From the NCBI GenBank assembly GCA_947493335.1, contig CANLQO010000001.1:1798001-1862000 (forward strand): DNA of 64,000 nt, read 5' to 3'. The number at the start of each line of letters is the position of its first letter. Position 1 is the stretch's first letter. The position numbers and the translations under genes are program-made. This stretch comes from an uncultured Paracoccaceae bacterium (GTDB taxonomy: Bacteria > Pseudomonadota > Alphaproteobacteria > Rhodobacterales > Rhodobacteraceae). The notes beneath the pieces were generated by a model, which saw only the letters and a program-made list of their open reading frames with translations, was not told the origin of the DNA and searched no databases. Shown piece by piece: positions 1-64,000 of the stretch.

Positions 1-432
1 CGCCAGCGTTGCCCGGGCGCCCGTGCGCCGCACCCGGTCCAAAAGCCCCGACAGCGGGATCGACTCTGACCGGACAAAATCGGATGACGCGGCATCCGGC
101 ACCAGAATATCCACAGGCAGCAAGTAATTCTCGCCTTCAATCTCAATCCCGTGGCCCGCGTAAAAGATAAACGCCGTATCCCCCGGCCCCAGATAGCCGG
201 TGAATTGTGATATCCGCAGATTGAAGTCGCGACGCGTGACATCCGTGGCCAGGATCACCTCGTAGCCGATGCTTTGCAGCTTCGCGGCCATCGCCTCGGC
301 ATCTGCCACCGCTTTGGCCAGTGGCTCCACCTCCTCATATGCGTTGTTCCCGATCAACAGCGCCACCTTGCGCTCGGCCCATGCAGGCACTGCCGCAAGA
401 CACAGCACAACAACCCAAAAAATCTTGATCAT
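1..432 (-). CDS. Caspase-family (peptidase C14-like) protein, C-terminus outside window
   Basis: The reverse strand is open from an ATG at 432 to the window edge, giving 144 codons without a stop. The product starts with a signal peptide (about residues 1-18, ending PAWA) and continues into a caspase/metacaspase fold. [11 protein letters not shown] is the usual first strand, [16 protein letters not shown] the first helix, and FIFYAGHG carries the catalytic histidine. The catalytic cysteine would lie beyond the window edge, so activity cannot be judged. Secreted caspase-like proteins of this build are common in Rhodobacterales; their substrates are mostly unknown. The gene is divergent from hisF. 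Confidence 0.85.
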
Positions 433-541
433 AACCGTCCCGTTCCAATTCGTCCCCGCAGCTTACCCCGTTCCCCACCAATTGCACGCCCCGCGTCGAT
501 CACGATTGCCCTCTGCCCTCTTTCGCCCTATCACGCGCCCC

Positions 542-1303
542 ATGTTGAAAACGCGCATCATCCCCTGTCTCGACGTGGCCGAGGGCCGCGTGGTCAAGGG
601 CGTCAACTTTGTTGATCTGGTCGATGCGGGCGACCCGGTGGATGCCGCCATCGCCTATAACGCCGCCGGTGCGGATGAGCTGTGCTTCCTCGACATCATG
701 GCCACCGAGGAAAACCGCGGCACCATGTATGACCTCGCCACACGCACGGCAGAGCAATGCTTCATGCCACTGACCATCGGTGGTGGCGTGCGGACCCATC
801 ACGATGTACGCAACCTGCTTCTGGCGGGTGCCGACAAGGTCAGCTTCAACTCTGCTGCCGTTGCCAACCCCGATGTGGTGGCAGAGGCCGCCCTGCGCTT
901 TGGCAGCCAATGCATCGTGGTGGCCATCGATGCCAAGACGGTAGAGCCCGGCCGATGGGAGATCTTCACCCACGGCGGCCGCCGTCCCACCGGCATCGAT
1001 GCGGTGGAATTCGCCCAGACCGTCGTCGCCAAGGGCGCGGGGGAAATCCTGCTCACTTCGATGGACCGGGATGGCACGAAATCTGGCTTCAATCTGCCAC
1101 TGACCCGCGCGGTCAGCGATGCGGTTGACGTGCCGGTCATCGCCTCGGGCGGGGTTGGCACGCTCGATCACCTTGTTGAAGGTGTCACCGAAGGCGGCGC
1201 CTCTGCCGTGCTCGCCGCCTCGATCTTCCACTTCGGCACCTACACCATCGATCAGGCCAAATCTCATATGGCCGCCGCCGGAATCCCCGTGAGGATGACA
1301 TGA
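542..1303 (+). CDS. hisF: Imidazole glycerol phosphate synthase subunit HisF
   Basis: HisF is the cyclase subunit that, with HisH, turns PRFAR and ammonia into imidazole glycerol phosphate and AICAR in cytosolic histidine synthesis. The 253-aa protein begins [12 protein letters not shown], with catalytic Asp11 in CLDV. It carries the second catalytic Asp in VVAIDAK and the phosphate-binding repeats IGGGVRT and ASGGVGT of a (beta/alpha)8 barrel. The open frame runs further upstream, but the start at 542 matches the family length and N-terminus. The stop overlaps hisE by four bases (ATGA), so the two are translationally coupled. Confidence 0.97.
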
Positions 1304-1617
1304 CGCTGGATGACCTTGCCACCACGATCACCGCCCGCAAGGGTGCTGATCCTGCCTCGAGCTGGACGGCAAAGCTGCTTTCGCAGGGCCCCGAAAAATG
1401 CGCCGAAAAATTTGGGGAAGAGGCGATCGAGGCGATTATCGAAGCTGTCAAAGGCGACCGCGCGGCCCTCATATCCGAGGCCGCCGATGTCCTCTACCAC
1501 CTGCTAGTCATGCTCGCCGCCCGTGACGTCCCGCTTGATGATGTCCTGACGGAACTCGCCCGACGTCAGGGCACCTCTGGCATCGCGGAAAAAAGCGCCC
1601 GTCCTTCTTCCGAATAA
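1300..1617 (+). CDS. hisE: Phosphoribosyl-ATP diphosphatase HisE
   Basis: HisE removes pyrophosphate from phosphoribosyl-ATP, the second step of histidine synthesis. The 105-aa length is normal. The MazG-like all-alpha family signature is clear: [12 protein letters not shown] followed by [13 protein letters not shown] gives the acidic metal-binding helices. It follows hisF with an ATGA overlap. The last codons (Ser-Ser-Glu-stop) are part of a short sequence motif that recurs at other gene ends in this window. Confidence 0.96.
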
Positions 1618-1650
1618 AAATATGCCGGGGGTGTGGGGGCTGGCCCCCAC
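1604..1650 (+). repeat. Gene-3'-end repeat motif, copy 1 (hisE)
   Basis: CTTCTTCCGAATAAAAATA is followed by TGCC, then GGGGGTGTGGGGG and the hairpin GTGGGGG-CTGG-CCCCCAC. Closely similar sequence follows argD (54523-54577), the VOC gene (5884-5943) and the second DUF1194 gene (33759-33790). In every case it has the same orientation relative to the gene it follows. Here the hisE stop codon lies inside the motif. Function unknown; possibly a transcription or mRNA 3'-end element. Confidence 0.6.
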
Positions 1651-1673
1651 GCAGACCAATGCTTTTGGGCCTT

Positions 1674-2141
1674 TTACAGCCTCGATGAAACGATCCCGGT
1701 GTTGAACCCACCCATGCGCAGTTCTCCGAATAGCCGCTGATATTCGATCTTTGGGCAGCGGTTCTGGATCACATCCACACCACGGGCCTCGGCCATGGCT
1801 GCGACCTCAGCATGCGCCACCCCGATCTGCATCCAGATCGTCTGAAGCCCGGGCCACCGGTCCAGCGCCGCATCTACAATTCCGGGCACCGCTTCGGACT
1901 TTCGGAAAATGTCCACCATATCAATGTCATGCGGGATGCTTTTCAAGTCGCCATAGACCTCGGCCCCAAATAGGACCTGCCCCGCTAGCCCCGGGTTGAC
2001 CGGCGTCACGTCAAAACCCTTCAGGCGCAGATAGCGTGCAACGTAATAGCTTGGGCGCACAGGGTTGGCAGAAACGCCAACCACGGCCACGCGTTTGGTG
2101 CGTTTGAGAATACCGCGCAGATGATCGTCAGAATAAATCAT
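1674..2141 (-). CDS. CoA-binding protein (YccU-type Rossmann fold)
   Basis: A 155-aa soluble protein of the CoA_binding_2 family. RVAVVGVSANPVRPSYYVA is the nucleotide-binding glycine loop, and VTPVNPGLAGQVLFG and VDIFRKSEAV are the conserved following segments. The family binds CoA, but no reaction is established for stand-alone members. The frame opens at a GTG at 2156, but that codon abuts a terminator-like hairpin. The ATG at 2141 gives the usual N-terminus (MIYSDDHLRGIL), so I chose it. Confidence 0.88.
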   Translation of the reverse strand: MIYSDDHLRGILKRTKRVAVVGVSANPVRPSYYVARYLRLKGFDVTPVNPGLAGQVLFGAEVYGDLKSIPHDIDMVDIFRKSEAVPGIVDAALDRWPGLQTIWMQIGVAHAEVAAMAEARGVDVIQNRCPKIEYQRLFGELRMGGFNTGIVSSRL

Positions 2142-2156
2142 GGCCTCATTGGTCAC

Positions 2157-2183
2157 AAAAAAGCGCCCGGATCAACCGGGCGC
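2157..2183 (-). terminator. Rho-independent terminator of the YHS gene
   Basis: On the reverse strand a perfect GCGCCCGG-TTGAT-CCGGGCGC hairpin (2163-2183) is followed by six T residues. It lies downstream of the reverse-strand YHS gene and just before the start of the CoA-binding gene, so it should separate the two units. Confidence 0.8.
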
Positions 2184-2291
2184 AGTTCATGGAACGAGGG
2201 ACAGTCTTACGGGCAGTTGTTCCGGGGGACTGCCCTGTGACTGAGATGGGGGTTACGGGGCTGCAAACCACCCCCTCGCACTGCTTTGTGA

Positions 2292-2741
2292 TTACGCGGT
2301 GAGGATGTCAGGCCAGTGGCCATTGGCCTTTTCGATGTTGCCCGGAATGTCCTGTGACCAGATTGTCCGGACGTTCACCGAATAGTTGAGATAGAGCTTG
2401 TCATCCACAATGGTCCAGGCCTCCGGCACAGAAGTGGCGATTGCGCCTTTTGACATCGCAAACGCGCAGTAACCGCCATATTGCGGCGCATAAGCCTCCG
2501 GATTCGCTTCGAAAAGTGCCATGTTCTCGGCACTGGCAAATTGCCAGGTTGCGCCTTTCCACATCAGGCTATGGGCGGCATCGCCCATGGTCGGCGCGCC
2601 TGCGGTGAAAAAGGCGACGGGATCTGCACCACGTATTGCCAGGCCACCTTCGGCAAAGACATCAGGGGTGGCGGCAAATGCCGGGCGGGCCAGTAACGGG
2701 GTTGCGGCCAAAAGGCCAAGCAGGGATCGACGGGTCAGCAT
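2292..2741 (-). CDS. Exported YHS-domain protein
   Basis: A 149-aa protein with an N-terminal export signal, MLTRRSLLGLLAATPLLARPAFA (two adjacent arginines, Tat-like but not a full Tat motif). The mature part matches the YHS family: GLAIRGADPVAFF, then WQFASAENMALFEANPEAYAPQYGGYCAFA. YHS domains are linked to metal binding in several families, but exported stand-alone members have no proven role. AAGGA lies just upstream of the ATG at 2741, which favours this start over an upstream in-frame ATG at 2783. Confidence 0.86.
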   Translation of the reverse strand: MLTRRSLLGLLAATPLLARPAFAATPDVFAEGGLAIRGADPVAFFTAGAPTMGDAAHSLMWKGATWQFASAENMALFEANPEAYAPQYGGYCAFAMSKGAIATSVPEAWTIVDDKLYLNYSVNVRTIWSQDIPGNIEKANGHWPDILTA

Positions 2742-2840
2742 AGCGGGTCCTTCATATTGCGGATCTGCCGCTAAAATGCGCAAGCCCGTTCAGAAATGCA
2801 CCCCCGCTCGCCAAGGCGTGAAGCCGCGCAAGGAAATGTT

Positions 2841-3152
2841 TCAATCAAAAATATCTTCCAAAGCGTCCCAGATCTCTTCAAAGGCCTTGCGCCCTAAGCT
2901 TTTGCGTTTCTTCTTCTTTTTCTTGCCCCACCCGGATGGTTTGACCCCATGTGCGGGGTCAATACGGGGTGCCGGGCGGGCGGGCGTCGTCGCAGACGCG
3001 GTCGCCCCGCGCGGCGCATTTGGTAACATTTTCAACCTGTGCAGCGGTGCACCGCAGCTGGAACAGGCCAGTTCGTGCCGAGATTTTCCCTTCAAGACCA
3101 GCGCGGCCTTGGTGCCACAGTAACAGCAGGTCGCAACTTTCACCGCACCCAT
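2841..3152 (-). CDS. Small zinc-ribbon protein with basic tail
   Basis: A 103-aa protein. Two CxxC knuckles near the N-terminus (CCYC at about residue 8-11, CSSC at about 29-32) form a likely zinc ribbon. A Pro/Ala-rich stretch follows, then a run of about seven lysines (GKKKKKKRK) and an acidic amphipathic C-terminus ending ALEDIFD. A longer open frame exists, but it would run into rlmB; the ATG at 3152 fits. It lies 10 bp downstream of rlmB on the same strand, so cotranscription is likely and a nucleic-acid-binding role is possible but unproven. Confidence 0.75.
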   Translation of the reverse strand: MGAVKVATCCYCGTKAALVLKGKSRHELACSSCGAPLHRLKMLPNAPRGATASATTPARPAPRIDPAHGVKPSGWGKKKKKKRKSLGRKAFEEIWDALEDIFD

Positions 3153-3162
3153 GACGTCTCCT

Positions 3163-3939
3163 TTATGCTTTGGAGGCATATAGGGCGACGGCAGCCGCAT
3201 TCGAGACATTAAGAGATCCAAACCCGCCACTGGCATCGATCCGCACCAAAGCATCACAGGTCGCCAGTGTCTTTTCGCGCAATCCCGGCCCTTCGGCCCC
3301 CAGCACCAGCGCCACGGCACGATCCTGCTTGCCTGCCAAGGCCTGCTCAATCGTTTGTTCTGCGGTGCCATCCAGCCCCAGCACCAGATATCCCATCTGT
3401 TGCAGTTCACTCATCGCATCTGCCAGATTGCGCACCCTGACATATGGCTGCCGCTCCAATGCACCACTCGCCGTTTTGGCCAGTGCACCCGTCTCTGGCG
3501 CTGAATGCCGCTGCACCGCCACCACGGCGCGTGCGCCAAACACTTCCGCCGAACGCAGGATCGCGCCAACATTGTGCGGGTCCGTCACCCGGTCCAGCAG
3601 CACCATGCGCGGCGGCATCGGCCCCTCGCCCAGCGCGATCTCCTGCAGGCTGCCCCAGTTGAGCGGTTTGACCTCCAGCGCCGCCCCCTGATGCACCGAT
3701 TGGGAATCGATCGGGGCGGCAAACTTGCGCGGATCAGATATCTCCGGCTCAATCCCCGCCGCGGAGACAGCATCGCTGAGCTTATCCAGCGCATTCCGCG
3801 TCACCACCAACCGCAGCTTTTCGCGCGCCGGGTTTTGCAAGGCATCGCGCACCGCATGCAGCCCGAATAGCCAGACCGTCTCGGCCGCAGCGGCCCGTTT
3901 CGCCTGTTCTTTCGCGATCACCCACTTTGGTTTTTGCAT
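3163..3939 (-). CDS. rlmB: 23S rRNA (guanosine-2'-O-)-methyltransferase RlmB-like
   Basis: A SpoU/TrmH-family methyltransferase of 258 aa. An N-terminal substrate-binding domain (VWLFGLHAVRDAL, about residues 19-80) precedes the knotted SPOUT domain. Motif 1 is DRVTDPHNVGAILRSAEVFGA, motif 2 ALVLGAEGPGLR, and motif 3 the C-terminal IDASGGFGSLNVSNAAAVALY. This set fits RlmB, which methylates G2251 of 23S rRNA. The start at 3939 (MQKPKWVIAKEQAKR) was preferred over the upstream ATG at 4014 because it gives the family length. It is divergent from tRNA-Tyr. Confidence 0.9.
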   Translation of the reverse strand: MQKPKWVIAKEQAKRAAAAETVWLFGLHAVRDALQNPAREKLRLVVTRNALDKLSDAVSAAGIEPEISDPRKFAAPIDSQSVHQGAALEVKPLNWGSLQEIALGEGPMPPRMVLLDRVTDPHNVGAILRSAEVFGARAVVAVQRHSAPETGALAKTASGALERQPYVRVRNLADAMSELQQMGYLVLGLDGTAEQTIEQALAGKQDRAVALVLGAEGPGLREKTLATCDALVRIDASGGFGSLNVSNAAAVALYASKA

Positions 3940-4061
3940 GCTTATCCCCGGCCAACTCAGGCCCTGCCGATACCTGACAAACGCGCCACTGTGAAGGCAC
4001 GTCGCCTGCGCCACTTTTCGTCTTGACGGCCCTAGGGGCCAAGGCTATCCACCCCGCCAGT

Positions 4062-4145
4062 GGGCGACAGGCCGCAAGGTGTGGCAGGGGACTGTAACTC
4101 CCTCGCGGAGACGCACGCCTGGTTCGATTCCAGGGTCGCCCACCA
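4062..4145 (+). tRNA. tRNA-Tyr (GTA)
   Basis: An 84-base class II tRNA. The acceptor strands GGGCGAC (4062-4068) and GTCGCCC (4135-4141) pair, followed by A and an encoded CCA. The anticodon loop CTGTAAC has GTA at 4094-4096, and the T arm contains GGTTCGATTCC. A long variable arm is present, as expected for bacterial tRNA-Tyr. Confidence 0.97.
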
Positions 4146-4174
4146 CTTTACCAACACCCGTTTCCGCGCCTTGG

Positions 4175-4681
4175 TCAGGGCATCTGGATCGCCGTTCGTT
4201 CGTAGCTGTTCGACATCACCGAACCGTCGTCGAGGGTCAGTTGAACAGTCACGCTTTCAACACTGTTTTCCGGCAGCGCAATATAAGGCAAGAAATTCTC
4301 AATGTCGGTCAAGGCATTGGGGCTGTTGGTATTTTCATGACAGGGTTCGAGCGGAAGCACTGTGTCAGGGGCCGCGCCATTGATGCCATAGCTGATGTCC
4401 CACAGCCCGCAACGCCAGGCCAGAAGCTGGGTGAAATAGACAAGGTCCTGTCCCTCGTAATTGCGGACGGCGACCCAGCTTCCCATGGTGGCCGTCAGGA
4501 TCGGTTTGACCTCGGTCGCGGTGGTGAATTGGCCGGTGGGGGTCTGATCTTCGGGTGTGCGATCCGTGACCGCGTCACCGGAGCCTTCAGCGACTTCCGC
4601 CATCTCATTGATTTGTGGCGCTTTTTCGGGCGTGATTCCTAGGGCTGTGCCGATCAGGTAGGGCAGAAATATCTCAAACAT
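4175..4681 (-). CDS. Conserved hypothetical protein with N-terminal membrane anchor
   Basis: A 168-aa protein that I do not recognise functionally. A short hydrophobic N-terminus (MFEIFLPYLIGTALGI) could be a membrane anchor or uncleaved signal. An acidic linker follows, then a domain with two cysteines (in WRCGLWDI and LEPCHEN) and a predicted beta-rich end (VTVQLTLDDGSVMSNSYERT). GAGG six bases before the ATG at 4681 favours it over the ATG at 4693. It is divergent from the glycosyltransferase-like gene. Confidence 0.6.
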   Translation of the reverse strand: MFEIFLPYLIGTALGITPEKAPQINEMAEVAEGSGDAVTDRTPEDQTPTGQFTTATEVKPILTATMGSWVAVRNYEGQDLVYFTQLLAWRCGLWDISYGINGAAPDTVLPLEPCHENTNSPNALTDIENFLPYIALPENSVESVTVQLTLDDGSVMSNSYERTAIQMP

Positions 4682-4760
4682 CAATCGCCTCATTTTCCAA
4701 ACTAGTGCCGCGCCTGATTGCACCCTATAGTGTGAAAAAAATCAAGGCGGGCAGTGTGTG

Positions 4761-5762
4761 ATGGCAAAGAAAAGCAAGCCACACCAAAGGTTTAACATCA
4801 TGATCGTCGGTCAGGGCGGCAGGCTTCAATATGAGGCACTGTTGTTTGTGGCCAGTCTGCGGGCGATGTCGCCGAAGTTTGATGGCCGGATGATCATTGC
4901 GGAGCCACAACAGACAAACCGCTGGAGCAAGGACCCGACAATGCCGGGCGATATCAAAGCGGTATTGGCCGATCTTGGGGCAGAAGTCATCCCCTTCGAG
5001 AACCAGCACTTTGGCGAAAACTACCCCTACGGCAACAAGATCGAAGGGTTGCAAACGCTTCCCGCAGGCGAGCCTTTTTTCTTTTTTGACACCGACACGC
5101 TGATCACCGGCGAGTTGATGGACATGAAGGTTAATTTTGATCGGCCCGCTGCGTCGATGAAGCGCGAGGGAACATGGCCGGTGGAAGAGCTTTACTGGCC
5201 GGGCTACACCGCGATCTGGAAATCGCTTTACGACAAGTTCGGGCTGGATTTCGAAAGCACGCTCGACCTGAGCCAGCCGGATGAATATTGGCAGCGATAT
5301 CTGTACTTTAACGCGGGATGGTTCATGGGGAATGATCCCAAAGCCTTTGGCGAGACCTTCCTTGAATATGCGCTGGCCGTCCGCGATGACCGGCCAGAGG
5401 AACTGGTGATTCAGCCGCTTGACCCCTGGCTGGATCAGGTGGTTTTGCCGCTGGTGATCCACAAATTGGGCGGCGGACGGCCCGATGAAACCCTTAACGG
5501 GCTGGATGGCGCGTTAACCTGTCACTACCGGATGTTGCCGCTGTTTTATGCCCGCGAGAGCGACCAAGCGGTCAAGGTGATGGAAGAGGTGACAGCACCC
5601 AATAAGCTCAAGAAATGGTTGAAGAATTACGAGCCCTTCAAGCGGATGATCTTTCAGGGGCGCGGGCGCAAAGTGCGCGAGCTTTTTGATCAGAATGATC
5701 TGCCGCGACCCGAGAAAAAGCTGCGCAACAAGATCAAGTCCGCGGGATTCTGGATGCGGTAA
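4761..5762 (+). CDS. Glycosyltransferase-like protein (GT-A fold, DxD motif)
   Basis: A 333-aa cytosolic protein without signal or membrane segment. An N-terminal Rossmann-like region (FNIMIVGQGGRLQYEALLF) leads to a DxD motif in FFFFDTDTL at about residue 114, the usual metal/nucleotide-sugar site of GT-A glycosyltransferases. Later LYFNAGWFMG and the aromatic-rich HYRMLPLFY resemble acceptor-side segments. The C-terminus is strongly basic. Donor and acceptor cannot be told, and no polysaccharide cluster surrounds it. GTG at 4758 is an alternative start directly before the ATG. Confidence 0.6.
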   Translation: MAKKSKPHQRFNIMIVGQGGRLQYEALLFVASLRAMSPKFDGRMIIAEPQQTNRWSKDPTMPGDIKAVLADLGAEVIPFENQHFGENYPYGNKIEGLQTLPAGEPFFFFDTDTLITGELMDMKVNFDRPAASMKREGTWPVEELYWPGYTAIWKSLYDKFGLDFESTLDLSQPDEYWQRYLYFNAGWFMGNDPKAFGETFLEYALAVRDDRPEELVIQPLDPWLDQVVLPLVIHKLGGGRPDETLNGLDGALTCHYRMLPLFYARESDQAVKVMEEVTAPNKLKKWLKNYEPFKRMIFQGRGRKVRELFDQNDLPRPEKKLRNKIKSAGFWMR

Positions 5763-5780
5763 ATCCGTCACATGCACAAG

Positions 5781-5804
5781 CGATGCACATTCCATACACA
5801 TTGC
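5781..5804 (+). repeat. TGCACA/TACACA intergenic motif, copy 1
   Basis: CGATGCACA-TT-CCATACACA-TT-GC lies 18 bases after the glycosyltransferase-like gene. A near-identical copy occurs at 25966-25989 after cspA, with AA in place of each TT. In both places GTTAACC- or CTTAACC-like sequence follows within about 30 bases. Function unknown. Confidence 0.5.
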
Positions 5805-5883
5805 GTGATGATGAAAGTCTGAACGGGCGTTAACCGTACGGCGGGCCAAGACCTGACCGCAGCGCGGGCGGGAACCGGGACAA

Positions 5884-5943
5884 TGGGGGCCAGCCCCCGT
5901 CAGCAAAGCTGACCCCCCCGAAGTATTTTTGACCAGAAGAAGC
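5884..5943 (-). repeat. Gene-3'-end repeat motif, copy 2 (VOC gene)
   Basis: On the reverse strand CTTCTTCTGGTCAAAAATA, then a G-rich run, the dyad GTCAGC-TTT-GCTGAC and GGGGG-CTGG-CCCCC, start six bases after the VOC stop codon. The order and orientation match the copies after hisE and argD. Confidence 0.55.
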
Positions 5944-5948
5944 GCGGA

Positions 5949-6362
5949 TCAGGCCGCGAAGATGCCGGAGGTCGCAGCGAAGCCCTTGACCTCAATCGGA
6001 TTGCCGGAGGGGTCGCGGAAGAACATGGTCCATTGTTCGCCCGCCTCGCCCTTGAACCGGACAGAGGGTGCGATGATGAAATCGGTCTGGCGCTCTTCCA
6101 GCCGGCCGGCCAAAGCAGTCCAATCATCCAGCGGCAGCACCACGCCAAAGTGCGGCATCGGCACCAGATGATCGCCAACCTTGCCGGTTGCGGCATTGGC
6201 GAAGGGTTCGCCCAGATGCAGCGACAGTTGGTGCCCGAAAAAATCGAAATCGACCCAGGTATCGGTTGAGCGGCCTTCGACGGCGCCCAAGGCACCGGAA
6301 TAGAATTCCCGCGCCTCATCCAGATCGCGAACATGAAAGGCAAGATGGAAGGGAACGGGCAT
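5949..6362 (-). CDS. VOC-family (glyoxalase/dioxygenase fold) protein
   Basis: A 137-aa single-unit vicinal oxygen chelate protein. The start MPVPFHLAFHVRDLDEAREFY has the first metal ligand His, HQLSLHLGE the next acidic/His segment, and MPHFGVVL another His. WTMFFRDPSGNPIEVKGF is the canonical C-terminal strand with the final Glu. The fold is clear, but the substrate (thiol adduct, antibiotic or aromatic) cannot be assigned. It is divergent from metY with an 86-bp gap. Confidence 0.85.
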   Translation of the reverse strand: MPVPFHLAFHVRDLDEAREFYSGALGAVEGRSTDTWVDFDFFGHQLSLHLGEPFANAATGKVGDHLVPMPHFGVVLPLDDWTALAGRLEERQTDFIIAPSVRFKGEAGEQWTMFFRDPSGNPIEVKGFAATSGIFAA

Positions 6363-6378
6363 GATCTGTCCTTTTCGT

Positions 6379-6437
6379 GCAAGGGCCGTTGAGCAGGCTT
6401 TGGTTTCCGCCTACACCTTGCGGCAACAGATTTCAAA
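6379..6437 (+). promoter_or_regulatory. Possible structured leader of metY
   Basis: Between the VOC and metY starts, GCAAGG (6379-6384) can pair with CCTTGC (6416-6421) around an inner AGGC/GCCT pairing. AAAGGGAG, the metY ribosome binding site, follows a little downstream. S-adenosylmethionine riboswitches do precede methionine genes in alphaproteobacteria, but I do not see a match to a known class. Confidence 0.2.
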
Positions 6438-6448
6438 GGGAGTGAGAC

Positions 6449-7741
6449 ATGACGGACGGACCATCCTACGGCTTTGACACGCTGCAGATTCATGCAGGCG
6501 CGCGGCCAGATCCGGCAACGGGCGCACGGCAGGTGCCGATTTACCAAAGCACGGCCTATGTGTTCCGCGATGCGGACCACGCGGCGGCGCTGTTTAATCT
6601 GCAGGAAGTTGGATACATCTACAGCCGCCTGACCAACCCCACCATTGCCGCGCTGCAAGAGCGGATCGCGACGTTGGAAGGTGGCGTTGGTGCGGTCTGC
6701 TGTTCATCGGGTCACGCGGCACAGATCATGGCGCTGTTCCCGCTGATGGGTCCGGGCAAGAACGTGGTCGCCTCGACCCGGCTATACGGCGGCACGGTCA
6801 CGCAGTTCAGCCAGACGATCAAGCGGTTCGGCTGGTCGGCGAAATTCGTGGACTTTGACGACGTCGAGGCGGTGAAGGCCGCGATTGATGACGACACCCG
6901 CGCAGTGTTCGGAGAGGCGATCGCCAACCCGGGCGGCTATATCATGGATGTACGCGCAATCGCCGACGTCGCTGATGCGGCGGGCATCCCGCTGATTATC
7001 GACAATACCAGTGCGACGCCCTACCTGTGCCGCCCGATTGAGCTGGGGGCCACGCTGGTGGTGCATTCGACCACCAAGTATCTGACCGGCAACGGCACGG
7101 TGACTGGTGGCTGCGTGGTGGATTCGGGCAAATTTGACTGGGCCGCGAACGACAAGTTCCCCAGCATGTCGCAGCCGGAGCCCGCCTATCACGGGCTGAA
7201 ATTCGCCGAGACCTTTGGCCCGCTGGCCTTTACCTTCCACGGCATTGCCATTGGTCTGCGTGATCTGGGCATGACGATGAATCCGCAGGCAGCGCATTAC
7301 ACGCTGATGGGGATTGAGACGCTGAGCCTGCGCATGGAGCGGCATGTCGAGAACGCAGAGAAGGTCGCAGCCTGGCTGGAGGCCGATGATCGCGTGACCC
7401 ATGTGACCTATGCCGGTTTGAAGAGCAGCCCCTATTTCAAACGGATCAAGGATGTTTGCCCGAAGGGTGCGGGTGCGCTGTTCACCTTTGGCGTAAAGGG
7501 TGGCTATGACGCCTGCATCAAGCTGATCGACAGTCTGGAAATCTTCAGCCACGTGGCGAACCTGGGCGATACGCGGTCGCTGATTATCCATTCGGCCAGC
7601 ACCACCCACCGGCAGCTGACCGAGGACCAGCAACGTGCAGCGGGGGCCGCCCCCGAGGTTGTGCGGGTCAGCATCGGGATCGAGGATGCCGATGATCTGA
7701 TTGCCGATCTGGATCAGGCACTGAGCAAGGCCACTTCGTAA
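6449..7741 (+). CDS. metY: O-acetylhomoserine sulfhydrylase (Cys/Met metabolism PLP enzyme)
   Basis: A 430-aa PLP enzyme of the Cys/Met-metabolism family that makes homocysteine from O-acetylhomoserine and sulfide. The N-terminus GFDTLQIHAG and QSTAYVFRDADHAAALFNL is typical of MetY. The cofactor phosphate site is CCSSGHAAQ, and the Schiff-base lysine sits in HSTTKYLTGNG. The C-terminal LIIHSASTTHRQL and VRVSIGIEDADDLIADL complete the signature. AAAGGGAG is a good ribosome binding site 6-8 bases before the ATG. Confidence 0.94.
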   Translation: MTDGPSYGFDTLQIHAGARPDPATGARQVPIYQSTAYVFRDADHAAALFNLQEVGYIYSRLTNPTIAALQERIATLEGGVGAVCCSSGHAAQIMALFPLMGPGKNVVASTRLYGGTVTQFSQTIKRFGWSAKFVDFDDVEAVKAAIDDDTRAVFGEAIANPGGYIMDVRAIADVADAAGIPLIIDNTSATPYLCRPIELGATLVVHSTTKYLTGNGTVTGGCVVDSGKFDWAANDKFPSMSQPEPAYHGLKFAETFGPLAFTFHGIAIGLRDLGMTMNPQAAHYTLMGIETLSLRMERHVENAEKVAAWLEADDRVTHVTYAGLKSSPYFKRIKDVCPKGAGALFTFGVKGGYDACIKLIDSLEIFSHVANLGDTRSLIIHSASTTHRQLTEDQQRAAGAAPEVVRVSIGIEDADDLIADLDQALSKATS

Positions 7742-7766
7742 CGGCACCGGTCGGGCGCCGGGGCAT

Positions 7767-7784
7767 GGCGGGGTGATCCCCGCC
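7767..7784. terminator. Hairpin between convergent metY and SIMPL gene
   Basis: GGCGGGG-TGAT-CCCCGCC is a perfect 7-bp GC stem in the 51-bp gap between two convergent genes. There is no clear T-run on either side, so it may be a weak bidirectional terminator or an mRNA-end hairpin. Confidence 0.4.
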
Positions 7785-7792
7785 CAACCCGT

Positions 7793-8467
7793 TCAGTCCA
7801 GCGCGTAGGTGATGGCGACATCTGCCCTGATGATGATTTCACCTTCGGCAATCGGGACCGGTCCGCTGTCAGCGGCCATACGCATTTCCATCATCGGCAT
7901 GGGCCGCGCAGTTTGGCCAGCTTCGCGGATCATCTGCACCGGACCCAACGTGTGGCCTGCGGCGGTTGCGAAGATTTCGGCCTTGCTGCGGGCGTCCGCC
8001 ACGGCGGCCTGACGGGCAGCGGTCAGGTGCGGGGCGCGGTCAGCCACGTCAAATTGCAGACCAGAAAGTTGGTTTGCGCCATCCTCGATCAGGGCGTCAA
8101 GCACCGCACCGAGATCATCAAGATCGCGGATCGTGACCGCAATGTTGCTGTTGGCTGTATAGCCGGTGACGCGCGGGACGCCGGTGTTTTTGTAGTCTCG
8201 CAGGATATCAAGGCGGAGGCCGCTGGTCTGCATGTCCGAAGGTGCGACGCCAGAGGCCCGCAACCGGTCCAGCACACGCGCCAGATCCGCGCCCATGAGG
8301 TCCATCGCCTCGGTCGCGGTGAGGGCCTGATGGGTGACACCAAGGCTGATCCGGGCCAGATCGGGGGCGACGGCGATCTCGCCCTCGCCCGCGACGGTGA
8401 TCTGTGGGGTTTCGGCAATAGCCGGGGTTATGAGGGTCAAAAACAAGAGGGTGATCAGGTTGCGCAT
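7793..8467 (-). CDS. Periplasmic SIMPL-domain (DUF541) protein
   Basis: A 224-aa protein with an N-terminal signal (MRNLITLLFLTLITPAIAE). The SIMPL/DUF541 domain follows: PQITVAGEGEIAVAPDLARISLGV at its start, GYTANSNIAVTIRDLD in the middle and the final IRADVAITYALD. The family is periplasmic or outer membrane associated, with a mouse relative that binds a kinase, but no general biochemical role is known. AAGGAGAG before the ATG at 8467 decides that start over the in-frame upstream ATG. Confidence 0.88.
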   Translation of the reverse strand: MRNLITLLFLTLITPAIAETPQITVAGEGEIAVAPDLARISLGVTHQALTATEAMDLMGADLARVLDRLRASGVAPSDMQTSGLRLDILRDYKNTGVPRVTGYTANSNIAVTIRDLDDLGAVLDALIEDGANQLSGLQFDVADRAPHLTAARQAAVADARSKAEIFATAAGHTLGPVQMIREAGQTARPMPMMEMRMAADSGPVPIAEGEIIIRADVAITYALD

Positions 8468-8637
8468 CGGTCTCTCCTTACCGGTTGGGGTGATCGTCAC
8501 GGGTTTGGACGCGGCCCGCAAGTCAATCCTTGGCGCGGGGTGGCCAAGACCTTGGATTTGGCGAATATTTGCTGTAGACTTCGCGCCAGGTGCAAAGGGT
8601 GTTTTGCACGCGACCCGAGGATGCTAAGGCCACCCGT

Positions 8638-11559
8638 ATGACGCCGAATTTCGCGCTTTCGCTTTCCTTTGAAGGGATACGCCTTCTGCATCGGGTGACC
8701 GGTGGCTGGCATCTGGTGGGCGAAGTGGCGCTGGACAACCCTGACCTCAAGGGTGCGTTGGCGGCGTTGAAGGCCGATGCGCTCAGGCTGGAACCGGGCG
8801 GATTGCGCACCAAACTGCTGATCCCGCCTGAACAGATTAAGTTCACGACAATCGAGACGGCGCGCACCACGCTGGAAGATGTGCACGCCGCGTTGGACGG
8901 CGAGACGCCTTACGGCATTGATGAGCTTGTCATCGATTTTGACCGCAATGGCGGCCGCACCCATATCGCCGCCGTCGCACGCGAAACGCTGGATGAGGCG
9001 CAGGCCTTTGCTGCCGAACACGGCTTTGACCCGGTGGCCTTTGTCGCGATTGCGGAGCCGTTCACGTTCCAGAATGAGGTTTTCTTTGGCCCCGTCGCAG
9101 GGTTGCATCCGGCCAAGACACCGACGCGCGACAATGTGCCCGTCAAGGTGATCGGGACGGCGGACCTGCCAAAAGCGACAGAGGCGCGTGAGGCCGAGGA
9201 TAAGCCGCAGGCTGTTGATGAAGCTCAGGCCGAGGAAGAAACGCCGCTGGCCGAGGACGTGCCAGAGCCGGTGCCAGACCCCGAGCCAGCGCCGGAGCCG
9301 GAGCCCGCTGCAGAAAAGACACCGGAACCAGAGCCGGAGCCAGAAGCGGACCCCGCGCCGGAAGTTGTCTTTGCCTCGCGCAGCCGCAGCAAAAGCCTGC
9401 CACCGCAAGAGATGCCCACGCCCGTGACGACGCCGACCCCTGCGCCCGTTGCCGTAATAACGGCAGAGGCTGACCCCGAACCTCAGATCGAGCCGCTTTT
9501 CACGCGGCGCAAGGAAACGCCACCACTTGCGGTGCCGACGGCCACGACCGGTGGACCATCGGTGGCCTCGCCGGTGCTGGACCTGCCCGGCGCGCCGCCC
9601 AAACCGATCATTGCCGATGCGCCGGAGGCGGCAGAGGCCCCTGCCCTAACCGGCAAACCGCAAAATGCCGCCAAGACCGACGCGTCTTTTGCGCCGATCC
9701 AGCCGGTCAAAGACACGGCACCCGATGTCGCCCCTGCGACCAAAGCCGTTGCCGCCACGGATAAACCCGGCAAAGCCAAGGCCACCGCTTTTGACGCCGC
9801 AGAGCCTGTTCGGGGCAAGCCCCGCTTTTTCGCGCTGAAGCTGACGGCCGGTCTGCTGGTCTTTTTGTTCCTGATCGCACTTTGGGCCAATTCCTGGTCA
9901 GAGGATGGGCTGGCCTGGCTTTGGGGAGGCGACGAAACCCCCGAAATCGTGGAGGCCCCGGCAGAGGTTGTGCCCGCACCTGAAACATTGCCGGTGATCG
10001 CTTTGGACGAACCGCAGGAAACACCGGCCCCATCGGCATTGGCACCGGTTGATGACGCACCCGTTGAGGCGGCAGAGGCCCCGCCCCTGCCCGTTGTGCG
10101 CGCACCGACGGGCCGCGTGCTGAGCCCTGCAGAGGCGGACCGCATCTATGCTGCAACCGGTGTATATCAGCGTGCGCCCCGTCTGCCGCTTGAGCCACGT
10201 GAACAAACGCTCGACGGGTTCCGCGAAAGCGCGATTGTCTCAGCCAGCCCGCGCCCCGATCAGTTGCGCCTGCCCGGTACGGACGCGCTGTTTCAGGACG
10301 TGCCGATTGCCGCACCACGCAATCCGCCTGCGCCCGGCACCGTTTATCAGCGCGATCTGCGCGGGTTCATTCTGGCGACCGCCGATGGCGTTCTGACGCC
10401 CGATGGCGCATTGGTCTTTGCTGGTGAGCCGCTGCGCATCCCACCTTTGCGTCCGGGGACAGAGGTTATTCCTGCACCCGACCCGAGCCCGGTGGCCGCC
10501 AATGGCGAGGGCATGATCCTGATCGCAGGCCGACCGCCCGTGGTCCCGCCCTTGCGGCCCGAAGGATTGGTCCCCGAGGCGGTTGAGGCTGAAGCCGAAC
10601 CCACACAAGAGGCCCCCGCGCCTGTCGAAACCGTCGTTGCAGAGCAAGAGACCACAGCGCCGGATACCGCCGCCGCGGTCGAAGCACCCGAGGGGCTTGT
10701 CTTGGTCGCAGGCCGCCCGCCTGTTGTGCCGCCGCTGCGCCCCGATGGCCTTGCCCCCGATGAGGCCGCCGCCCCTGCCCAGACCGACACACCCGCACAA
10801 GAGGGTCTGATCGTTGTGGCCGGAGCGCCGTCCAGCCGTCCGCCGCTTCGCCCTGCATCTTTTGCCGATCTTTCACCGGTCGATGAGGCCGCAATCGCCG
10901 CACAGGTGACCGAGGTGGTCAGCACCGCAGGCGGTGTCAGCCTTGCCGGTCTGCGCCCGAGCGTCCGACCCGCCACTGCGATCCCGGCCCCGGTCTTTGC
11001 AGATCCGGCATTGGCGGGGTTGCGGCCCAGCTTGCGGCCCGCAGGCCTTGCCCCACCGCCAGAACCTGCGACCCCCGATATCACCGATATCGTTGCGGCA
11101 ATTGCCGATGCTGCACCCGAGGACGCCCCGGCAGTTGTGACCGCACAGGCCGTCGCCGTTTCGATGCGGCCTGATACGCGGCCACGCAACTTTGCCCGTG
11201 TCGTGGCCGCCGCCCAGCAGCGCATCGCGCGCAGCCAAAGTGCGCCTGCAGCGACCGTTGCATCTGCACCGACGCAGGCGGTCCGCAACACCGCTGTCGC
11301 CCCCACCGGACCGACCACCACAACGGTGGCGCGGGCGGCAACGGCAAACAATGCGATCCGGCTGCGCGACGTCAATCTGATCGGCGTCTATGGCCGCCCC
11401 GGCGACCGGCGCGCGCTGGTTCGAATGGGCAATGGCCGTTACGTGAAGGTGGAAGTGGGCAGTTCCTTGGACGGCGGGCGCGTCACCGCGATTGGCGACA
11501 GCGCCCTGAACTACGTCAAGCGCGGACGGACCTACGCCCTGCAATTGCCGCAAAGCTAG
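8638..11559 (+). CDS. Large single-pass membrane protein with GspL/PilM-like N-domain and PilP-like C-domain
   Basis: A 973-aa protein. Residues 1-165 (LSLSFEGIRLLHRVTGGW, LLIPPEQIKFTTIET, TPYGIDELVIDF, AFAAEHGFDPVAFVAI) resemble the actin-like cytoplasmic domain of GspL/PilM. Residues 180-400 are acidic and Pro/Glu/Ala-rich, probably disordered. One membrane span follows (about 402-424, LTAGLLVFLFLIALWA). The periplasmic part has spaced repeats of GRPPVVPPLRP and related GLRPSLRP units. The last 70 residues (LRDVNLIGVYGRPGDRRALVRM, GRVTAIGDSALNYV) look like PilP. No secretion or pilus genes are adjacent, so function is inferred from shape only. Start chosen for the N-domain and AAGG upstream. 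Confidence 0.6.
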   Translation: MTPNFALSLSFEGIRLLHRVTGGWHLVGEVALDNPDLKGALAALKADALRLEPGGLRTKLLIPPEQIKFTTIETARTTLEDVHAALDGETPYGIDELVIDFDRNGGRTHIAAVARETLDEAQAFAAEHGFDPVAFVAIAEPFTFQNEVFFGPVAGLHPAKTPTRDNVPVKVIGTADLPKATEAREAEDKPQAVDEAQAEEETPLAEDVPEPVPDPEPAPEPEPAAEKTPEPEPEPEADPAPEVVFASRSRSKSLPPQEMPTPVTTPTPAPVAVITAEADPEPQIEPLFTRRKETPPLAVPTATTGGPSVASPVLDLPGAPPKPIIADAPEAAEAPALTGKPQNAAKTDASFAPIQPVKDTAPDVAPATKAVAATDKPGKAKATAFDAAEPVRGKPRFFALKLTAGLLVFLFLIALWANSWSEDGLAWLWGGDETPEIVEAPAEVVPAPETLPVIALDEPQETPAPSALAPVDDAPVEAAEAPPLPVVRAPTGRVLSPAEADRIYAATGVYQRAPRLPLEPREQTLDGFRESAIVSASPRPDQLRLPGTDALFQDVPIAAPRNPPAPGTVYQRDLRGFILATADGVLTPDGALVFAGEPLRIPPLRPGTEVIPAPDPSPVAANGEGMILIAGRPPVVPPLRPEGLVPEAVEAEAEPTQEAPAPVETVVAEQETTAPDTAAAVEAPEGLVLVAGRPPVVPPLRPDGLAPDEAAAPAQTDTPAQEGLIVVAGAPSSRPPLRPASFADLSPVDEAAIAAQVTEVVSTAGGVSLAGLRPSVRPATAIPAPVFADPALAGLRPSLRPAGLAPPPEPATPDITDIVAAIADAAPEDAPAVVTAQAVAVSMRPDTRPRNFARVVAAAQQRIARSQSAPAATVASAPTQAVRNTAVAPTGPTTTTVARAATANNAIRLRDVNLIGVYGRPGDRRALVRMGNGRYVKVEVGSSLDGGRVTAIGDSALNYVKRGRTYALQLPQS

Positions 11560-11572
11560 GACCCAAAGGTGC

Positions 11573-11591
11573 GGTGGGCGCATGGCCCACC
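11573..11591. repeat. REP-like palindrome GGTGGGC-N5-GCCCACC, copy 1
   Basis: A perfect 7-bp palindrome in the gap between the convergent 973-aa gene and hppD. The same arms occur at 22720-22741 and 53554-53572, each time directly after a stop codon. Confidence 0.6.
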
Positions 11592-11599
11592 TGACGACC

Positions 11600-12694
11600 C
11601 TAACCTGCCTTAAGCACACCACGGGCGATCTGATCCGCCTCGATGCTTTCAAAGAGCGCCTTGAAGTTCCCCTCTCCAAAGCCGTCATCGCCTTTGCGCT
11701 GAATGAACTCAAAGAAGATCGGGCCGATGCAGGTCTTTGAGAATATCTGCAGAAGGATGCGCGTCTCACCACCGTCCACGACACCTTCGCCATCAATCAG
11801 GATGCCGTGCTTTTCCATCCGGTTGAGCGGCTCATCGTGGCCCTGCACCCGGTCATGGGATTGCGCGTAATACGTGCTTGGCGGCTTGGGCATGAAGGTG
11901 ATGCCATTGTCCGCGATGACGTCGGTTGCGGCGTATAGGTCACGCGCGCCAACGGCGATATGCTGGATGCCTTCGCCCTTGTACCGCTTGAGGTATTCGA
12001 CGATCTGGCCGGTTTCGCCCCGGTCTTCGTTGATCGGGATGCGGATGCGCCCACAGGGCGAGGTCAGCGCGCGGCTGAGCAGGCCGGTGAACTTGCCCTC
12101 GATATCGAAAAAGCGGATTTCCTTGAACCCAAAGAGGTCGCCGTAGAACTTGAACCAGACATCCATGTTGCCCTTGTGGACGTTGTGGGTCAGGTGATCG
12201 AGGTAATAGAACCCCACGCCTGCGGGGTGTGCATCATGCACCCAGTCAAACTCGGCGTTGTAGGGGTTGGTGTCGTAATAGTCTTCGATGAAGTAGATCA
12301 GGCTGCCGCCGATGCCGACAATCGCAGGCACATCCATGGTTTTGCCGGGGCCATAGTAAGCCTTGGCGCCTTTGGCGATGGCATGGTCAAACGCGTGTTG
12401 CGCATCCACAACGCGCCACGCCATGGAGGGCGCGCATGGCCCATGCTCTTCCACGAAATTGCGGGCATGGCTGCCGGGTTCGCTGTTGATGACATAGGTG
12501 ATGTCGCCCTGCTGCCAAAGCTCAATCGCCTTGGACTTGTGCGTGGCGGTATGGGTGTAGCCCATTTTGGCAAAAAGATCGCGCAACGCCTGCGGTTCGG
12601 GCGAGGCGAATTCGACAAATTCAAAGCCGTCGGTGCCAGCGGGGTTCTGGTCGGTGATCGTGGCCTTGGGGGCGTCGTGCGGGAAAGGGCCCAT
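11600..12694 (-). CDS. hppD: 4-hydroxyphenylpyruvate dioxygenase
   Basis: HppD converts 4-hydroxyphenylpyruvate to homogentisate in tyrosine breakdown. The 364-aa protein has two VOC halves. The iron ligands are visible as His in YYLDHLTHNV and GIQHIAVGARDLY and Glu in GPIFFEFIQRKGDDGFGEGNF, which is also the C-terminal lid signature. The open frame extends far upstream, but the ATG at 12694 with a GGAGG site gives the standard length and N-terminus. A divergent Lrp-type gene lies 135 bp away and probably controls it. No homogentisate dioxygenase gene is nearby. Confidence 0.95.
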   Translation of the reverse strand: MGPFPHDAPKATITDQNPAGTDGFEFVEFASPEPQALRDLFAKMGYTHTATHKSKAIELWQQGDITYVINSEPGSHARNFVEEHGPCAPSMAWRVVDAQHAFDHAIAKGAKAYYGPGKTMDVPAIVGIGGSLIYFIEDYYDTNPYNAEFDWVHDAHPAGVGFYYLDHLTHNVHKGNMDVWFKFYGDLFGFKEIRFFDIEGKFTGLLSRALTSPCGRIRIPINEDRGETGQIVEYLKRYKGEGIQHIAVGARDLYAATDVIADNGITFMPKPPSTYYAQSHDRVQGHDEPLNRMEKHGILIDGEGVVDGGETRILLQIFSKTCIGPIFFEFIQRKGDDGFGEGNFKALFESIEADQIARGVLKAG

Positions 12695-12829
12695 GGGTTC
12701 CTCCAATAAATGCGGGTATGCTGCATATATGGCGCGCTTGATGCGCGGATACTGCGCCTTATCGGTTGTTTGATGGATATTTTTAGCGTAACTTGCGCAT
12801 GTAGTCTTATATTGACGCGGAAAACACGC
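12695..12829. promoter_or_regulatory. Divergent hppD / Lrp-type regulator promoter region
   Basis: A 135-bp AT-rich gap between divergent genes. It contains the dyad CGCGC-TTGAT-GCGCG (12733-12747) and an AT-rich block around 12777-12786. Divergent Lrp-family regulators usually bind such spacers, so this is a plausible operator, inferred only. Confidence 0.4.
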
Positions 12830-13288
12830 ATGACCCTTGACCCAACCGATCTGCGCCTGCTGGCTGCGCTTCAAAGCAATGCGATGATGACGGCGCAGGA
12901 CCTTTCCGAAGAGCTGCATCTGTCGGCCAGTCAGGCCGGACGGCGCAGGCAACGGCTGGAGGCAGAGGGCTATATCCGGGGCTACCGGGCAGAGGTCGCG
13001 CCAGAGCGTGTGGGTCTGGGAGTGCAGGCCTTCATTCAGGTCGTGATGGCCACACATACCGAACAGAACGCACGGGATTTCGTCCGCGTCACCAAGTTGC
13101 AATCCGAGATTGTCGGCGCTTGGACCCTGACCGGAGAGGCGGATTACCTGCTGCGGATCTATTGCGCGGACCTTTCGGCACTGAACCGGCTGGTGCAGCA
13201 GGTGTTGTTGCCCCACCCCGCCGTCAGCCGTGTGCAAAGCCAGATCGTGATGGAACGGGTCAAACCGGATGCGCCGCTGCCTGTCTAG
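12830..13288 (+). CDS. Lrp/AsnC-family transcriptional regulator
   Basis: A 152-aa regulator with an N-terminal winged helix (LDPTDLRLLAALQSNAMMTAQDLSEEL, recognition helix SASQAGRRRQRLEAEGYI). The C-terminal RAM ligand domain covers AFIQVVMATHTEQNARDFV, VGAWTLTGEADYLLRIY and VSRVQSQIVMERV. It is divergent from hppD, and relatives in this arrangement usually respond to an aromatic amino acid. The ATG at 12830 gives the normal Lrp length; the longer upstream frame would overlap the spacer. Confidence 0.92.
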   Translation: MTLDPTDLRLLAALQSNAMMTAQDLSEELHLSASQAGRRRQRLEAEGYIRGYRAEVAPERVGLGVQAFIQVVMATHTEQNARDFVRVTKLQSEIVGAWTLTGEADYLLRIYCADLSALNRLVQQVLLPHPAVSRVQSQIVMERVKPDAPLPV

Positions 13289-13377
13289 GATGCGCGCGGC
13301 GGAAAACCCCTGACAAAAACGGCATGATCGGCATTTCGGTCATTGCGCCTTAACCATGGCCGCGCGATAGCTTTAGA

Positions 13378-15300
13378 ATGGAAAGCTTTCTGTTTCAGGC
13401 CACGATTTATCTGGGCGCTGCGGTCATCGCGGTGCCGCTGGCCGCGCGGCTGGGGCTTGGGTCAGTGCTTGGTTATCTGGGCGCCGGCATCGTTATCGGG
13501 CCACTGACCGGGCTTGTCGGAAGCGAGGCGCAGGACATCCAGCACTTTGCCGAGTTTGGCGTGGTCATGATGCTGTTCCTGATCGGGTTGGAGCTTGAGC
13601 CGCGCGCGCTGTGGGACATGCGTCGCAAGCTTTTGGGGTTGGGTGGGATGCAGGTGCTGATCACCACCGGCGCAATTGCCATCGCGGCCCTGTTGCTGGG
13701 ATTTGCGCCCACTGTCGCATTGGCCATCGGGATGATCTTTGCGCTTTCATCCACGGCGATCGTGCTGCAAACCCTGTCCGAAAAAAAGCTGATGCAGACC
13801 GGTGGCGGGCGCTCTGCCTTTTCGGTGCTGCTGGCGCAGGACATTGCGGTGATCCCGATGTTGGCGATGCTGCCGCTGCTGGCCGTGACGGGCATCGGCA
13901 TGACGCTGGCCCCTGACGGGTCCTTGCAGCGGCTGGCCGAGGATGACCACCACCACACGATTTCACTGGTCGATGGCTTGCCCGGCTGGGGGGTGACGCT
14001 GGTCACGGTCGGTGCCGTGGCCGCGATCATTCTGACCGGTATCTACCTGACCCGCCCGGTTTTCCGTTATATCCACCACGCCCGCCTGCCCGAGATGTAT
14101 ACCGCACTCGCCCTGTTGATGGTCGTCAGCATCGCGGTGCTGATGGAACTGGTCGGCCTGTCGCCCGCACTTGGCACGTTCCTTGCCGGTGTGGTGCTGG
14201 CCAACAGCGAGTTCCGACACGAGCTGGAAAGCGATCTTGAACCTTTCAAGGGCCTGTTGCTGGGGCTCTTCTTCATCACCGTTGGCGCGGGCATCAACTT
14301 TGCCCTGCTGTTCGATCAGCCCGGCCTGATCCTTGGCTATACGGCCGGAATGATGGCGATCAAGGGCGTGATCCTTCTGGGGCTGGCGCTGGTGTTCAAG
14401 CTGCGCGGCAAGGACCGCTGGCTGTTCACGCTTGGGCTGGCACAGGCAGGCGAATTTGGCTTTGTCCTTGTCTCATTCTCGCTGACGCAGGGCGTGCTGA
14501 CACCGGGGCAAGGTCAGACCCTTTTGTTGGTGGTGGCCATGTCGATGCTTGTCACGCCGCTATTGTTCATCGTCTACGACCGTTTCAGCCACATGATGGA
14601 AGATCACGGCGACCATGAGGAGGATCAGGTCGACGAAACCGGCACCGTGATCATCGCAGGCATCGGGCGCTTTGGGCAGATCGTGAACCGGCTTGTCCGC
14701 TCTGTCGGGTTTTCGACCATTGTAATCGACAATGATCTGGCGACGGTTCAGATGATGCGCAAATTCGGCGTGCGCGGCTTTTTTGGTGACCCATCCCGGC
14801 CCGATCTGCTGAATGCGGCGGGTCTTGCGGATGCGCGGGTGCTGGTGGTGGCGCTGGATGGCAAGGAACAGGCCAACGCACTGGTGGCCTATGCCCGCAA
14901 GGCGCGGCCCGATCTGCACATCGTGGCCCGTGCCCGCGACCGGGTCCATGCCTATGAATTGAACGCGGCGGGCGCTGATGATGTGGTGCGCGAGCTTTTT
15001 GACAGTTCACTTCGCGCAGGGCGCTATGTGCTTGAAAATCTGGGCCTGAGCGAGTTTGAATCGCATGCCGCGGAGATGGAGTTTTACCACAAGGACCGCG
15101 AAAATCTGCGCGAGTTGGCAGAGCTGTGGAAGCCCGGCGTCAAGGTGACGGACAACCCGGCCTATCTGGCCCGGTCCAAGGAATTCAATGCAGAGCTTGA
15201 AACAGCGCTGGCCGCCCGGGTGCAAAGCAGTGACAGCGCGGCTGCCAGTGACGACAGCAGACGCGGCCCCGGCGGGCGGACGCGCAAAAGTCAGGGTTAG
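13378..15300 (+). CDS. CPA2-family cation:proton antiporter with TrkA-N domain (KefB/KefC type)
   Basis: A 640-aa inner-membrane protein. Residues 1-390 hold about a dozen hydrophobic segments of the Na/H exchanger domain ([48 protein letters not shown]). Residues 420-540 are a TrkA-N/RCK domain with the Rossmann start [17 protein letters not shown] and [21 protein letters not shown]. KefB/C homologues export potassium under electrophile stress and are gated by glutathione adducts. No KefF/KefG ancillary gene is adjacent. It ends overlapping the convergent cobT by four bases. Confidence 0.92.
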
Positions 15301-16307
15301 CCGTCGGCCACGCCCGCCTCTGCAAAGGTCGCCATGCCGGAATGACAGGCCACGGCGCCCTTGAGGATATTGATTGCCAGCGCCCCGCCAGAGCCTTCGC
15401 CCAAACGCAGGCCGAGGCTGAGCAGCGGTGCCTTGCCGATGGCATCCAACAAACACTGGTGTGCGCCTTCGGCAGAGAGGTGTCCGGCAACGGTGTGATC
15501 CAGCGCGCCGGGCTGGGTCTGCGCCAGCGTCGCAGCGGCGGCACTGCAGATAAATCCATCAAGGATCACGGGGATGCGGTGGTGACGCGCCGCGGCAATA
15601 GCCCCGGCCATGGCGGCAACCTCGCGCCCGCCAAGGCAGCGCAGCACCGCGAGCGCATCATCGGTTTGATGCAGCGCCACGGCGCGGGCGACCACATCGG
15701 TTTTGCGGGCAAGGCCCGCGTCATCAACGCCGGTGCCGCGCCCGGCCCAATCAGCGGCCTCACCCCCAAAAAGCGCGTGACCGATGGCAGCGGCAGAGGT
15801 GGTGTTTCCGATGCCCATCTCACCCACCACAAGCACGTCCGCACCGGGGTTCACTGCCTGCCAGCCGGTGGTGAGGGCGGCGACAACCTCTGCCTCGGAC
15901 ATCGCGGGACCTTGGGTGAAATCAGCCGTGGGCGTATCGAGGTCAAGGGCATGCACGTCCATCTGCGCGCCAACGGCCTTTGACAATTGATTGATTGCCG
16001 CGCCGCCATGCTGGAAGTTGGCGACCATCTGTGCGGTGACCTCTGCCGGGAAGGCAGACACACCCTGCGCGCAAACGCCGTGGTTGCCAGCAAAGATAAT
16101 GACCTGTGGCGCATCGACCGAAGGGCGGTCAGTGCCGCGCCAGCCTGCATACCAGATTGCGAGGTCTTCAAGCCGCCCCAAAGCGCCCGGCGGCTTGGTC
16201 AACTGGCCATTGCGGGCCTCTGCGCCGGCGGCGGCGGCGGTGTCGGGACCGGGTGCCGCGGCAAGGGTATCACGGAAGGTCGCTAGCGAAGTAAAAGGCG
16301 CGGTCAT
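15297..16307 (-). CDS. cobT: Nicotinate-nucleotide-dimethylbenzimidazole phosphoribosyltransferase
   Basis: CobT activates the lower ligand of cobalamin by making alpha-ribazole phosphate. At 336 aa the length is normal. [13 protein letters not shown] and IIFAGNHGV near the N-terminus, [13 protein letters not shown] in the centre, and the C-terminal [13 protein letters not shown], which holds the catalytic glutamate, are all diagnostic. It is divergent from cobS with a short gap, so both nucleotide-loop assembly genes sit together. Confidence 0.96.
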
Positions 16308-16383
16308 CGGGTCCTCGTTGATCTAGGGTTGGCATATGTCTAACGATGCGGGTCAGGATGAAAAGCACGGATCAGGCAGGGTT

Positions 16384-17148
16384 ATGACGAATTCCGACAC
16401 GTCATCATTTCAATGGCGCGATATGACCGCAGCCTTGGGGCTGTTGACCCGATTGCCGGTGCGGGTTGATGGTGACTGGGCAGCACAGCGTGGCGCGGCG
16501 GCAGCCTGGGCCTATCCGCTGGTCGGACTGATTGTGGGGCTGATTTCGGGCGCGGTCGCGTTGGTCGCCTGCTGGCTTGGCCTGCCGACATCGGTGCAGG
16601 CCGGGGTTGCTGTGCTGACAGCGGTGATGGTGACCGGCGCGTTGCACGAGGACGGGCTGGCCGATTGTGCCGACGGGTTCTGGGGCAGTCACGACCGGGC
16701 GCGGCGGCTTGAGATCATGAAAGACAGCCGGATCGGCGCTTATGGCGTGCTGGCGCTGGTTTTTGGGATTGGGCTGCGTTGGGTCGGGCTGTGGGCCGCC
16801 CGCGATGCGGGGCTTTTCTGGGTCGTCTTTCTGGTGCCGGCGATGGCCAGTCGCGCGGCGATGGTCTGGGTCATGGCGGCATTGCCGCTGGCACGCGACA
16901 CCGGGCTAAGCCGGGTAGTCGGGCAACCTGCGGGGCGCGTAGCTTTGGCCGCCGCGACGATTGCGGCTGCGGCGACGCTGGTCATGACGGGGATGAGTGT
17001 GGCTGCCGTGGCGCTTGTGGCCGCGGCGATGTGTCTGGCCGTCATGGCGCTGGCGCGGGCCAAGATTGGCGGGCAAACCGGTGACGTGCTGGGCGGGACG
17101 CAGCAGGTTGTTGAAATCGCGGTGCTGATGACGCTGTTGGTGACGTAA
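16384..17148 (+). CDS. cobS: Adenosylcobinamide-GDP ribazoletransferase (cobalamin synthase)
   Basis: CobS joins adenosylcobinamide-GDP and alpha-ribazole, the last step of cobalamin assembly, in the inner membrane. The protein has about 254 aa and many membrane segments. Family motifs are FLTRLPV-like LLTRLPVRVDGDWAAQRGAAAAWAYPLVG (read in parts), the acidic site LHEDGLADCADGFWGS and RLEIMKDSRIGAYGV. An upstream ATG at 16336 is possible, but 16384 gives the usual length. The function partners directly with the divergent cobT. Confidence 0.94.
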   Translation: MTNSDTSSFQWRDMTAALGLLTRLPVRVDGDWAAQRGAAAAWAYPLVGLIVGLISGAVALVACWLGLPTSVQAGVAVLTAVMVTGALHEDGLADCADGFWGSHDRARRLEIMKDSRIGAYGVLALVFGIGLRWVGLWAARDAGLFWVVFLVPAMASRAAMVWVMAALPLARDTGLSRVVGQPAGRVALAAATIAAAATLVMTGMSVAAVALVAAAMCLAVMALARAKIGGQTGDVLGGTQQVVEIAVLMTLLVT

Positions 17149-17160
17149 TCCTGTCGCGCG

Positions 17161-17906
17161 TCAATTGGGACAGGTCAGCGCGGCGGTCAGCGACGCGGGG
17201 TCGGTGAAGGGCGCAATAGGGCGGGACGTGATCTTTGTCAGGGTCAGCGTCGTTTCCATGATCTGGGTCCAGTTGGCATCGGCGGTGATCAGGCGCGGGC
17301 CGTCACCGCAATCGCGCACGCCGCCCTGGATGAAGTCCTGTCCGATTTTGTGATTGGTCAGGCCATCGTGATAGGCGATTTCACGGAAATCCCCATCGGC
17401 ATAGCGCCAGATACGCAGGGATTTGGCCAGATGCGGCCGGTCGATATAGGCGATTTCAATATGACCATCGCCGTCGAGATCAGCCGCGGCAAAGGGCGCA
17501 AGCCAGCGGTTCGCGCGCCCGATGTGCGGGGTCGCGGCAATCTCAACCGGTTTGTTATCAACGAGCCCGAGGATCACCAGCGACGCGCCAAGATCGACAC
17601 GGCTGAGGATCACGACAACCTCTGGCGCGCCATCACCGGTCACGTCCCAGAGACGCGGTGCGAGGTCTTCGAACACGCGGTCCTCGGGTAGCTTGATTTC
17701 ATAGGTCAGGCTGCGTTTGCCGTTGAAAAGGCTGCCCTCTTCCCCCACGGTCGCGCCGACCTCAATGTGCAGGGTACCCCATTCCACCGCGTCGCCAAGG
17801 ATGCCATGGGCATAGCGGGTGGTGGGGTCAGTGAACTCGGCCGACAGGATCGTGTCAGCGGCAACCGGCGTAGCCAGCGCCAGCAGGGTTGCCGCCAGAC
17901 GCCACA

Positions 17907-17907
<1 letters not shown>
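17161..17907 (-). CDS. Exported FG-GAP/VCBS-repeat protein
   Basis: A 248-aa protein with a signal peptide (MWRLAATLLALATPVAADT). The mature part has blade-like repeats with calcium-binding character, such as LWDVTGDGAPEVVVIL and FAAADLDGDGHIEIAYID, typical of FG-GAP/VCBS beta-propellers. A conserved cysteine pair is possible between VRDCGDG and the terminal TCPN. It is probably periplasmic; function unknown. Its ATG overlaps the ferredoxin stop codon (TGATG), so it is translationally coupled to that gene. Confidence 0.72.
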
Positions 17908-18857
<950 letters not shown>

Positions 18858-18888
18858 CAAACGCGCGCCCTGCCCGGCGGCTTTGGTG

Positions 18889-19650
18889 TTAGCGGCCGAT
18901 CTGCCCCAACACATCTTCCACCGCAGTCTCGATCAGCGCAAGGCATGTCGGGTCCGAAAACCGGTGGTCCGCGCCATCGACAAGCGTCAGGCGCATATCG
19001 GGCCCGGTTGCGTGGTCAAGCAAGCGTAGGGCAACTGACATCTCAACATCGGCATCCGCTGTGCCTTGCAGAAATCGCACCGGGAATGGCAGCGGCAACG
19101 GTTCGCGCAAAACCAACTGGTTGCGGCCCTCTTCAATCAGACGCTTGGTGATGATGTAGGGCTCTCCATAGTCGGATGGCAGCGCAACCTGCCCGTCTGA
19201 TTCCAGCGTCGCCTTTTGCGCGTCCGAGAAGCCCGCCCACATGCTGTCTTCGGTGAAGTCGGGCGCGGCGGCGATTGTCACCAGTCCGGCGATCCGTTCG
19301 GGCATCGCGCGGGCCAGCAATAGCGAAATCCAGCCGCCCATAGACGACCCCACCAAAACGACTTTTCCGCCCAGAAGGCCCAGGGCGGCCTGTGCATCCG
19401 CGCACCAGTCGCCAATGCAGCCGTCAGTGAAAGCTTCGCTGCTTTCGCCATGGCCGGAATAATCAAAGCGCAGAAAGGCGCGGCCAGAGGCACGCGCCCA
19501 GTCTTCCAGATGCACGGCCTTGGTGCCGCCCATGTCGGATTTGAACCCGCCCAGAAACACGACAGCCGGGCCGGTGCCGTCGATCAGGTGATAGGCGATG
19601 CGCCGCCCCTGCGGTGTTACGAAAGTCGGTGTGTCGTCATGCGTATCCAT
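18889..19650 (-). CDS. Alpha/beta hydrolase
   Basis: A 253-aa cytosolic hydrolase. The oxyanion-loop strand is PAVVFLGGFKSDMGG, followed by AFLRFDYSGHGES. The nucleophile elbow is VGSSMGGWISLLLA, the acid is near GTADADVEMS and the histidine is in VDGADHRFSD. This completes a catalytic triad. The DYSGHG and SMGGW forms are close to the acyl-peptide hydrolase/ABHD10-type esterases; the substrate is not assignable. Start MDTHDD at 19650 was preferred over the upstream ATG at 19668. Confidence 0.85.
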   Translation of the reverse strand: MDTHDDTPTFVTPQGRRIAYHLIDGTGPAVVFLGGFKSDMGGTKAVHLEDWARASGRAFLRFDYSGHGESSEAFTDGCIGDWCADAQAALGLLGGKVVLVGSSMGGWISLLLARAMPERIAGLVTIAAAPDFTEDSMWAGFSDAQKATLESDGQVALPSDYGEPYIITKRLIEEGRNQLVLREPLPLPFPVRFLQGTADADVEMSVALRLLDHATGPDMRLTLVDGADHRFSDPTCLALIETAVEDVLGQIGR

Positions 19651-19695
19651 GACGCGACCGCAGCACACTCCGCGTCCGGTGGCAAGCCGGACGGC

Positions 19696-19938
19696 TTATC
19701 CGCCGACGTAAACACCCGCCTTGGGCCGGTAAAATATCTTCTGGGCGTGCAGGCGGCCCAGCAGTTCCTCACCTGTTTTCAGGTCATTCTGGATGACGCG
19801 GATCGATTCCAGATGCGCCGGGTTATCTTCGGACAGGGCCATCCGCATGTTCGACAATTCCCGACCCCGTGCGCGCAGCGCCTCTTCGATCAGATCAACA
19901 TCGGCAATCGACAGGTCAAAAGTGCGGTTATAGGCCAT
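19696..19938 (-). CDS. Small conserved hypothetical protein
   Basis: An 80-aa protein in an open frame that continues upstream. The ATG at 19938 is preceded by AAAGGA at good spacing. The product is soluble with a predicted helical hairpin (SIADVDLIEEALRARGREL, HLESIRVIQNDLKTGEELLGRL) and a conserved-looking basic end (KIFYRPKAGVYVGG). I do not recognise a function. It is divergent from thrS. Confidence 0.6.
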   Translation of the reverse strand: MAYNRTFDLSIADVDLIEEALRARGRELSNMRMALSEDNPAHLESIRVIQNDLKTGEELLGRLHAQKIFYRPKAGVYVGG

Positions 19939-20128
19939 CCAAAATCCTTTCAGCAGCGTTTCCCATCGGAAACTTGTGTCGTATTTAAACGCCAGGATGT
20001 CGCAGTCAACGTATATCTGGGTATACATTGCAGCCGCTTGACCCGCTGCACGGAAACCGCCATTTAGACCGCACACATAACCCGCAACCGGGCGTTCCGT
20101 GGGCGCCAAACTGACGAGGAGAGCCAAG

Positions 20129-22123
20129 ATGGCCCAAATCTCTCTGACATTTCCTGACGGCAATAAACGTGACTTTGATGCGGGCGTGACGCCTGCTGAT
20201 GTGGCGGCCGATATCTCATCCAGCCTGCGCAAGAAGGCGATCAGTGCGACCGTGAACGGCCAGCACTGGGATTTGCAGTGGCCGATTGAGGCCGACAGCG
20301 ACATCGCCATCAACACGATGAAAGATGAAGAGCCTGCGCTGGAACTGGTCCGGCACGATCTGGCGCACATCATGGCCCGTGCCGTGCAAGAGATTTGGCC
20401 CGACGTGCAGGTGACCATCGGGCCGGTGATCAAGGACGGCTGGTATTATGACTTTGACCGGGCCGAGCCCTTTGTGCCCGAAGACCTCGCCCTGATCGAA
20501 AAGAAGATGAAAGAGATCATCAACAAGCGCGATGAGGTCCGGACCGAAATCTGGGACCGCGACCGCGCGATCCAGCATTATCAGGACAAGGGTGAGCCAT
20601 ATAAGGTCGAACTGATCGAAAGCATCCCCGGCGATGAGCCGCTGCGGATGTATTGGCACGGCGACTGGCAGGACCTGTGTCGGGGTCCGCATTTGCAGAA
20701 TACGGGGCAAGTGCCGGGCGATTGCTTCAAACTGATGAGCATCGCGGGCGCCTATTGGCGTGGCGACAGCAACCGCCCGATGCTGCAACGCATCTATGGT
20801 GCGGCCTTTACGAACAAAGAAGGCCTCAAGCAGCACATGCACCGGCTGGAAGAGGCGGCCAAACGCGACCACCGCAAGCTGGGCCGCGAAATGGGCCTGT
20901 TTCACATGCAGGAAGAAGCCCCCGGTCAGGTGTTCTGGCATCCCAACGGCTGGACGATCTACACCGAACTGCAGGACTTTGTCCGCCGCAAGCAGCGCGC
21001 GGGTGGCTATGTGGAGGTGAACACACCGCAGGTGGTGGACCGTAAGCTGTGGGAAGCGTCCGGGCACTGGGAAAAGTTTCAGGAGTCGATGTTCATCGTG
21101 GAGGTCGACGAAAGCCGTACCGAAGACGGCGACAACGCCCAGAACTTTGATGAGCGCGTCAATGACCCAAAGCATACGCGAGTCAATGCGCTGAAGCCGA
21201 TGAACTGCCCCTGCCACGTCCAGATCTTCAATCAGGGCCTGAAGTCCTATCGTGACCTGCCCCTGCGCATGGCCGAGTTTGGGTCCTGTGCGCGCTATGA
21301 ACCTTCGGGCGCGCTGCACGGGATCATGCGGGTGCGTGGCTTTACGCAGGACGATGGCCATATCTTCTGCCGCGAAGACCAGATTGAGAGCGAAACGGCG
21401 GTCTACATCGACTTTCTGTCGTCGCTCTATCGGGATCTGGGGTTCACCAAGTTCAAGGTCAAATTCTCGGACCGTCCTGAAAAGCGGGCGGGAACGGATG
21501 AGACATGGGATAAGGCCGAGGCGGCGCTGCTGTCCGCGACCCGTGCGGCGGGGATTGAGCCGGAACTGAACCCCGGTGAGGGTGCATTCTATGGGCCAAA
21601 GCTCGAATTTGTGCTGACGGATGCGATTGGACGGGACTGGCAATGTGGCACCCATCAGGTGGATTTCGTGCTGCCCGAGCGGCTGGACGCGGATTACATC
21701 GGTGAGGATGGCAACAAGCACCGTCCCGTCATGCTGCACCGCGCGACGCTGGGATCGTTTGAGCGTTTTATCGGCATCCTGATCGAAGAGCACGCAGGCA
21801 AGCTGCCGTTCTGGCTTGCACCGCGTCAGGTGGTCGTCGCGACGATTGTGTCGGATGCGGATGAATATGCGCTTGAGGTGGTCGAAATGCTGAAAGCTGC
21901 CGGTGTCCGGGCCGAGGCTGATCTGCGCAATGAGAAGATCAACTACAAGGTCCGCGAACATTCGGTCGGCAAGGTGCCCGTGATCCTCGCCATCGGTGCC
22001 CGCGAAGTGGAAGAGCGGACCGTGTCGATGCGGCGGTTGGGGGAAAAGCAATCCTCGGTGCAGGGGATCGACGATGTGGTTGTCACGCTGAAGGCCGAAG
22101 CGACCCCGCCGGATCTGCGCTAG
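20129..22123 (+). CDS. thrS: Threonyl-tRNA synthetase
   Basis: A 664-aa class II synthetase with all standard parts. The TGS domain ([11 protein letters not shown]) leads, then the editing domain with [10 protein letters not shown] and the SAD motif. In the catalytic core motif 1 covers [11 protein letters not shown], the zinc cysteine is in [10 protein letters not shown], and motif 2 is [36 protein letters not shown] is motif 3, and the C-terminal anticodon domain begins [15 protein letters not shown] before the ATG at 20129 supports this start. A strong terminator follows. Confidence 0.97.
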
Positions 22124-22198
22124 GCCGATATTGTAACATTCTGTGAGCGGCAAAACAGGACGCCGACAGAGTGTTACAAGCGCGCCCTGTGAAATGTA

Positions 22199-22236
22199 AC
22201 AAACCCGCCGCTCAACCCGGCGGGTTTGTCATTTTT
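22199..22236 (+). terminator. Rho-independent terminator of thrS
   Basis: ACAAACCCGCCG and CGGCGGGTTTGT (22199-22210 and 22218-22229) form a perfect 12-bp stem with a 7-base loop, followed by CATTTTT. This isolates thrS from the bufferin operon. Confidence 0.9.
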
Positions 22237-22354
22237 GGCCCGTTTCCGCCTGTGACGGGCTGTCGCAGGCCAAATTTGGCTCACTTGACCTCACCGACGC
22301 GTGACCCACGGCTCTGTGAGTGGAATGCAACAGCGCCGCGCGGTTAGGGTTTGG

Positions 22355-22371
22355 CCATCCCCTGATGGGAT
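22355..22371. promoter_or_regulatory. Short dyad upstream of bufA
   Basis: CCATC-CCCT-GATGG, which can also be read as ATCCC-CTGAT-GGGAT, lies 36 bases before the bufA start. It could be an operator or part of a promoter for the copper-linked operon. No recognised ECF or copper-regulator box was found. Confidence 0.25.
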
Positions 22372-22406
22372 ATGATCTGAACCAATGTCCAAAAGGAACA
22401 CAACTC

Positions 22407-22709
22407 ATGTCTAAGATGACCAACACTCTGCTCGTTGCCTCTGCCGTTGCCACCGCTGTTGCCGGTGTCGCCACCAACGCAACCGCTCAGGAAAACGAAA
22501 AGTGCTACGGCGTCTCGCTGGCCGGCGAAAACGACTGTGCGGCTGGCCCCGGCACAACCTGCGCCGGTACCTCTTCTGTTGACTATCAGGGCAACGCATG
22601 GACGCTGGTTCCTGCTGGCACATGTGCCGACATGGAACTGCCTGCACAGGCTGACGGCTCTGCTCGCATGGGCAGCCTGGAAGCGCTGGACCGCGACCTG
22701 CCTGCATAA
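22407..22709 (+). CDS. bufA: Bufferin-type precursor (DUF2282, BufA1 family)
   Basis: A 100-aa precursor of a ribosomally made, modified copper-binding peptide. The signal peptide is residues 1-27, ending NATA. The mature region has four cysteines (33, 44, 52, 73) in [33 protein letters not shown] and VPAGTC, the hallmark of DUF2282. In characterised bufferins the central cysteines become thiooxazoles. AAAAGGA precedes the ATG. A palindrome follows the stop, then bufB and bufC, its expected modification enzymes. The signal implies action in the periplasm. Confidence 0.92.
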
Positions 22710-22719
22710 GTATGCTATG

Positions 22720-22741
22720 GGGTGGGCAGCAATGCCCACCC
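22720..22741 (+). repeat. REP-like palindrome inside the bufferin operon, copy 2
   Basis: GGGTGGGC-AGCAAT-GCCCACCC is a perfect 8-bp stem starting 11 bases after the bufA stop and ending 28 bases before bufB. The same core follows two other genes in this window. It may protect or partly terminate the precursor transcript. Confidence 0.65.
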
Positions 22742-22768
22742 TACCCTTTGCCACAAGGCCCTGATCCG

Positions 22769-23620
22769 ATGTTTGACGCCCCGCAATATACACTGCCCGC
22801 GAAACCCGGCGTCGGATACAAACCCCAACATTACAGCGAGATCACAGCACAACCCGGCCCCTTGGGCTGGCTTGAGGTGCACGCTGAAAACTACATGGGT
22901 GACGGCGGCCGACCGATTGCGCAGCTGCGCCATCTGTCTGAACAATTCCCCATCTCGGTGCATGGCGTGGGCCTGTCGATCGGCGGCGAGGGCCGCCTTG
23001 ATCCAGACCACCTTGCACGGCTGAAACATCTGGTCGGCTGGTTGAACCCCGCCAGCTTTTCCGAGCATCTGGCCTGGTCGACGCACGACAGCCATTTCCT
23101 GAACGATCTGCTGCCCCTGCCCTATACCGCCGCCACCGTGACCCGCGTCGCCGATCACATCGATGAGGTGCAAGAGGTGCTGGGCCGCAAGATGCTGCTC
23201 GAGAACCCGTCAAGCTATCTGGCCTTTGCCGAAAGCGATATGTCCGAGACTGATTTCCTGCGCGAAGTCGTTGCGCGCACAGGCTGTGGCCTGCTGCTGG
23301 ACGTCAACAACGTCTTCGTCAGCGCCACCAATCTGGGCTATACGCCGCAGGGCTATATTGACAACTATCCCCTTGATCAGGTTGGCGAAATCCACCTTGG
23401 CGGTCATGATGAGGATCACGATGACCACGGCGCGCCGCTGTTGATCGACAGCCATGGGCGTGAGGTGGCCGATCCGGTTTGGGCGCTGCTTGACTACACG
23501 CTGGAACGTGCAGGCGCCAAGCCCCTGCTGATCGAGTGGGACACCGATGTGCCCGAATGGCCCATCCTTGCGGCAGAGGTTGCGCGTGCCGCGGCGGCGC
23601 TGGAACTGGTGCCCGCATGA
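22769..23620 (+). CDS. bufB: Multinuclear non-heme iron oxidase BufB (DUF692)
   Basis: A 283-aa TIM-barrel enzyme of the MNIO/DUF692 family that oxidises cysteines of the bufferin precursor. Likely iron ligands are visible in EVHAENYMG, VHGVGLSIGG, SEHLAWS, LLENPSSY, LLDVNNVF, EIHLGGHDED and LIEWD. The N-terminus KPGVGYKPQHY is typical. The frame is open upstream, but MFDAPQY at 22769 gives the family length. It overlaps bufC by ATGA. The enzyme is expected in the cytosol, acting before precursor export. Confidence 0.93.
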   Translation: MFDAPQYTLPAKPGVGYKPQHYSEITAQPGPLGWLEVHAENYMGDGGRPIAQLRHLSEQFPISVHGVGLSIGGEGRLDPDHLARLKHLVGWLNPASFSEHLAWSTHDSHFLNDLLPLPYTAATVTRVADHIDEVQEVLGRKMLLENPSSYLAFAESDMSETDFLREVVARTGCGLLLDVNNVFVSATNLGYTPQGYIDNYPLDQVGEIHLGGHDEDHDDHGAPLLIDSHGREVADPVWALLDYTLERAGAKPLLIEWDTDVPEWPILAAEVARAAAALELVPA

Positions 23621-24354
23621 TCGTCACACAATCGGAATTCACTGCGGGGATTCTGGACCCCAATCGCCCCGCACCCGAAGGCGTGCGCGACGGGGCCGGT
23701 GCGCCCACCACCAAGCGGTTCGACGTCTACCGCAACAACGTGGCGGTCAGCCTGACCGATGCCTTGGTCAGCGCTTTTCCCGTGGTTCACAAGCTGGTGG
23801 GTGACGAATTTTTCCGCGCCATGGCAGGGGTTTACCTGCGCACCCATCTGCCAGACACGGCGCTGATGATGTACTATGGCGACAAGATGCCAAAGTTCCT
23901 GCGCCGCTTTGGCCCGGCGCAATCCCTGCCCTATCTGCCTGATGTCGCCGCGCTCGAAATTGCGATGCGCGAAAGCTATCACGCGGCGGACGCCGCACCG
24001 GTGTCCGCCGAGGTGTTGGGCCAGATCGCACCCGATGCGCTGATGGCGGCGACGCTGACGCTGTCGCCTGCCGTCCGTATCGTGCAATCCAGTCATCCGA
24101 TCTATGCGATGTGGCAATTCAACATGGTGGCCGATGCCCCCAAACCGACGAAACGCGCCGAGAATGTCCTGATTACCCGGCCGCAATTTGATCCTGCGCA
24201 GCACCTGATCACGGACGCGGACGCCCTGTTTCTGACCGCCCTGCAAGAGGGGCATGCCCTTGGCGTCGCCTTGTCCAAAGCTGGACCGGGTCTTGACCTT
24301 GGCGCTGTGCTTGGCCTGCTGTTGCGGCAGGGCGCGATTACCAAAATATCCTGA
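23617..24354 (+). CDS. bufC: Bufferin partner protein BufC (DUF2063 family)
   Basis: A 245-aa protein whose N-terminal half is the DUF2063/HvfC-type domain (FTAGILDPNRPAPEGV, RFDVYRNNVAVSLTDALV, FPVVHKLVGDEFFRAMA). This domain is the precursor-recognition partner of MNIO enzymes. The C-terminal half continues as a beta-rich domain ending GLLLRQGAITKIS. The ATGA overlap with bufB points to stoichiometric expression of the complex. The start at 23617 is fixed by that overlap. Confidence 0.9.
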   Translation: MIVTQSEFTAGILDPNRPAPEGVRDGAGAPTTKRFDVYRNNVAVSLTDALVSAFPVVHKLVGDEFFRAMAGVYLRTHLPDTALMMYYGDKMPKFLRRFGPAQSLPYLPDVAALEIAMRESYHAADAAPVSAEVLGQIAPDALMAATLTLSPAVRIVQSSHPIYAMWQFNMVADAPKPTKRAENVLITRPQFDPAQHLITDADALFLTALQEGHALGVALSKAGPGLDLGAVLGLLLRQGAITKIS

Positions 24355-24366
24355 AAGGCCCCTGAG

Positions 24367-24900
24367 ATGATTGCACTTTTTGACCGCACCTATGCGTCGC
24401 TGAACCGTTTGGGTGATGATCTTTTGCCGTTTCTGGCACGACTGGTCTTTGCCGGTGTGCTGCTGCGCTATTATCTGAATTCCGGGCTGACCAAGATTGG
24501 CGACGGCCTCTTTTCACCCTCATTGGGCGCCTATGCCCAGATCTTTCCCAAGCAAATGGAGGCTGTGGGCTATGACGTCAGCCAGATGTCGGGCTTTCAT
24601 ACACTGGTCGTTTTGGCCGGAACCTGGGCGGAATTTATCCTGCCTGTTCTGATCGTTGTCGGGCTTCTGTCCCGCCCCGCTGCACTGGGTATGATCGGCT
24701 TTGTCATCGTGCAAAGTCTGACGGATGTCTTTGCCCATGGCGCAGCTTTCGGCGCGTGGTTTGATGGTGCGTCAGATGCGCTGATCGCGGATCAGCGGGC
24801 GTTTTGGATCCTGGGGCTGTTGGTGATCGTGCTCAAGGGGGCCGGCTGGCTGTCCCTTGATCGGCTGATCAGTGGGCGCGGGGCTGATCCGGTTGTCTAG
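24367..24900 (+). CDS. DoxX-family membrane protein of the bufferin operon
   Basis: A 177-aa inner-membrane protein with four hydrophobic segments. The DoxX start is FLARLVFAGVLLRYYLNSGLTKIGDG, then TLVVLAGTWAEFILPVLIVVGLL and the last span FWILGLLVIVLKGAGWLSLDRL. DoxX genes often close bufferin operons, perhaps linking to a quinol or redox partner. It starts 12 bases after bufC. Its 3' end overlaps the convergent next gene by 32 bases. Confidence 0.87.
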   Translation: MIALFDRTYASLNRLGDDLLPFLARLVFAGVLLRYYLNSGLTKIGDGLFSPSLGAYAQIFPKQMEAVGYDVSQMSGFHTLVVLAGTWAEFILPVLIVVGLLSRPAALGMIGFVIVQSLTDVFAHGAAFGAWFDGASDALIADQRAFWILGLLVIVLKGAGWLSLDRLISGRGADPVV

Positions 24901-25234
24901 ACAGGATCGCCAGAACGCCACCTAATCCCGCAAAACCGATGGGAAACATCGTCGCGACGTTAAAGCCAAAAGCGGCATAGAACGCCGCACAGGACAGCAG
25001 CATCGCGATCCCGCCCCAAAGCGCGCGATCCTTGGCCATGGCGCCACCGGCAATCGCCAAAAGCGGCGCGATGAAGCTTGCAAAGCGAATAAACGCAGGG
25101 TTTTCAAAGAGATCAAAGGCGTCGGCCAATTCAGGCGCGCGCGCGGCGAGTTCGGTCGCACCATAGCCAAAAAGGCCCACGATGATCCCGATCAGGCCTG
25201 CGATGAGGCCAAGTGTCGAAGCTGCGTTTCTCAT
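24869..25234 (-). CDS. Small conserved membrane protein
   Basis: A 121-aa protein with about four hydrophobic segments (LGLIAGLIGIIVGLFGYG, FIAPLLAIAGGAM, IAMLLSCAAFYAAF, FPIGFAGLGGVLAIL). No motif that I recognise. It converges on doxX with 32 bases of overlap at the 3' ends, and it reads away from the ArsC-like gene on the same strand (24-bp gap), so it may be cotranscribed with that gene. Confidence 0.6.
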   Translation of the reverse strand: MRNAASTLGLIAGLIGIIVGLFGYGATELAARAPELADAFDLFENPAFIRFASFIAPLLAIAGGAMAKDRALWGGIAMLLSCAAFYAAFGFNVATMFPIGFAGLGGVLAILSRQPDQPRAH

Positions 25235-25258
25235 GATTTCGATATAGGGGTCAGCGGC

Positions 25259-25585
25259 TTAGGTTCCAAGGTGTTTTGCCTGAACGTCAGCTTTCCAGCC
25301 GATGGTCCAGCCGTCACTTTCAATCACCGGACGTTTCATCAACGTCGGATGGGCCCGCAAAAGGTCGGCCGGATCAGCGGCCTTTTCGGCATCAGAAAGG
25401 CCGCGCCATGTGGTCGAGGCGCGGTTAACACTCGCATCCCCAAAGGCGTTAACGATTGCGGTGATGTCAGCCTCTGTTAACCCGTCCGCGCGGACGTCGA
25501 TCACCGTCGGCTCAATCCCGGCGGCGCGCAGCGATTTCAACGCCTTGCGGCAGGTATCGCAGGTTTTCAGCCCAAAAAATCGCAC
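25259..25585 (-). CDS. ArsC/Spx-family thioredoxin-fold protein (YffB type)
   Basis: A 108-aa ArsC-family protein. The redox motif CDTC sits at the N-terminus (FFGLKTCDTCRKALKSL). WRGLSDAEKAADPADLLRAHPTLMKRPVIE is the family C-terminal half, including the conserved KRP. Related YffB proteins bind glutathione and lack proven arsenate reduction. The frame opens at a TTG, but AAAAAGGAGG lies six bases before a GTG at 25585, so the GTG is the better start. Confidence 0.85.
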   Translation of the reverse strand: MRFFGLKTCDTCRKALKSLRAAGIEPTVIDVRADGLTEADITAIVNAFGDASVNRASTTWRGLSDAEKAADPADLLRAHPTLMKRPVIESDGWTIGWKADVQAKHLGT

Positions 25586-25709
25586 TCCTGCCTCCTTTTT
25601 CAGCAATTGCTACAAAGTGACGCAAACCCACAGGGTTGTCATTTGCCTTTTGCAGAAATGCCCTAATCTTGAAGAGACCGCAATTCGGTCGGGACAAGGA
25701 GAATTGAAG

Positions 25710-25916
25710 ATGCCGACGGGCACAGTAAAATGGTTTAACACCACGAAGGGCTTTGGTTTTATCGCCCCAGACGAAGGCGGATCGGATGTGTTCGTGCACA
25801 TTTCTGCCGTGGAACAGGCGGGGATGACCGGCCTCGCCGATGATCAGAAAATCGCCTATGAGCTGGTCGAGGGCCGCGACGGGCGCAAGATGGCCGGTAA
25901 CCTTTCCGCCGTCTGA
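25710..25916 (+). CDS. cspA: Cold shock protein CspA family
   Basis: A 68-aa single cold-shock domain. The RNA-binding motifs are KWFNTTKGFGFIAPDE (RNP1) and VFVHISAVE (RNP2). These proteins melt RNA structure and act as chaperones in the cytosol. ACAAGGAGAA gives a strong ribosome binding site before the ATG at 25710. The long leader upstream overlaps the ArsC-like gene on the other strand. Confidence 0.96.
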   Translation: MPTGTVKWFNTTKGFGFIAPDEGGSDVFVHISAVEQAGMTGLADDQKIAYELVEGRDGRKMAGNLSAV

Positions 25917-25965
25917 CAAGGTTAATTTCACATCGCGATCAGGCTGGGCACAGACCGTACACATC

Positions 25966-25989
25966 CGATGCACAAACCATACACAAAGC
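25966..25989 (+). repeat. TGCACA/TACACA intergenic motif, copy 2
   Basis: CGATGCACA-AA-CCATACACA-AA-GC repeats the element at 5781-5804. An extra CGTACACA lies just before it. It merges into a hairpin, AAGCGGGC (25986-25993) with GCCCGCTT (26009-26016), between cspA and the convergent DksA-like gene; the hairpin may act as terminator. Confidence 0.5.
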
Positions 25990-26044
25990 GGGCGCACCAA
26001 TGTGTAAAGCCCGCTTAACCTGTTGACGGTGGTCAGGCCGCCGC

Positions 26045-26374
26045 CTAGCGCGCCCGCATGCAGTCCGTGCAAAGGGCGATGGCGGGGTCGGCAGACAGGC
26101 GCGCGGGCGCAATCGCGTCACCGCAGTCAAGGCAATAGCCGAAGTCATCTGTTTCGATCCGTTGCAATGCGGCGATGATCCGCTGGCGCTCTCCATGCCG
26201 CCGCCGGGCCTGCGCCTGGGCCATGGCCTGATTTTGCAACGCGTCCATGCGAGAGAGCCGCCCGACCGCCTGCTGATCCAGCGTGACGGTCTTTTGCCCG
26301 GCAGCCCCTGCCGCGTCGTCGGCATCGAGGTCGGCGAGGCGTTGGGTCAGGATGGTTTTGGGGTCGTCCGACAT
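26045..26374 (-). CDS. TraR/DksA-type zinc-finger protein
   Basis: A 109-aa short DksA relative. A coiled-coil-like helical N-terminal half (QKTVTLDQQAVGRLSRMDALQ) is followed by a C4 zinc finger: CLDCGDAI and, 17 residues on, CTDCM. The finger includes the DFGYCLDCGDAI signature. Short DksA homologues can bind RNA polymerase in the secondary channel; whether this one does is untested. It is convergent with cspA. Confidence 0.88.
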   Translation of the reverse strand: MSDDPKTILTQRLADLDADDAAGAAGQKTVTLDQQAVGRLSRMDALQNQAMAQAQARRRHGERQRIIAALQRIETDDFGYCLDCGDAIAPARLSADPAIALCTDCMRAR

Positions 26375-26460
26375 GGTGAAATGCTGGTCCCTGCGGTGGC
26401 GTGCGGGCCGCGAGGGACCCGCCGCGATACTAAGCGCAGCCTGCGTCCCGCGCCAAGGAC

Positions 26461-26631
26461 CTACCAGACGGGCAGTTGCCGCCAGCTTTTCCCGGCTTGC
26501 GCGGCGATGGGCGACGGCGCGGGTTGCGGGGCCTTGTCCAGTTGCGCGGCCTGTGCGGCGAGACGGTCAACGAACTCCCCTTCGATATTGGGGAAGACGG
26601 GGCGCGCCGGTGCGGTCGGTTTCGTTTGCAT
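26461..26631 (-). CDS. Small 56-aa conserved-looking protein
   Basis: A short reverse-strand frame with a strong GGGAGG site seven bases before its ATG. The product starts MQTKPTAPARPVFPNIEGEF, has VDRLAAQAAQLDKAP in the middle and ends KSWRQLPVW. It has no cysteine, signal or membrane segment. The strong ribosome binding site and the protein-like composition argue that it is real; function unknown. It lies upstream of the DksA-like gene on the same strand. Confidence 0.55.
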   Translation of the reverse strand: MQTKPTAPARPVFPNIEGEFVDRLAAQAAQLDKAPQPAPSPIAAQAGKSWRQLPVW

Positions 26632-27034
26632 GTGACACCTCCCTTAGGTGCGGTTTGGCTGTGACCCTGACGTTACGGATGCCGGGGCGGCCACCAGATG
26701 GGAACGTCACCGCCATATTCCCCAGACCCCACGTCGCGAAGGGGTAAGATGTTGATTGCTATGGGAAATGTTTTTCGGGGGTGTGGGTCTTGGCGCTGCA
26801 CGGTTTGGAAACAATGCCCGTTTGCGGGGTGGAGTGCGGAATGAACCGAAACAATCCCCCCGGACTCCTGCGGTGGAGGGTTCTTGAGGGTGCGGGATTG
26901 TGATGTTGTCGTTTGGTCCAGCCTGCGCGTTCGGCACGGGTGGGGTTTGAACCGTTTCGGAGACGATCCAGTGGATTGTTTCAGTTTCAAACAGGCGGAG
27001 CCCCGGCGACGTGACATATCACATTCGGACCAAT
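26632..27034. other. Gene-free stretch before the RAYT remnant
   Basis: About 400 bases with no convincing reading frame in either direction. GC content is mixed and no hairpin with a T-run was found. It probably contains decayed 5' sequence of the transposase remnant that follows. Confidence 0.4.
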
Positions 27035-27135
27035 CGGATTGGGAGAACCATGTGGCGTATTGTTGGCATAATCCGGTGCAACATGGGTTGGTGCAGGACG
27101 TCCGCGATTGGCCATTTTTTGTCGTGGCATCGTGA
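27035..27135 (+). pseudogene. C-terminal remnant of a REP-associated tyrosine transposase (RAYT)
   Basis: The last 30 codons before the TGA read DWENHVAYCWHNPVQHGLV then QDVRDWPFFVVAS. This is the conserved C-terminal HvxYihyNPVkHGLv-xDWp block of RAYT/Y1 HUH transposases. The catalytic HUH and tyrosine parts are absent upstream, so this is a truncated relic. GC-rich dyads, including GCGGGG-TTTA-CCCCGC, follow at 27146-27161. Confidence 0.7.
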
Positions 27136-27243
27136 TCATGAGTAGGGCGGGGTTTACCCCGCTGGTCGTGATGGTTGAGATGGTGTTTGCCGGGCTGAAC
27201 CCCGGACCAAAGCTTTCAATCGAAGAAGCGTATCAGCGCTCAA

Positions 27244-28476
27244 TCACGAGCTCATTTTCTTAGTTAGCGCATCAAATGGACCAATTGACCCGAAGTCGTC
27301 TCTTACAACCCCATCAGACGCAGGCGCGAATAACCTCCCGATCAACGCCCCCATAAATTCCGGATTAATATGCCCTTTTTCGGCTAGGGCGAGGTAAGTC
27401 TGGGTCATTGTAATTCTCTCAGACGCATCATTCCATAAGTGCAACTGGCTTGCGAAGAGCCGGTAAATGATTCGGGAGAATATGAGCACTAATGCGAACA
27501 TCAAAGCAAAAATACCGACCGCCCCAATTTGCGCATCCGACCAATATTCAACAAATCCGCTGAAACCACCGTCAAATGACCTGGCGTAACGCACACTCAA
27601 GAACACCAGAACAGAAGAATAGGCTAAGAAAACAACCGCGAAGATAAAGGTAGAAAATCGATGCCACCAGAGCTTTGACTTCCAATAGCTGATCGGCCCT
27701 TGCAGCGCCAACTCCGTCTCATAGTACTCTCTAATTTGGGCCAGCTTGCCTTTTGTATCATCAGTTAGCACTTTGACTTCGATGCCGTACGATTTGCGAA
27801 GCTGAATTCGTTCCTTATCGAGCAAACGTCGATGGTCTTCCAACGCGCCCATGAACAAACTGGATACTTCTTCAATTGTTTCCCGACTCGTTGAATTTAG
27901 ACGCTCAAAATCATCCAAGTTGTCTGCAAAAGATTGCGCATAGTCCGTGACCAGTCTTTGCAGTTCTTTCTCTGTGCCTTGCGACTTCCTTACCGACGAA
28001 GTCGCAGACTTCTTCGAAATGCCAAGTTCATATGCGGCCAGCGCCGCAGCGCCCTTCATATGATGCACATTGCTCGCGATTGCGTTAGTTGATGGCATAG
28101 CATTGACCGTCAACACGGCGGCCGCCAATTCGGGATCGCCATCAGCAATTGAGCACACAAATTTTCCCAACCCGTCCGTTGAGAACAAGTATTTGCCTTG
28201 GTCAATCTGAACATTCAGAGCTTTTGTCGCATTGTTCAGTTCATTCTTGGCTGTTTCGCTTTCTGGGTCTCCCATGAGTTCATGTGCCCTTCGAGCTGCC
28301 AAACGAGGATAAACTTCAAATGGCTTCTTGATGTCTCGCGTTAATTGATCATCGACTTCGCTTAGCCAAGACCAATTCTCGGCTTCCGTATCAAACCATC
28401 TGGCCAAAGCGTCAAGTCGACTGAAATGAAGGCTCTCCCCGTCCAGGGTTCTGACATTGACATCGATTTTCGTCAC
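27244..28476 (-). CDS. DUF6161-like membrane protein, coupled to thyX
   Basis: A 410-aa protein, clearly AT-richer than its neighbours. Residues 1-180 are soluble and helical; 180-260 form a likely coiled coil ([36 protein letters not shown]). Two membrane spans follow ([17 protein letters not shown] and [17 protein letters not shown]). The C-terminal block [20 protein letters not shown] and [10 protein letters not shown] resembles DUF6161. Function unknown. The GTG start shares bases with the thyX stop (GTGA), with GAGGGGG upstream. The base composition suggests acquisition by transfer. Confidence 0.7.
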
Positions 28477-29378
28477 CCAATAACCCCCTCAAACTCCCGC
28501 CACTCGCCCTTCGACATACCCGACGTCTCTTGGGTGACCGTCTCACCAGCCAGCATGCGCTTCAAACATTGCAAGCCCTTCTCGGACAAGACGGCACCGC
28601 CCAGACGGTAATCCTCGAACGCGCGATACGCGGCGGGGACCCAGTCGGCGACGATTTTGCACATGGCTTCGGCATAGACGCGGATTTCGTATTGCGCATG
28701 GGCGTCGGCGCGCAGGCGCAGGAAGTGGAAGAGGTTGTGCAGATCAACCTTCCAGTACCATTGGGTGTAGATGTTCGCGGGCAGGTTCATGCGGGCGAGT
28801 TCACGGGCGAGGCCCTGTTGGCCCTCGTCCGAGATCATCTCTTCATAATGGTCATAGGCGGTGGCTGAATCGTCCTTGAGGTAGCGCAGGACGCGGGCGG
28901 CCTCTTCGCCGGAAAGCGCCTCTCCCCTGCCTTGATTGTTCACAACCGATTGCGCGGCGAGGTGTTCGGGCGCGGGGATGTAGAATTCGCGGTCGAGGAT
29001 CGAGTAGCGGGCGGAGTATTCGTTGACGTTGGCGGTGCGGTGCCTGATCCACTGGCGCGCCACGAAGACGGGCAGTTTGACGTGCAGCTTGACCTCGCAC
29101 ATCTCGAACGGGGTCGAGTGCCAGTGCCGCATCAGGTAGCGAATGAGGCCTTCGTCGTTCTGCACGGACTTTGTGCCCTTGCCGTAGCTGACCCGCGCGG
29201 CCTGACAGATCGCGGCATCATCGCCCATGTAGTCGATGACCCGGACGAATCCGTGATCGAGCACGTCATGGGCGAGATAGAGGTGCTTTTCCATGCCCTC
29301 GGACACGGCGCGCAGCGTCGGTTTGGACTGCTGGCGCAAAAGATCAATTTCGGCCTGTTGCGTGTCGGTGACGGGCAT
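28473..29378 (-). CDS. thyX: FAD-dependent thymidylate synthase
   Basis: ThyX makes dTMP from dUMP using FAD, NADPH and methylene-tetrahydrofolate. The 301-aa protein carries the ThyX motif as [14 protein letters not shown] and the substrate loop [16 protein letters not shown]. Arginine and glutamine contacts lie in QWYWKVD and ARQWIRHR. It is somewhat longer than the shortest ThyX proteins because of an N-terminal extension, usual in this order. Its stop codon is shared with the next gene. Confidence 0.96.
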
Positions 29379-29552
29379 GGGCTACTCCTGTGGGGTGTTG
29401 AGTCGTGAGACACTATATCTAGAGGACGTGCGCGGCAAAACCTCCATATGCGGAAATTAAAGTGGGGATAAAGCGGTGTTCACGATTGACTCACCATAAT
29501 GGGGCTAGGATGATGATGTTGATTTTTTGAACCCACGACAGGTATTCGACCG

Positions 29553-30497
29553 ATGAACCGTCTTCTGACAACCGCGGCACTGCTGGCATTGCTGGCCGCG
29601 TGCGACAACGCGCAGCCATTCACCTTTGCCCCGGTGGGCGATGAAGAGCCGGTGGAGGACCCGAATGCAGAAGAGGAGCCGGTTTCGGCTGCGGGCATTC
29701 CGGAAAGCGTGGGCAATAACGTTGAAACGGCGACATATCGGCCCGGCGACAACTTTTTGTCGGTGCAGATCACGTCGCTCGACTCGACCCCTGTGAATGC
29801 GATTTACGAGCGCAATTCTGCGCTGGATGTGCCGGGCTACCGCGCGTTCAGCCAGCAGGAAGACCCGCTGGACCGTATTTTCATTGGCATGGCGCAGCAG
29901 AAAAGCGGCGTGACTGGCGTGCTTGTGATGGATGGCGGTCAGTTCAATCGGTTCTTCGGCGGCGTTTATTATGAACAAAACGGGGCCTATTCGGCGCATT
30001 CACCGTCACAACCGGACAACGGTCTGGTGTCTTATGCTGGCAATTATATCGGGCTGCTGAATATTGATGCGCCCCGCCCAAATGAGGCTCTCCCGTTGCC
30101 TGCTGGCACCGATCCCGCGCTGGAGCCCGGGCAAGCGTCGCGTGTGACGGGGCAGATCTTTATCAACGCGGATTTCGCGGACAACACCGTGAACGGCGTG
30201 ATCTATAACCGGCAGGTCGTCGACTACGGGAATTCGCCGCTGCAGGATGTGGTGCTGATCGTGGCGGATGTGAACGAAGACGGAAGCTTTAGCGGTGATG
30301 TTGAAAACCCCGCGCAAGATGCGCTTGGAAGCTGGGCGGGAACGTTTGGTGGCGTGCAGGCCTCTGGCATCGCCGGTGGCATTGGCATCGAGGAATTCAT
30401 CGAAAACGTTGAAAACGAAGCGGAATATGGCCTATTCGTACTGACAAAATGTGGTGACAGCGGCGATTCCTCCATCTGTGATGATGTTAACCCGTAA
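29553..30497 (+). CDS. TbpB-like surface lipoprotein, probable Slam substrate
   Basis: A 314-aa protein with a lipoprotein signal (MNRLLTTAALLALLAAC; lipobox LAAC) and an acidic tether (EEPVEDPNAEEEPV). A handle-like region follows, then a C-terminal eight-stranded barrel of the TbpB type: GQIFINADFADNTVNGVIYN, DGSFSGDV, WAGTFGGVQASGIAGGIGI. A cysteine pair near the end (TKCGDSGDSSICDD) may form a disulfide. The Slam-like gene directly downstream overlaps its 3' end by 17 bases. Expected on the outer surface of the outer membrane; the ligand is unknown. Confidence 0.82.
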   Translation: MNRLLTTAALLALLAACDNAQPFTFAPVGDEEPVEDPNAEEEPVSAAGIPESVGNNVETATYRPGDNFLSVQITSLDSTPVNAIYERNSALDVPGYRAFSQQEDPLDRIFIGMAQQKSGVTGVLVMDGGQFNRFFGGVYYEQNGAYSAHSPSQPDNGLVSYAGNYIGLLNIDAPRPNEALPLPAGTDPALEPGQASRVTGQIFINADFADNTVNGVIYNRQVVDYGNSPLQDVVLIVADVNEDGSFSGDVENPAQDALGSWAGTFGGVQASGIAGGIGIEEFIENVENEAEYGLFVLTKCGDSGDSSICDDVNP

Positions 30498-31851
30498 GAT
30501 CACCGCCTTGGTGTGCGCCCTGATCTGGGCGGCACCCGCGGTCGGACAGCAAACCATCGAATTGCCCTTTGAGCAGGCCCGCGTGATCGCGGCGCAAGCA
30601 GCACAAGGCGGAGAGCCGGGGCTGGCGATTGATCTGGCCCGGGCGCTGTTAAAGGCCGACCCGGATGATCGGGTGGCCCATTTGGTGCTGGCCAGCGCCC
30701 TGCCCCAGGTCGGACAGGCCAAAGCGGGGCGACAGGCGGGTCAGCGCGCCTTTGCCCTGTCCACCACACCAATCCAGAAGTATGAAGCCGCGCGACAGGT
30801 GGCCCTGGCCGCCGCAAACGAGGGCCGGTTCACATTGTCGACGCTATGGTTGCGCCGCGCATTGATCCATGCCCCCAACGACACCGAGACCCAACGCACG
30901 CTGGAGGACGCCCGGCAAGTGGCGCGGATCAATCCCTGGTCCACCAGCCTGAGCTTTTCGCTGACGCCATCGGGCAACGTCAACGGTGGATCAAGCAGTC
31001 AGTTGCTGACCTTTGACGGTCTGCCGTTCTTTGGTGTCAACTCGCCTGACGCGCAGGCGTTGTCGGGGATAGTAGGCCGCTTTGGTATCAATGTCAGTTA
31101 CCGGTTGCGCGAGACCGCGCAGGACCGTGTTCAACTCGCTTTCTCCTATGATGCCAGTCGGGTCTGGCTATCGTCAGAGGCGCAAGAGCAATCGCCCAAC
31201 AGTCGCAATTCTGATTTCTCGTCGGATGTCGCCTCTGTTTCGCTGAGCTATGACAGGCTCTTGGGGAAAGCGCTGGGGTCGGTCGGTGTCTCGATCGGTC
31301 AGGTGCGCTATGCAGGCGACCCCTACTATGACTTTGGCCGCGTGACGCTGTCTTACACCCGCCCGCTTGAAAACGGCCACACCATCTATCTGTCTGGATT
31401 TACAGAGTTTCAGGACAGTGCCGATGGGCCCAGCCGCGACGTGACCCGCAACGGTGCCCGCGCGACCTATGCGCTGGCTTTGCCGCAGGGGGATCGTTTG
31501 TCAGGCACGCTGGGCTACACCAAGGCAGATAGCGACAGGATCAACCAGACCTCGACCGAGTGGTCGTTTGAGGCGCGCTGGACCCCAGAGCGCCGCATCG
31601 GCCCGGCACAAGTCAGCCTGAGCGCGGGGATCACCAAGCTGGATTACCCCGAATATGCGATCTTTGTGGTGATCCCGGACGGGCGCGAGGATACGACCCG
31701 CTCGATTGGTTTGGATATCACTTTTCCAGACGTGCAATTTGCTGGCTTCAGCCCCGTGATCAGCCTGTCCAGGTCCAGTTCCAAGAGCAATATCAGCCGG
31801 TTCACCCGCGATACGAACCAGATCGGATTTAATATCAGATCATCGTTCTGA
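30481..31851 (+). CDS. Surface lipoprotein assembly modifier (Slam-like, type XI secretion)
   Basis: A 456-aa outer-membrane protein. A signal peptide (MLTRKITALVCALIWAAPAVGQ) is followed by a periplasmic TPR region of about 120 residues (AIDLARALLKADPDDRVAHL, LSTLWLRRALIHAPND), ending at INPW. The C-terminal 300 residues alternate as an outer-membrane barrel and end in the usual phenylalanine (RSSF). This is the Slam/DUF560 layout, in which the barrel moves lipoproteins to the cell surface. The overlapping upstream gene is the predicted cargo. Confidence 0.82.
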   Translation: MMLTRKITALVCALIWAAPAVGQQTIELPFEQARVIAAQAAQGGEPGLAIDLARALLKADPDDRVAHLVLASALPQVGQAKAGRQAGQRAFALSTTPIQKYEAARQVALAAANEGRFTLSTLWLRRALIHAPNDTETQRTLEDARQVARINPWSTSLSFSLTPSGNVNGGSSSQLLTFDGLPFFGVNSPDAQALSGIVGRFGINVSYRLRETAQDRVQLAFSYDASRVWLSSEAQEQSPNSRNSDFSSDVASVSLSYDRLLGKALGSVGVSIGQVRYAGDPYYDFGRVTLSYTRPLENGHTIYLSGFTEFQDSADGPSRDVTRNGARATYALALPQGDRLSGTLGYTKADSDRINQTSTEWSFEARWTPERRIGPAQVSLSAGITKLDYPEYAIFVVIPDGREDTTRSIGLDITFPDVQFAGFSPVISLSRSSSKSNISRFTRDTNQIGFNIRSSF

Positions 31852-31908
31852 CCGCTTGGCGCGGGCTGTGGCTGTGTTAGGTTCCGCGCGACACGCGAAG
31901 GAGCAAAA

Positions 31909-32337
31909 ATGTCACTCAAATATCTACACACGATGATCCGGGTCAAAGATCTGGAAGCCACACAAGCCTTTTTCCGTCTGTTGGGGCTGGAAGAAACCCG
32001 GCGCCACGACAATGAAGGCGGGCGATTTTCGCTGATCTTCATGGCGGCCCCCGGGGATGAGGATTGCCCAATTGAACTGACCTACAATTGGGATGGCGAC
32101 GAGGGGCTGCCCTCTGACAGCCGTCACTTTGGCCATTTGGCCTATGAGTGCGACGATATCTATGCCCTGTGCCAGCACCTGATGGACAACGGCGTCACCA
32201 TCAACCGTCCGCCGCATGATGGCCGTATGGCCTTTGTCCGGTCGCCCGACAATGTTTCGGTCGAGCTGTTGCAAAAGGGCGAGAGCCTGGCCCCGGCTGA
32301 GCCCTGGACCAGCATGGGCAACACCGGCCATTGGTAA
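31909..32337 (+). CDS. gloA: Lactoylglutathione lyase (glyoxalase I)
   Basis: A 142-aa glyoxalase I that isomerises the methylglyoxal-glutathione adduct. Metal ligands are visible as His in LHTMIRVKDLEATQAFF, Glu in IELTYNWD, His in FGHLAYECDDIY and Glu in NVSVELLQKG. The ELTYNW and GHLA patterns separate glyoxalase I from other VOC proteins. A strong GGAG site precedes the ATG. It overlaps the next gene by seven bases. Confidence 0.92.
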   Translation: MSLKYLHTMIRVKDLEATQAFFRLLGLEETRRHDNEGGRFSLIFMAAPGDEDCPIELTYNWDGDEGLPSDSRHFGHLAYECDDIYALCQHLMDNGVTINRPPHDGRMAFVRSPDNVSVELLQKGESLAPAEPWTSMGNTGHW

Positions 32338-33026
32338 GGGCCGCGGCCCTTCTGGCGCTTTGGCCCGGCGGGGCCGAGGCGTGCCGGTTGGCGCTGGTGT
32401 TGGCGATGGATGTCTCTTCTTCGGTGAATGCCGAGGAAGACGCATTGCAGCGTGGCGGGTTGGCGGCGGCACTGATGGCGCCCGATGTGCAGGCCGCGTT
32501 CTTTGCCAGCCCCGACCCCGTGGCGCTGGCGGCATTTGAATGGTCGGGGCGTTACAATCAGCAGGACCTGCTGGGGTGGACCCTGATCGAAACCCCGGCC
32601 GATCTGGCCACAGCCGCCGCCCGGATCGGCGGGTCAACCCGCAGCCACAACGACTTTCCAACCGCGATGGGCTATGCCCTTGGTCACGCAGCCGTGCGTC
32701 TGCAAGACGCCCCTGCCTGTCTTTTCCGCACCATCGACATGGCCGGCGACGGTGAAAACAATGACGGCTTTGGTCCTGAAGAGGCCTATGCCGCATTTGC
32801 CTTTGACGGGGTCACGGTCAACGGGCTGGTGGTGAATGCAGGCGAATACGAGGCCGAGGTGAACCTGATCGCCTACTACGAAGCGCAGGTTCTGCACGGG
32901 CCGGGCGCGTTTCTGGAAATCGCCAACGGGTTTGAAAACTATGCCGCCGCGATGGAGCGCAAGCTGATCCGCGAACTGGGCGCGATGGTGCTGGGCGGTG
33001 CGCCTGCCGGGGCCAGCGGCGGATGA
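32331..33026 (+). CDS. DUF1194 (von Willebrand A-like) protein, first of a tandem pair
   Basis: A 231-aa exported protein. A short signal (VRAAALLALWPGGAEA) precedes a VWA-like domain with the MIDAS motif DVSSSVN at about residue 27. FEWSGRYNQQDLLGWTLI and RTIDMAGDGENNDGFG are typical of DUF1194. The start is a TTG inside the end of gloA, and its stop overlaps the next gene by ATGA. This suggests a coupled three-gene unit. VWA domains bind proteins through a metal ion; the partner is unknown. Confidence 0.83.
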   Translation: MVRAAALLALWPGGAEACRLALVLAMDVSSSVNAEEDALQRGGLAAALMAPDVQAAFFASPDPVALAAFEWSGRYNQQDLLGWTLIETPADLATAAARIGGSTRSHNDFPTAMGYALGHAAVRLQDAPACLFRTIDMAGDGENNDGFGPEEAYAAFAFDGVTVNGLVVNAGEYEAEVNLIAYYEAQVLHGPGAFLEIANGFENYAAAMERKLIRELGAMVLGGAPAGASGG

Positions 33027-33733
33027 GGGCGCTGGCAATCCTGTTGGCGCTTTGGGCCAGCACCGGTCAGGCCGCCTGTCGGCAGGCCCTGGCCCTTGGG
33101 CTGGATATTTCTGGCTCTGTCGATGCGCGGGAATATTTGTTGCAGCGCAACGGTCTGGCCACTGCGCTGAGCAGCCCGGCGGTGCAGGATGTTCTGTTTG
33201 CACCCGGTGCGGCCCCCATCCGGATCGCGGTCTATGAATGGTCCGGCCCAACAGAGCAGGTGCTGATTGTGCCCTGGACCGAACTGGTCGACCCAGCCAC
33301 CCTTGCGACGGTTCTGGGCGTGCTGCAAAGCAAACCGCGCCCGGTGCAAAGCCCCACCACGGCGATTGGCTCTGCCCTGCAGGCGGGATTTGATCTGCTG
33401 GGGCCGCAGGCAGATTGCTGGAAGCGCACATTGGACATCTCGGGGGATGGCAAGGCCAACACGGGCCCCCTGCCCCAGACGATCCCGGTTCCCGATGGTC
33501 TGTCGGATGTGAACGTCAACGCGCTTGTGATTGGCATCGCGGAACGCCCCGGCGGGAACTGGGGTGCCGGGATTCAGGATCTCACCTCATATTTTGAGGC
33601 CTATGTCCTGCGCGGACCTGCCCCATTTGTGGAGGTCGCCCTGGGCTATGACGATTACGCCGATGCCATGGAGAGCAAACTCTTGCGCGAGTTGGAAACG
33701 CTGGCCACATCGCGACAGTTCCACCAGGACTGA
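33023..33733 (+). CDS. DUF1194 (von Willebrand A-like) protein, second of a tandem pair
   Basis: A 236-aa paralogue of the preceding protein. Signal MRALAILLALWASTGQAAC, MIDAS motif DISGSVD, then YEWSGPTEQVLIVPW and RTLDISGDGKANTGP. The two share the same segment order and the C-terminal pattern of a GYDDYADAMESKLLRELE end against GFENYAAAMERKLIREL in the first. It was probably produced by duplication and kept as a pair. Confidence 0.83.
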   Translation: MRALAILLALWASTGQAACRQALALGLDISGSVDAREYLLQRNGLATALSSPAVQDVLFAPGAAPIRIAVYEWSGPTEQVLIVPWTELVDPATLATVLGVLQSKPRPVQSPTTAIGSALQAGFDLLGPQADCWKRTLDISGDGKANTGPLPQTIPVPDGLSDVNVNALVIGIAERPGGNWGAGIQDLTSYFEAYVLRGPAPFVEVALGYDDYADAMESKLLRELETLATSRQFHQD

Positions 33734-33758
33734 CGCCGCCACTTGGCGCCCCCTTTCG

Positions 33759-33790
33759 CTTTCTTTTAAATGAAAATATGCCCGCCGGAG
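33759..33790 (+). repeat. Gene-3'-end repeat motif, partial copy 3 (DUF1194)
   Basis: CTTTCTTTTAAATGAAAAT followed by ATGCCCGCCGGAGGC resembles the motif at the ends of hisE and argD. It lies 25 bases after the stop codon in the same orientation. The long G-run and hairpin are degenerate here. Confidence 0.4.
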
Positions 33791-33880
33791 GCTCCGACAC
33801 GGGCCGCCATCACAGCACCCGCGGGGCCAGTCTGACCGATGCCGCAAGCGCCAGAATGTCGTGCGGCGCAGCCGCGCCTT

Positions 33881-34402
33881 CTAATAGATATAGCGGATCT
33901 GTTCAGTCCAATACCGTTCCATCCGACGCAAGGATGCAATGATATCGTCAATCCCCTGCTGATCCATCACCCCGCGGGTCACAAGACCATCTGCATGGGT
34001 GGCAAAAAGCTTGCCCACAATCAGGCGGATTTCGCGGCCCTTGGAGGTCAGCCGCACCCGAACAGACCGACGATCAACTTCGGACCGTTCGTGGTGCATG
34101 TAGCCGGCATCCACCAGTTTCTTGAGGTTGTAGCTGACATTGCTGCCCTGATAATAGCCGCGCGTCTTCAACTCGCCTGCGGTCACTTCGTTTTCGCCGA
34201 TGTTGAACAGCAACAGCGCCTGCACGGCATTGATTTCCAACACCCCGACGCGTTCGAATTCGTCCTTGATCACGTCCAGCAGCAGACGGTGCAGCCGTTC
34301 CACCAGGGTCAGACTGTCCAGATAGCTGGACATGAATGCCGTGTTGGCCGCCGATAGTTCGGTTTCGGCCGGGATCTGTTTCAGGTTTTGATGCAAGCTC
34401 AT
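33881..34402 (-). CDS. MarR-family transcriptional regulator
   Basis: A 173-aa winged-helix dimer-type regulator. A helical N-terminus (SAANTAFMSSYLDSLTLVERLHRL) leads to the DNA-binding wing: AVQALLLFNIGENEVTAGEL, recognition helix YYQGSNVSYNLKKLVDAGYM, wing HERSEVDRRSVRVRLTSKG. It is close to the LdtR-like subgroup of alphaproteobacteria that controls cell envelope and stress genes; the target here is not evident. It lies downstream of the XRE-sdhE pair on the same strand. Confidence 0.9.
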   Translation of the reverse strand: MSLHQNLKQIPAETELSAANTAFMSSYLDSLTLVERLHRLLLDVIKDEFERVGVLEINAVQALLLFNIGENEVTAGELKTRGYYQGSNVSYNLKKLVDAGYMHHERSEVDRRSVRVRLTSKGREIRLIVGKLFATHADGLVTRGVMDQQGIDDIIASLRRMERYWTEQIRYIY

Positions 34403-34458
34403 CTCTGGCCTCCGATTCCTCTTTGGTACCGGAATGACCCAAAATGGCGAAGAATAGG

Positions 34459-34733
34459 TTAAGCCTGATCCGGGCGCGCCACACCTGCCGCACCGGCGGT
34501 AATCACCTGCATCAGCGCGGTATATTCCGCAGGCAAGGGGGCCTTGCCTAGGATCCAGGCAAAGATGTCGTGGTCATTTTCCGACAACAGACGGTCATAG
34601 ACCGCAAGATCCGCATCGGACAGCCCGGCCAGATGCCGGTCGGCATAGTCGATCAGGATCAGGTCCATTTCCTTGATCCCCCGCCGCATCGACCGCATCC
34701 GCAGACGCTTGATCTTGACGTCGCGCGGTTCGG

Positions 34734-34737
<4 letters not shown>
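34459..34737 (-). CDS. sdhE: Succinate dehydrogenase assembly factor SdhE
   Basis: A 92-aa protein of the SdhE/SDHAF2 family that promotes covalent flavinylation of succinate dehydrogenase. The flavin-attachment motif RxGxxE-like region is RSMRRGIKEMDLILIDY, and the ending DIFAWILGKAPLP is also diagnostic. Its start overlaps the stop of the XRE regulator gene (ATGA). No sdh genes are nearby. Confidence 0.93.
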
Positions 34738-36419
<1,682 letters not shown>

Positions 36420-36422
36420 GCG

Positions 36423-37187
36423 TCAGGCGAATTGTTCGCGGATCAGCCGCTCTTCCAGCCCGTGACCGGGGTCAAAAAGGATGCGGTGGCTGATATCCGG
36501 CTCTGAGCGGATTTCGACGCTGACGACATTGCGCACTGATTTGCTGTCCGCCTCGGCCATCACCGGGCGTTTTTCGGCGTCAAGCACGTCAAAGCGGACG
36601 ACCGCCCTTTTCGGCAAGAGCGCACCGCGCCAGCGCCGGGGGCGAAAGGCCGACATCGCGGTCAATGCCAGCACATCCGAGCCGATGGGCAGGATCGGGC
36701 CATGGGCGGAATAGTTATAGGCAGTGGACCCCGCAGGCGTGGCGACAAGTGCGCCGTCACAGACCAGTTCCTGCATCCGCATCCGGCCATCGACAGTGAT
36801 CCGCAGCTTGGCGGCCTGCGGGCCCGCGCGCAGCAGCGAGACCTCATTAATGGCCAATCCGTCATGCATGTCGCCTGCGGCATCAAGGGCGGTCATACGC
36901 AGGGGGTTGATGATCTCTTCCTCTGCATCGGCGAGCCGCTGTGGCAGATCGTCATCGCCAAATTCGTTCATCAGAAAGCCAACCGTGCCCCGGTTCATGC
37001 CGTAGACGGCCGCATCGAGATGCTCGGTCGCGTGCAGGGTTTGCAGCATGAAGCCGTCACCGCCCAGCGCCACGATCACCTCTGCCTTGGGCAGATCCAC
37101 ATCGCCATAACGCGCAGCCAGCGCCTGTCGCGCGGATTGCGCAATCGGAGCCTCACTGGCGGTAAAGGCGATTTTGGGGGTCGGCAT
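36423..37187 (-). CDS. nadK: NAD kinase
   Basis: A 254-aa NAD kinase that makes [20 protein letters not shown] is the GGDG catalytic motif, [14 protein letters not shown] matches the conserved NxGxxGF region, and [24 protein letters not shown] covers the second substrate-binding block. The length is at the short end, as usual in alphaproteobacteria. It converges with aspC, with three bases between the stops. Confidence 0.95.
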
Positions 37188-37360
37188 CGGCTTAATCCTT
37201 GAATTCAGGACATTTGTTCACGGTTCCCATCCGAAACGCAAGGCAGGCATCGGCAACGGCTTTTGCCGCGCTCATGATCTTGTTGGTCGTTTTGGCCCTT
37301 TTTGTGCGGCAGGCCTTGGATTAAGAGGGCGCAACGCTGCTTTGAACAAAGGGTTCTGCC

Positions 37361-38656
37361 ATGAATGCCACCTTCCGCGACGACGGTTTCTTTACCGAAA
37401 CGCTTGCCACCCGCGACCCCGCCTTGCACGCCGCGATGCAGGACGAGTTGACCCGCCAGCGCAAAGAGATTGAGCTGATCGCGTCCGAAAACATCGTCAG
37501 TGCGGCCGTGATGGAAGCACAGGGCGGCGTGATGACCAACAAATATGCCGAAGGCTATCCGGGTCGTCGTTACTATGGCGGTTGCCAGCACGTGGACGTG
37601 GCCGAAAACCTGGCCATTGACCGCGCCAAGGAACTGTTCGGCTGCGGGTTTGCCAATGTGCAGCCGAACTCCGGCTCTCAGGCGAACCAAGGCGTGTTTC
37701 AGGCGCTTTTGCAGCCCGGCGATACCATTCTGGGCATGTCGCTGGATGCGGGCGGTCACCTGACCCATGGGGCCAAGCCGAACCAGTCGGGCAAGTGGTT
37801 CAAGGCGGTGCAATACGGCGTGCGCCAGCAGGACAGCCTGCTGGATTATGACCAATTGGCCGAACTTGCCACAGAGCATCAGCCCAAGATGATCATCGCC
37901 GGTGGCTCCGCCATTCCACGGATCATCGACTTTGCCCGGATGCGCGAAATTGCGGACAGCGTTGGCGCCTACCTTCTGGTCGATATGGCGCATTTCGCCG
38001 GACTGGTGGCGGCGGGTCTGTACCCCAGCCCCTTCCCGCACGCCCATGTGGCGACAACCACCACGCACAAGACACTGCGCGGCCCACGCGGCGGGATGAT
38101 CCTGACCGATGATGAGGCGATTGCGAAGAAAGTGAACTCTGCCATTTTCCCCGGCATTCAGGGCGGACCGCTGATGCATGTGATCGCAGGCAAGGCAGTG
38201 GCCTTTGGCGAAGCGCTGCGGCCTGAGTTCAAGACCTATCAGCAGCAGGTTGTGAAGAACGCGCAAGCGTTGGCGGATCAGTTGATGAAGGGTGGGCTGG
38301 ACATTGTGACCGGCGGGACCGACAGCCACCTGATGCTGGTGGACCTGCGTCCCAAGGGCGTGAAGGGGAACGCCACCGAGGTGGCGCTGGGACGCGCGCA
38401 TATCACCTGCAACAAGAACGGCATCCCGTTTGATCCTGAAAAGCCGATGGTCACATCCGGCATCCGTCTGGGCAGCCCTGCTGGCACCACACGCGGTTTT
38501 GGTGAGGCCGAGTTCCGCCAGATCGCCGATTGGATTGTCGAGGTTGTGGATGGTCTGGCCGCCAACGGCGAAGACGGCAACGCAGCGGTCGAGGCCAAGG
38601 TCCGCGCCGAGGTTGAAGCGCTTTGTGATCGCTTCCCGATATACCCCAACCTTTAA
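37361..38656 (+). CDS. glyA: Serine hydroxymethyltransferase
   Basis: A 431-aa PLP enzyme linking serine, glycine and one-carbon folate metabolism. [38 protein letters not shown] (read in parts) is the classical start. [12 protein letters not shown] binds the cofactor, [15 protein letters not shown] follows, and [16 protein letters not shown] holds the Schiff-base lysine. AAAGGGTTC precedes the ATG. A strong terminator follows. Confidence 0.97.
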
Positions 38657-38690
38657 AGGCTGAACCGGGCTCTTGCCCCCTAAGACGCAC

Positions 38691-38724
38691 CGCCCCGTTG
38701 CCCATGGCAGCGGGGCGTTTTTTT
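38691..38724 (+). terminator. Rho-independent terminator of glyA
   Basis: CGCCCCGTTGCC (38691-38702) and GGCAGCGGGGCG (38706-38717) pair over 12 bases with one G-T wobble and a 3-base loop, followed by seven T residues. Confidence 0.92.
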
Positions 38725-38781
38725 GTTTTCCGGTAAATGACGTGGGCGGGGTTGAAGCGCCCGCGATCAAAGAGACCCCTC

Positions 38782-39204
38782 TTAGCGCGGCCATCCAAAG
38801 GCGTGGGACGTGTCGCCGTGTTCCTGAAGGTGCTTCAACCGGTCAAAAGCCTCCTGAAAGGTCGGTTGGTCGGTGTCTTCGGTGTCCCATAAGACCAGTT
38901 GCGGGCCGTCGACGGTTTCAAACCACTCCTTGGCGCGTTTTAGGAACGTGCCGTGCCGTGTTTCGAATGTGTAGTCCTTCAAGGCATCAACAGAATCCCA
39001 GACCGATACAGTTGCCGAGGTACAGTCGTCGTAGCCCAAGGCACCCAATTGTTGCTCTGCAGCGATGTCTGGTATCCGCCAGATGAAGCCTTTGTGACAC
39101 TCCGCAAGACGGAAAACATCCTCCAGCGCGTCCGCAAACTCGACCATCCGGGGATCATTCAAGGGAAACCGCATACGTCCCCAGTTCATTTGTGCGATTG
39201 CCAT
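38782..39204 (-). CDS. DUF3291-family protein (ABM-fold, monooxygenase-like)
   Basis: A 140-aa soluble protein with the DUF3291 pattern: IAQMNWGRMRFPLNDPRMVEF, GFIWRIPD, ATVSVWDSVDALKDYTF, HGTFLKRAKEWFE and QLVLWDTED. The family is a dimeric ferredoxin-like barrel related to antibiotic-biosynthesis monooxygenases, without assigned chemistry. It is convergent with glyA. It marks the start of a stretch of less conserved genes. Confidence 0.82.
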   Translation of the reverse strand: MAIAQMNWGRMRFPLNDPRMVEFADALEDVFRLAECHKGFIWRIPDIAAEQQLGALGYDDCTSATVSVWDSVDALKDYTFETRHGTFLKRAKEWFETVDGPQLVLWDTEDTDQPTFQEAFDRLKHLQEHGDTSHAFGWPR

Positions 39205-39279
39205 GCAATTTCCCTTCGGTCTTTTGAGGAGGTTAGTCGCAAAGACCCAATTTTCACAGAACCGCGATGAAACAGCGCG

Positions 39280-39642
39280 TCAGAGCCAAACGACTGCGAC
39301 GACAAGCAAGAACATGATCGTCGTCACGGGTCCCCAAAGCAGACGCTCGGCTTTGGACGGGGTGATCCAGTTCATCAGCATGCTGAGCGCGCTTACGATA
39401 ACGACCGGCCAGCCTGTCCATGACGGCCAACCCGTCCACCCCCTGTCGATAGCGAGGACTGCCAAAGCCATCACGATAAGAAGACCTGCCGAAGCGAGCG
39501 CGGCGACACGCCGAGAAAACGGCAGGGCACCTTTGATTTGCCCACCTTGGGTCAGCCCGCCCCAAGGAGCACCAAATACAAGCGCGACCTGAAAACACAC
39601 AACGCCAGCGACAAAGGCGCAATAAATTGAGGACAGGGTCAT
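39280..39642 (-). CDS. Small four-span membrane protein
   Basis: A 120-aa protein with four hydrophobic segments (SIYCAFVAGVVCFQVALVFG, VAALASAGLLIVMALAVLAI, VVIVSALSMLMNWI, TTIMFLLVVAVVWL). The link GAPWGGLTQGGQIKGALP between spans 1 and 2 is the most conserved-looking part. I do not know its function. The open frame runs upstream, but the ATG at 39642 is the natural start. A 302-base gap without a recognisable gene separates it from the beta-lactamase. Confidence 0.62.
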   Translation of the reverse strand: MTLSSIYCAFVAGVVCFQVALVFGAPWGGLTQGGQIKGALPFSRRVAALASAGLLIVMALAVLAIDRGWTGWPSWTGWPVVIVSALSMLMNWITPSKAERLLWGPVTTIMFLLVVAVVWL

Positions 39643-39944
39643 TCGGTGAAGGCTCCGACAATGCCATTTTGCCATTGCAATATGGCCCCGACGGGAACCG
39701 TTCAAGACCTTGCTGGAGGAACGTTGGATCGCTTGGATCTTGACCGAGACGACCCGCGAAGATGGTGACGACATGGCAGGGTTTTGTGATGCCGGTGGGT
39801 GCATCTGTCTGATCCCCCGTCTGTCCGGTCCGTTTGCAAGGCAAGCTGGAACATGGTCTTTCTGGGTGGTCTCAAGCGACACCTCAACACGGGCAACGGC
39901 AGGTCGCAAATGCAGTGAATCCGGCTGCCAAAGGGAGAACCGGT
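39643..39944. other. Gap without a recognisable gene
   Basis: About 300 bases between two divergent genes. Short frames exist on both strands, but none has a ribosome binding site or family resemblance. It presumably holds the promoters of the membrane protein and the beta-lactamase. Confidence 0.4.
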
Positions 39945-40799
39945 TTGGAGCACGTCCATCGCCGCCTGAGCGATTTATCACGGCTGAAAGCTGTCTTTCT
40001 TCGGGGCCTGTGCGGCGCCGGATTGGCGGCGTTCGCGCTTGCGTCGCAAGTTGCGGCCGAGGCAATGGATGTGGGACCAAACCTTGCGGCGGCAGGCGGC
40101 GAGGTCGAAAATGCAACGATTGTGATCAGACGCCTGTCTGATGGCCAGCAATGGATCGCAAATCCTGACCGTGCCCAGCTGCAGTTTTCGCCCGCCTCCA
40201 CGTCGAAAGTCCCGCACAGCCTGATTGCGCTGGAAAATGGGGTGGCGACCCAAGGAAAGGTGTTTCAATGGGACGGCACAATCAGAAGCAACCGCGCGTG
40301 GAACCAGAACCAATCACTCCAATCCGCATTCCAGAGGTCGGCTGTCTGGGTGTTTCAGGACATCGCACGGGCTGCCGGGCAAAGTGTGATGTTGCACGGG
40401 CTGCGAAGCTTCGATTACGGGAATGCGGATGTGGGCAGCACCGACCAGCTTACGACTTACTGGTTGGACGACACGCTTTTGATTTCGGCGCGCGAACAGG
40501 TTGAATTCCTGTCAAAACTCGCAACAGAGACGTTGTCGCTGTCGGATGCCACATATGCCACGGCAAATGAGATCATGGTAAGCGATACGGGCGCGAATTG
40601 GACCATGCGGTCCAAGACCGGTTGGCGGTATAGCGAGATGGACATGGACATCGGATGGTTCGTCGGGTGGCTGGAATGCGCGCGCGAGACCTATGTCTTT
40701 GCCCTGAACATGGATATGCCGGACACGCGGTTCCTTTCAAAAAGAAAGGCCGTCACTTACGTCGTGCTCCAAGACATCGGGGCATTCGACTGCGACTGA
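39945..40799 (+). CDS. Class D (OXA-type) beta-lactamase
   Basis: A 284-aa secreted serine hydrolase with all class D motifs in order. STSK carries the nucleophile Ser and the Lys that is usually carboxylated, in FSPASTSKVPHSL. SAV is in FQRSAVWVFQDIA, YGN in FDYGNADVG, and KTG in MRSKTGWRY. The TTG at 39945 has AAGGGAG seven bases upstream and leads into a signal peptide (FLRGLCGAGLAAFALASQVAAEA). The expected action is periplasmic beta-lactam hydrolysis; spectrum unknown. The second motif residue is Ser in place of the frequent Phe (STFK to STSK). Confidence 0.88.
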   Translation: MEHVHRRLSDLSRLKAVFLRGLCGAGLAAFALASQVAAEAMDVGPNLAAAGGEVENATIVIRRLSDGQQWIANPDRAQLQFSPASTSKVPHSLIALENGVATQGKVFQWDGTIRSNRAWNQNQSLQSAFQRSAVWVFQDIARAAGQSVMLHGLRSFDYGNADVGSTDQLTTYWLDDTLLISAREQVEFLSKLATETLSLSDATYATANEIMVSDTGANWTMRSKTGWRYSEMDMDIGWFVGWLECARETYVFALNMDMPDTRFLSKRKAVTYVVLQDIGAFDCD

Positions 40800-40942
40800 A
40801 ATCCCGGTCCTTTCCTGCCCTTGGCCAGCACAAAAAACGTCGCAGTCGCCCCCTGCTTGGCGGAACCGCGGGTGTTGCGACTGAGCATGGCTCGGAATGC
40901 AACGGCCTTTCGCGGCTGTGGTTCCGATGCCGTTGGCGGTTA

Positions 40943-41551
40943 TCAGACGAGCCCTGCCAATTTTGCAAACGGATCATCGTCCGGGTTTCGATGCCAGGTG
41001 TATTCACATCCCAATGCCGTCTCTTCCGCTTTGGCGACACCGTATAGGTTCGCCAATGCGCCAAGCGCCATATCCATGCCAGCGGAAACGCCCGAAGACG
41101 TAAAGAACTTGCCGCTTTCGACCCATCTTGCCTGTTTCACCCAATCCACCTTGGGTGCGAGATGAACCGTGGATGTGAAGTCCAACTTGTTTGTCGTGGC
41201 CTTCCTGCCGTCCAGCACGCCCGCCATGCCGAGCACAATCGTGCCGGTACAAACCGCCATGACCCGTTCGGCATTTGCGGACACAACACGTATCCATTCG
41301 AGAATATCTGGCGTGACACATTCCTGCAGCGCGCTGTCGCCACCCGGGATGAAGAGCAGATCATATTCTGTGCGCTCTGCCATCGTGATGTCTGGCACAA
41401 TCCTTTGACCATGACGGCTTGTCACCGGATCGGCCCCAGCAGCAACGGTGATGACGTCGATTTCGTAAGCGGGATCGCCAAACATTTCGATAGGGCCGAA
41501 GTAATCCAGCGTTTGAAAACCCGGAAAAACAACGGCGGCAAGGGTTCTCAT
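40943..41551 (-). CDS. DJ-1/PfpI-family protein (isonitrile hydratase-like)
   Basis: A 202-aa single-domain DJ-1/PfpI protein. The first strand is TLAAVVFPGFQTLDYFGPIEMF; the nucleophile elbow is RVMAVCTGTIVLGMAGVLDG with Cys in AVCTG; FTSSGVSAGMDMAL follows. These are the marks of InhA/isonitrile-hydratase-like members. GAGGAGACC precedes the ATG at 41551. A broken glxA-like fragment lies divergently upstream, the usual position for its regulator. Confidence 0.88.
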   Translation of the reverse strand: MRTLAAVVFPGFQTLDYFGPIEMFGDPAYEIDVITVAAGADPVTSRHGQRIVPDITMAERTEYDLLFIPGGDSALQECVTPDILEWIRVVSANAERVMAVCTGTIVLGMAGVLDGRKATTNKLDFTSTVHLAPKVDWVKQARWVESGKFFTSSGVSAGMDMALGALANLYGVAKAEETALGCEYTWHRNPDDDPFAKLAGLV

Positions 41552-41598
41552 CTTGGTCTCCTCGATTGACTTGCTGTCTGGATAGCGGGATTGGCGTC

Positions 41599-41612
41599 TG
41601 TCATAAATGACA
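41599..41612. promoter_or_regulatory. Dyad TGTCAT-AA-ATGACA upstream of the DJ-1 gene
   Basis: A perfect 6-bp inverted repeat with a two-base centre, between the divergent DJ-1 gene and the broken glxA-like fragment. It is placed as an operator would be; the binding protein is unknown. Confidence 0.4.
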
Positions 41613-41627
41613 ATATGCGCTCTTTTC

Positions 41628-41863
41628 ATGCCAACACTCACTGACCTGATCCGGACAAACCTAATGTTGTGTTTTTGGCCTAAGGCGGCATCGTGCTGCT
41701 TGATCTTGTGGGGCCACTGCATGTGTTTTCCCGCGCGAGCGAGGACGGCACACACGACTTGGCCTACGACACCCAAATCGCTTCGATGAAGGGTGGCCCG
41801 GTTCGAACAAACACAATTGTTGCGGTGGATGATTGTCGCCCAGAACAGCGCAAGCTGTTTTAG
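41628..41863 (+). pseudogene. Broken glxA-like (AraC-type) regulator fragment
   Basis: After an ATG at 41628 the frame breaks near 41683. From 41684 the sequence reads GGIVLLDLVGPLHVFSRAS, DLAYDTQIASMKGGPV and TNTIVAVDD up to a TAG at 41861. This is the start of the DJ-1-like ligand domain of GlxA-type AraC regulators. The remaining ligand domain and the whole AraC helix-turn-helix domain are missing. The divergent DJ-1 gene has therefore lost its probable regulator. Confidence 0.65.
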
Positions 41864-41914
41864 CTCAATTGGTCTTTGAACGGTGGCGAGAGATCAAAGC
41901 GATCACATCGCGCC

Positions 41915-42300
41915 GGGCCGTCGGCGGCACGCGGGTTGGCGACCGGCACGCTGTCGTCTGGCAGTTTATCCATCCGCATTGGGAAAAGTTTCGGAAGGAT
42001 TGCCAAGACCCAAGAAATCGCCTGCCCGTCGGGGCGGGCCGGCGATGGCCCGGCGCAGCACTTGTTCCGGGCGGGGTGATCAGCGATGCGCAGGTTTGTC
42101 TGGTGTGAGCCCATAGCAACTTCGCGTGAGAGGGCCATCGTCGGCCCACGGGTTGGCGACCGAGTCTTTGTCATCTGGCATTTTATTCCTGTGTCCTTGC
42201 CGTGACCCCACAAAAGGAGCACCCAGCCTCACCAAATCGACGACCCCGGGGGTGGGCCGTCGATGGCCCGGCGCTGCGCTTGTTCCGGGCCGGGACAGGT
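41915..42300. repeat. Diverged tandem direct repeat, unit about 217 bases
   Basis: GGCCGTCGGCGGC-ACGCGGGTTGGCGACC (from about 41915) recurs as GGCCATCGTCGGCCCACGGGTTGGCGACC (from about 42132). The block GGCGATGGCCCGGCGC then ACTTGTTCCGGGC (from 42041) recurs as TCGATGGCCCGGCGC then GCTTGTTCCGGGC (from 42260). The offsets are 217-218 bases. Each unit contains a GGGCC-N6-GGCCC hairpin. No gene was found inside. Confidence 0.6.
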
Positions 42301-42575
42301 TTCAGTGGCAGCAAAGTCCGCGAACCTGCCATTTATCGCCCGCACCATTGGGCCGGATCGCGCAGAGGGTGGCTTGGTTTCGCGAGGTGTCTGCAAGGGC
42401 GTCTCTTTTGAACATTCGGACGTTGGGGATAGGTTGATCCTGCGCGGAAAGTGACATGTCCCGACGTGCCCTTTGCCGTCTGATTTGGCGGGGCGCTCCA
42501 TCCGGGGCGATGGCGTGTGTGCCGCAGCGGTTGGCGGCGACACCGTCCTGTAAAGACCTTGCGGCCCCTGCCAAA
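42301..42575. other. Gap without a recognisable gene
   Basis: About 275 bases between the tandem repeat and the Popeye-like gene. Short frames are present on both strands, but none has family resemblance or a convincing start. No terminator-like hairpin was seen. Confidence 0.35.
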
Positions 42576-43268
42576 TCAACCTGCCCGTTCCCGCTCAATC
42601 TGTTTGGCAGCCGGGGCGACGGCCAGCGCCACTTTGCGCGCCAGATCACGCGAGATAACGGCATCAAGCGCCAGTTTGATCTGGGGTTTGCGCGCAGCAG
42701 CGGTGTTGAGCTTGCTGACATCCCATTCCAGAACCTCGGCCCCGGCGGGCAAGGTCGTGGTGGCCGCAGAGCCTTTCCCGGTCAGATAGGCCACCTCCCC
42801 CACAAAGATCCGTTCTGCCATGGGAAAGCTGGTGCCCATCTTCGTCACAACCGGCATGCCGGAAATCACGTAATAAATGCTGTCGAGCCGCGCGCCTTCC
42901 CGGGTGACAATGGTTTCTTTGTCCAGCACCCGGCGTTTTGACAGGCGCATCAGCTTGCGGAAATCACCCGGGCGCAGGGGCTGAAAGTCGGGGTAGACGT
43001 CATCAAACCCACGCGGCACGGCGAACTGCGCATCGCGCAGAAGCAGACCAATCATCCCGATCACATTGGCCGCAGTAATCAGCAATGTGGTGTATATCGC
43101 GCCCCAGAGCGGCGTTTCCGCGACGGTGGCATAATAGGCGATGTAGGCCATTGAGCCTGCAAAGATCATCAGGCGCAGCGCCATCTGATTGATAATCAGA
43201 TAGCCCAGCGCGTAAAAGCCGCCCGCCAGTACAATCAGCACCCCCGGCGTCAGAATATCCCAGATCAC
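42576..43268 (-). CDS. Popeye-like membrane protein with cyclic-nucleotide-binding fold
   Basis: A 230-aa protein. Three hydrophobic spans at the N-terminus (GVLIVLAGGFYALGYLII, LRLMIFAGSMAYIAYYATV, LLITAANVIGMIGLLL) precede a cNMP-binding-like jelly roll (RLSKRRVLDKETIVTREGARLDSIYYVISGMPVV, read in parts, then IFVGEVAYLTGKGSA). The layout matches POPDC proteins. The phosphate-binding cassette is degenerate, so nucleotide binding is uncertain. GGGGGAA lies before a GTG at 43268, preferred over the ATG at 43313. Confidence 0.7.
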   Translation of the reverse strand: MIWDILTPGVLIVLAGGFYALGYLIINQMALRLMIFAGSMAYIAYYATVAETPLWGAIYTTLLITAANVIGMIGLLLRDAQFAVPRGFDDVYPDFQPLRPGDFRKLMRLSKRRVLDKETIVTREGARLDSIYYVISGMPVVTKMGTSFPMAERIFVGEVAYLTGKGSAATTTLPAGAEVLEWDVSKLNTAAARKPQIKLALDAVISRDLARKVALAVAPAAKQIERERAG

Positions 43269-43480
43269 AGCAACTTCCCCCAATCGTCCGCCCCACAGGA
43301 CAGAAAGATGCAAACGCTTGCAAACACATTTGCGACATTTCGACCGGTTTCTGGCTCACGCGCGTTTGACCCGACGCGATTGCCATTTGCGTTGCACACC
43401 ATGCGTCCTACATAGTTGATAGAGCGACACGATGGGGCAGCGCTTTGCTGCCGTTGCGACGACATTCAAGGGAGAGAGCA

Positions 43481-44983
43481 GTGACATCTCAGGTTTTGAC
43501 ACTCCAACACCACCACCAGGACACGACCGGGCGGCTCCGCCTGTGGTTCACCGGCATCGCCATTGCCGCTGGATTGGCGCTGGCCCAAACCGCGCCTGCC
43601 TATGCACAGGAACGCCCCGCGACCTTTGCCGATCTGGCCGAACAGGTCAGCCCTTCTGTGGTGAATATCACCACCTCGACAACCGTAGCAGGCCGGACCG
43701 CACCCGAAGGACTGGTGCCCGAAGGCTCTCCGTTTGAGGATTTCTTTAACGATCTGGAAAATGGCCCGCGCGGCGCGCCGCGCCGGTCTTCGGCATTGGG
43801 ATCGGGCTTTGTAATCTCGGCTGACGGCTACATCGTGACCAATAACCACGTGATTGAGGGCGCCGACGAGATCGAGATTGAGTTCTTCCCCGGCGATGGT
43901 CAGCCAAGCGAGCTTCTTCCGGCTGAACTGGTGGGCACAGATCCCAATACCGACATCGCCCTGCTTAAGGTCGAATACGATACCCCGCTGCAATTTGTGG
44001 AATTCGGTGACAGCGACGCCGTGGGCGCACGCGTCGGTGATTGGGTCATGGCGATGGGCAACCCGCTTGGTCAGGGCTTTTCCGTCAGCGCGGGCATCGT
44101 TTCTGCCCGCAACCGCGCGCTGTCCGGCACCTATGACGACTACATCCAGACCGACGCGGCGATCAACCGCGGCAACTCTGGCGGGCCGCTTTTCAACATG
44201 GATGGCGAGGTTATCGGTGTGAACACCGCGATCCTGTCGCCCAATGGCGGTTCAATCGGGATCGGCTTTTCGATGTCATCGGCAGTTGTGACCAATGTGG
44301 TCGATCAGCTGAAGGAATTTGGCGAAACCCGCCGTGGCTGGCTGGGTGTGCGCATCCAGGATGTGACACCTGATATGGTTGACGCCATCGAAGGGCTGGA
44401 TATGGCCCGGGGTGCGCTGATCACCGATGTGCCCCCCGGTCCGGCAGCGGATGCCGGTATGTTGGCCGGTGACGTGATCCTGACGTTTGATGGCAATGAC
44501 GTGCCTGACACCCGCGATCTGGTCCGCATGGTGGGCAACAGCCCGGTGGGCAAAGAGGTGCCCGTTGTGGTGCTACGCGATGGCGCAAACGCGGATCTGC
44601 TGGTGACACTCGGCCGTCGTGAAACCGATGAGGCCGTGGCCTTCCCGGCATCAGAAGAAGCCCCAGCCGCGCCGGAAGAGGCCGACATTCTGGGCCTGAC
44701 CCTGTCAGAGATCACCGATGAACTGACCGATCAGTTCAGCCTTTCGGTCACCGAGGGTCTTGTGATCACCGCGATTGATCCCGACTCAGAGGCCGCATCC
44801 AAAGGGCTTTTGCAGGGGGACGTCATCACCGAGGCCGGTCAGCAGGCCGTGACAACGGTCGAAGACTTCAACGCCCGGATCACCGAAGCCACCGAAGCGG
44901 GCCGCAAATCGCTTTTGCTGCTGGTGCGGCGTGGCGGCGACCCGCGCTTTGTTGCGCTGTCGCTTGAGGCGGCGAACGAATAG
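43481..44983 (+). CDS. degP: Periplasmic serine protease DegP/HtrA (Do family)
   Basis: A 500-aa envelope quality-control protease. A signal peptide (LWFTGIAIAAGLALAQTAPAYAQ) comes first. The catalytic triad is visible as His in VTNNHVIEGA, Asp in DPNTDIALLKV and Ser in INRGNSGGPLFN. Two PDZ domains follow (RGWLGVRIQDV with AADAGMLAGDVIL, and LGLTLSEITDEL with AASKGLLQGDVI). Both PDZ domains point to a DegP/DegQ-type cage. GTG at 43481 with AAGGGAGAG upstream is preferred over an upstream ATG. Confidence 0.93.
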   Translation: MTSQVLTLQHHHQDTTGRLRLWFTGIAIAAGLALAQTAPAYAQERPATFADLAEQVSPSVVNITTSTTVAGRTAPEGLVPEGSPFEDFFNDLENGPRGAPRRSSALGSGFVISADGYIVTNNHVIEGADEIEIEFFPGDGQPSELLPAELVGTDPNTDIALLKVEYDTPLQFVEFGDSDAVGARVGDWVMAMGNPLGQGFSVSAGIVSARNRALSGTYDDYIQTDAAINRGNSGGPLFNMDGEVIGVNTAILSPNGGSIGIGFSMSSAVVTNVVDQLKEFGETRRGWLGVRIQDVTPDMVDAIEGLDMARGALITDVPPGPAADAGMLAGDVILTFDGNDVPDTRDLVRMVGNSPVGKEVPVVVLRDGANADLLVTLGRRETDEAVAFPASEEAPAAPEEADILGLTLSEITDELTDQFSLSVTEGLVITAIDPDSEAASKGLLQGDVITEAGQQAVTTVEDFNARITEATEAGRKSLLLLVRRGGDPRFVALSLEAANE

Positions 44984-45008
44984 GCCGCCATATATTTGGC
45001 GATCAAGC

Positions 45009-45034
45009 GGGCGGGCCCTTGGGTCCGCCCTTTT
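45009..45034 (+). terminator. Rho-independent terminator of degP
   Basis: GGGCGGGCCC (45009-45018) and GGGTCCGCCC (45021-45030) pair over 10 bases with one G-T wobble and are followed by TTTT. Confidence 0.75.
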
Positions 45035-45190
45035 CATACGGGCCAGCCCGTCCATGCGCGGGTCTGAGCAACTGTTGTGTTTCGTGAATTGCATCGCCCG
45101 CGCGGGTTGGGCATGATTGCGGCAAATCAACGAACGGCCCAGTGACACCGGACCAATCCGGGCGGGCCAAACAAAGCAGGCAAGCCACAT

Positions 45191-45493
45191 ATGCGGATCA
45201 TGGGTGCACTTTTGATATTGGCGATGGTCGGGTCCTGCGGCAGCCGGGTCACGGGCGAGATTGGCAAGGCCTGCGTCGCTTCGGACCGGTCAGCGGCGAA
45301 CCCAAGGCTGTGTTCCTGCATCCAGCAGGCGGCAAACCGGCACCTGAACCAGCGCGATCAGGAATTGGCGGCAACCTTCTTTGCCGATGAAGAGCTGGCC
45401 AATGACATCAAGATCAATGACAGCCGGAGCGCTGATGCCTTTTGGGAAAGGTATCGCGAATTCACGAGGACTGCGCAGCGGTCGTGTCGCTGA
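45191..45493 (+). CDS. Small putative lipoprotein
   Basis: A 100-aa protein with a short lipoprotein-like signal (MRIMGALLILAMVGSCGS). The mature part is helical with three further cysteines (GKACVAS, RLCSCIQQ) and ends RTAQRSCR. HLNQRDQELAATFFAD resembles a helical pattern seen in small periplasmic proteins. I do not recognise a family. Its 3' end overlaps the convergent phosphatase gene by 32 bases. Confidence 0.6.
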   Translation: MRIMGALLILAMVGSCGSRVTGEIGKACVASDRSAANPRLCSCIQQAANRHLNQRDQELAATFFADEELANDIKINDSRSADAFWERYREFTRTAQRSCR

Positions 45494-45890
45494 TCAGCGC
45501 TGCCGCGGCGCGTTCAATCAAGTCCAGCGCCCCGACAAAATCGCGGGTATAATAGGGATCCGGCACATCGCTGTCGGCAAAGAGCCGCACAGGTGTGGCG
45601 TTGCCGGGCGGGCGTTGTTCTTCGATGTCGGCAAGGTTGTCGGCATCCATCGCAAGGATGAGATCAAAAGCGTCAAAATCGGCTTGCGTGAACTGGCGCG
45701 CCCGCAGGCCAGAGATATCGATGCCGCGCGCCAGAGCGGCGGCCTGCATCAAAGGATAGGGTTCATCCCCCACATGCCAACCGCCCGTGCCAGCGCTATC
45801 AATTGTCCAATCCGGAGCCAGCCGCCGCAACGCGCCCTCTGCCGCCGGAGAGCGGCAGATATTGCCCAGACAGACGCAAAGCACCTTCAC
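45462..45890 (-). CDS. Low-molecular-weight protein-tyrosine phosphatase
   Basis: A 142-aa phosphatase. The P-loop CLGNICRSP (C-x5-R-S) is at the N-terminus, with the general acid Asp in SDVPDPYYTRDF. SAGTGGWHVGDEP is the conserved second segment. It acts in the cytosol on phosphotyrosine or low-molecular-weight arsenate-type substrates; with no exopolysaccharide genes nearby, its partner kinase is not apparent. It overlaps the upstream membrane-protein gene by ATGA. Confidence 0.93.
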   Translation of the reverse strand: MKVLCVCLGNICRSPAAEGALRRLAPDWTIDSAGTGGWHVGDEPYPLMQAAALARGIDISGLRARQFTQADFDAFDLILAMDADNLADIEEQRPPGNATPVRLFADSDVPDPYYTRDFVGALDLIERAAAALISDTTAAQSS

Positions 45891-46312
45891 CGCAAGACGC
45901 CACGCCGGGTCATCGCCCGGGCGTAGAGGTAGAGGATGATCAGCACGACGTAGATTGCGAGGGTGAAAAGCATCGCCCCCATGCCTGCATCACGCATTGG
46001 GCTGCTGTCGGCGATGACGAATGAATAGATCGAAGCGATCACCAAGCCCAGAAACGACATGCCAAAGGCGGACGGGGCCAGTCGGCTACGCAGCAACAGC
46101 AGCAAGGCCCCGATCAATGAGAACCACACCCCGATCGCCCAGGCGGCCGAATACCAGGCCGGGGCGGCATCCAGAAAGGCCATGCCCCCTTCCGGCATCT
46201 GCGAGATATAGCTTTCCATGCGGAACTTGACCGCGACGTAGTCAAAAACGCCGCCAAAGTTCCAAATCAGCGCCAGAACGCCGATGATCCAAAGGTGAAT
46301 GGGTGTCTTCAT
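45887..46312 (-). CDS. Conserved four-span membrane protein
   Basis: A 141-aa protein with four hydrophobic segments (IHLWIIGVLALIWNFGGVFDY, WAIGVWFSLIGALLLLL, FGMSFLGLVIASIYSFVI, AMLFTLAIYVVLIILYLYA). The first span and the linker VKFRMESYISQMPEGG are characteristic of a family common in proteobacteria, function unknown. The ATG at 46312 was chosen over an ATG at 46333. Its end overlaps the phosphatase start (ATGA), so the two are coupled. Confidence 0.75.
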   Translation of the reverse strand: MKTPIHLWIIGVLALIWNFGGVFDYVAVKFRMESYISQMPEGGMAFLDAAPAWYSAAWAIGVWFSLIGALLLLLRSRLAPSAFGMSFLGLVIASIYSFVIADSSPMRDAGMGAMLFTLAIYVVLIILYLYARAMTRRGVLR

Positions 46313-46363
46313 TTTGGCCCTCGTAACTTGCACACGCGAAGGCTAGCACGACGCATTGGGTTT

Positions 46364-47071
46364 TCAGAAGACCAGATTGCCCCGCATCATGTGGTAATGC
46401 GCCCGGGGCGAGGGGATGAAGAACAGGATCCAGCCCCAGTAGACATAGGCAAAGATCGCGGCGGGGATCCAGATCAGCGACAGGATCAGCCCGACGCCGC
46501 CGGTGACACGCTGCGCCAGATCGCTGGGCAGGACCCGCAACAGTGCCAGATGCAGAAGCTTGCCACCATCAAGCGGCTGAACCGGGATCAGGTTGAACAC
46601 GAAGAACGCCAGATTGATCCATGCAAAGACGCTCAGCCACCAGATCGCCTCTTGCGCGATAAAGCCTATCGGACCGGAAGCACCCAGAAGGCCCGGCAAC
46701 ACGAGCACCGCGGCAAACAGCAAGACGCCGGAGATCGCCCAAAGCGCGAGGTTCACCAAAGGCCCCATGAGCACGATCAGTTCGTCCTGTCGGCGGCTGG
46801 GGCTTTGAGCATGTTCACAAAAACCGCCACCGCCGTGCAGGACCACCCGGCGCACGGGAACCCCCTGCACAAGACAGCCCCAAGCATGACCCAACTCATG
46901 CAGATAGATTGAACCCCCTAACAGGATCGCAAAGATCATCCCGTCCAGAAGCCCACCATCCAGCGACATATAGAGCAGGAAACCACCCAGAAAGAGGATG
47001 GACTGGTCAATCTCGACCCGCACGCCCCATGGGCCACGGAACGTGGTCAGGGTATTTCCATCCTGAAACAT
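46364..47071 (-). CDS. Site-2 protease-family metalloprotease (M50)
   Basis: A 235-aa membrane protein with the zinc motif in YLHELGHAWGCL (HExxH). The third ligand motif is in FNLIPVQPLDGGKLLHL, with Asp in LDGG. Hydrophobic spans surround both. LHGGGGFCEH and LIVLMGPLVNLAL are further family marks. No PDZ domain is present, so it is the compact class. Substrate unknown; related proteases cut anti-sigma factors. Confidence 0.88.
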   Translation of the reverse strand: MFQDGNTLTTFRGPWGVRVEIDQSILFLGGFLLYMSLDGGLLDGMIFAILLGGSIYLHELGHAWGCLVQGVPVRRVVLHGGGGFCEHAQSPSRRQDELIVLMGPLVNLALWAISGVLLFAAVLVLPGLLGASGPIGFIAQEAIWWLSVFAWINLAFFVFNLIPVQPLDGGKLLHLALLRVLPSDLAQRVTGGVGLILSLIWIPAAIFAYVYWGWILFFIPSPRAHYHMMRGNLVF

Positions 47072-47147
47072 GCGCGTGCCTCTCGCCTTGTGTTGCGATT
47101 TTGCTAATCTGACGATGCGGCAGGACTAGGGCAGAGGCGGGGCGAAA

Positions 47148-47828
47148 TTGAAGATTGTTGTGCTGACGGGCGCTGGCGTCTCTGCCGAGAGCGGCTTGGG
47201 GACATTTCGGGACGAAGACGGGCTTTGGACGCAATATGCGCTGGAGGATGTGGCAACGCCCGAGGGTTTTGCCCGCGATCCCGCGTTGGTCCACGACTTT
47301 TACAATGCACGACGTCAGAATTGTCTGAGTTCAGCGCCGAATCCGGCTCATTTCGCGCTGGCGACGTTGCAAAAGTCCAAGGCGCATGAGGTTGTGCTGG
47401 TCACACAGAACGTTGATGACCTGCATGAACGCGCCGGATCTTTGGATGTCGTCCACATGCATGGCCGCCTGCTTGGCGCATTGTGCGCGGACTGTGACGC
47501 CCGGTGGGACGTGGCTGCAGCAATGGCAGTTGATGACCCCTGCCCCAGTTGCGCGGCCCCGGCCTCACGCCCCGATGTCGTCTGGTTTGGCGAGATGCCC
47601 TATCACATGGATGAGATCATGGCCGATCTGGAGACATGCGATCTATTCGCAGCCATTGGCACCAGCGGCACGGTCTATCCTGCGGCGGGCTTTGTCGATC
47701 TGGCGCGACAGGCCGGTGCCCACACGATCGAGATTAACCCGGACCCCGCCGGCGGCGGCTTTGACGCGGTGATAGCCGGTCCCGCAACGACGGCGGTGCC
47801 GGACTGGGTCAAAAGCCTCGTGGGATGA
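47148..47828 (+). CDS. cobB: NAD-dependent protein deacylase (sirtuin)
   Basis: A 226-aa sirtuin of the CobB type. NAD-binding motifs are [23 protein letters not shown] and [13 protein letters not shown]. The catalytic His is in VVHMHGRL. Zinc cysteines appear as CADC and CPSC, and [13 protein letters not shown] completes the fold. The start is a TTG at 47148. A 25-codon frame overlaps its stop and the meaB start by ATGA on each side. Confidence 0.93.
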
Positions 47829-47902
47829 AGCACACGACCCTTGGGGCAATCACGCAACGCGGGCTGGACAGATTTGCCACGCAGCGCCACAAAGCGGCAT
47901 GA
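47825..47902 (+). CDS. Possible 25-aa bridging ORF between cobB and meaB
   Basis: The ATG overlaps the cobB stop (ATGA) and the TGA overlaps the meaB start (ATGA). The predicted peptide is basic ([16 protein letters not shown] then FATQRHKAA), without a signal. The two overlaps could pass ribosomes from cobB to meaB. Whether the peptide itself matters is unknown. Confidence 0.35.
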
Positions 47903-48891
47903 CGCGCAGCACCGACATATCCGAGATGGCATCCCGCATCCGTGCGGGCGACAGGCGCGCGCTGGCCCGTGCGATTACGCTGGTTGAAAGCGGCCGCGCC
48001 GATCACCGCGCCGATGCGCTGGCACTGCTGGAGGCGGTTGGACAGGATCGGCAGGCCGTCCGCATTGGCCTGTCCGGCACCCCCGGTGTCGGTAAATCCA
48101 CATTTATCGAGGCTTTTGGCCTGATGCTGACGGGACTTGAAAAGCGCGTGGCGGTACTCGCGGTTGATCCTTCTTCTGCGCGCTCGGGCGGGTCAATTCT
48201 GGGCGACAAGACGCGGATGGACCATCTGGCGCGTGACCCACGCGCGTTTATCCGCCCCTCGCCCAGCCAGACGCAATTGGGCGGGGTCGCGCGCCGCACC
48301 CGAGAGGCCGTGGCCCTGTGCGAAGCTGCGGGTTTTGACGTGGTGTTGATCGAAACCGTGGGTGTGGGCCAATCCGAAACCGTGGTGGCGCAGATGTCGG
48401 ACCTGTTTGTGTTGCTGCTGGCACCGGCGGGCGGCGACGAATTGCAGGGCGTTAAGCGCGGCATCATGGAGATCGCTGACCTGATCCTTGTCAACAAGGC
48501 CGATGGCGCGCTGAAACAGCAGGCGATGCGGACCTGCGCGGATTATGCCGGTGCGCTACGGCTTTTGCGCAAGCGGCAGCAGGACCCCGATGGTTTCCCC
48601 AAGGCGTTGACCATTTCGGCACTGGAAAGTGATGGACTTTCAAAGGCTTGGGATGAGATGCAGGCGCTTTTGGCTTGGCGGCGCGACAATGGCGTCTGGG
48701 ACCAGACCCGCGCCAGCCAGCGCGGCGGCTGGTTCCAAGATGAGGTGCGGCATCTGCTGCTTGCGCGGCTGCAAACTGACCCCGAACTGCGCGATGCGAT
48801 GGCGCGATCAGAGGCCGAGGTCACCGCCGGAGAGGCCACGCCAGAAGCGGCAGCGGCGCGGATCGTTGCGTCACTGCGCGAAAGCGATTAA
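47899..48891 (+). CDS. meaB: Methylmalonyl-CoA mutase-associated GTPase MeaB
   Basis: A 330-aa G3E-family GTPase that protects and reloads methylmalonyl-CoA mutase with its cobalamin cofactor. The P-loop is [33 protein letters not shown] covers switch I with the DPSS motif, [13 protein letters not shown] the switch II region, and LVNKADGA the NKxD base motif. Its presence fits the cobalamin genes of the window; the mutase gene itself is not here. Confidence 0.95.
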
Positions 48892-49038
48892 AGCAGTGCC
48901 AAGGCACTTGACCCGCCAAAGGAATCCGCCTATCCCGCGCAAACCGAATTTAGGGCCCCGGCAAGGGGCCTTGTCATTGATGTAGGCCGCCGCCCCGATC
49001 ACGCGAGGCAGCGCGGACCGTAACCGAAGGATAAGATC

Positions 49039-49320
49039 ATGTCGCGCCGTTGCGAACTGACTGGAAAAGGCCCGATGTCTGGCAACAATGTCAGCCACGC
49101 CAAAAACCGCACCCGCCGCCGGTTCCTGCCCAACCTGCAGGACGTGTCGCTGCGCTCGGACGTGCTGGGCCGGACGTTCAAATTCCGCATCTCAAATGCT
49201 GCCCTGCGCACCGTGGATCACCGCGGCGGTCTGGACGCTTTCATGGCGAAAGCCAAGGATGCAGAGCTTTCGGCAGGTGCGCTGAAGGTGAAGAAAGAGA
49301 TCACCAAGGCAACCGCCTGA
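49039..49320 (+). CDS. rpmB: 50S ribosomal protein L28
   Basis: A 93-aa protein beginning [21 protein letters not shown], the standard L28 start, then [16 protein letters not shown]. It lacks the paired CxxC of zinc-binding paralogues apart from one cysteine. AAGGATAAG precedes the ATG. A terminator follows 24 bases after the stop. Confidence 0.97.
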
Positions 49321-49344
49321 TTTCTTTTGTCAATGTTTCGCAAA

Positions 49345-49374
49345 GGCCCGGTTGCAGATGCAGCCGGGCCTTTT
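49345..49374 (+). terminator. Rho-independent terminator of rpmB
   Basis: GGCCCGGTTGCA (49345-49356) and TGCAGCCGGGCC (49359-49370) pair with one G-T wobble and are followed by TTTT. Preceding A residues can extend the stem into the T-run. Confidence 0.85.
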
Positions 49375-49435
49375 GCTTTGACAGGGGGCGTCATGGGCGT
49401 AGATCGTCCGGCCAAATGACGCAAAGAGACCCGCA

Positions 49436-51826
49436 ATGACATTGCCGATCGACGCCATTCTGCCCGACCTTGTGGCCGCCTTGCGGGCGCAGGGCCGCGT
49501 GGTGCTTCAAGCGCCACCCGGTGCGGGCAAGACAAGCCGCGTGCCTTTGGCGATGCTGGAGGCCGTGACCGGCAAAATCGTGATGCTGGAGCCGCGCAGG
49601 CTTGCCGCGCGGGCCGCTGCCGAACGGCTTGCCGTGCAATTGGGCGAAAAGACCGGCGCACAGGTCGGATACCGGATGCGCGGCGAAAGTGTGCAAGGCA
49701 GCAGGATCGAAGTGGTGACCGAGGGTATTCTGACGCGGATGCTGCAAAGCGACCCTTCGCTGCCCGGTATCGGCGCGGTGATTTTCGACGAATTCCACGA
49801 ACGCTCGCTGAACGCCGATCTTGGTCTGGCGCTGGTCTGGGAGGCGCGCGCCGCCCTGCGCCCCGATCTGATGGTCGTGGTGATGTCAGCGACGCTGGAC
49901 GCGGCCCCTGTGGCCGCAATGCTGGACGACGCGCCGGTCGTCACCTCTGATGGGCGCAGCTTTCCGGTCGAGGCGATCTTTCTGGACAAGGCCGTGCCAA
50001 AGGGCGTGCGGATGACGCAGGCGGTCGCCGACCGCATCGCGGACGTCGCACCGGTGACGACGGGAGGTATCCTTGTTTTTCTGCCCGGAGAGGGCGAGAT
50101 CCGTCAGGTCGAGGCCGCGTTAAAGGGGCGTTTGCCAAAGGATTGCGCAGTCCGGCCGCTATACGGTGCCTTGCCATTCAAGGCACAGCGGGCCGCGATT
50201 GCCCCGGTCACAGAGGGCCGCAAGGTGGTGTTGTCGACATCCATCGCTGAAACCTCGCTGACGATCGAGGATATTCGCGTGGTGGTGGATGCCGGGCAGG
50301 CACGCAGGGCGCGGTATGATCCGGGGTCTGGTATGTCGCGACTGGTGACCGAGCGGGTCAGCCGGGCCGAGGCCACCCAACGCGCGGGCCGCGCGGGCCG
50401 GGTGGCCCCGGGCGTTGCCTATAAGTTATGGACGAAAGGCGAAGATGGCGCCCTGCCCGCCTTTGCCCCGGCGGAAATCGAGGTCGCCGACCTTGCCCCG
50501 CTGGCGTTGGAACTGGCGGTCTGGGGCAGCGATGATCTGGCTTTTCTGACACCGCCGCCGGTTGGCGCCTTGGCCGAGGCCCGCCGACTACTTCAGGATT
50601 TGGGCGCATTGGATGCAGAGGCCCGGATCACGCCACATCGGCGGGCGCTGGCCAGACTGCCGTTGCACCCGCGCTTGGGGCATATGCTGATCACGGCAGG
50701 GGTTGGGGCCGCGCCGCTGGCCGCCCTTTTGGCCGCACGCGACCCCTTGCGCGGCGCACCGGTCGACCTGACGCTGCGGATGCGCGCGATCAAGGGGCGG
50801 TATGACGGACCGGGCGAGGTGCTGCACGGTGCGCTGCAACAGATCAAGGCGGACATTCCACGTCTTGCAAAGGGAGTGGATGCGGCACCAGAGATGAGCC
50901 TGCCCATGATGGCGGCGCTGGCCTACCCTGACCGGATCGGATTACGGCGCAAAGGGGACGCGCCGCGCTATCTGCTGTCGGGTGGCAAAGGAGCCGCACT
51001 TGATCCTGGCGATCCGCTGGCCGGGCAACGGCTGATCGTGGCGACCGATCTGGATGGTGACGCGCGCGAGGCGCGTGTCAGACAAGCGGTGACGATCAGC
51101 GAGGCAGAGGTCCGGCAGCTATATCCCCCGGTCTGGACGGAGGTCTGCCTGTGGTCCAAACGCGACGGCAAAGTCTTAACGCGAAAGCAGGAAATACTGG
51201 GTGCGCTGGTGCTGGATGACCGGATCTGGGCCGATGCCCCTGCCGAGGCCATCGCCCGCGCAATGCTGGACGGGGTGCGGCAATTGGGACTGCGGATCAG
51301 TGGCAAGGCCGCGCTTTTTCGCGCGCGTGTGGCGCTGGTTGACGGGCTGCCCGCGATGGACGACGACAGCCTGATGGCGGGGCTGGAAGACTGGCTTTTG
51401 CCACATCTGAACGGTGTGAAAACGTCAGAGGACTGGAAGCGGTTTGACCCGTTGCCCGCGCTGCGTGCAATGTTGGATTGGGACCAGTTGCAGCGGCTTG
51501 ATGCGGCAGCGCCTGCGCATTTCACCACGCCATTGGGTCGCAAAATTCCCATTGATTACAGTGGTGAAGCCCCCGAAATCACCCTGCGCCTGCAAGAGAT
51601 GTTTGGCCAGACGACCCATCCGATGGTGGGCCGCGTGCCATTGCGGGTGACGCTTTTGTCGCCGGGGCAAAAGCCGGTCCAGACGACGCAAGACATTCCG
51701 GGTTTCTGGGCCACCTCTTATGCGGATGTCCGGCGCGACATGCGCGGACGCTATCCGCGCCATCCCTGGCCCGAAGACCCCACCCAGGCCGACCCGACGT
51801 TGCGCGCCAAACCGCGCGGCACTTGA
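49436..51826 (+). CDS. hrpB: ATP-dependent helicase HrpB
   Basis: A 796-aa DEAH-box helicase of the HrpB family. Motif I is APPGAGKTSRVP, motif Ia MLEPRRLAARAAAERLA, motif II IFDEFHERSLNADL (DEFH variant), motif III VMSATLDA. Motif V region is LSTSIAETSLTIEDI and motif VI RAEATQRAGRAGRV. The HrpB-specific C-terminal domain ends GFWATSYADVRRDMRGRYPRHPWPEDP (read in parts). The cellular substrate RNA is unknown. Confidence 0.95.
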   Translation: MTLPIDAILPDLVAALRAQGRVVLQAPPGAGKTSRVPLAMLEAVTGKIVMLEPRRLAARAAAERLAVQLGEKTGAQVGYRMRGESVQGSRIEVVTEGILTRMLQSDPSLPGIGAVIFDEFHERSLNADLGLALVWEARAALRPDLMVVVMSATLDAAPVAAMLDDAPVVTSDGRSFPVEAIFLDKAVPKGVRMTQAVADRIADVAPVTTGGILVFLPGEGEIRQVEAALKGRLPKDCAVRPLYGALPFKAQRAAIAPVTEGRKVVLSTSIAETSLTIEDIRVVVDAGQARRARYDPGSGMSRLVTERVSRAEATQRAGRAGRVAPGVAYKLWTKGEDGALPAFAPAEIEVADLAPLALELAVWGSDDLAFLTPPPVGALAEARRLLQDLGALDAEARITPHRRALARLPLHPRLGHMLITAGVGAAPLAALLAARDPLRGAPVDLTLRMRAIKGRYDGPGEVLHGALQQIKADIPRLAKGVDAAPEMSLPMMAALAYPDRIGLRRKGDAPRYLLSGGKGAALDPGDPLAGQRLIVATDLDGDAREARVRQAVTISEAEVRQLYPPVWTEVCLWSKRDGKVLTRKQEILGALVLDDRIWADAPAEAIARAMLDGVRQLGLRISGKAALFRARVALVDGLPAMDDDSLMAGLEDWLLPHLNGVKTSEDWKRFDPLPALRAMLDWDQLQRLDAAAPAHFTTPLGRKIPIDYSGEAPEITLRLQEMFGQTTHPMVGRVPLRVTLLSPGQKPVQTTQDIPGFWATSYADVRRDMRGRYPRHPWPEDPTQADPTLRAKPRGT

Positions 51827-51850
51827 GGTCAGGAAACCGTGACTTTGAAG

Positions 51851-51859
51851 TTATCCACA
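51851..51859 (+). promoter_or_regulatory. Single perfect DnaA box
   Basis: TTATCCACA occurs once between hrpB and the Nudix gene. AT-rich sequence, including GATTCAGTAATAATTAACAA, follows up to the Nudix start. One box alone does not make an origin; it may be a DnaA-titration or regulatory site. Confidence 0.35.
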
Positions 51860-51911
51860 GGTTGTGTTATAGATTCAGTAATAATTAACAATAACCTGAG
51901 ACAGTTTCTTC

Positions 51912-52367
51912 ATGTTACACGCTGTGCGCACCGCATTCTCTGACGTCCTTGGATCATTTCTGTTCCGCACCCCGCCTGTCCTGCAATATGCCGCCTTATG
52001 TCATCGTGACACGCCAAAGGGGCGCGAGGTCTTGATGATCACCAGCTCGCACGGGCGCTGGATTTTGCCCAAAGGCTGGCCAATTGACGGGCTTTCCGCC
52101 GGAGAGACCGCAGCGCAAGAAGCTTGGGAAGAGGCCGGCGTGAAAGCGGCGGCGGTCAGTGAAGCGCTTGGCACCTTTGAGACGATCAAGCGGTTCAATG
52201 ACGGGCAGGAAGTTCCCTGTGAGACGACCGTCTTTGCAGTGGAAGTTGCTGATATCAAGGATGATTTCCCAGAAGCGCAAAAGCGCGAGCGGCGCTGGCT
52301 ACCCCAGCAGGAAGCCGCGCGCACGGTGGAAGAGGACGGCCTGCGCGAGATTATCGCCAGTTTCTAG
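51912..52367 (+). CDS. Nudix hydrolase
   Basis: A 151-aa Nudix protein with an exact Nudix box: GWPIDGLSAGETAAQEAWEEAG (read in parts; G-x5-E-x7-xE-x2-EE-x-G with Gln-Glu before the last helix). RWILPKGWPIDG and RRWLPQQEAART are typical of the diphosphoinositol polyphosphate-type branch. Substrate undecided. The 90-base leader is AT-rich and carries the DnaA box. Confidence 0.9.
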   Translation: MLHAVRTAFSDVLGSFLFRTPPVLQYAALCHRDTPKGREVLMITSSHGRWILPKGWPIDGLSAGETAAQEAWEEAGVKAAAVSEALGTFETIKRFNDGQEVPCETTVFAVEVADIKDDFPEAQKRERRWLPQQEAARTVEEDGLREIIASF

Positions 52368-52435
52368 GCACTGTCCCACCCAGCTTGACCTGCAAAGAGA
52401 TGGACAGGCCTGCGCCTTGCAGGCAGGTTGTCGCA

Positions 52436-53554
52436 ATGAAGATCACCCAAATCACAACGACGCCGCTGTGCGTGCCTTATACCAAGCCTTACCACTGGGC
52501 GCAGGGCGTAATCACTGACGCGACGGTCATTCTGGTCAAGGTCGAAACAGACACCGGCCACATCGGATATGGGGAAAGCATTGGCACGCCCGATACCGCG
52601 GCAATCGCGCGGTTGATCGACCGGGCCGCAAAATACTGCATCGGGCGCGATCCTTTTGACAATGCAGGCCTGATGGCGACGGCCTATCACGCGCTGTTTC
52701 AGGCGCTGGCGACCTGCTCTGCCCCGCGGTTTGGGGCGCAGGTTCTGGCTGGTTTGGAAATGGCGCTTTGGGACGTCATGGGCAAGGCCGTGGGACGTCC
52801 GGTGCATCAGTTGCTGGGCGGTGCGGTGCGCGACCACATCCGCTATTTCGGGTTCGCCATGGGTGAAACACCGGCCGAGGTCGCAGCCGACGCGGCGGCC
52901 CTGATCCAGACCGGGGTTGAGACGATCTACATCAAGGTCGGGCGTGGAGATCCCCTCGATCTGGAAACGGTGGCCGCCGTGCGCGAGGCCATCGGTCCCA
53001 AGACCCGGTTGCGCGTTGATGCCAATGAAAAATGGACCCCGGTCCGGGCGCGCCGGATGATTGCAGAGCTGGCGCAATTTGGGGTGGAGATGGTGGAACA
53101 ACCAACGCCATCCGACAGCCTTGCAGCCTTGGCGCTTGTGCGCGCGGCAAGCCCGGTTGCCATTGGGGCCGATCAGGTCAATTTCACCCCAGAGGATGTG
53201 GCAAGAACACTCGCCGCCGATGCGGCAGATTTGATTGTGCTGGGCCTGCACGAGACCGGCGGCATTACCCGGTTCATCAAGGCCGGGCGCATTGCAGAGG
53301 CCGCAGGCGTCGATGTCTGCATCCACGGATTGTACGAAACCGGGATCACCACCTGCGCCGCACTGCAGGCGGGCGCGGTGCTGCCAAATCTGGATGACGC
53401 CAACCAGTACATGAACCACTTTTTGGCATGGGACATTCTGGCAGAACCCAACCTGATCCTGCGCGACGGGCAATTGCCAATCACCCTCGCACCGGGGCTG
53501 GGATTTGAACTGGACATGGACAAGGTGGCGGAAGCCGCAGCACGGGCGCGATAG
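52436..53554 (+). CDS. Mandelate racemase/muconate lactonizing enzyme-family protein
   Basis: A 372-aa enolase-superfamily enzyme. The N-terminal capping domain begins MKITQITTTPLCVPYTKPY. In the barrel the general base Lys lies in TIYIKVGRGDP; the three metal ligands lie in RLRVDANEKW (Asp), MVEQPTPSDS (Glu) and AIGADQVNF (Asp). HGLYETGITTCAAL is the far-side segment. The substrate (sugar acid, dipeptide or lactone) cannot be told. The ATG at 52436 gives the family start. Confidence 0.88.
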   Translation: MKITQITTTPLCVPYTKPYHWAQGVITDATVILVKVETDTGHIGYGESIGTPDTAAIARLIDRAAKYCIGRDPFDNAGLMATAYHALFQALATCSAPRFGAQVLAGLEMALWDVMGKAVGRPVHQLLGGAVRDHIRYFGFAMGETPAEVAADAAALIQTGVETIYIKVGRGDPLDLETVAAVREAIGPKTRLRVDANEKWTPVRARRMIAELAQFGVEMVEQPTPSDSLAALALVRAASPVAIGADQVNFTPEDVARTLAADAADLIVLGLHETGGITRFIKAGRIAEAAGVDVCIHGLYETGITTCAALQAGAVLPNLDDANQYMNHFLAWDILAEPNLILRDGQLPITLAPGLGFELDMDKVAEAAARAR

Positions 53555-53572
53555 GTGGGCCATTTGCCCACC
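53554..53572. repeat. REP-like palindrome GGTGGGC-N5-GCCCACC, copy 3
   Basis: The palindrome begins at the last base of the stop codon of the enolase-superfamily gene. Same arms as the copies at 11573-11591 and 22720-22741. Confidence 0.6.
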
Positions 53573-53591
53573 CCGATGATTTCCGCCCGCG

Positions 53592-54497
53592 CTAAAGCCC
53601 CAAACAGTGCCGCATGATCGCCTTTTGTGCGTGCAGCCTGTTTTCGGCCTCGTCAAAGATCACCGAATGCTTGCCGTCCATCACGCTGCTGGTGGCTTCA
53701 TCGTCGCGGTGCGCAGGCAGGCAATGCATGAAAAGCGCATCGTCCTTGGCCCGCGCCATCAGCGCATCATTGACCTGATAGCCGCGCAATTGGTTGTGGC
53801 GGCGTTCACGCGCGGATTGCGGGTCATGCATGGAAACCCAGGTGTCGGTGACCACCAGATCGGCGCCGATGACGGCCTCATCAGGATTGCGGACAGTGGT
53901 GTAAAGACCGTTTAACGCCGGCTCCGGGTCCAGCGGTTCGGGACCGGTGAAGACCAGATCGAATTCGAACTGTTTGGCCGCATGGGCGAAGCTGGCAAAA
54001 ACGTTATTCCCGTCGCCGGACCAGACCACCTTTTTGCCCTTGATCGGGCCGTTGTGTTCCTCAAACGTCATGACATCGGCCATGATCTGGCAGGGATGCG
54101 TGCGGTTGGTCAGACCGTTGATCACCGGGACCGAGGCGTATTCGGCCATTTCCAGCAGCGTGTCTTCCTCAAAGGTGCGCATCATGATCAGGTCGACGTA
54201 GCGCGACAGCACGCGCGCGGTATCGGCGATGGTTTCGCCATGGCCCAACTGCATGTCGGCACCGGAAAGCACCATCGTCTCTCCGCCCATCTGACGGACG
54301 CCCACGTCAAAGGAAATGCGGGTCCGGGTCGAGGGCTTTTCAAAGATCAGCGCGACCATATGGCCTGCAAGCGGCTGGTCCTGATCCGGTGTGCCCTTGG
54401 GTTTACCGGCACGTGCGTCTTTCATGTCGCGCGCGGTATCAATGATCCGCCGCAGATCGGCAGGATCAGTAGTGTGAATGTCAAGAAAATGGGTCAT
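53592..54497 (-). CDS. argF: Ornithine carbamoyltransferase
   Basis: ArgF joins ornithine and carbamoyl phosphate to citrulline in arginine synthesis. The 301-aa protein has the carbamoyl-phosphate motif in [29 protein letters not shown], the DTWVSMHD segment and [14 protein letters not shown] with the ornithine-site Cys. It follows argD on the same strand with 63 bases between, so they form an argDF operon. Confidence 0.96.
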
Positions 54498-54522
54498 GGG
54501 AGGTCCTGTGGCAGGCGGCGGA

Positions 54523-54577
54523 CTGGGGGTTTCACACCCCCAGACCCCCGTGGCATATTTTTATTCAGAAGAAACAA
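54523..54577 (-). repeat. Gene-3'-end repeat motif, copy 4 (argD)
   Basis: On the reverse strand TTTCTTCTGAATAAAAATAT, then GCCACGGGGGTCTGGGGG and GTGTGAAACCCCCA. The argD stop TAA is inside. It is the closest match to the copy at hisE, and both proteins end Ser-Ser-Glu because of it. Confidence 0.6.
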
Positions 54578-55736
54578 GAGATTTGGCGGCCGCATCGAGC
54601 CGATCAGTCGCCGCCGCAATGTCAGCATCGGTGATGTTGAGCGCGGGTAGAAGCCGGATCACGTTGTCGGCGGCAGGCACGGTCAGGATCTCTTGCGCGT
54701 ATCCTGCGGCCACAACATCGGTGTTGGTGGCTTTGCATTTGAGCCCCAGCATCAGACCCGATCCCCGGACGCTTTCAAAGACATCCGGGTTGTCGGCGAC
54801 CAGCCCTTCGAGCTTTTGCCGCAAAAGACCCGCCTTGCGATTGACCTCTGCCAGAAAGTCATCCGTGGCGACGATATCCATCACCGCATTTCCGACCGCA
54901 CAGCCCAAGGGGTTGCCGCCATAAGTTGAGCCATGGGTGCCTGCCGTCATGCCGAGGGCTGCGTTTTCGGTGGCGAGCACTGCGCCAAGAGGGAAGCCGC
55001 CGCCAATGCCCTTGGCGACCATCATGATGTCGGGCGAAATACCGGACCATTCGTGAGCAAAAAGCTTGCCGGTTCGGCCTACGCCGCATTGCACCTCATC
55101 CAGGATCAGGAGGGCCCCGGTTTCATCGCAAAGATCGCGCAAGCCCTTGAGGCATTGATCCGGCACCGGGCGAATGCCGCCTTCGCCCTGAACGGGTTCG
55201 ATCAGGATGGCGGCGGTTTTGTCGGTGATCGCCGCCTTGAGCGCATCATGGTCGCCAAATTCCAGATGGGTAAAGCCCGGCAGCAGGGGGCCAAAGCCCT
55301 TGGTCATCTTCTCAGACCCTGCAGCGGCGATACCCGCCGAGGAACGGCCATGAAAGGAGCCGGAGAAGGTGATGATCTCGGACCGGTCCTCGCCCTTTTC
55401 AAACCAGTATTTGCGGGCCATTTTGACCGCCAGTTCACAGGCCTCTGTGCCGGAGTTGGTGAAGAACACCGTGTCGGCAAAGGTCGCATCGACCAGCTTG
55501 TCGGCCAGCGCCTGTTGCGCGGGGATGTTGTAGAGGTTCGACAGGTGCCAGACCTGTCCGGCCTGATCGTTCAGCGCCTTGGTCAACGCCGGATGGGCGT
55601 GGCCCAGACAATTGACGGCAATCCCTGCGCCGAGGTCCAGAAAGCGTCGGCCATCCGCCTCAACCAGCCAGGAGCCAGCGCCAGACACGAAGGTCAGCGG
55701 CGCACGGTTGTAGGTGGGCAGGACAGCAGAGATCAT
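54561..55736 (-). CDS. argD: Acetylornithine aminotransferase
   Basis: A 391-aa class III PLP aminotransferase of arginine synthesis. FLDLGAGIAVNCLGHAHP, FTNSGTEACELAVKMARKYW, HGRSSAGIAAAGSEKM, LILDEVQCGVGRTGKLFA and MMVAKGIGGGFPLGAVLA (with the cofactor Lys) follow in the family order. MISAVLPTYNRAPL at 55736 gives the usual start; an ATG at 55754 is possible. It heads the argDF pair. Confidence 0.95.
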   Translation of the reverse strand: MISAVLPTYNRAPLTFVSGAGSWLVEADGRRFLDLGAGIAVNCLGHAHPALTKALNDQAGQVWHLSNLYNIPAQQALADKLVDATFADTVFFTNSGTEACELAVKMARKYWFEKGEDRSEIITFSGSFHGRSSAGIAAAGSEKMTKGFGPLLPGFTHLEFGDHDALKAAITDKTAAILIEPVQGEGGIRPVPDQCLKGLRDLCDETGALLILDEVQCGVGRTGKLFAHEWSGISPDIMMVAKGIGGGFPLGAVLATENAALGMTAGTHGSTYGGNPLGCAVGNAVMDIVATDDFLAEVNRKAGLLRQKLEGLVADNPDVFESVRGSGLMLGLKCKATNTDVVAAGYAQEILTVPAADNVIRLLPALNITDADIAAATDRLDAAAKSLVSSE

Positions 55737-55981
55737 GGGATCAGCCTTTCGCAAGTGAAGCCCGAGTGATGCCGTGACGGCGCGGGCAGGTCAACGTTTT
55801 TGAGGGTGGATGATGGACGAGAGGGATCGGCAGACGGGCTTAGCGTCGGCGTCGCGCGATCATGTTGGCATGGTTCATCATGCGGGCGGCATAGCCCAAG
55901 GGTGACGCAGAGGGAAGCCCCGATTTCCGGGCTGGCGTGAATTGCATTGCGCACGTCGGGCGAATGGGTCAATCCGGCAGC

Positions 55982-56863
55982 ATGCAACGGACCCAACAGA
56001 ACCCCACTGCCGCGATTGCGCTGATGCTTCTGGCCACTGCGTTCATCGCGGGCACGATGATGATGGCCAAGCTTCTGGGCTCTGACACGCTGGGGCCTGC
56101 GCTGCACCCTTTGCAGATCAGTCACGGGCGGTTCATTTTTGCTTTGGTCACGATTGCGACGGCGGCGGCCATATTAAGACCCAAATTCATCAAGCCGAAT
56201 TTGCCCATTCACGTCGGACGCTCTGTCTTTGGCTGGATGGGGGTGACGGCGATGTTTGCGGCGGTCGCCTTTATCCCCCTGAGTGATGCGACTGCGATTT
56301 CATTTCTCAACCCGGTCTTTGGCATGTTGCTGGCCATCCCGTTTTTGGGGGAGCGCGTCGGCAAATGGCGATGGCTGGCGGCGGCGATGGCGCTGACCGG
56401 CGCGCTGATCCTGCTGCGACCGGGCGCGGGGACATTTCAACTGCCCGCGCTTTTGGCACTGGCGGCGGCGGCATTGCTGGGGATGGAGCTGATTTTCATC
56501 AAGAAACTGGCGGATAGAGAGCCGCCGTTTCAGATCCTGCTGATCAACAACGCGATCGGTTGTGCCATTGCATCGGTCGCCGTCATCGCGGTCTTTGCCA
56601 CCCCAACGTCCGCACAATGGGTGGCGCTGGCCGCACTTGGCGTGATGATGGCCAGCGCGCAGGCCTGTTTTGTCAATGCGATGGCGCGGGCCGAGGCGAG
56701 CTTTGTCACCCCGTTCAGCTATGTGACACTGATCTTTGCGGCCCTTTACGATCTGGCCGTATTTGACGTGGTGCCCGACGCCATCAGTTGGCTGGGTGCT
56801 GCCATTATACTGGCCGGTGCGGCCCTGCTTGCCGCCCGCGAAAGAGCCGCAAAGGTTTCCTAA
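55982..56863 (+). CDS. EamA/DMT-family transporter
   Basis: A 293-aa inner-membrane transporter with ten hydrophobic segments in two EamA repeats. Landmarks are ATAFIAGTMMMAKLLG, FGWMGVTAMFAAVAFIPLSDATAISFLNPVF (read in parts), LLAIPFLGERVGKWRW and the second-half FVTPFSYVTLIFAALYD. Drug/metabolite exporters of this type carry varied small molecules. The exact start is uncertain: in-frame ATGs lie at 55937, 55964 and 55982, none with a strong ribosome binding site. Confidence 0.85.
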   Translation: MQRTQQNPTAAIALMLLATAFIAGTMMMAKLLGSDTLGPALHPLQISHGRFIFALVTIATAAAILRPKFIKPNLPIHVGRSVFGWMGVTAMFAAVAFIPLSDATAISFLNPVFGMLLAIPFLGERVGKWRWLAAAMALTGALILLRPGAGTFQLPALLALAAAALLGMELIFIKKLADREPPFQILLINNAIGCAIASVAVIAVFATPTSAQWVALAALGVMMASAQACFVNAMARAEASFVTPFSYVTLIFAALYDLAVFDVVPDAISWLGAAIILAGAALLAARERAAKVS

Positions 56864-56917
56864 ACTTGCACCAGCGCCGCCGCAATCGCGCCGGAATTAA
56901 CCCATACGTAACCACGT

Positions 56918-57340
56918 ATGATCGACGTTTACGAATATCGCCAATCGGGACGCAGCCAACTGGTCTGGCTGTCTGCGGCTGTGGTGGCCTTTCTGCTGGC
57001 ATTTGGGCTTGTCAATGACGCGCCCAACATCATCATGGTTGTCTGCGTGTTGGCAGCGGTCGTGCTGGGCTGGATGTTGATCCTGTCGCCGGCCCGCGGA
57101 ATCCGCGTTGATCACACGCACCTGACCCTGAATGCCTGGCGCAAACCGCGCGAGATCGCGTTGAGCGACATCGACTTTCTGCGGGCGGTACATTGGACCC
57201 ACGATTCGGCTGTGACAGTCGTGTACAAAGACGGGACCGAGGAAAGCACCCACCCGCGTGACCTGCCCGATCTGGACACGCTGGCCCGTGTGATGGCGGA
57301 ACGCGGCGTGAAACTGAAAGATCCCGGCTTTATGGTTTGA
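56918..57340 (+). CDS. Small membrane protein with PH-like C-terminal part
   Basis: A 140-aa protein. Two hydrophobic segments (LVWLSAAVVAFLLAFGLV and IIMVVCVLAAVVLGWMLIL) precede a beta-rich tail (GIRVDHTHLTLNAWRKPREI, SAVTVVYKDGTEESTHPRDL). The layout resembles YcxB/bPH-type membrane proteins. Function unknown. Its end overlaps the convergent ABC permease gene by 11 bases. Confidence 0.65.
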   Translation: MIDVYEYRQSGRSQLVWLSAAVVAFLLAFGLVNDAPNIIMVVCVLAAVVLGWMLILSPARGIRVDHTHLTLNAWRKPREIALSDIDFLRAVHWTHDSAVTVVYKDGTEESTHPRDLPDLDTLARVMAERGVKLKDPGFMV

Positions 57341-58133
57341 GGCGAAAGCCCTGCGCAAGCCAGCGCCAGACGATCACCAGAACCAACGCCGTTGCCCCGG
57401 CCACAACCACAAGCCCGATCCAAGGGCTGCTGTCGCTGACGCCAATGGTGCCGAAGCGCACGCCGTCGATAATGTAGAAGAACGGGTTGGCGTGGGACAT
57501 CGTTTGCATTGGGCCGGGCAAAGCCTCGATCGAGTAAAAGGTGCCAGAGAGGAACGCCAAAGGCGTGATCAGGAAATTCTGGATGGCGGAAAGCTGGTCG
57601 AATTTATTGGCAAAAATGCCGCCGATCATGCCTAGACCGCCCATGAACATTGATCCAAGGGTCACGAAAACCACAAACCAAAGCGGATGGGTCAGCCCCA
57701 CGCCCAGAAAGAGCCATGAGCCAAGCGCGATCACAATCGCCACCAGCCAACCGCGCGCCAAAGCGCCAGCGATATAGCCCACCAGCAATTCAAGTGCCGA
57801 CAAAGGCGGCATCAAAGTATCAACGATATTGCCACCCACCTTCGCCGAAGCGAGCGAGGATGAGGTATTGGCAAAGGCGTTCTGGATCACCGTCATCGTC
57901 AGGATGCCGGGGGCCAGAAAAACCATGAAGGGGACGCCCATCACGTCCCCCCTGCCCGGGCCAATCGCGATGGTAAAGATCATCAGCAAAAGGCCCGCGT
58001 TGATCAGTGGCGCCATCACCGTTTGCGACCAGACATTCATAAAGCGGCGCACCTCGCGCTGCGCCAAGGTCACGGTGCCGACCCAGTTGACCGCGCCAAA
58101 GCGCCGCACACCCATATTGATCTGTTCTGCCAT
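57330..58133 (-). CDS. ABC-2-type transporter permease
   Basis: A 267-aa permease with six hydrophobic segments. EVRRFMNVWSQTVMAPLINAGLLLMIFTIAI (read in parts), FLAPGILTMTVIQNAFAN and the C-terminal FLSGTFYSIEALPGPMQTMSHANPFFYIIDGVR (read in parts) match the ABC-2 family that exports drugs or polysaccharides. The ATPase partner is not adjacent, so it is encoded elsewhere or this is a single-gene survivor. It is divergent from gcrA. Confidence 0.88.
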   Translation of the reverse strand: MAEQINMGVRRFGAVNWVGTVTLAQREVRRFMNVWSQTVMAPLINAGLLLMIFTIAIGPGRGDVMGVPFMVFLAPGILTMTVIQNAFANTSSSLASAKVGGNIVDTLMPPLSALELLVGYIAGALARGWLVAIVIALGSWLFLGVGLTHPLWFVVFVTLGSMFMGGLGMIGGIFANKFDQLSAIQNFLITPLAFLSGTFYSIEALPGPMQTMSHANPFFYIIDGVRFGTIGVSDSSPWIGLVVVAGATALVLVIVWRWLAQGFRLKP

Positions 58134-58261
58134 CGCCTCAGCCTGCTTGTTTTGCCCGACACGGCCTTGTAACCGCTGTCCCCATGCTTAGAATAGGGGA
58201 TCGTGTGAATAGACAAGGCCCGATGCGACGCATCCCGCCCAACGAACCGTAAGGAACATAT

Positions 58262-58864
58262 ATGTCCTGGACTGACGAGCGCGTCGAGACGCTCAAAAAG
58301 ATGTGGGGCGAGGGCCAATCGGCCAGCCAGATCGCCAAGGAACTGGGCGGCGTGACCCGCAATGCCGTGATCGGCAAGGTGCACCGACTGGGCCTGTCGA
58401 ACCGGGCGGGATCAGGTGCCTCTGCGCCTGCCAAACCGGCAGCGGCGAAAGAAAAGGCGCCATCGAAACCGGCCGCGCCCAAGGCCCCCCCAAAGGCCAA
58501 GGCAGCCCCGGCCAAAGAGGCCAAGAAGGACGAAGAGCCCGAACAGGAGCTTGATGAGAACGGCATCCCGATCTCTGCTGCCCGCCGCGCGATCATTCCC
58601 GCAGGTCAGCCGCTGCCACCGCAGCCTTCTGCCAATGAAATCAGCCCAGAGGCGCTGGCCAAGGTCAATGAGGTCGAAAAGTCCGCCAAGCGCATCAGCT
58701 TGATGGAATTGACCGAGAAGACCTGTAAGTGGCCCGTCGGCGACCCGGCGACGGATGATTTCTGGTTCTGTGGGTTGCCGGTGCAGCAGGGCAAACCCTA
58801 TTGCGAGGCGCATGTGGGCGTGGCGTTCCAGCCGATGTCTTCGCGCCGCGACCGGCGGCGGTAA
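58262..58864 (+). CDS. gcrA: GcrA cell-cycle regulator
   Basis: GcrA binds sigma70 RNA polymerase and methylated GANTC sites to activate cell-cycle promoters in alphaproteobacteria. The 200-aa protein begins with the DNA-binding HTH (SWTDERVETLKKMWGEGQSA, TRNAVIGKVHRLGLSNR). A Lys/Ala/Pro-rich linker of about 60 residues follows, then the sigma-interacting end (LMELTEKTCKWPVGDP, FWFCGLPVQQGKPYCEAH). The length is normal. A strong terminator follows. Confidence 0.96.
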   Translation: MSWTDERVETLKKMWGEGQSASQIAKELGGVTRNAVIGKVHRLGLSNRAGSGASAPAKPAAAKEKAPSKPAAPKAPPKAKAAPAKEAKKDEEPEQELDENGIPISAARRAIIPAGQPLPPQPSANEISPEALAKVNEVEKSAKRISLMELTEKTCKWPVGDPATDDFWFCGLPVQQGKPYCEAHVGVAFQPMSSRRDRRR

Positions 58865-58889
58865 AACCTGCTGACATGATAAGCAAATC

Positions 58890-58912
58890 GCCCCGCTTCT
58901 GCGGGGCTTTTT
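58890..58912 (+). terminator. Rho-independent terminator of gcrA
   Basis: GCCCCGC-TTCT-GCGGGGC is a perfect 7-bp hairpin followed by five T residues. Confidence 0.92.
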
Positions 58913-58947
58913 GTTGTCGGGTTGCGTGTTGCGGGCGATACGGCCGT

Positions 58948-59781
58948 TCAGGCCGCACGCAGCCCAAGAAGCGCCCGCGCGTCTGACGGCGTGGCGACGG
59001 GGCGGTCATGGCGGTTGCATAGCTCGACCGTGCGGCGGACCAGTGCCGCGTTTGACGGGGCGAGCGTTTCGCGATCAAGGCGCACGTTATCTTCGAGCCC
59101 TGTGCGCGCGTGCCCGCCAGCCGCAATGGCCCATTCGTTGAGGGTGATCTGATAGCGCCCGACACCTGCGGCGCACCAAGGCGCGTCCTCTCCGAACAGC
59201 CGATGCACGGTTTTGACATAGAAATCAAAGACATCCCGATCAACTGGCATGGCGTTCTTGACCCCCATGACGAATTGCACATAGGGCGTGCCTGCCAGTT
59301 CCCCCCGCTTTGCCATTTCGCTGGCCATCAGGATATGGGACAGATCAAAGGCCTCAATCTCGGGCTTGACGTCATGGGTCAGCATCTCAGCCGCCAGCCA
59401 TGCCACCAGATCAGGTGGATTTTCATAGACGCGCGTCGGGAAGTTGTTGGACCCCACGGCCAGTGAAGCCATGTCAGGCCGCAGCGGCAGCATCCCGCCC
59501 CGTTCGGCCCCCGCACCGGATCGCCCGCCGGTTGAAAACTGGATGATCATGCCGGGGCAATGCCGTTCCACGCCTTCCTTGAGGGCTGCGAATTTGTCGG
59601 GGTCGCTGGACGGTGTCTCGTCCGCATCGCGCACATGGGCGTGCAGGATGCTGGCCCCGGCCTCGAACGCCGCGTGTGTCGATTCGATCTGCTCTGCGAC
59701 TGAAATGGGCACCGCAGGATTATCCGCCTTGCGCGGGACGGAACCGGTGATGGCAACACAGATGATGCAGGGCTTGGTCAT
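58948..59781 (-). CDS. BKACE (DUF849, 3-keto-5-aminohexanoate cleavage-like) enzyme
   Basis: A 277-aa TIM-barrel enzyme of the beta-keto acid cleavage family. The zinc ligands are visible in ILHAHVRDADETPSSD (HxH) and the C-terminal EWAIAAGGHARTGLEDNVRL region. IIQFSTGGRSG is the substrate loop. The prototype cleaves 3-keto-5-aminohexanoate with acetyl-CoA in lysine fermentation, but most homologues use other beta-keto acids. No linked pathway genes help here. MTKPCIICV at 59781 is the normal start. Confidence 0.9.
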   Translation of the reverse strand: MTKPCIICVAITGSVPRKADNPAVPISVAEQIESTHAAFEAGASILHAHVRDADETPSSDPDKFAALKEGVERHCPGMIIQFSTGGRSGAGAERGGMLPLRPDMASLAVGSNNFPTRVYENPPDLVAWLAAEMLTHDVKPEIEAFDLSHILMASEMAKRGELAGTPYVQFVMGVKNAMPVDRDVFDFYVKTVHRLFGEDAPWCAAGVGRYQITLNEWAIAAGGHARTGLEDNVRLDRETLAPSNAALVRRTVELCNRHDRPVATPSDARALLGLRAA

Positions 59782-59991
59782 GGTCGTGGTCCTGTCCGTT
59801 GACAAAGTGGGCCGCCTGCACGTGCCAATCGTCCAAAGTGGCACGCGGTCGGATGAGGTTGCCCTGACGCCGCATTCTGCACGCCGTGATCGGAAAATCT
59901 ATTTCTAACGTTGGGATGGGCGCAAAATTCAGCCGCACCACATTGATGCGACCCCATTTCCTCTGGTCGCGCCGCGCGCTATAGCCGCCCT

Positions 59992-61392
59992 ATGACCCAG
60001 AACCCCCCTTCCCTGCGCCCCGACCTTGCGCCTGCCGCCCGCATCACTGACGCCCCCCGCCCCGGCCAGCCGACGATCGGCATGGTCAGCCTTGGTTGCC
60101 CCAAGGCGTTGGTGGACAGCGAACGCATCCTGACCCGCCTGCGGGCCGAAGGATATGCGATCAGCCCCGACTATGCCGGGGCCGAAGCCGTCATCGTGAA
60201 CACTTGCGGGTTTCTGGATAGCGCCAAGGCCGAAAGCCTTGATGCCATTGGCGAGGCGTTGGTGGAAAACGGCAAGGTCATCGTTACGGGATGTCTGGGG
60301 GCAGAGCCGGACTATATCCGCGAACATCACCCGCAAATTCTGGCTGTGACGGGCCCGCACCAATACGAACAAGTGCTGGACGCCGTGCATGGCGCGGTGC
60401 CCCCCAGCCCCGACCCCTTTGTCGATCTGCTGCCCGCACGAGGTGTCAGCCTGACGCCCCGGCATTACAGCTATTTGAAAATCTCCGAGGGCTGCAACCA
60501 CAAGTGCAAGTTCTGCATCATCCCTGATATGCGCGGCAAGCTGGCCTCGCGCCCGGCCCATGCTGTCCTGCGCGAGGCGGAAAAACTGGTGGATGCTGGC
60601 GTCAAGGAGCTTTTGGTCATCAGCCAGGACACCAGCGCCTATGGGCTGGACCGCAAGTATGACATGAACCCCTGGAAAGACGGCGAGGTGCGCAGCCACA
60701 TCACCGATCTGGCCCGCGAATTGGGCACGCTGGGGGCCTGGGTGCGGCTGCACTACGTCTACCCCTACCCGCATGTGCGCGACCTGATCCCGCTGATGGC
60801 CGACCCCGCGTCGGGTGTGCTGCCCTATCTTGATATTCCGTTCCAGCACGCCCACCCTGATGTGCTGCGCCGCATGGCCCGGCCTGCTGCGGCCGCGCGC
60901 ACGCTGGATGAAATCGCCGCGTGGCGCGCCACCTGCCCCGACCTGACGCTGCGTTCGACCTTTATCGTGGGATACCCCGGTGAGACGGAGGCAGAGTTCC
61001 AGCACCTGCTGGACTGGCTGGACGAGGCGCAACTGGACCGCGTGGGCTGCTTTCAATACGAAAACGTCGAGGGCGCGCGTTCAAACGCCCTGCCCGACCA
61101 TGTGCCCGATGACGTCAAACAAGACCGCTGGGACCGGTTCATGGCGAAATCGCAGGCGATTTCAGAGGCCAAGCTCGCCGCCAAGGTCGGGTCGGTGGTC
61201 GAGGTCATCGTCGACGACATCGACGAAGACGGCATTGCCACCTGCCGCACTTGGGCCGATGCCCCGGAAATTGACGGGAACCTGTTCATTGATGAGGGGG
61301 CCGAGGGGCTGTCCGTTGGTGATGTGGTGAAAGTGGAAGTTGAGGAAGCGGGAGAATATGATTTGTGGGGCGCGCTGGCCGCCCCGCGATGA
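59992..61392 (+). CDS. rimO: Ribosomal protein S12 methylthiotransferase RimO
   Basis: A 466-aa radical-SAM enzyme that adds a methylthio group to Asp of ribosomal protein S12. The N-terminal MTTase domain has cysteines in [24 protein letters not shown] and [12 protein letters not shown]. The radical-SAM cluster motif is [12 protein letters not shown]. The C-terminal TRAM domain covers [17 protein letters not shown] and [17 protein letters not shown] at the start separates RimO from MiaB. It is divergent from the BKACE gene. Confidence 0.97.
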
Positions 61393-61534
61393 TCTTTGGT
61401 GAATGTTGCCGGGCAATGGCACAGGAAGACGTCTGCCCGCAACAATTGTGGCGTCGCTTCGCCCATTGCGACCTTACCGCGTCGAGATGCCAGCGGGACT
61501 TGTATTAGTGACCAGCGCGATGTCGTGCAGCGGT

Positions 61535-63235
61535 TTAGCCATCTGCGTGGGGCGAGTCTGGCAAACCGGCATCGCGCAAATCGTTCAATACGCGCTGCAG
61601 ATCTGAATCGAGAACGTACTTTCCTTCGTAGTTGTGCAGCACGTCCTGAAGCGAATAATCAGGATCGAAATTGATCAGCTGCTCGACGGCGATGCGGGCT
61701 TCATTCCTGTCGCCCCGACACATCTGGATGATCGCCAGCACGCGATATGCCATCGGAGGTATCTCGGACATGGCGTTCATGGTCTCTAGCGCATCGTCGC
61801 AATTTCGGGTGTGCCATTGCACCCAGGCGAGGTTCCATTTGATCCAATCCTGATGAAGCGGGTCCAGACGGACGACGCGCAGCATCAATTCCTCGGCCTC
61901 CGCCGCCCGACCGCCATAGGTCAAGGCTTCGGCCAGCGCGGCCATCGCGCTTGTATCATTGGGGTTCAATTCGAGCGCTTTTCGAAAGCGCGCAACTGAT
62001 TTTTCAAGCTCGCCTTCCTGAATGTGCATGTAGGCCATTGCCGTGTGCGCATCATAATATTCTGGCGCGACCTGCACGGCTTTGCTCGCGTAGTTCCGTG
62101 CCGCATCCAACTCGACGATCGGGTCTTCGTCGGTCCATCCCCAGCGATATCGGTTGATATGAACAAATGTCAGACCGACATATCCGTAGGGCTGTGTGGG
62201 ATCAGCCTCGACCGCCGCAAGATTGGCCAGACGGGCCTTTTCATTGCCTTCGGGCGTGAAGGAAAAGAGGTGTTGGCGGGCCTTCCAATTCAAAAGCAGC
62301 GCCGTCAACTTCGCTTCGTCCGACTTGATCGCCTTTTGACCTTCGAGACTTATGACACGTTGGGCGACGGTCGCGACGGTCCGTTGTACGATCTCATCCT
62401 GCATCGCAAAAACGTCGCCAATGTCGCTGTTGTAGACGTGTGACCAAAGGCTTTGACCGGCGACTGCATCAATCAGTTGAACCGTCACGCGTAACTGGTC
62501 ACCGCTCTTTTGTTGACTGCCTTCCAGCAAGTATCGCACGCCAAGCGCGCGTGAAATCTTGCTGACTTCTGTGGTGCTGTCCCGAAAACTGAAGCTTGAG
62601 TTTCGCGCAATGACGAAAAGTTCGGAATACCGGGACAAATCAACGATGATCCCCTCGGCGATCGCGTCGCTGAGGTAATTTGCGTCTGGACCGACGCTGA
62701 GGTCTTCAAATGCAAGGACCGCAATCGACGGCTCTGAGGGCAATGGCAGTTCTTCCGATGCTGCGTATCGGTCCCGTCCCAGCCCCCAGATTGCGCCAAG
62801 CGCCAGGACAACGACGGCCAAGAGGCCCAATGCAGCAAGCTTTGCACGACTGGGACGCGCGTCACCCCGGGCGGTGGTATCCGCTTCATTTGACGGCAAA
62901 GAGGTCGGGACCAATCGGTAACCCTTTTTGGGAAGCGTTTGGACAATCCTGTGGTCGGCATCATTCAGGGCCCGGCGAATGTCCGCGATACACTGGGAAA
63001 GACTGTCGTCGGTCACAACCGCCTTGGCCCAGACATTTTCAAACAGATCGTCCTTTGAAATGGTCCTATTCGGCCGGTCCGCCAGATAGGTCAGGACTTC
63101 GGAACTCTGACGACGCAAATGCACCGGTTGCCCGGATCGGTCGCGCAACTCACCTGTCTCACCCGAAAACACAAAGTCGCCCAAGCGGACGTCGCCTAAA
63201 GAATTCAGATCTTTTTCAGAGTTTTCTCCGGACAT
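61535..63235 (-). CDS. Membrane-tethered winged-helix regulator with TolB-N-like and TPR domains
   Basis: A 566-aa CadC-like protein. The N-terminal OmpR/PhoB-type winged helix (LGDFVFSGETGELRDRSGQP, SKDDLFENVWAKAVVTDDSL, LPKKGYRLVP) lies in the cytosol. One span follows (LAALGLLAVVVLALGAIWGL). Outside, a FlgO/TolB-N-like region (SIAVLAFEDLSVGPDANYLSD, YLLEGSQQKSGDQLRVTVQL) is followed by several TPR units (DAHTAMAYMHIQEGELEKSV, AMAALAEALTYGGRAAEAEEL). Such regulators sense envelope conditions. It is divergent from the SRPBCC gene, its most likely target. Start MSGENS at 63235 preferred over ATG at 63250. Confidence 0.85.
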   Translation of the reverse strand: MSGENSEKDLNSLGDVRLGDFVFSGETGELRDRSGQPVHLRRQSSEVLTYLADRPNRTISKDDLFENVWAKAVVTDDSLSQCIADIRRALNDADHRIVQTLPKKGYRLVPTSLPSNEADTTARGDARPSRAKLAALGLLAVVVLALGAIWGLGRDRYAASEELPLPSEPSIAVLAFEDLSVGPDANYLSDAIAEGIIVDLSRYSELFVIARNSSFSFRDSTTEVSKISRALGVRYLLEGSQQKSGDQLRVTVQLIDAVAGQSLWSHVYNSDIGDVFAMQDEIVQRTVATVAQRVISLEGQKAIKSDEAKLTALLLNWKARQHLFSFTPEGNEKARLANLAAVEADPTQPYGYVGLTFVHINRYRWGWTDEDPIVELDAARNYASKAVQVAPEYYDAHTAMAYMHIQEGELEKSVARFRKALELNPNDTSAMAALAEALTYGGRAAEAEELMLRVVRLDPLHQDWIKWNLAWVQWHTRNCDDALETMNAMSEIPPMAYRVLAIIQMCRGDRNEARIAVEQLINFDPDYSLQDVLHNYEGKYVLDSDLQRVLNDLRDAGLPDSPHADG

Positions 63236-63329
63236 TTCGGCTACCCCCATGCGCCACTTAGCCTGCGAAGACTCACTTCCTGAGGCAAGAAGAAATCTCC
63301 TGCCTCTTCATTTTAAGAAAGGCGACACC

Positions 63330-63803
63330 ATGAGACAAAACCTCAAGATATCGGGCATTATTGCCGGTCTGTTCTGCGCAACATCAGCGTGGTCCGCGGA
63401 TTTTCAGGTGAAGAGGTCACTGGAAATCCCATCATCGACGCCGCATGTCTGGCACCTCATCGGGGATTTCTGCGACATTGATGATTGGCATCCCAATGTT
63501 TCATCCTGCGCCCTGAAGGTCATGGATGGCGCGCTGGTCCGCGTCCTGACGACAGCCACTGGGGACAACATGATCCAACGGCGGATCGCCCGAGAGGAAG
63601 GGTTGTCCTACACCTACCAGACGGTCGATTCCGCGTTGCCCATAGAAAATTTCACGGCAACCTTGTCGTTGCAGCCGGGGGAAAACCAGCTGATTGAGTG
63701 GATCGCAAATTTTTCCTCTGATGATCCAGACATGGAAGGTGTTGTGGTCGACGATATCGAGGCCGGTTTATCGGCAATTGAAGCCGCGCTTTCAGCGCGC
63801 TGA
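63330..63803 (+). CDS. Exported SRPBCC-family protein
   Basis: A 157-aa protein with a signal peptide (MRQNLKISGIIAGLFCATSAWSA). The mature part is a START/Bet v1-like fold of the polyketide-cyclase type 2 group: VKRSLEIPSSTPHVWHLIGD, FCDIDDWHP and the closing helix VVVDDIEAGLSAIEAALS. The fold binds hydrophobic ligands; an exported member could carry or sense a lipid. It is divergent from the membrane-tethered regulator, with about 95 bases between the starts. Confidence 0.82.
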   Translation: MRQNLKISGIIAGLFCATSAWSADFQVKRSLEIPSSTPHVWHLIGDFCDIDDWHPNVSSCALKVMDGALVRVLTTATGDNMIQRRIAREEGLSYTYQTVDSALPIENFTATLSLQPGENQLIEWIANFSSDDPDMEGVVVDDIEAGLSAIEAALSAR

Positions 63804-64000
63804 AACCGACCAGACAGTAGCGTTGTTGTCAGGCGAAACGTAGCCGCTGCGTTTCGCCTGACACCACATTCCAACGCGACAGGATGGCTGGCAACTGTGG
63901 TGTGTTTCTGCGGGTTGCGGGTGAGCATCATACCTTCTGGATGCGTTCAGTCGTGTCAGGCGTCCGCGATGCCACGCTGCGCAATACCAGATCGCGGCAC
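63804..64000. other. Window end with a perfect 13-bp hairpin; no gene recognised
   Basis: GTCAGGCGAAACG (63828-63840) and CGTTTCGCCTGAC (63850-63862) form a perfect 13-bp stem around a 9-base loop, 25 bases after the SRPBCC gene. No T-run follows on either strand. The remaining 138 bases show no convincing gene. Confidence 0.45.

Follow-up and report, generated by a model that had tools for sequence, protein, structure and literature searches.

The closest described relatives of the locus analysed here are pairs consisting of a Slam-type outer-membrane protein (OMP), the type XI secretion system (T11SS) protein, and its cargo lipoprotein. Slam1 and Slam2 of Neisseria and Moraxella combine a TPR domain with a SlipAM barrel and are paired with TbpB, fHbp and HpuA, lipobox-bearing cargos with a TbpB-like barrel (PMC5449769). 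Our pair appears to share this layout, the cargo barrel being a weak match, although its similarity to the Neisseria and Moraxella Slam systems is remote in sequence and its genome has no TonB match. It also resembles, by description, NilB and NilC of Xenorhabdus nematophila, an OMP and a lipoprotein cargo whose C-terminal barrel is eight-stranded; the proposal there is of a role at host glycans (PMC9100927). The bearer of NilB and NilC is nematode-associated, whereas the organism examined here is marine. Nearest of all is the T11SS locus of cluster 3 in Grossman et al. 2025. In that paper (PMC12282271) a domain search finds TbpBBD at 8 of 145 cluster 3 loci, with 0.21 cargo per OMP. A structure-based look at the locus in 11 Roseobacteraceae/Rhodobacteraceae strains finds a predicted cargo lipoprotein in ten. 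Links to DUF1194, glyoxalase, thymidylate synthase and one-carbon metabolism are suggested there, and the locus in its Fig. 8 comprises thyX, a barrel lipoprotein, an OMP, a lactoylglutathione lyase and at least one DUF1194 gene.

In the window, by which we mean the whole stretch of 64,000 nucleotides that was analysed, thyX, cargo, OMP, gloA and DUF1194 all stand together in a roseobacter relative, and the likeness to cluster 3 is one of gene set. Because a locus of thyX, lipoprotein, T11SS protein, gloA and DUF1194 appears in Fig. 8 of PMC12282271, both pair and locus are already published and ours is a further case of a known type; the gain lies in corrections to the published picture. The features discussed below are as follows.

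28473 to 29378, minus strand: thyX, divergently oriented gene of the flavin-dependent thymidylate synthase; part of the conserved context and probably outside the pair
29553 to 30497, plus strand: lipoprotein of 314 aa, predicted to be the T11SS cargo, with an N-terminal domain and a TbpB/fHbp-like C-terminal barrel (profile matches, homologues)
29553 to 29603, plus strand: signal peptide and lipobox (LAAC; lipidated Cys17; Asp at +2) (sequence)
30138 to 30383, plus strand: TbpB_B_D match, residues 196-277, below the Pfam cut-off (profile match)
30450 to 30494, plus strand: C-terminal tail with a Cys pair past the last barrel strand; 19 of 50 lipoproteins have it, and it is characteristic of one of the two cargo types
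30481 to 30497, plus strand: gene overlap, 17 bases (open reading frames, sequence; similar overlaps in relatives)
30481 to 31851, plus strand: Slam-type T11SS OMP, 456 aa, with signal peptide, TPR domain, C-terminal barrel and Phe as last residue (profile matches)
30586 to 30696, plus strand: TPR match, residues 36-72, periplasmic domain (TPR_14)
31429 to 31821, plus strand: SlipAM (PF04575) match, residues 317-447, barrel domain (profile)
31909 to 32337, plus strand: glyoxalase-family gene, named gloA here; conserved context
32331 to 33026, plus strand: DUF1194 protein; context
33023 to 33733, plus strand: second DUF1194 protein; context

The two genes of the pair lie on the plus strand and have 17 bases in common. 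The preliminary description had claimed a lipobox lipoprotein gene overlapping by this amount the gene of a TPR-plus-barrel OMP, which the coordinates and the terminal Phe bear out. A promoter/terminator scan does not give a clear operon boundary, with four promoter-like sites against 1.9 expected and eight terminator-like sites against 5.9 expected; one of the promoter-like sites (29486-29514) is upstream of the lipoprotein gene. Compared with four congeners, the lipoprotein has a dN/dS of 0.07-0.09 and the OMP of 0.11-0.21, at dS values near saturation. A MarR-type regulator gene is also among the neighbours of the pair. We note that a DUF6161 gene (410 aa open reading frame, window positions 27244-28476) shares four bases with thyX.

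The OMP reading frame starts with the ATG at 30481 and stops at 31851, encoding a signal-peptide-like N-terminus and a C-terminus ending in RSSF. Its SlipAM match scores 23.5 bits, above the curated cut-off of 22, and SlipAM is found in 35 of 54 OMP homologues at E<=0.01 (best 1.8e-11). The TPR_14 match (E 0.0016, 19.4 bits) is below its cut-off of 23.5; among the homologues, 25 of 54 have it at E<=0.01. The alignment behind these counts takes in 54 of 58 loci (L066, L069, L085 and L095 omitted). Used as a profile against the PDB, it retrieves TPR chains (best E 5.7e-16), and no barrel of the Slam family is among the best 60 of 82 matches; the single OMP sequence matches designed TPR proteins. 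Residues 151-456 give 19 peaks of alternating hydrophobicity against 11.5 (sd 2.0) in shuffled sequences, a barrel-like periodicity rather than a strand count. The final residue, Phe456, does not vary among 20 sequences, and among 54 its conservation is at least 90%.

The lipoprotein begins with MNRLLTTAALLALLAAC, a signal peptide with, by pattern, the lipobox LAAC and Cys17 at 29601-29603. By the same pattern a lipobox is present in 50 of 55 lipoproteins, the window's included; two more (L055, L092) have one by eye, and three are truncated or broken. The claimed TbpB-type C-terminal barrel is weak in this single protein, for which PF01298 reaches 17.9 bits and its cut-off is 26; it is the relatives that help. 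At E<=1, TbpB_B_D matches 12 and FHBP_C 15 of 48 lipoprotein homologues, the best at about 1e-5. A profile of these 48 (of 55; L055, L092, L081, L087, L066, L069 and L095 omitted) matches 16 PDB sequences at E<=1 and none at 0.001; fourteen are factor H binding protein or lipoproteins so named (best E 0.011), and the remaining two are polysaccharide deacetylases. The single lipoprotein gives one PDB match, at chance level. The protein is not a member of the narrow named family NF041636 (slam_lipo, an NCBIfam equivalog), to which it scores 18.9 bits against a curated cut-off of 80.

Two cargo types can be told apart at the C-terminus. Nineteen of 50 lipoproteins, including that of the window, carry the Cys pair, possibly a disulphide, and 28 of 50 end in an ETGGF-like strand. 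Within the genus the N-terminal part of the lipoprotein varies less than the barrel (dN 0.08 vs 0.15, from one pair with dS near saturation); because of this lower N-terminal dN, we favour a ligand that stays conserved over an arms race, with due reserve.

Linkage of the two genes is tight. A scan of named genomes yielded 57 related loci. Profiles made from the two window proteins place the lipoprotein gene immediately upstream of the OMP gene at 54 of these; of the three misses, two lie on contigs that start at the OMP gene, and the third, L064 (Pseudodonghicola), shows none. With the window included, spacing was measured in 54 of 55 pairs (L094, which has no landmark, was omitted): 27 pairs overlap and 23 are separated by 0-20 nt, so that 50 of 54 overlap or lie no more than 20 nt apart. 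The conserved order and spacing, together with the low dN/dS values, point to more than a chance arrangement.

The same holds across the family. In an evenly drawn sample of 296 genomes from 295 genera, with a strong OMP match defined as E below 1e-50 and a lipoprotein match as E below 1e-10, the lipoprotein is present in 136 of 146 genomes with a strong OMP, 2 of 6 with an intermediate one, 1 of 42 with a weak one and none of 102 without. The cargo gene thus accompanies the OMP as a rule in this family, unlike the rarity reported for cluster 3 from the domain search in PMC12282271. That rarity is mostly an effect of domain thresholds, because TbpB_B_D matches just 12 of the 48 lipoproteins at E<=1.

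Ten strong-OMP genomes have no match to the cargo profile, and nine of these were inspected. L144 has a divergent cargo; in L138 and L139 a lipobox reading frame that the cargo profile does not match adjoins the OMP; in L140 and L143 the space between thyX and OMP is too small for a cargo; L145 is a contig edge; and at L141, L142 and L146 nothing was seen at the cargo place. Conversely, L149 (G287, full length) and L160 (G189, worn) have a lipoprotein gene in the slot between thyX and gloA with no OMP gene beside it, and the OMP match in the genome of L149 is weak only.

Cargo and OMP have also evolved jointly. For the 29 of 58 loci at which all five genes were found and the lipoprotein is intact, lipoprotein and OMP tree distances correlate with r 0.81, a value that is still 0.81 after removal of the thyX, gloA and marR signals; none of 2000 permutations is as high. 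The partial correlation of the lipoprotein is -0.06 with gloA and 0.33 with thyX, the latter not zero (0 of 2000 permutations as high). The two cargo types, which were set after viewing the lipoprotein alignment and before the thyX and gloA trees, give a similar picture. Over 37 of the 50 lipoproteins (those of neither type, L049, L082, L048, L085, L088, L056 and L080, were omitted, as were L044 and loci whose available sequence lacks thyX or gloA), the OMP tree calls for one change of cargo type, the thyX tree for seven and the gloA tree for eight; shuffled labels give a mean of 12 changes and a minimum of 8. Because the thyX and gloA trees are each short, the two genes were also tested jointly, in a "quick" tree with SH-aLRT support only. 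This tree requires eight changes, and a single clade of the Cys type is rejected (lnL 191 lower, p-AU 1.9e-50). With one change on the OMP tree against eight on the joint tree, matched pairs have therefore been swapped at a single fixed position, or old alleles have been sorted there. At the level of domains, in an exploratory comparison of 47 loci, the TPR domain correlates at 0.36 with the cargo barrel and 0.00 with the cargo N-terminal domain, and the OMP barrel at 0.33 and 0.45, respectively; the distances are long, and we place no weight on these values.

Judged by how the two genes are built and ordered, by the family matches, and by their co-occurrence and joint evolution, the lipoprotein and the OMP very probably make up a T11SS (Slam) pair, a self-contained cassette that would display the predicted surface lipoprotein. 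The preliminary description had proposed a Slam protein with its cognate lipoprotein in a marine alphaproteobacterium, and it gains support from the matches to both families, the two-gene linkage, the co-occurrence, the correlated trees and the same locus in the literature. Three other readings have to be set against this. In the one suggested in PMC12282271, the T11SS protein acts with thyX, gloA and DUF1194, in one-carbon metabolism, in aldehyde detoxification or with the vWA-like DUF1194 protein as cargo or partner. The co-occurrence counts given there favour it, as does the presence of the neighbours at OMP loci with room for them: gloA is found at 54 of 54 and DUF1194 at 43 of 54. At OMP loci thyX is present at 45 of 52. 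These neighbours, treated as possible functional associates in that account, nevertheless persist here without the pair. Our set of empty sites comprises 60 of the 65 family genomes in which the OMP match is absent or weak and the thyX position is listed (four of the other five are covered by the 30-locus set below, G182 was omitted, and genomes with no listed thyX position are outside the set). No OMP was found at any of these 60 thyX loci, yet gloA follows in the same direction at 57 (within 450 nt at 48; median 181 nt) and DUF1194 is present at 39, somewhat less commonly than with the OMP (p 0.098). Of 30 thyX loci from relatives, 18 have the lipoprotein, and the OMP is seen in 17 of these (the sequence of L104 stops short of it); the other 12 have neither, and nine of them keep gloA inside 1.5 kb. 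Furthermore, gloA and DUF1194 are inverted away from the pair in Maritimibacter L070 and L083, gloA is displaced in L084 and L091, and the co-variation of gloA with the cargo is gone once thyX and marR are removed. We consider a partnership with the neighbours unlikely; thyX, gloA and DUF1194 are probably context. By eye, the slot between thyX and gloA holds a mutually similar membrane-protein gene at L151, L175, L181, L206 and L113, which are without the pair; the two of these genes that were checked (L206, L113) are DUF817.

The remaining two readings accept the genes and differ about the fate or the use of the lipoprotein. By the sorting rule of E. coli, Asp at +2 after the lipid Cys would favour retention in the inner membrane. 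This residue is found in 10 of 50 lipoproteins, including the window's, with Glu in three more, and is a caution against surface display. The lipoprotein might then stay in the periplasm or inner membrane, with the OMP exporting something else, for example a second, unlinked barrel lipoprotein encoded on contig 4. The existence of that second lipoprotein speaks for this, as do L140 and L143, where the OMP gene leaves a linked cargo no space; NilC, moreover, can be periplasmic as well as surface exposed (PMC9100927). The near-obligate presence of the linked cargo with the OMP and their joint evolution speak against it, and we hold retention to be improbable. As for use, the cargo could be a nutrient-piracy co-receptor that passes transferrin, heme or a metal to a TonB-dependent receptor, in the manner of TbpB, HpuA or HphA. 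Its C-terminal barrel is weakly homologous to that of TbpB/fHbp, and a plug domain is present in 84 of 146 strong-OMP genomes. It is as frequent in the genomes without a strong OMP (89 of 150; p 0.81), and is absent from 62 of the 146 and from 57 of 136 genomes with both cargo and OMP. Among 61 genomes searched, 13 of the 21 that carry the OMP have no plug, the window's included, and none of the six genus genomes searched has one. The preliminary description had noted that no TonB-dependent receptor is adjacent; this proves correct, and the absence extends to the whole genome (99.96% complete), in which the family profiles for the receptor barrel (PF00593), the plug (PF07715) and the TonB C-terminus (PF03544) find no match. 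Run on 14 control genomes, each of these searches was positive in three: E. coli, Caulobacter and Bacteroides. A partnership with a TonB-dependent receptor of the known families is very unlikely in this organism because none was found in its genome; the co-receptor role, highly improbable overall, is rejected here and, barring an unrecognised receptor family, refuted for this genome. Ruegeria pomeroyi DSS-3 has been reported to be without TonB transporters (PMC3400609), and another R. pomeroyi strain has the pair (L065).

The unlinked lipoprotein has 267 residues and a related C-terminal barrel, lies on contig 4 of the window genome (G000) at 183772-184572 (L126, 5773-6576), and is flanked, by eye, by pheS-like and ribosomal protein L20-like genes. 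It occurs in three of six genus genomes (also G003 and G005), a weak fourth match being that genome's linked cargo. Pfam gives no match for the copy in the window genome; the G003 copy matches TbpB_B_D at 16.6 bits, below the cut-off. In Neisseria, several unlinked cargos share Slam1. Because the window genome contains a single Slam-family OMP at the thresholds used, the unlinked lipoprotein may be a second client of it. Elsewhere, contig 4 of G007 (L026) encodes, as a second OMP, a distant T11SS-like protein (E 1.2e-5) with its own 229 aa lipobox gene immediately upstream.

Returning to the T11SS pair, we infer the likely transport steps from other such systems, Neisseria Slam1 and Xenorhabdus NilB among them. 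The lipoprotein would be made with a type II signal peptide, lipidated at Cys17 and brought across the periplasm unfolded; by analogy with Slam1, Skp would keep it unfolded before it passes through the OMP (PMC9090332). The OMP would recognise the C-terminal eight-stranded barrel and let the lipoprotein through its own barrel to the outer leaflet, with the N-terminal domain facing outward. Stand-alone binding or adhesion, as proposed for NilC, seems the likeliest role of the displayed protein; a ligand from a host protein is not expected in a marine bacterium. The two genes of the cassette would enter the slot between thyX and gloA, leave it or be replaced there together, as a matched unit, probably via recombination in the conserved flanks. 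We put at about even chances the full reading, that of a TonB-independent, self-contained cassette of the Roseobacter family in which matched alleles, with two or more cargo types among them, pass as units between lineages at this slot, probably by such flank recombination.

The pair itself was known. What changes is the picture of the marine T11SS, in which the cargo is nearly always present and thyX, gloA and DUF1194 are probably not partners, and Slam-type display is separated from TonB-driven nutrient piracy. A single locus also supplies natural matched and mismatched alleles of cargo and channel for tests of cargo specificity in marine bacteria that are harmless. If the exchange of matched units is true, these lineages would switch a surface protein along with its dedicated exporter.
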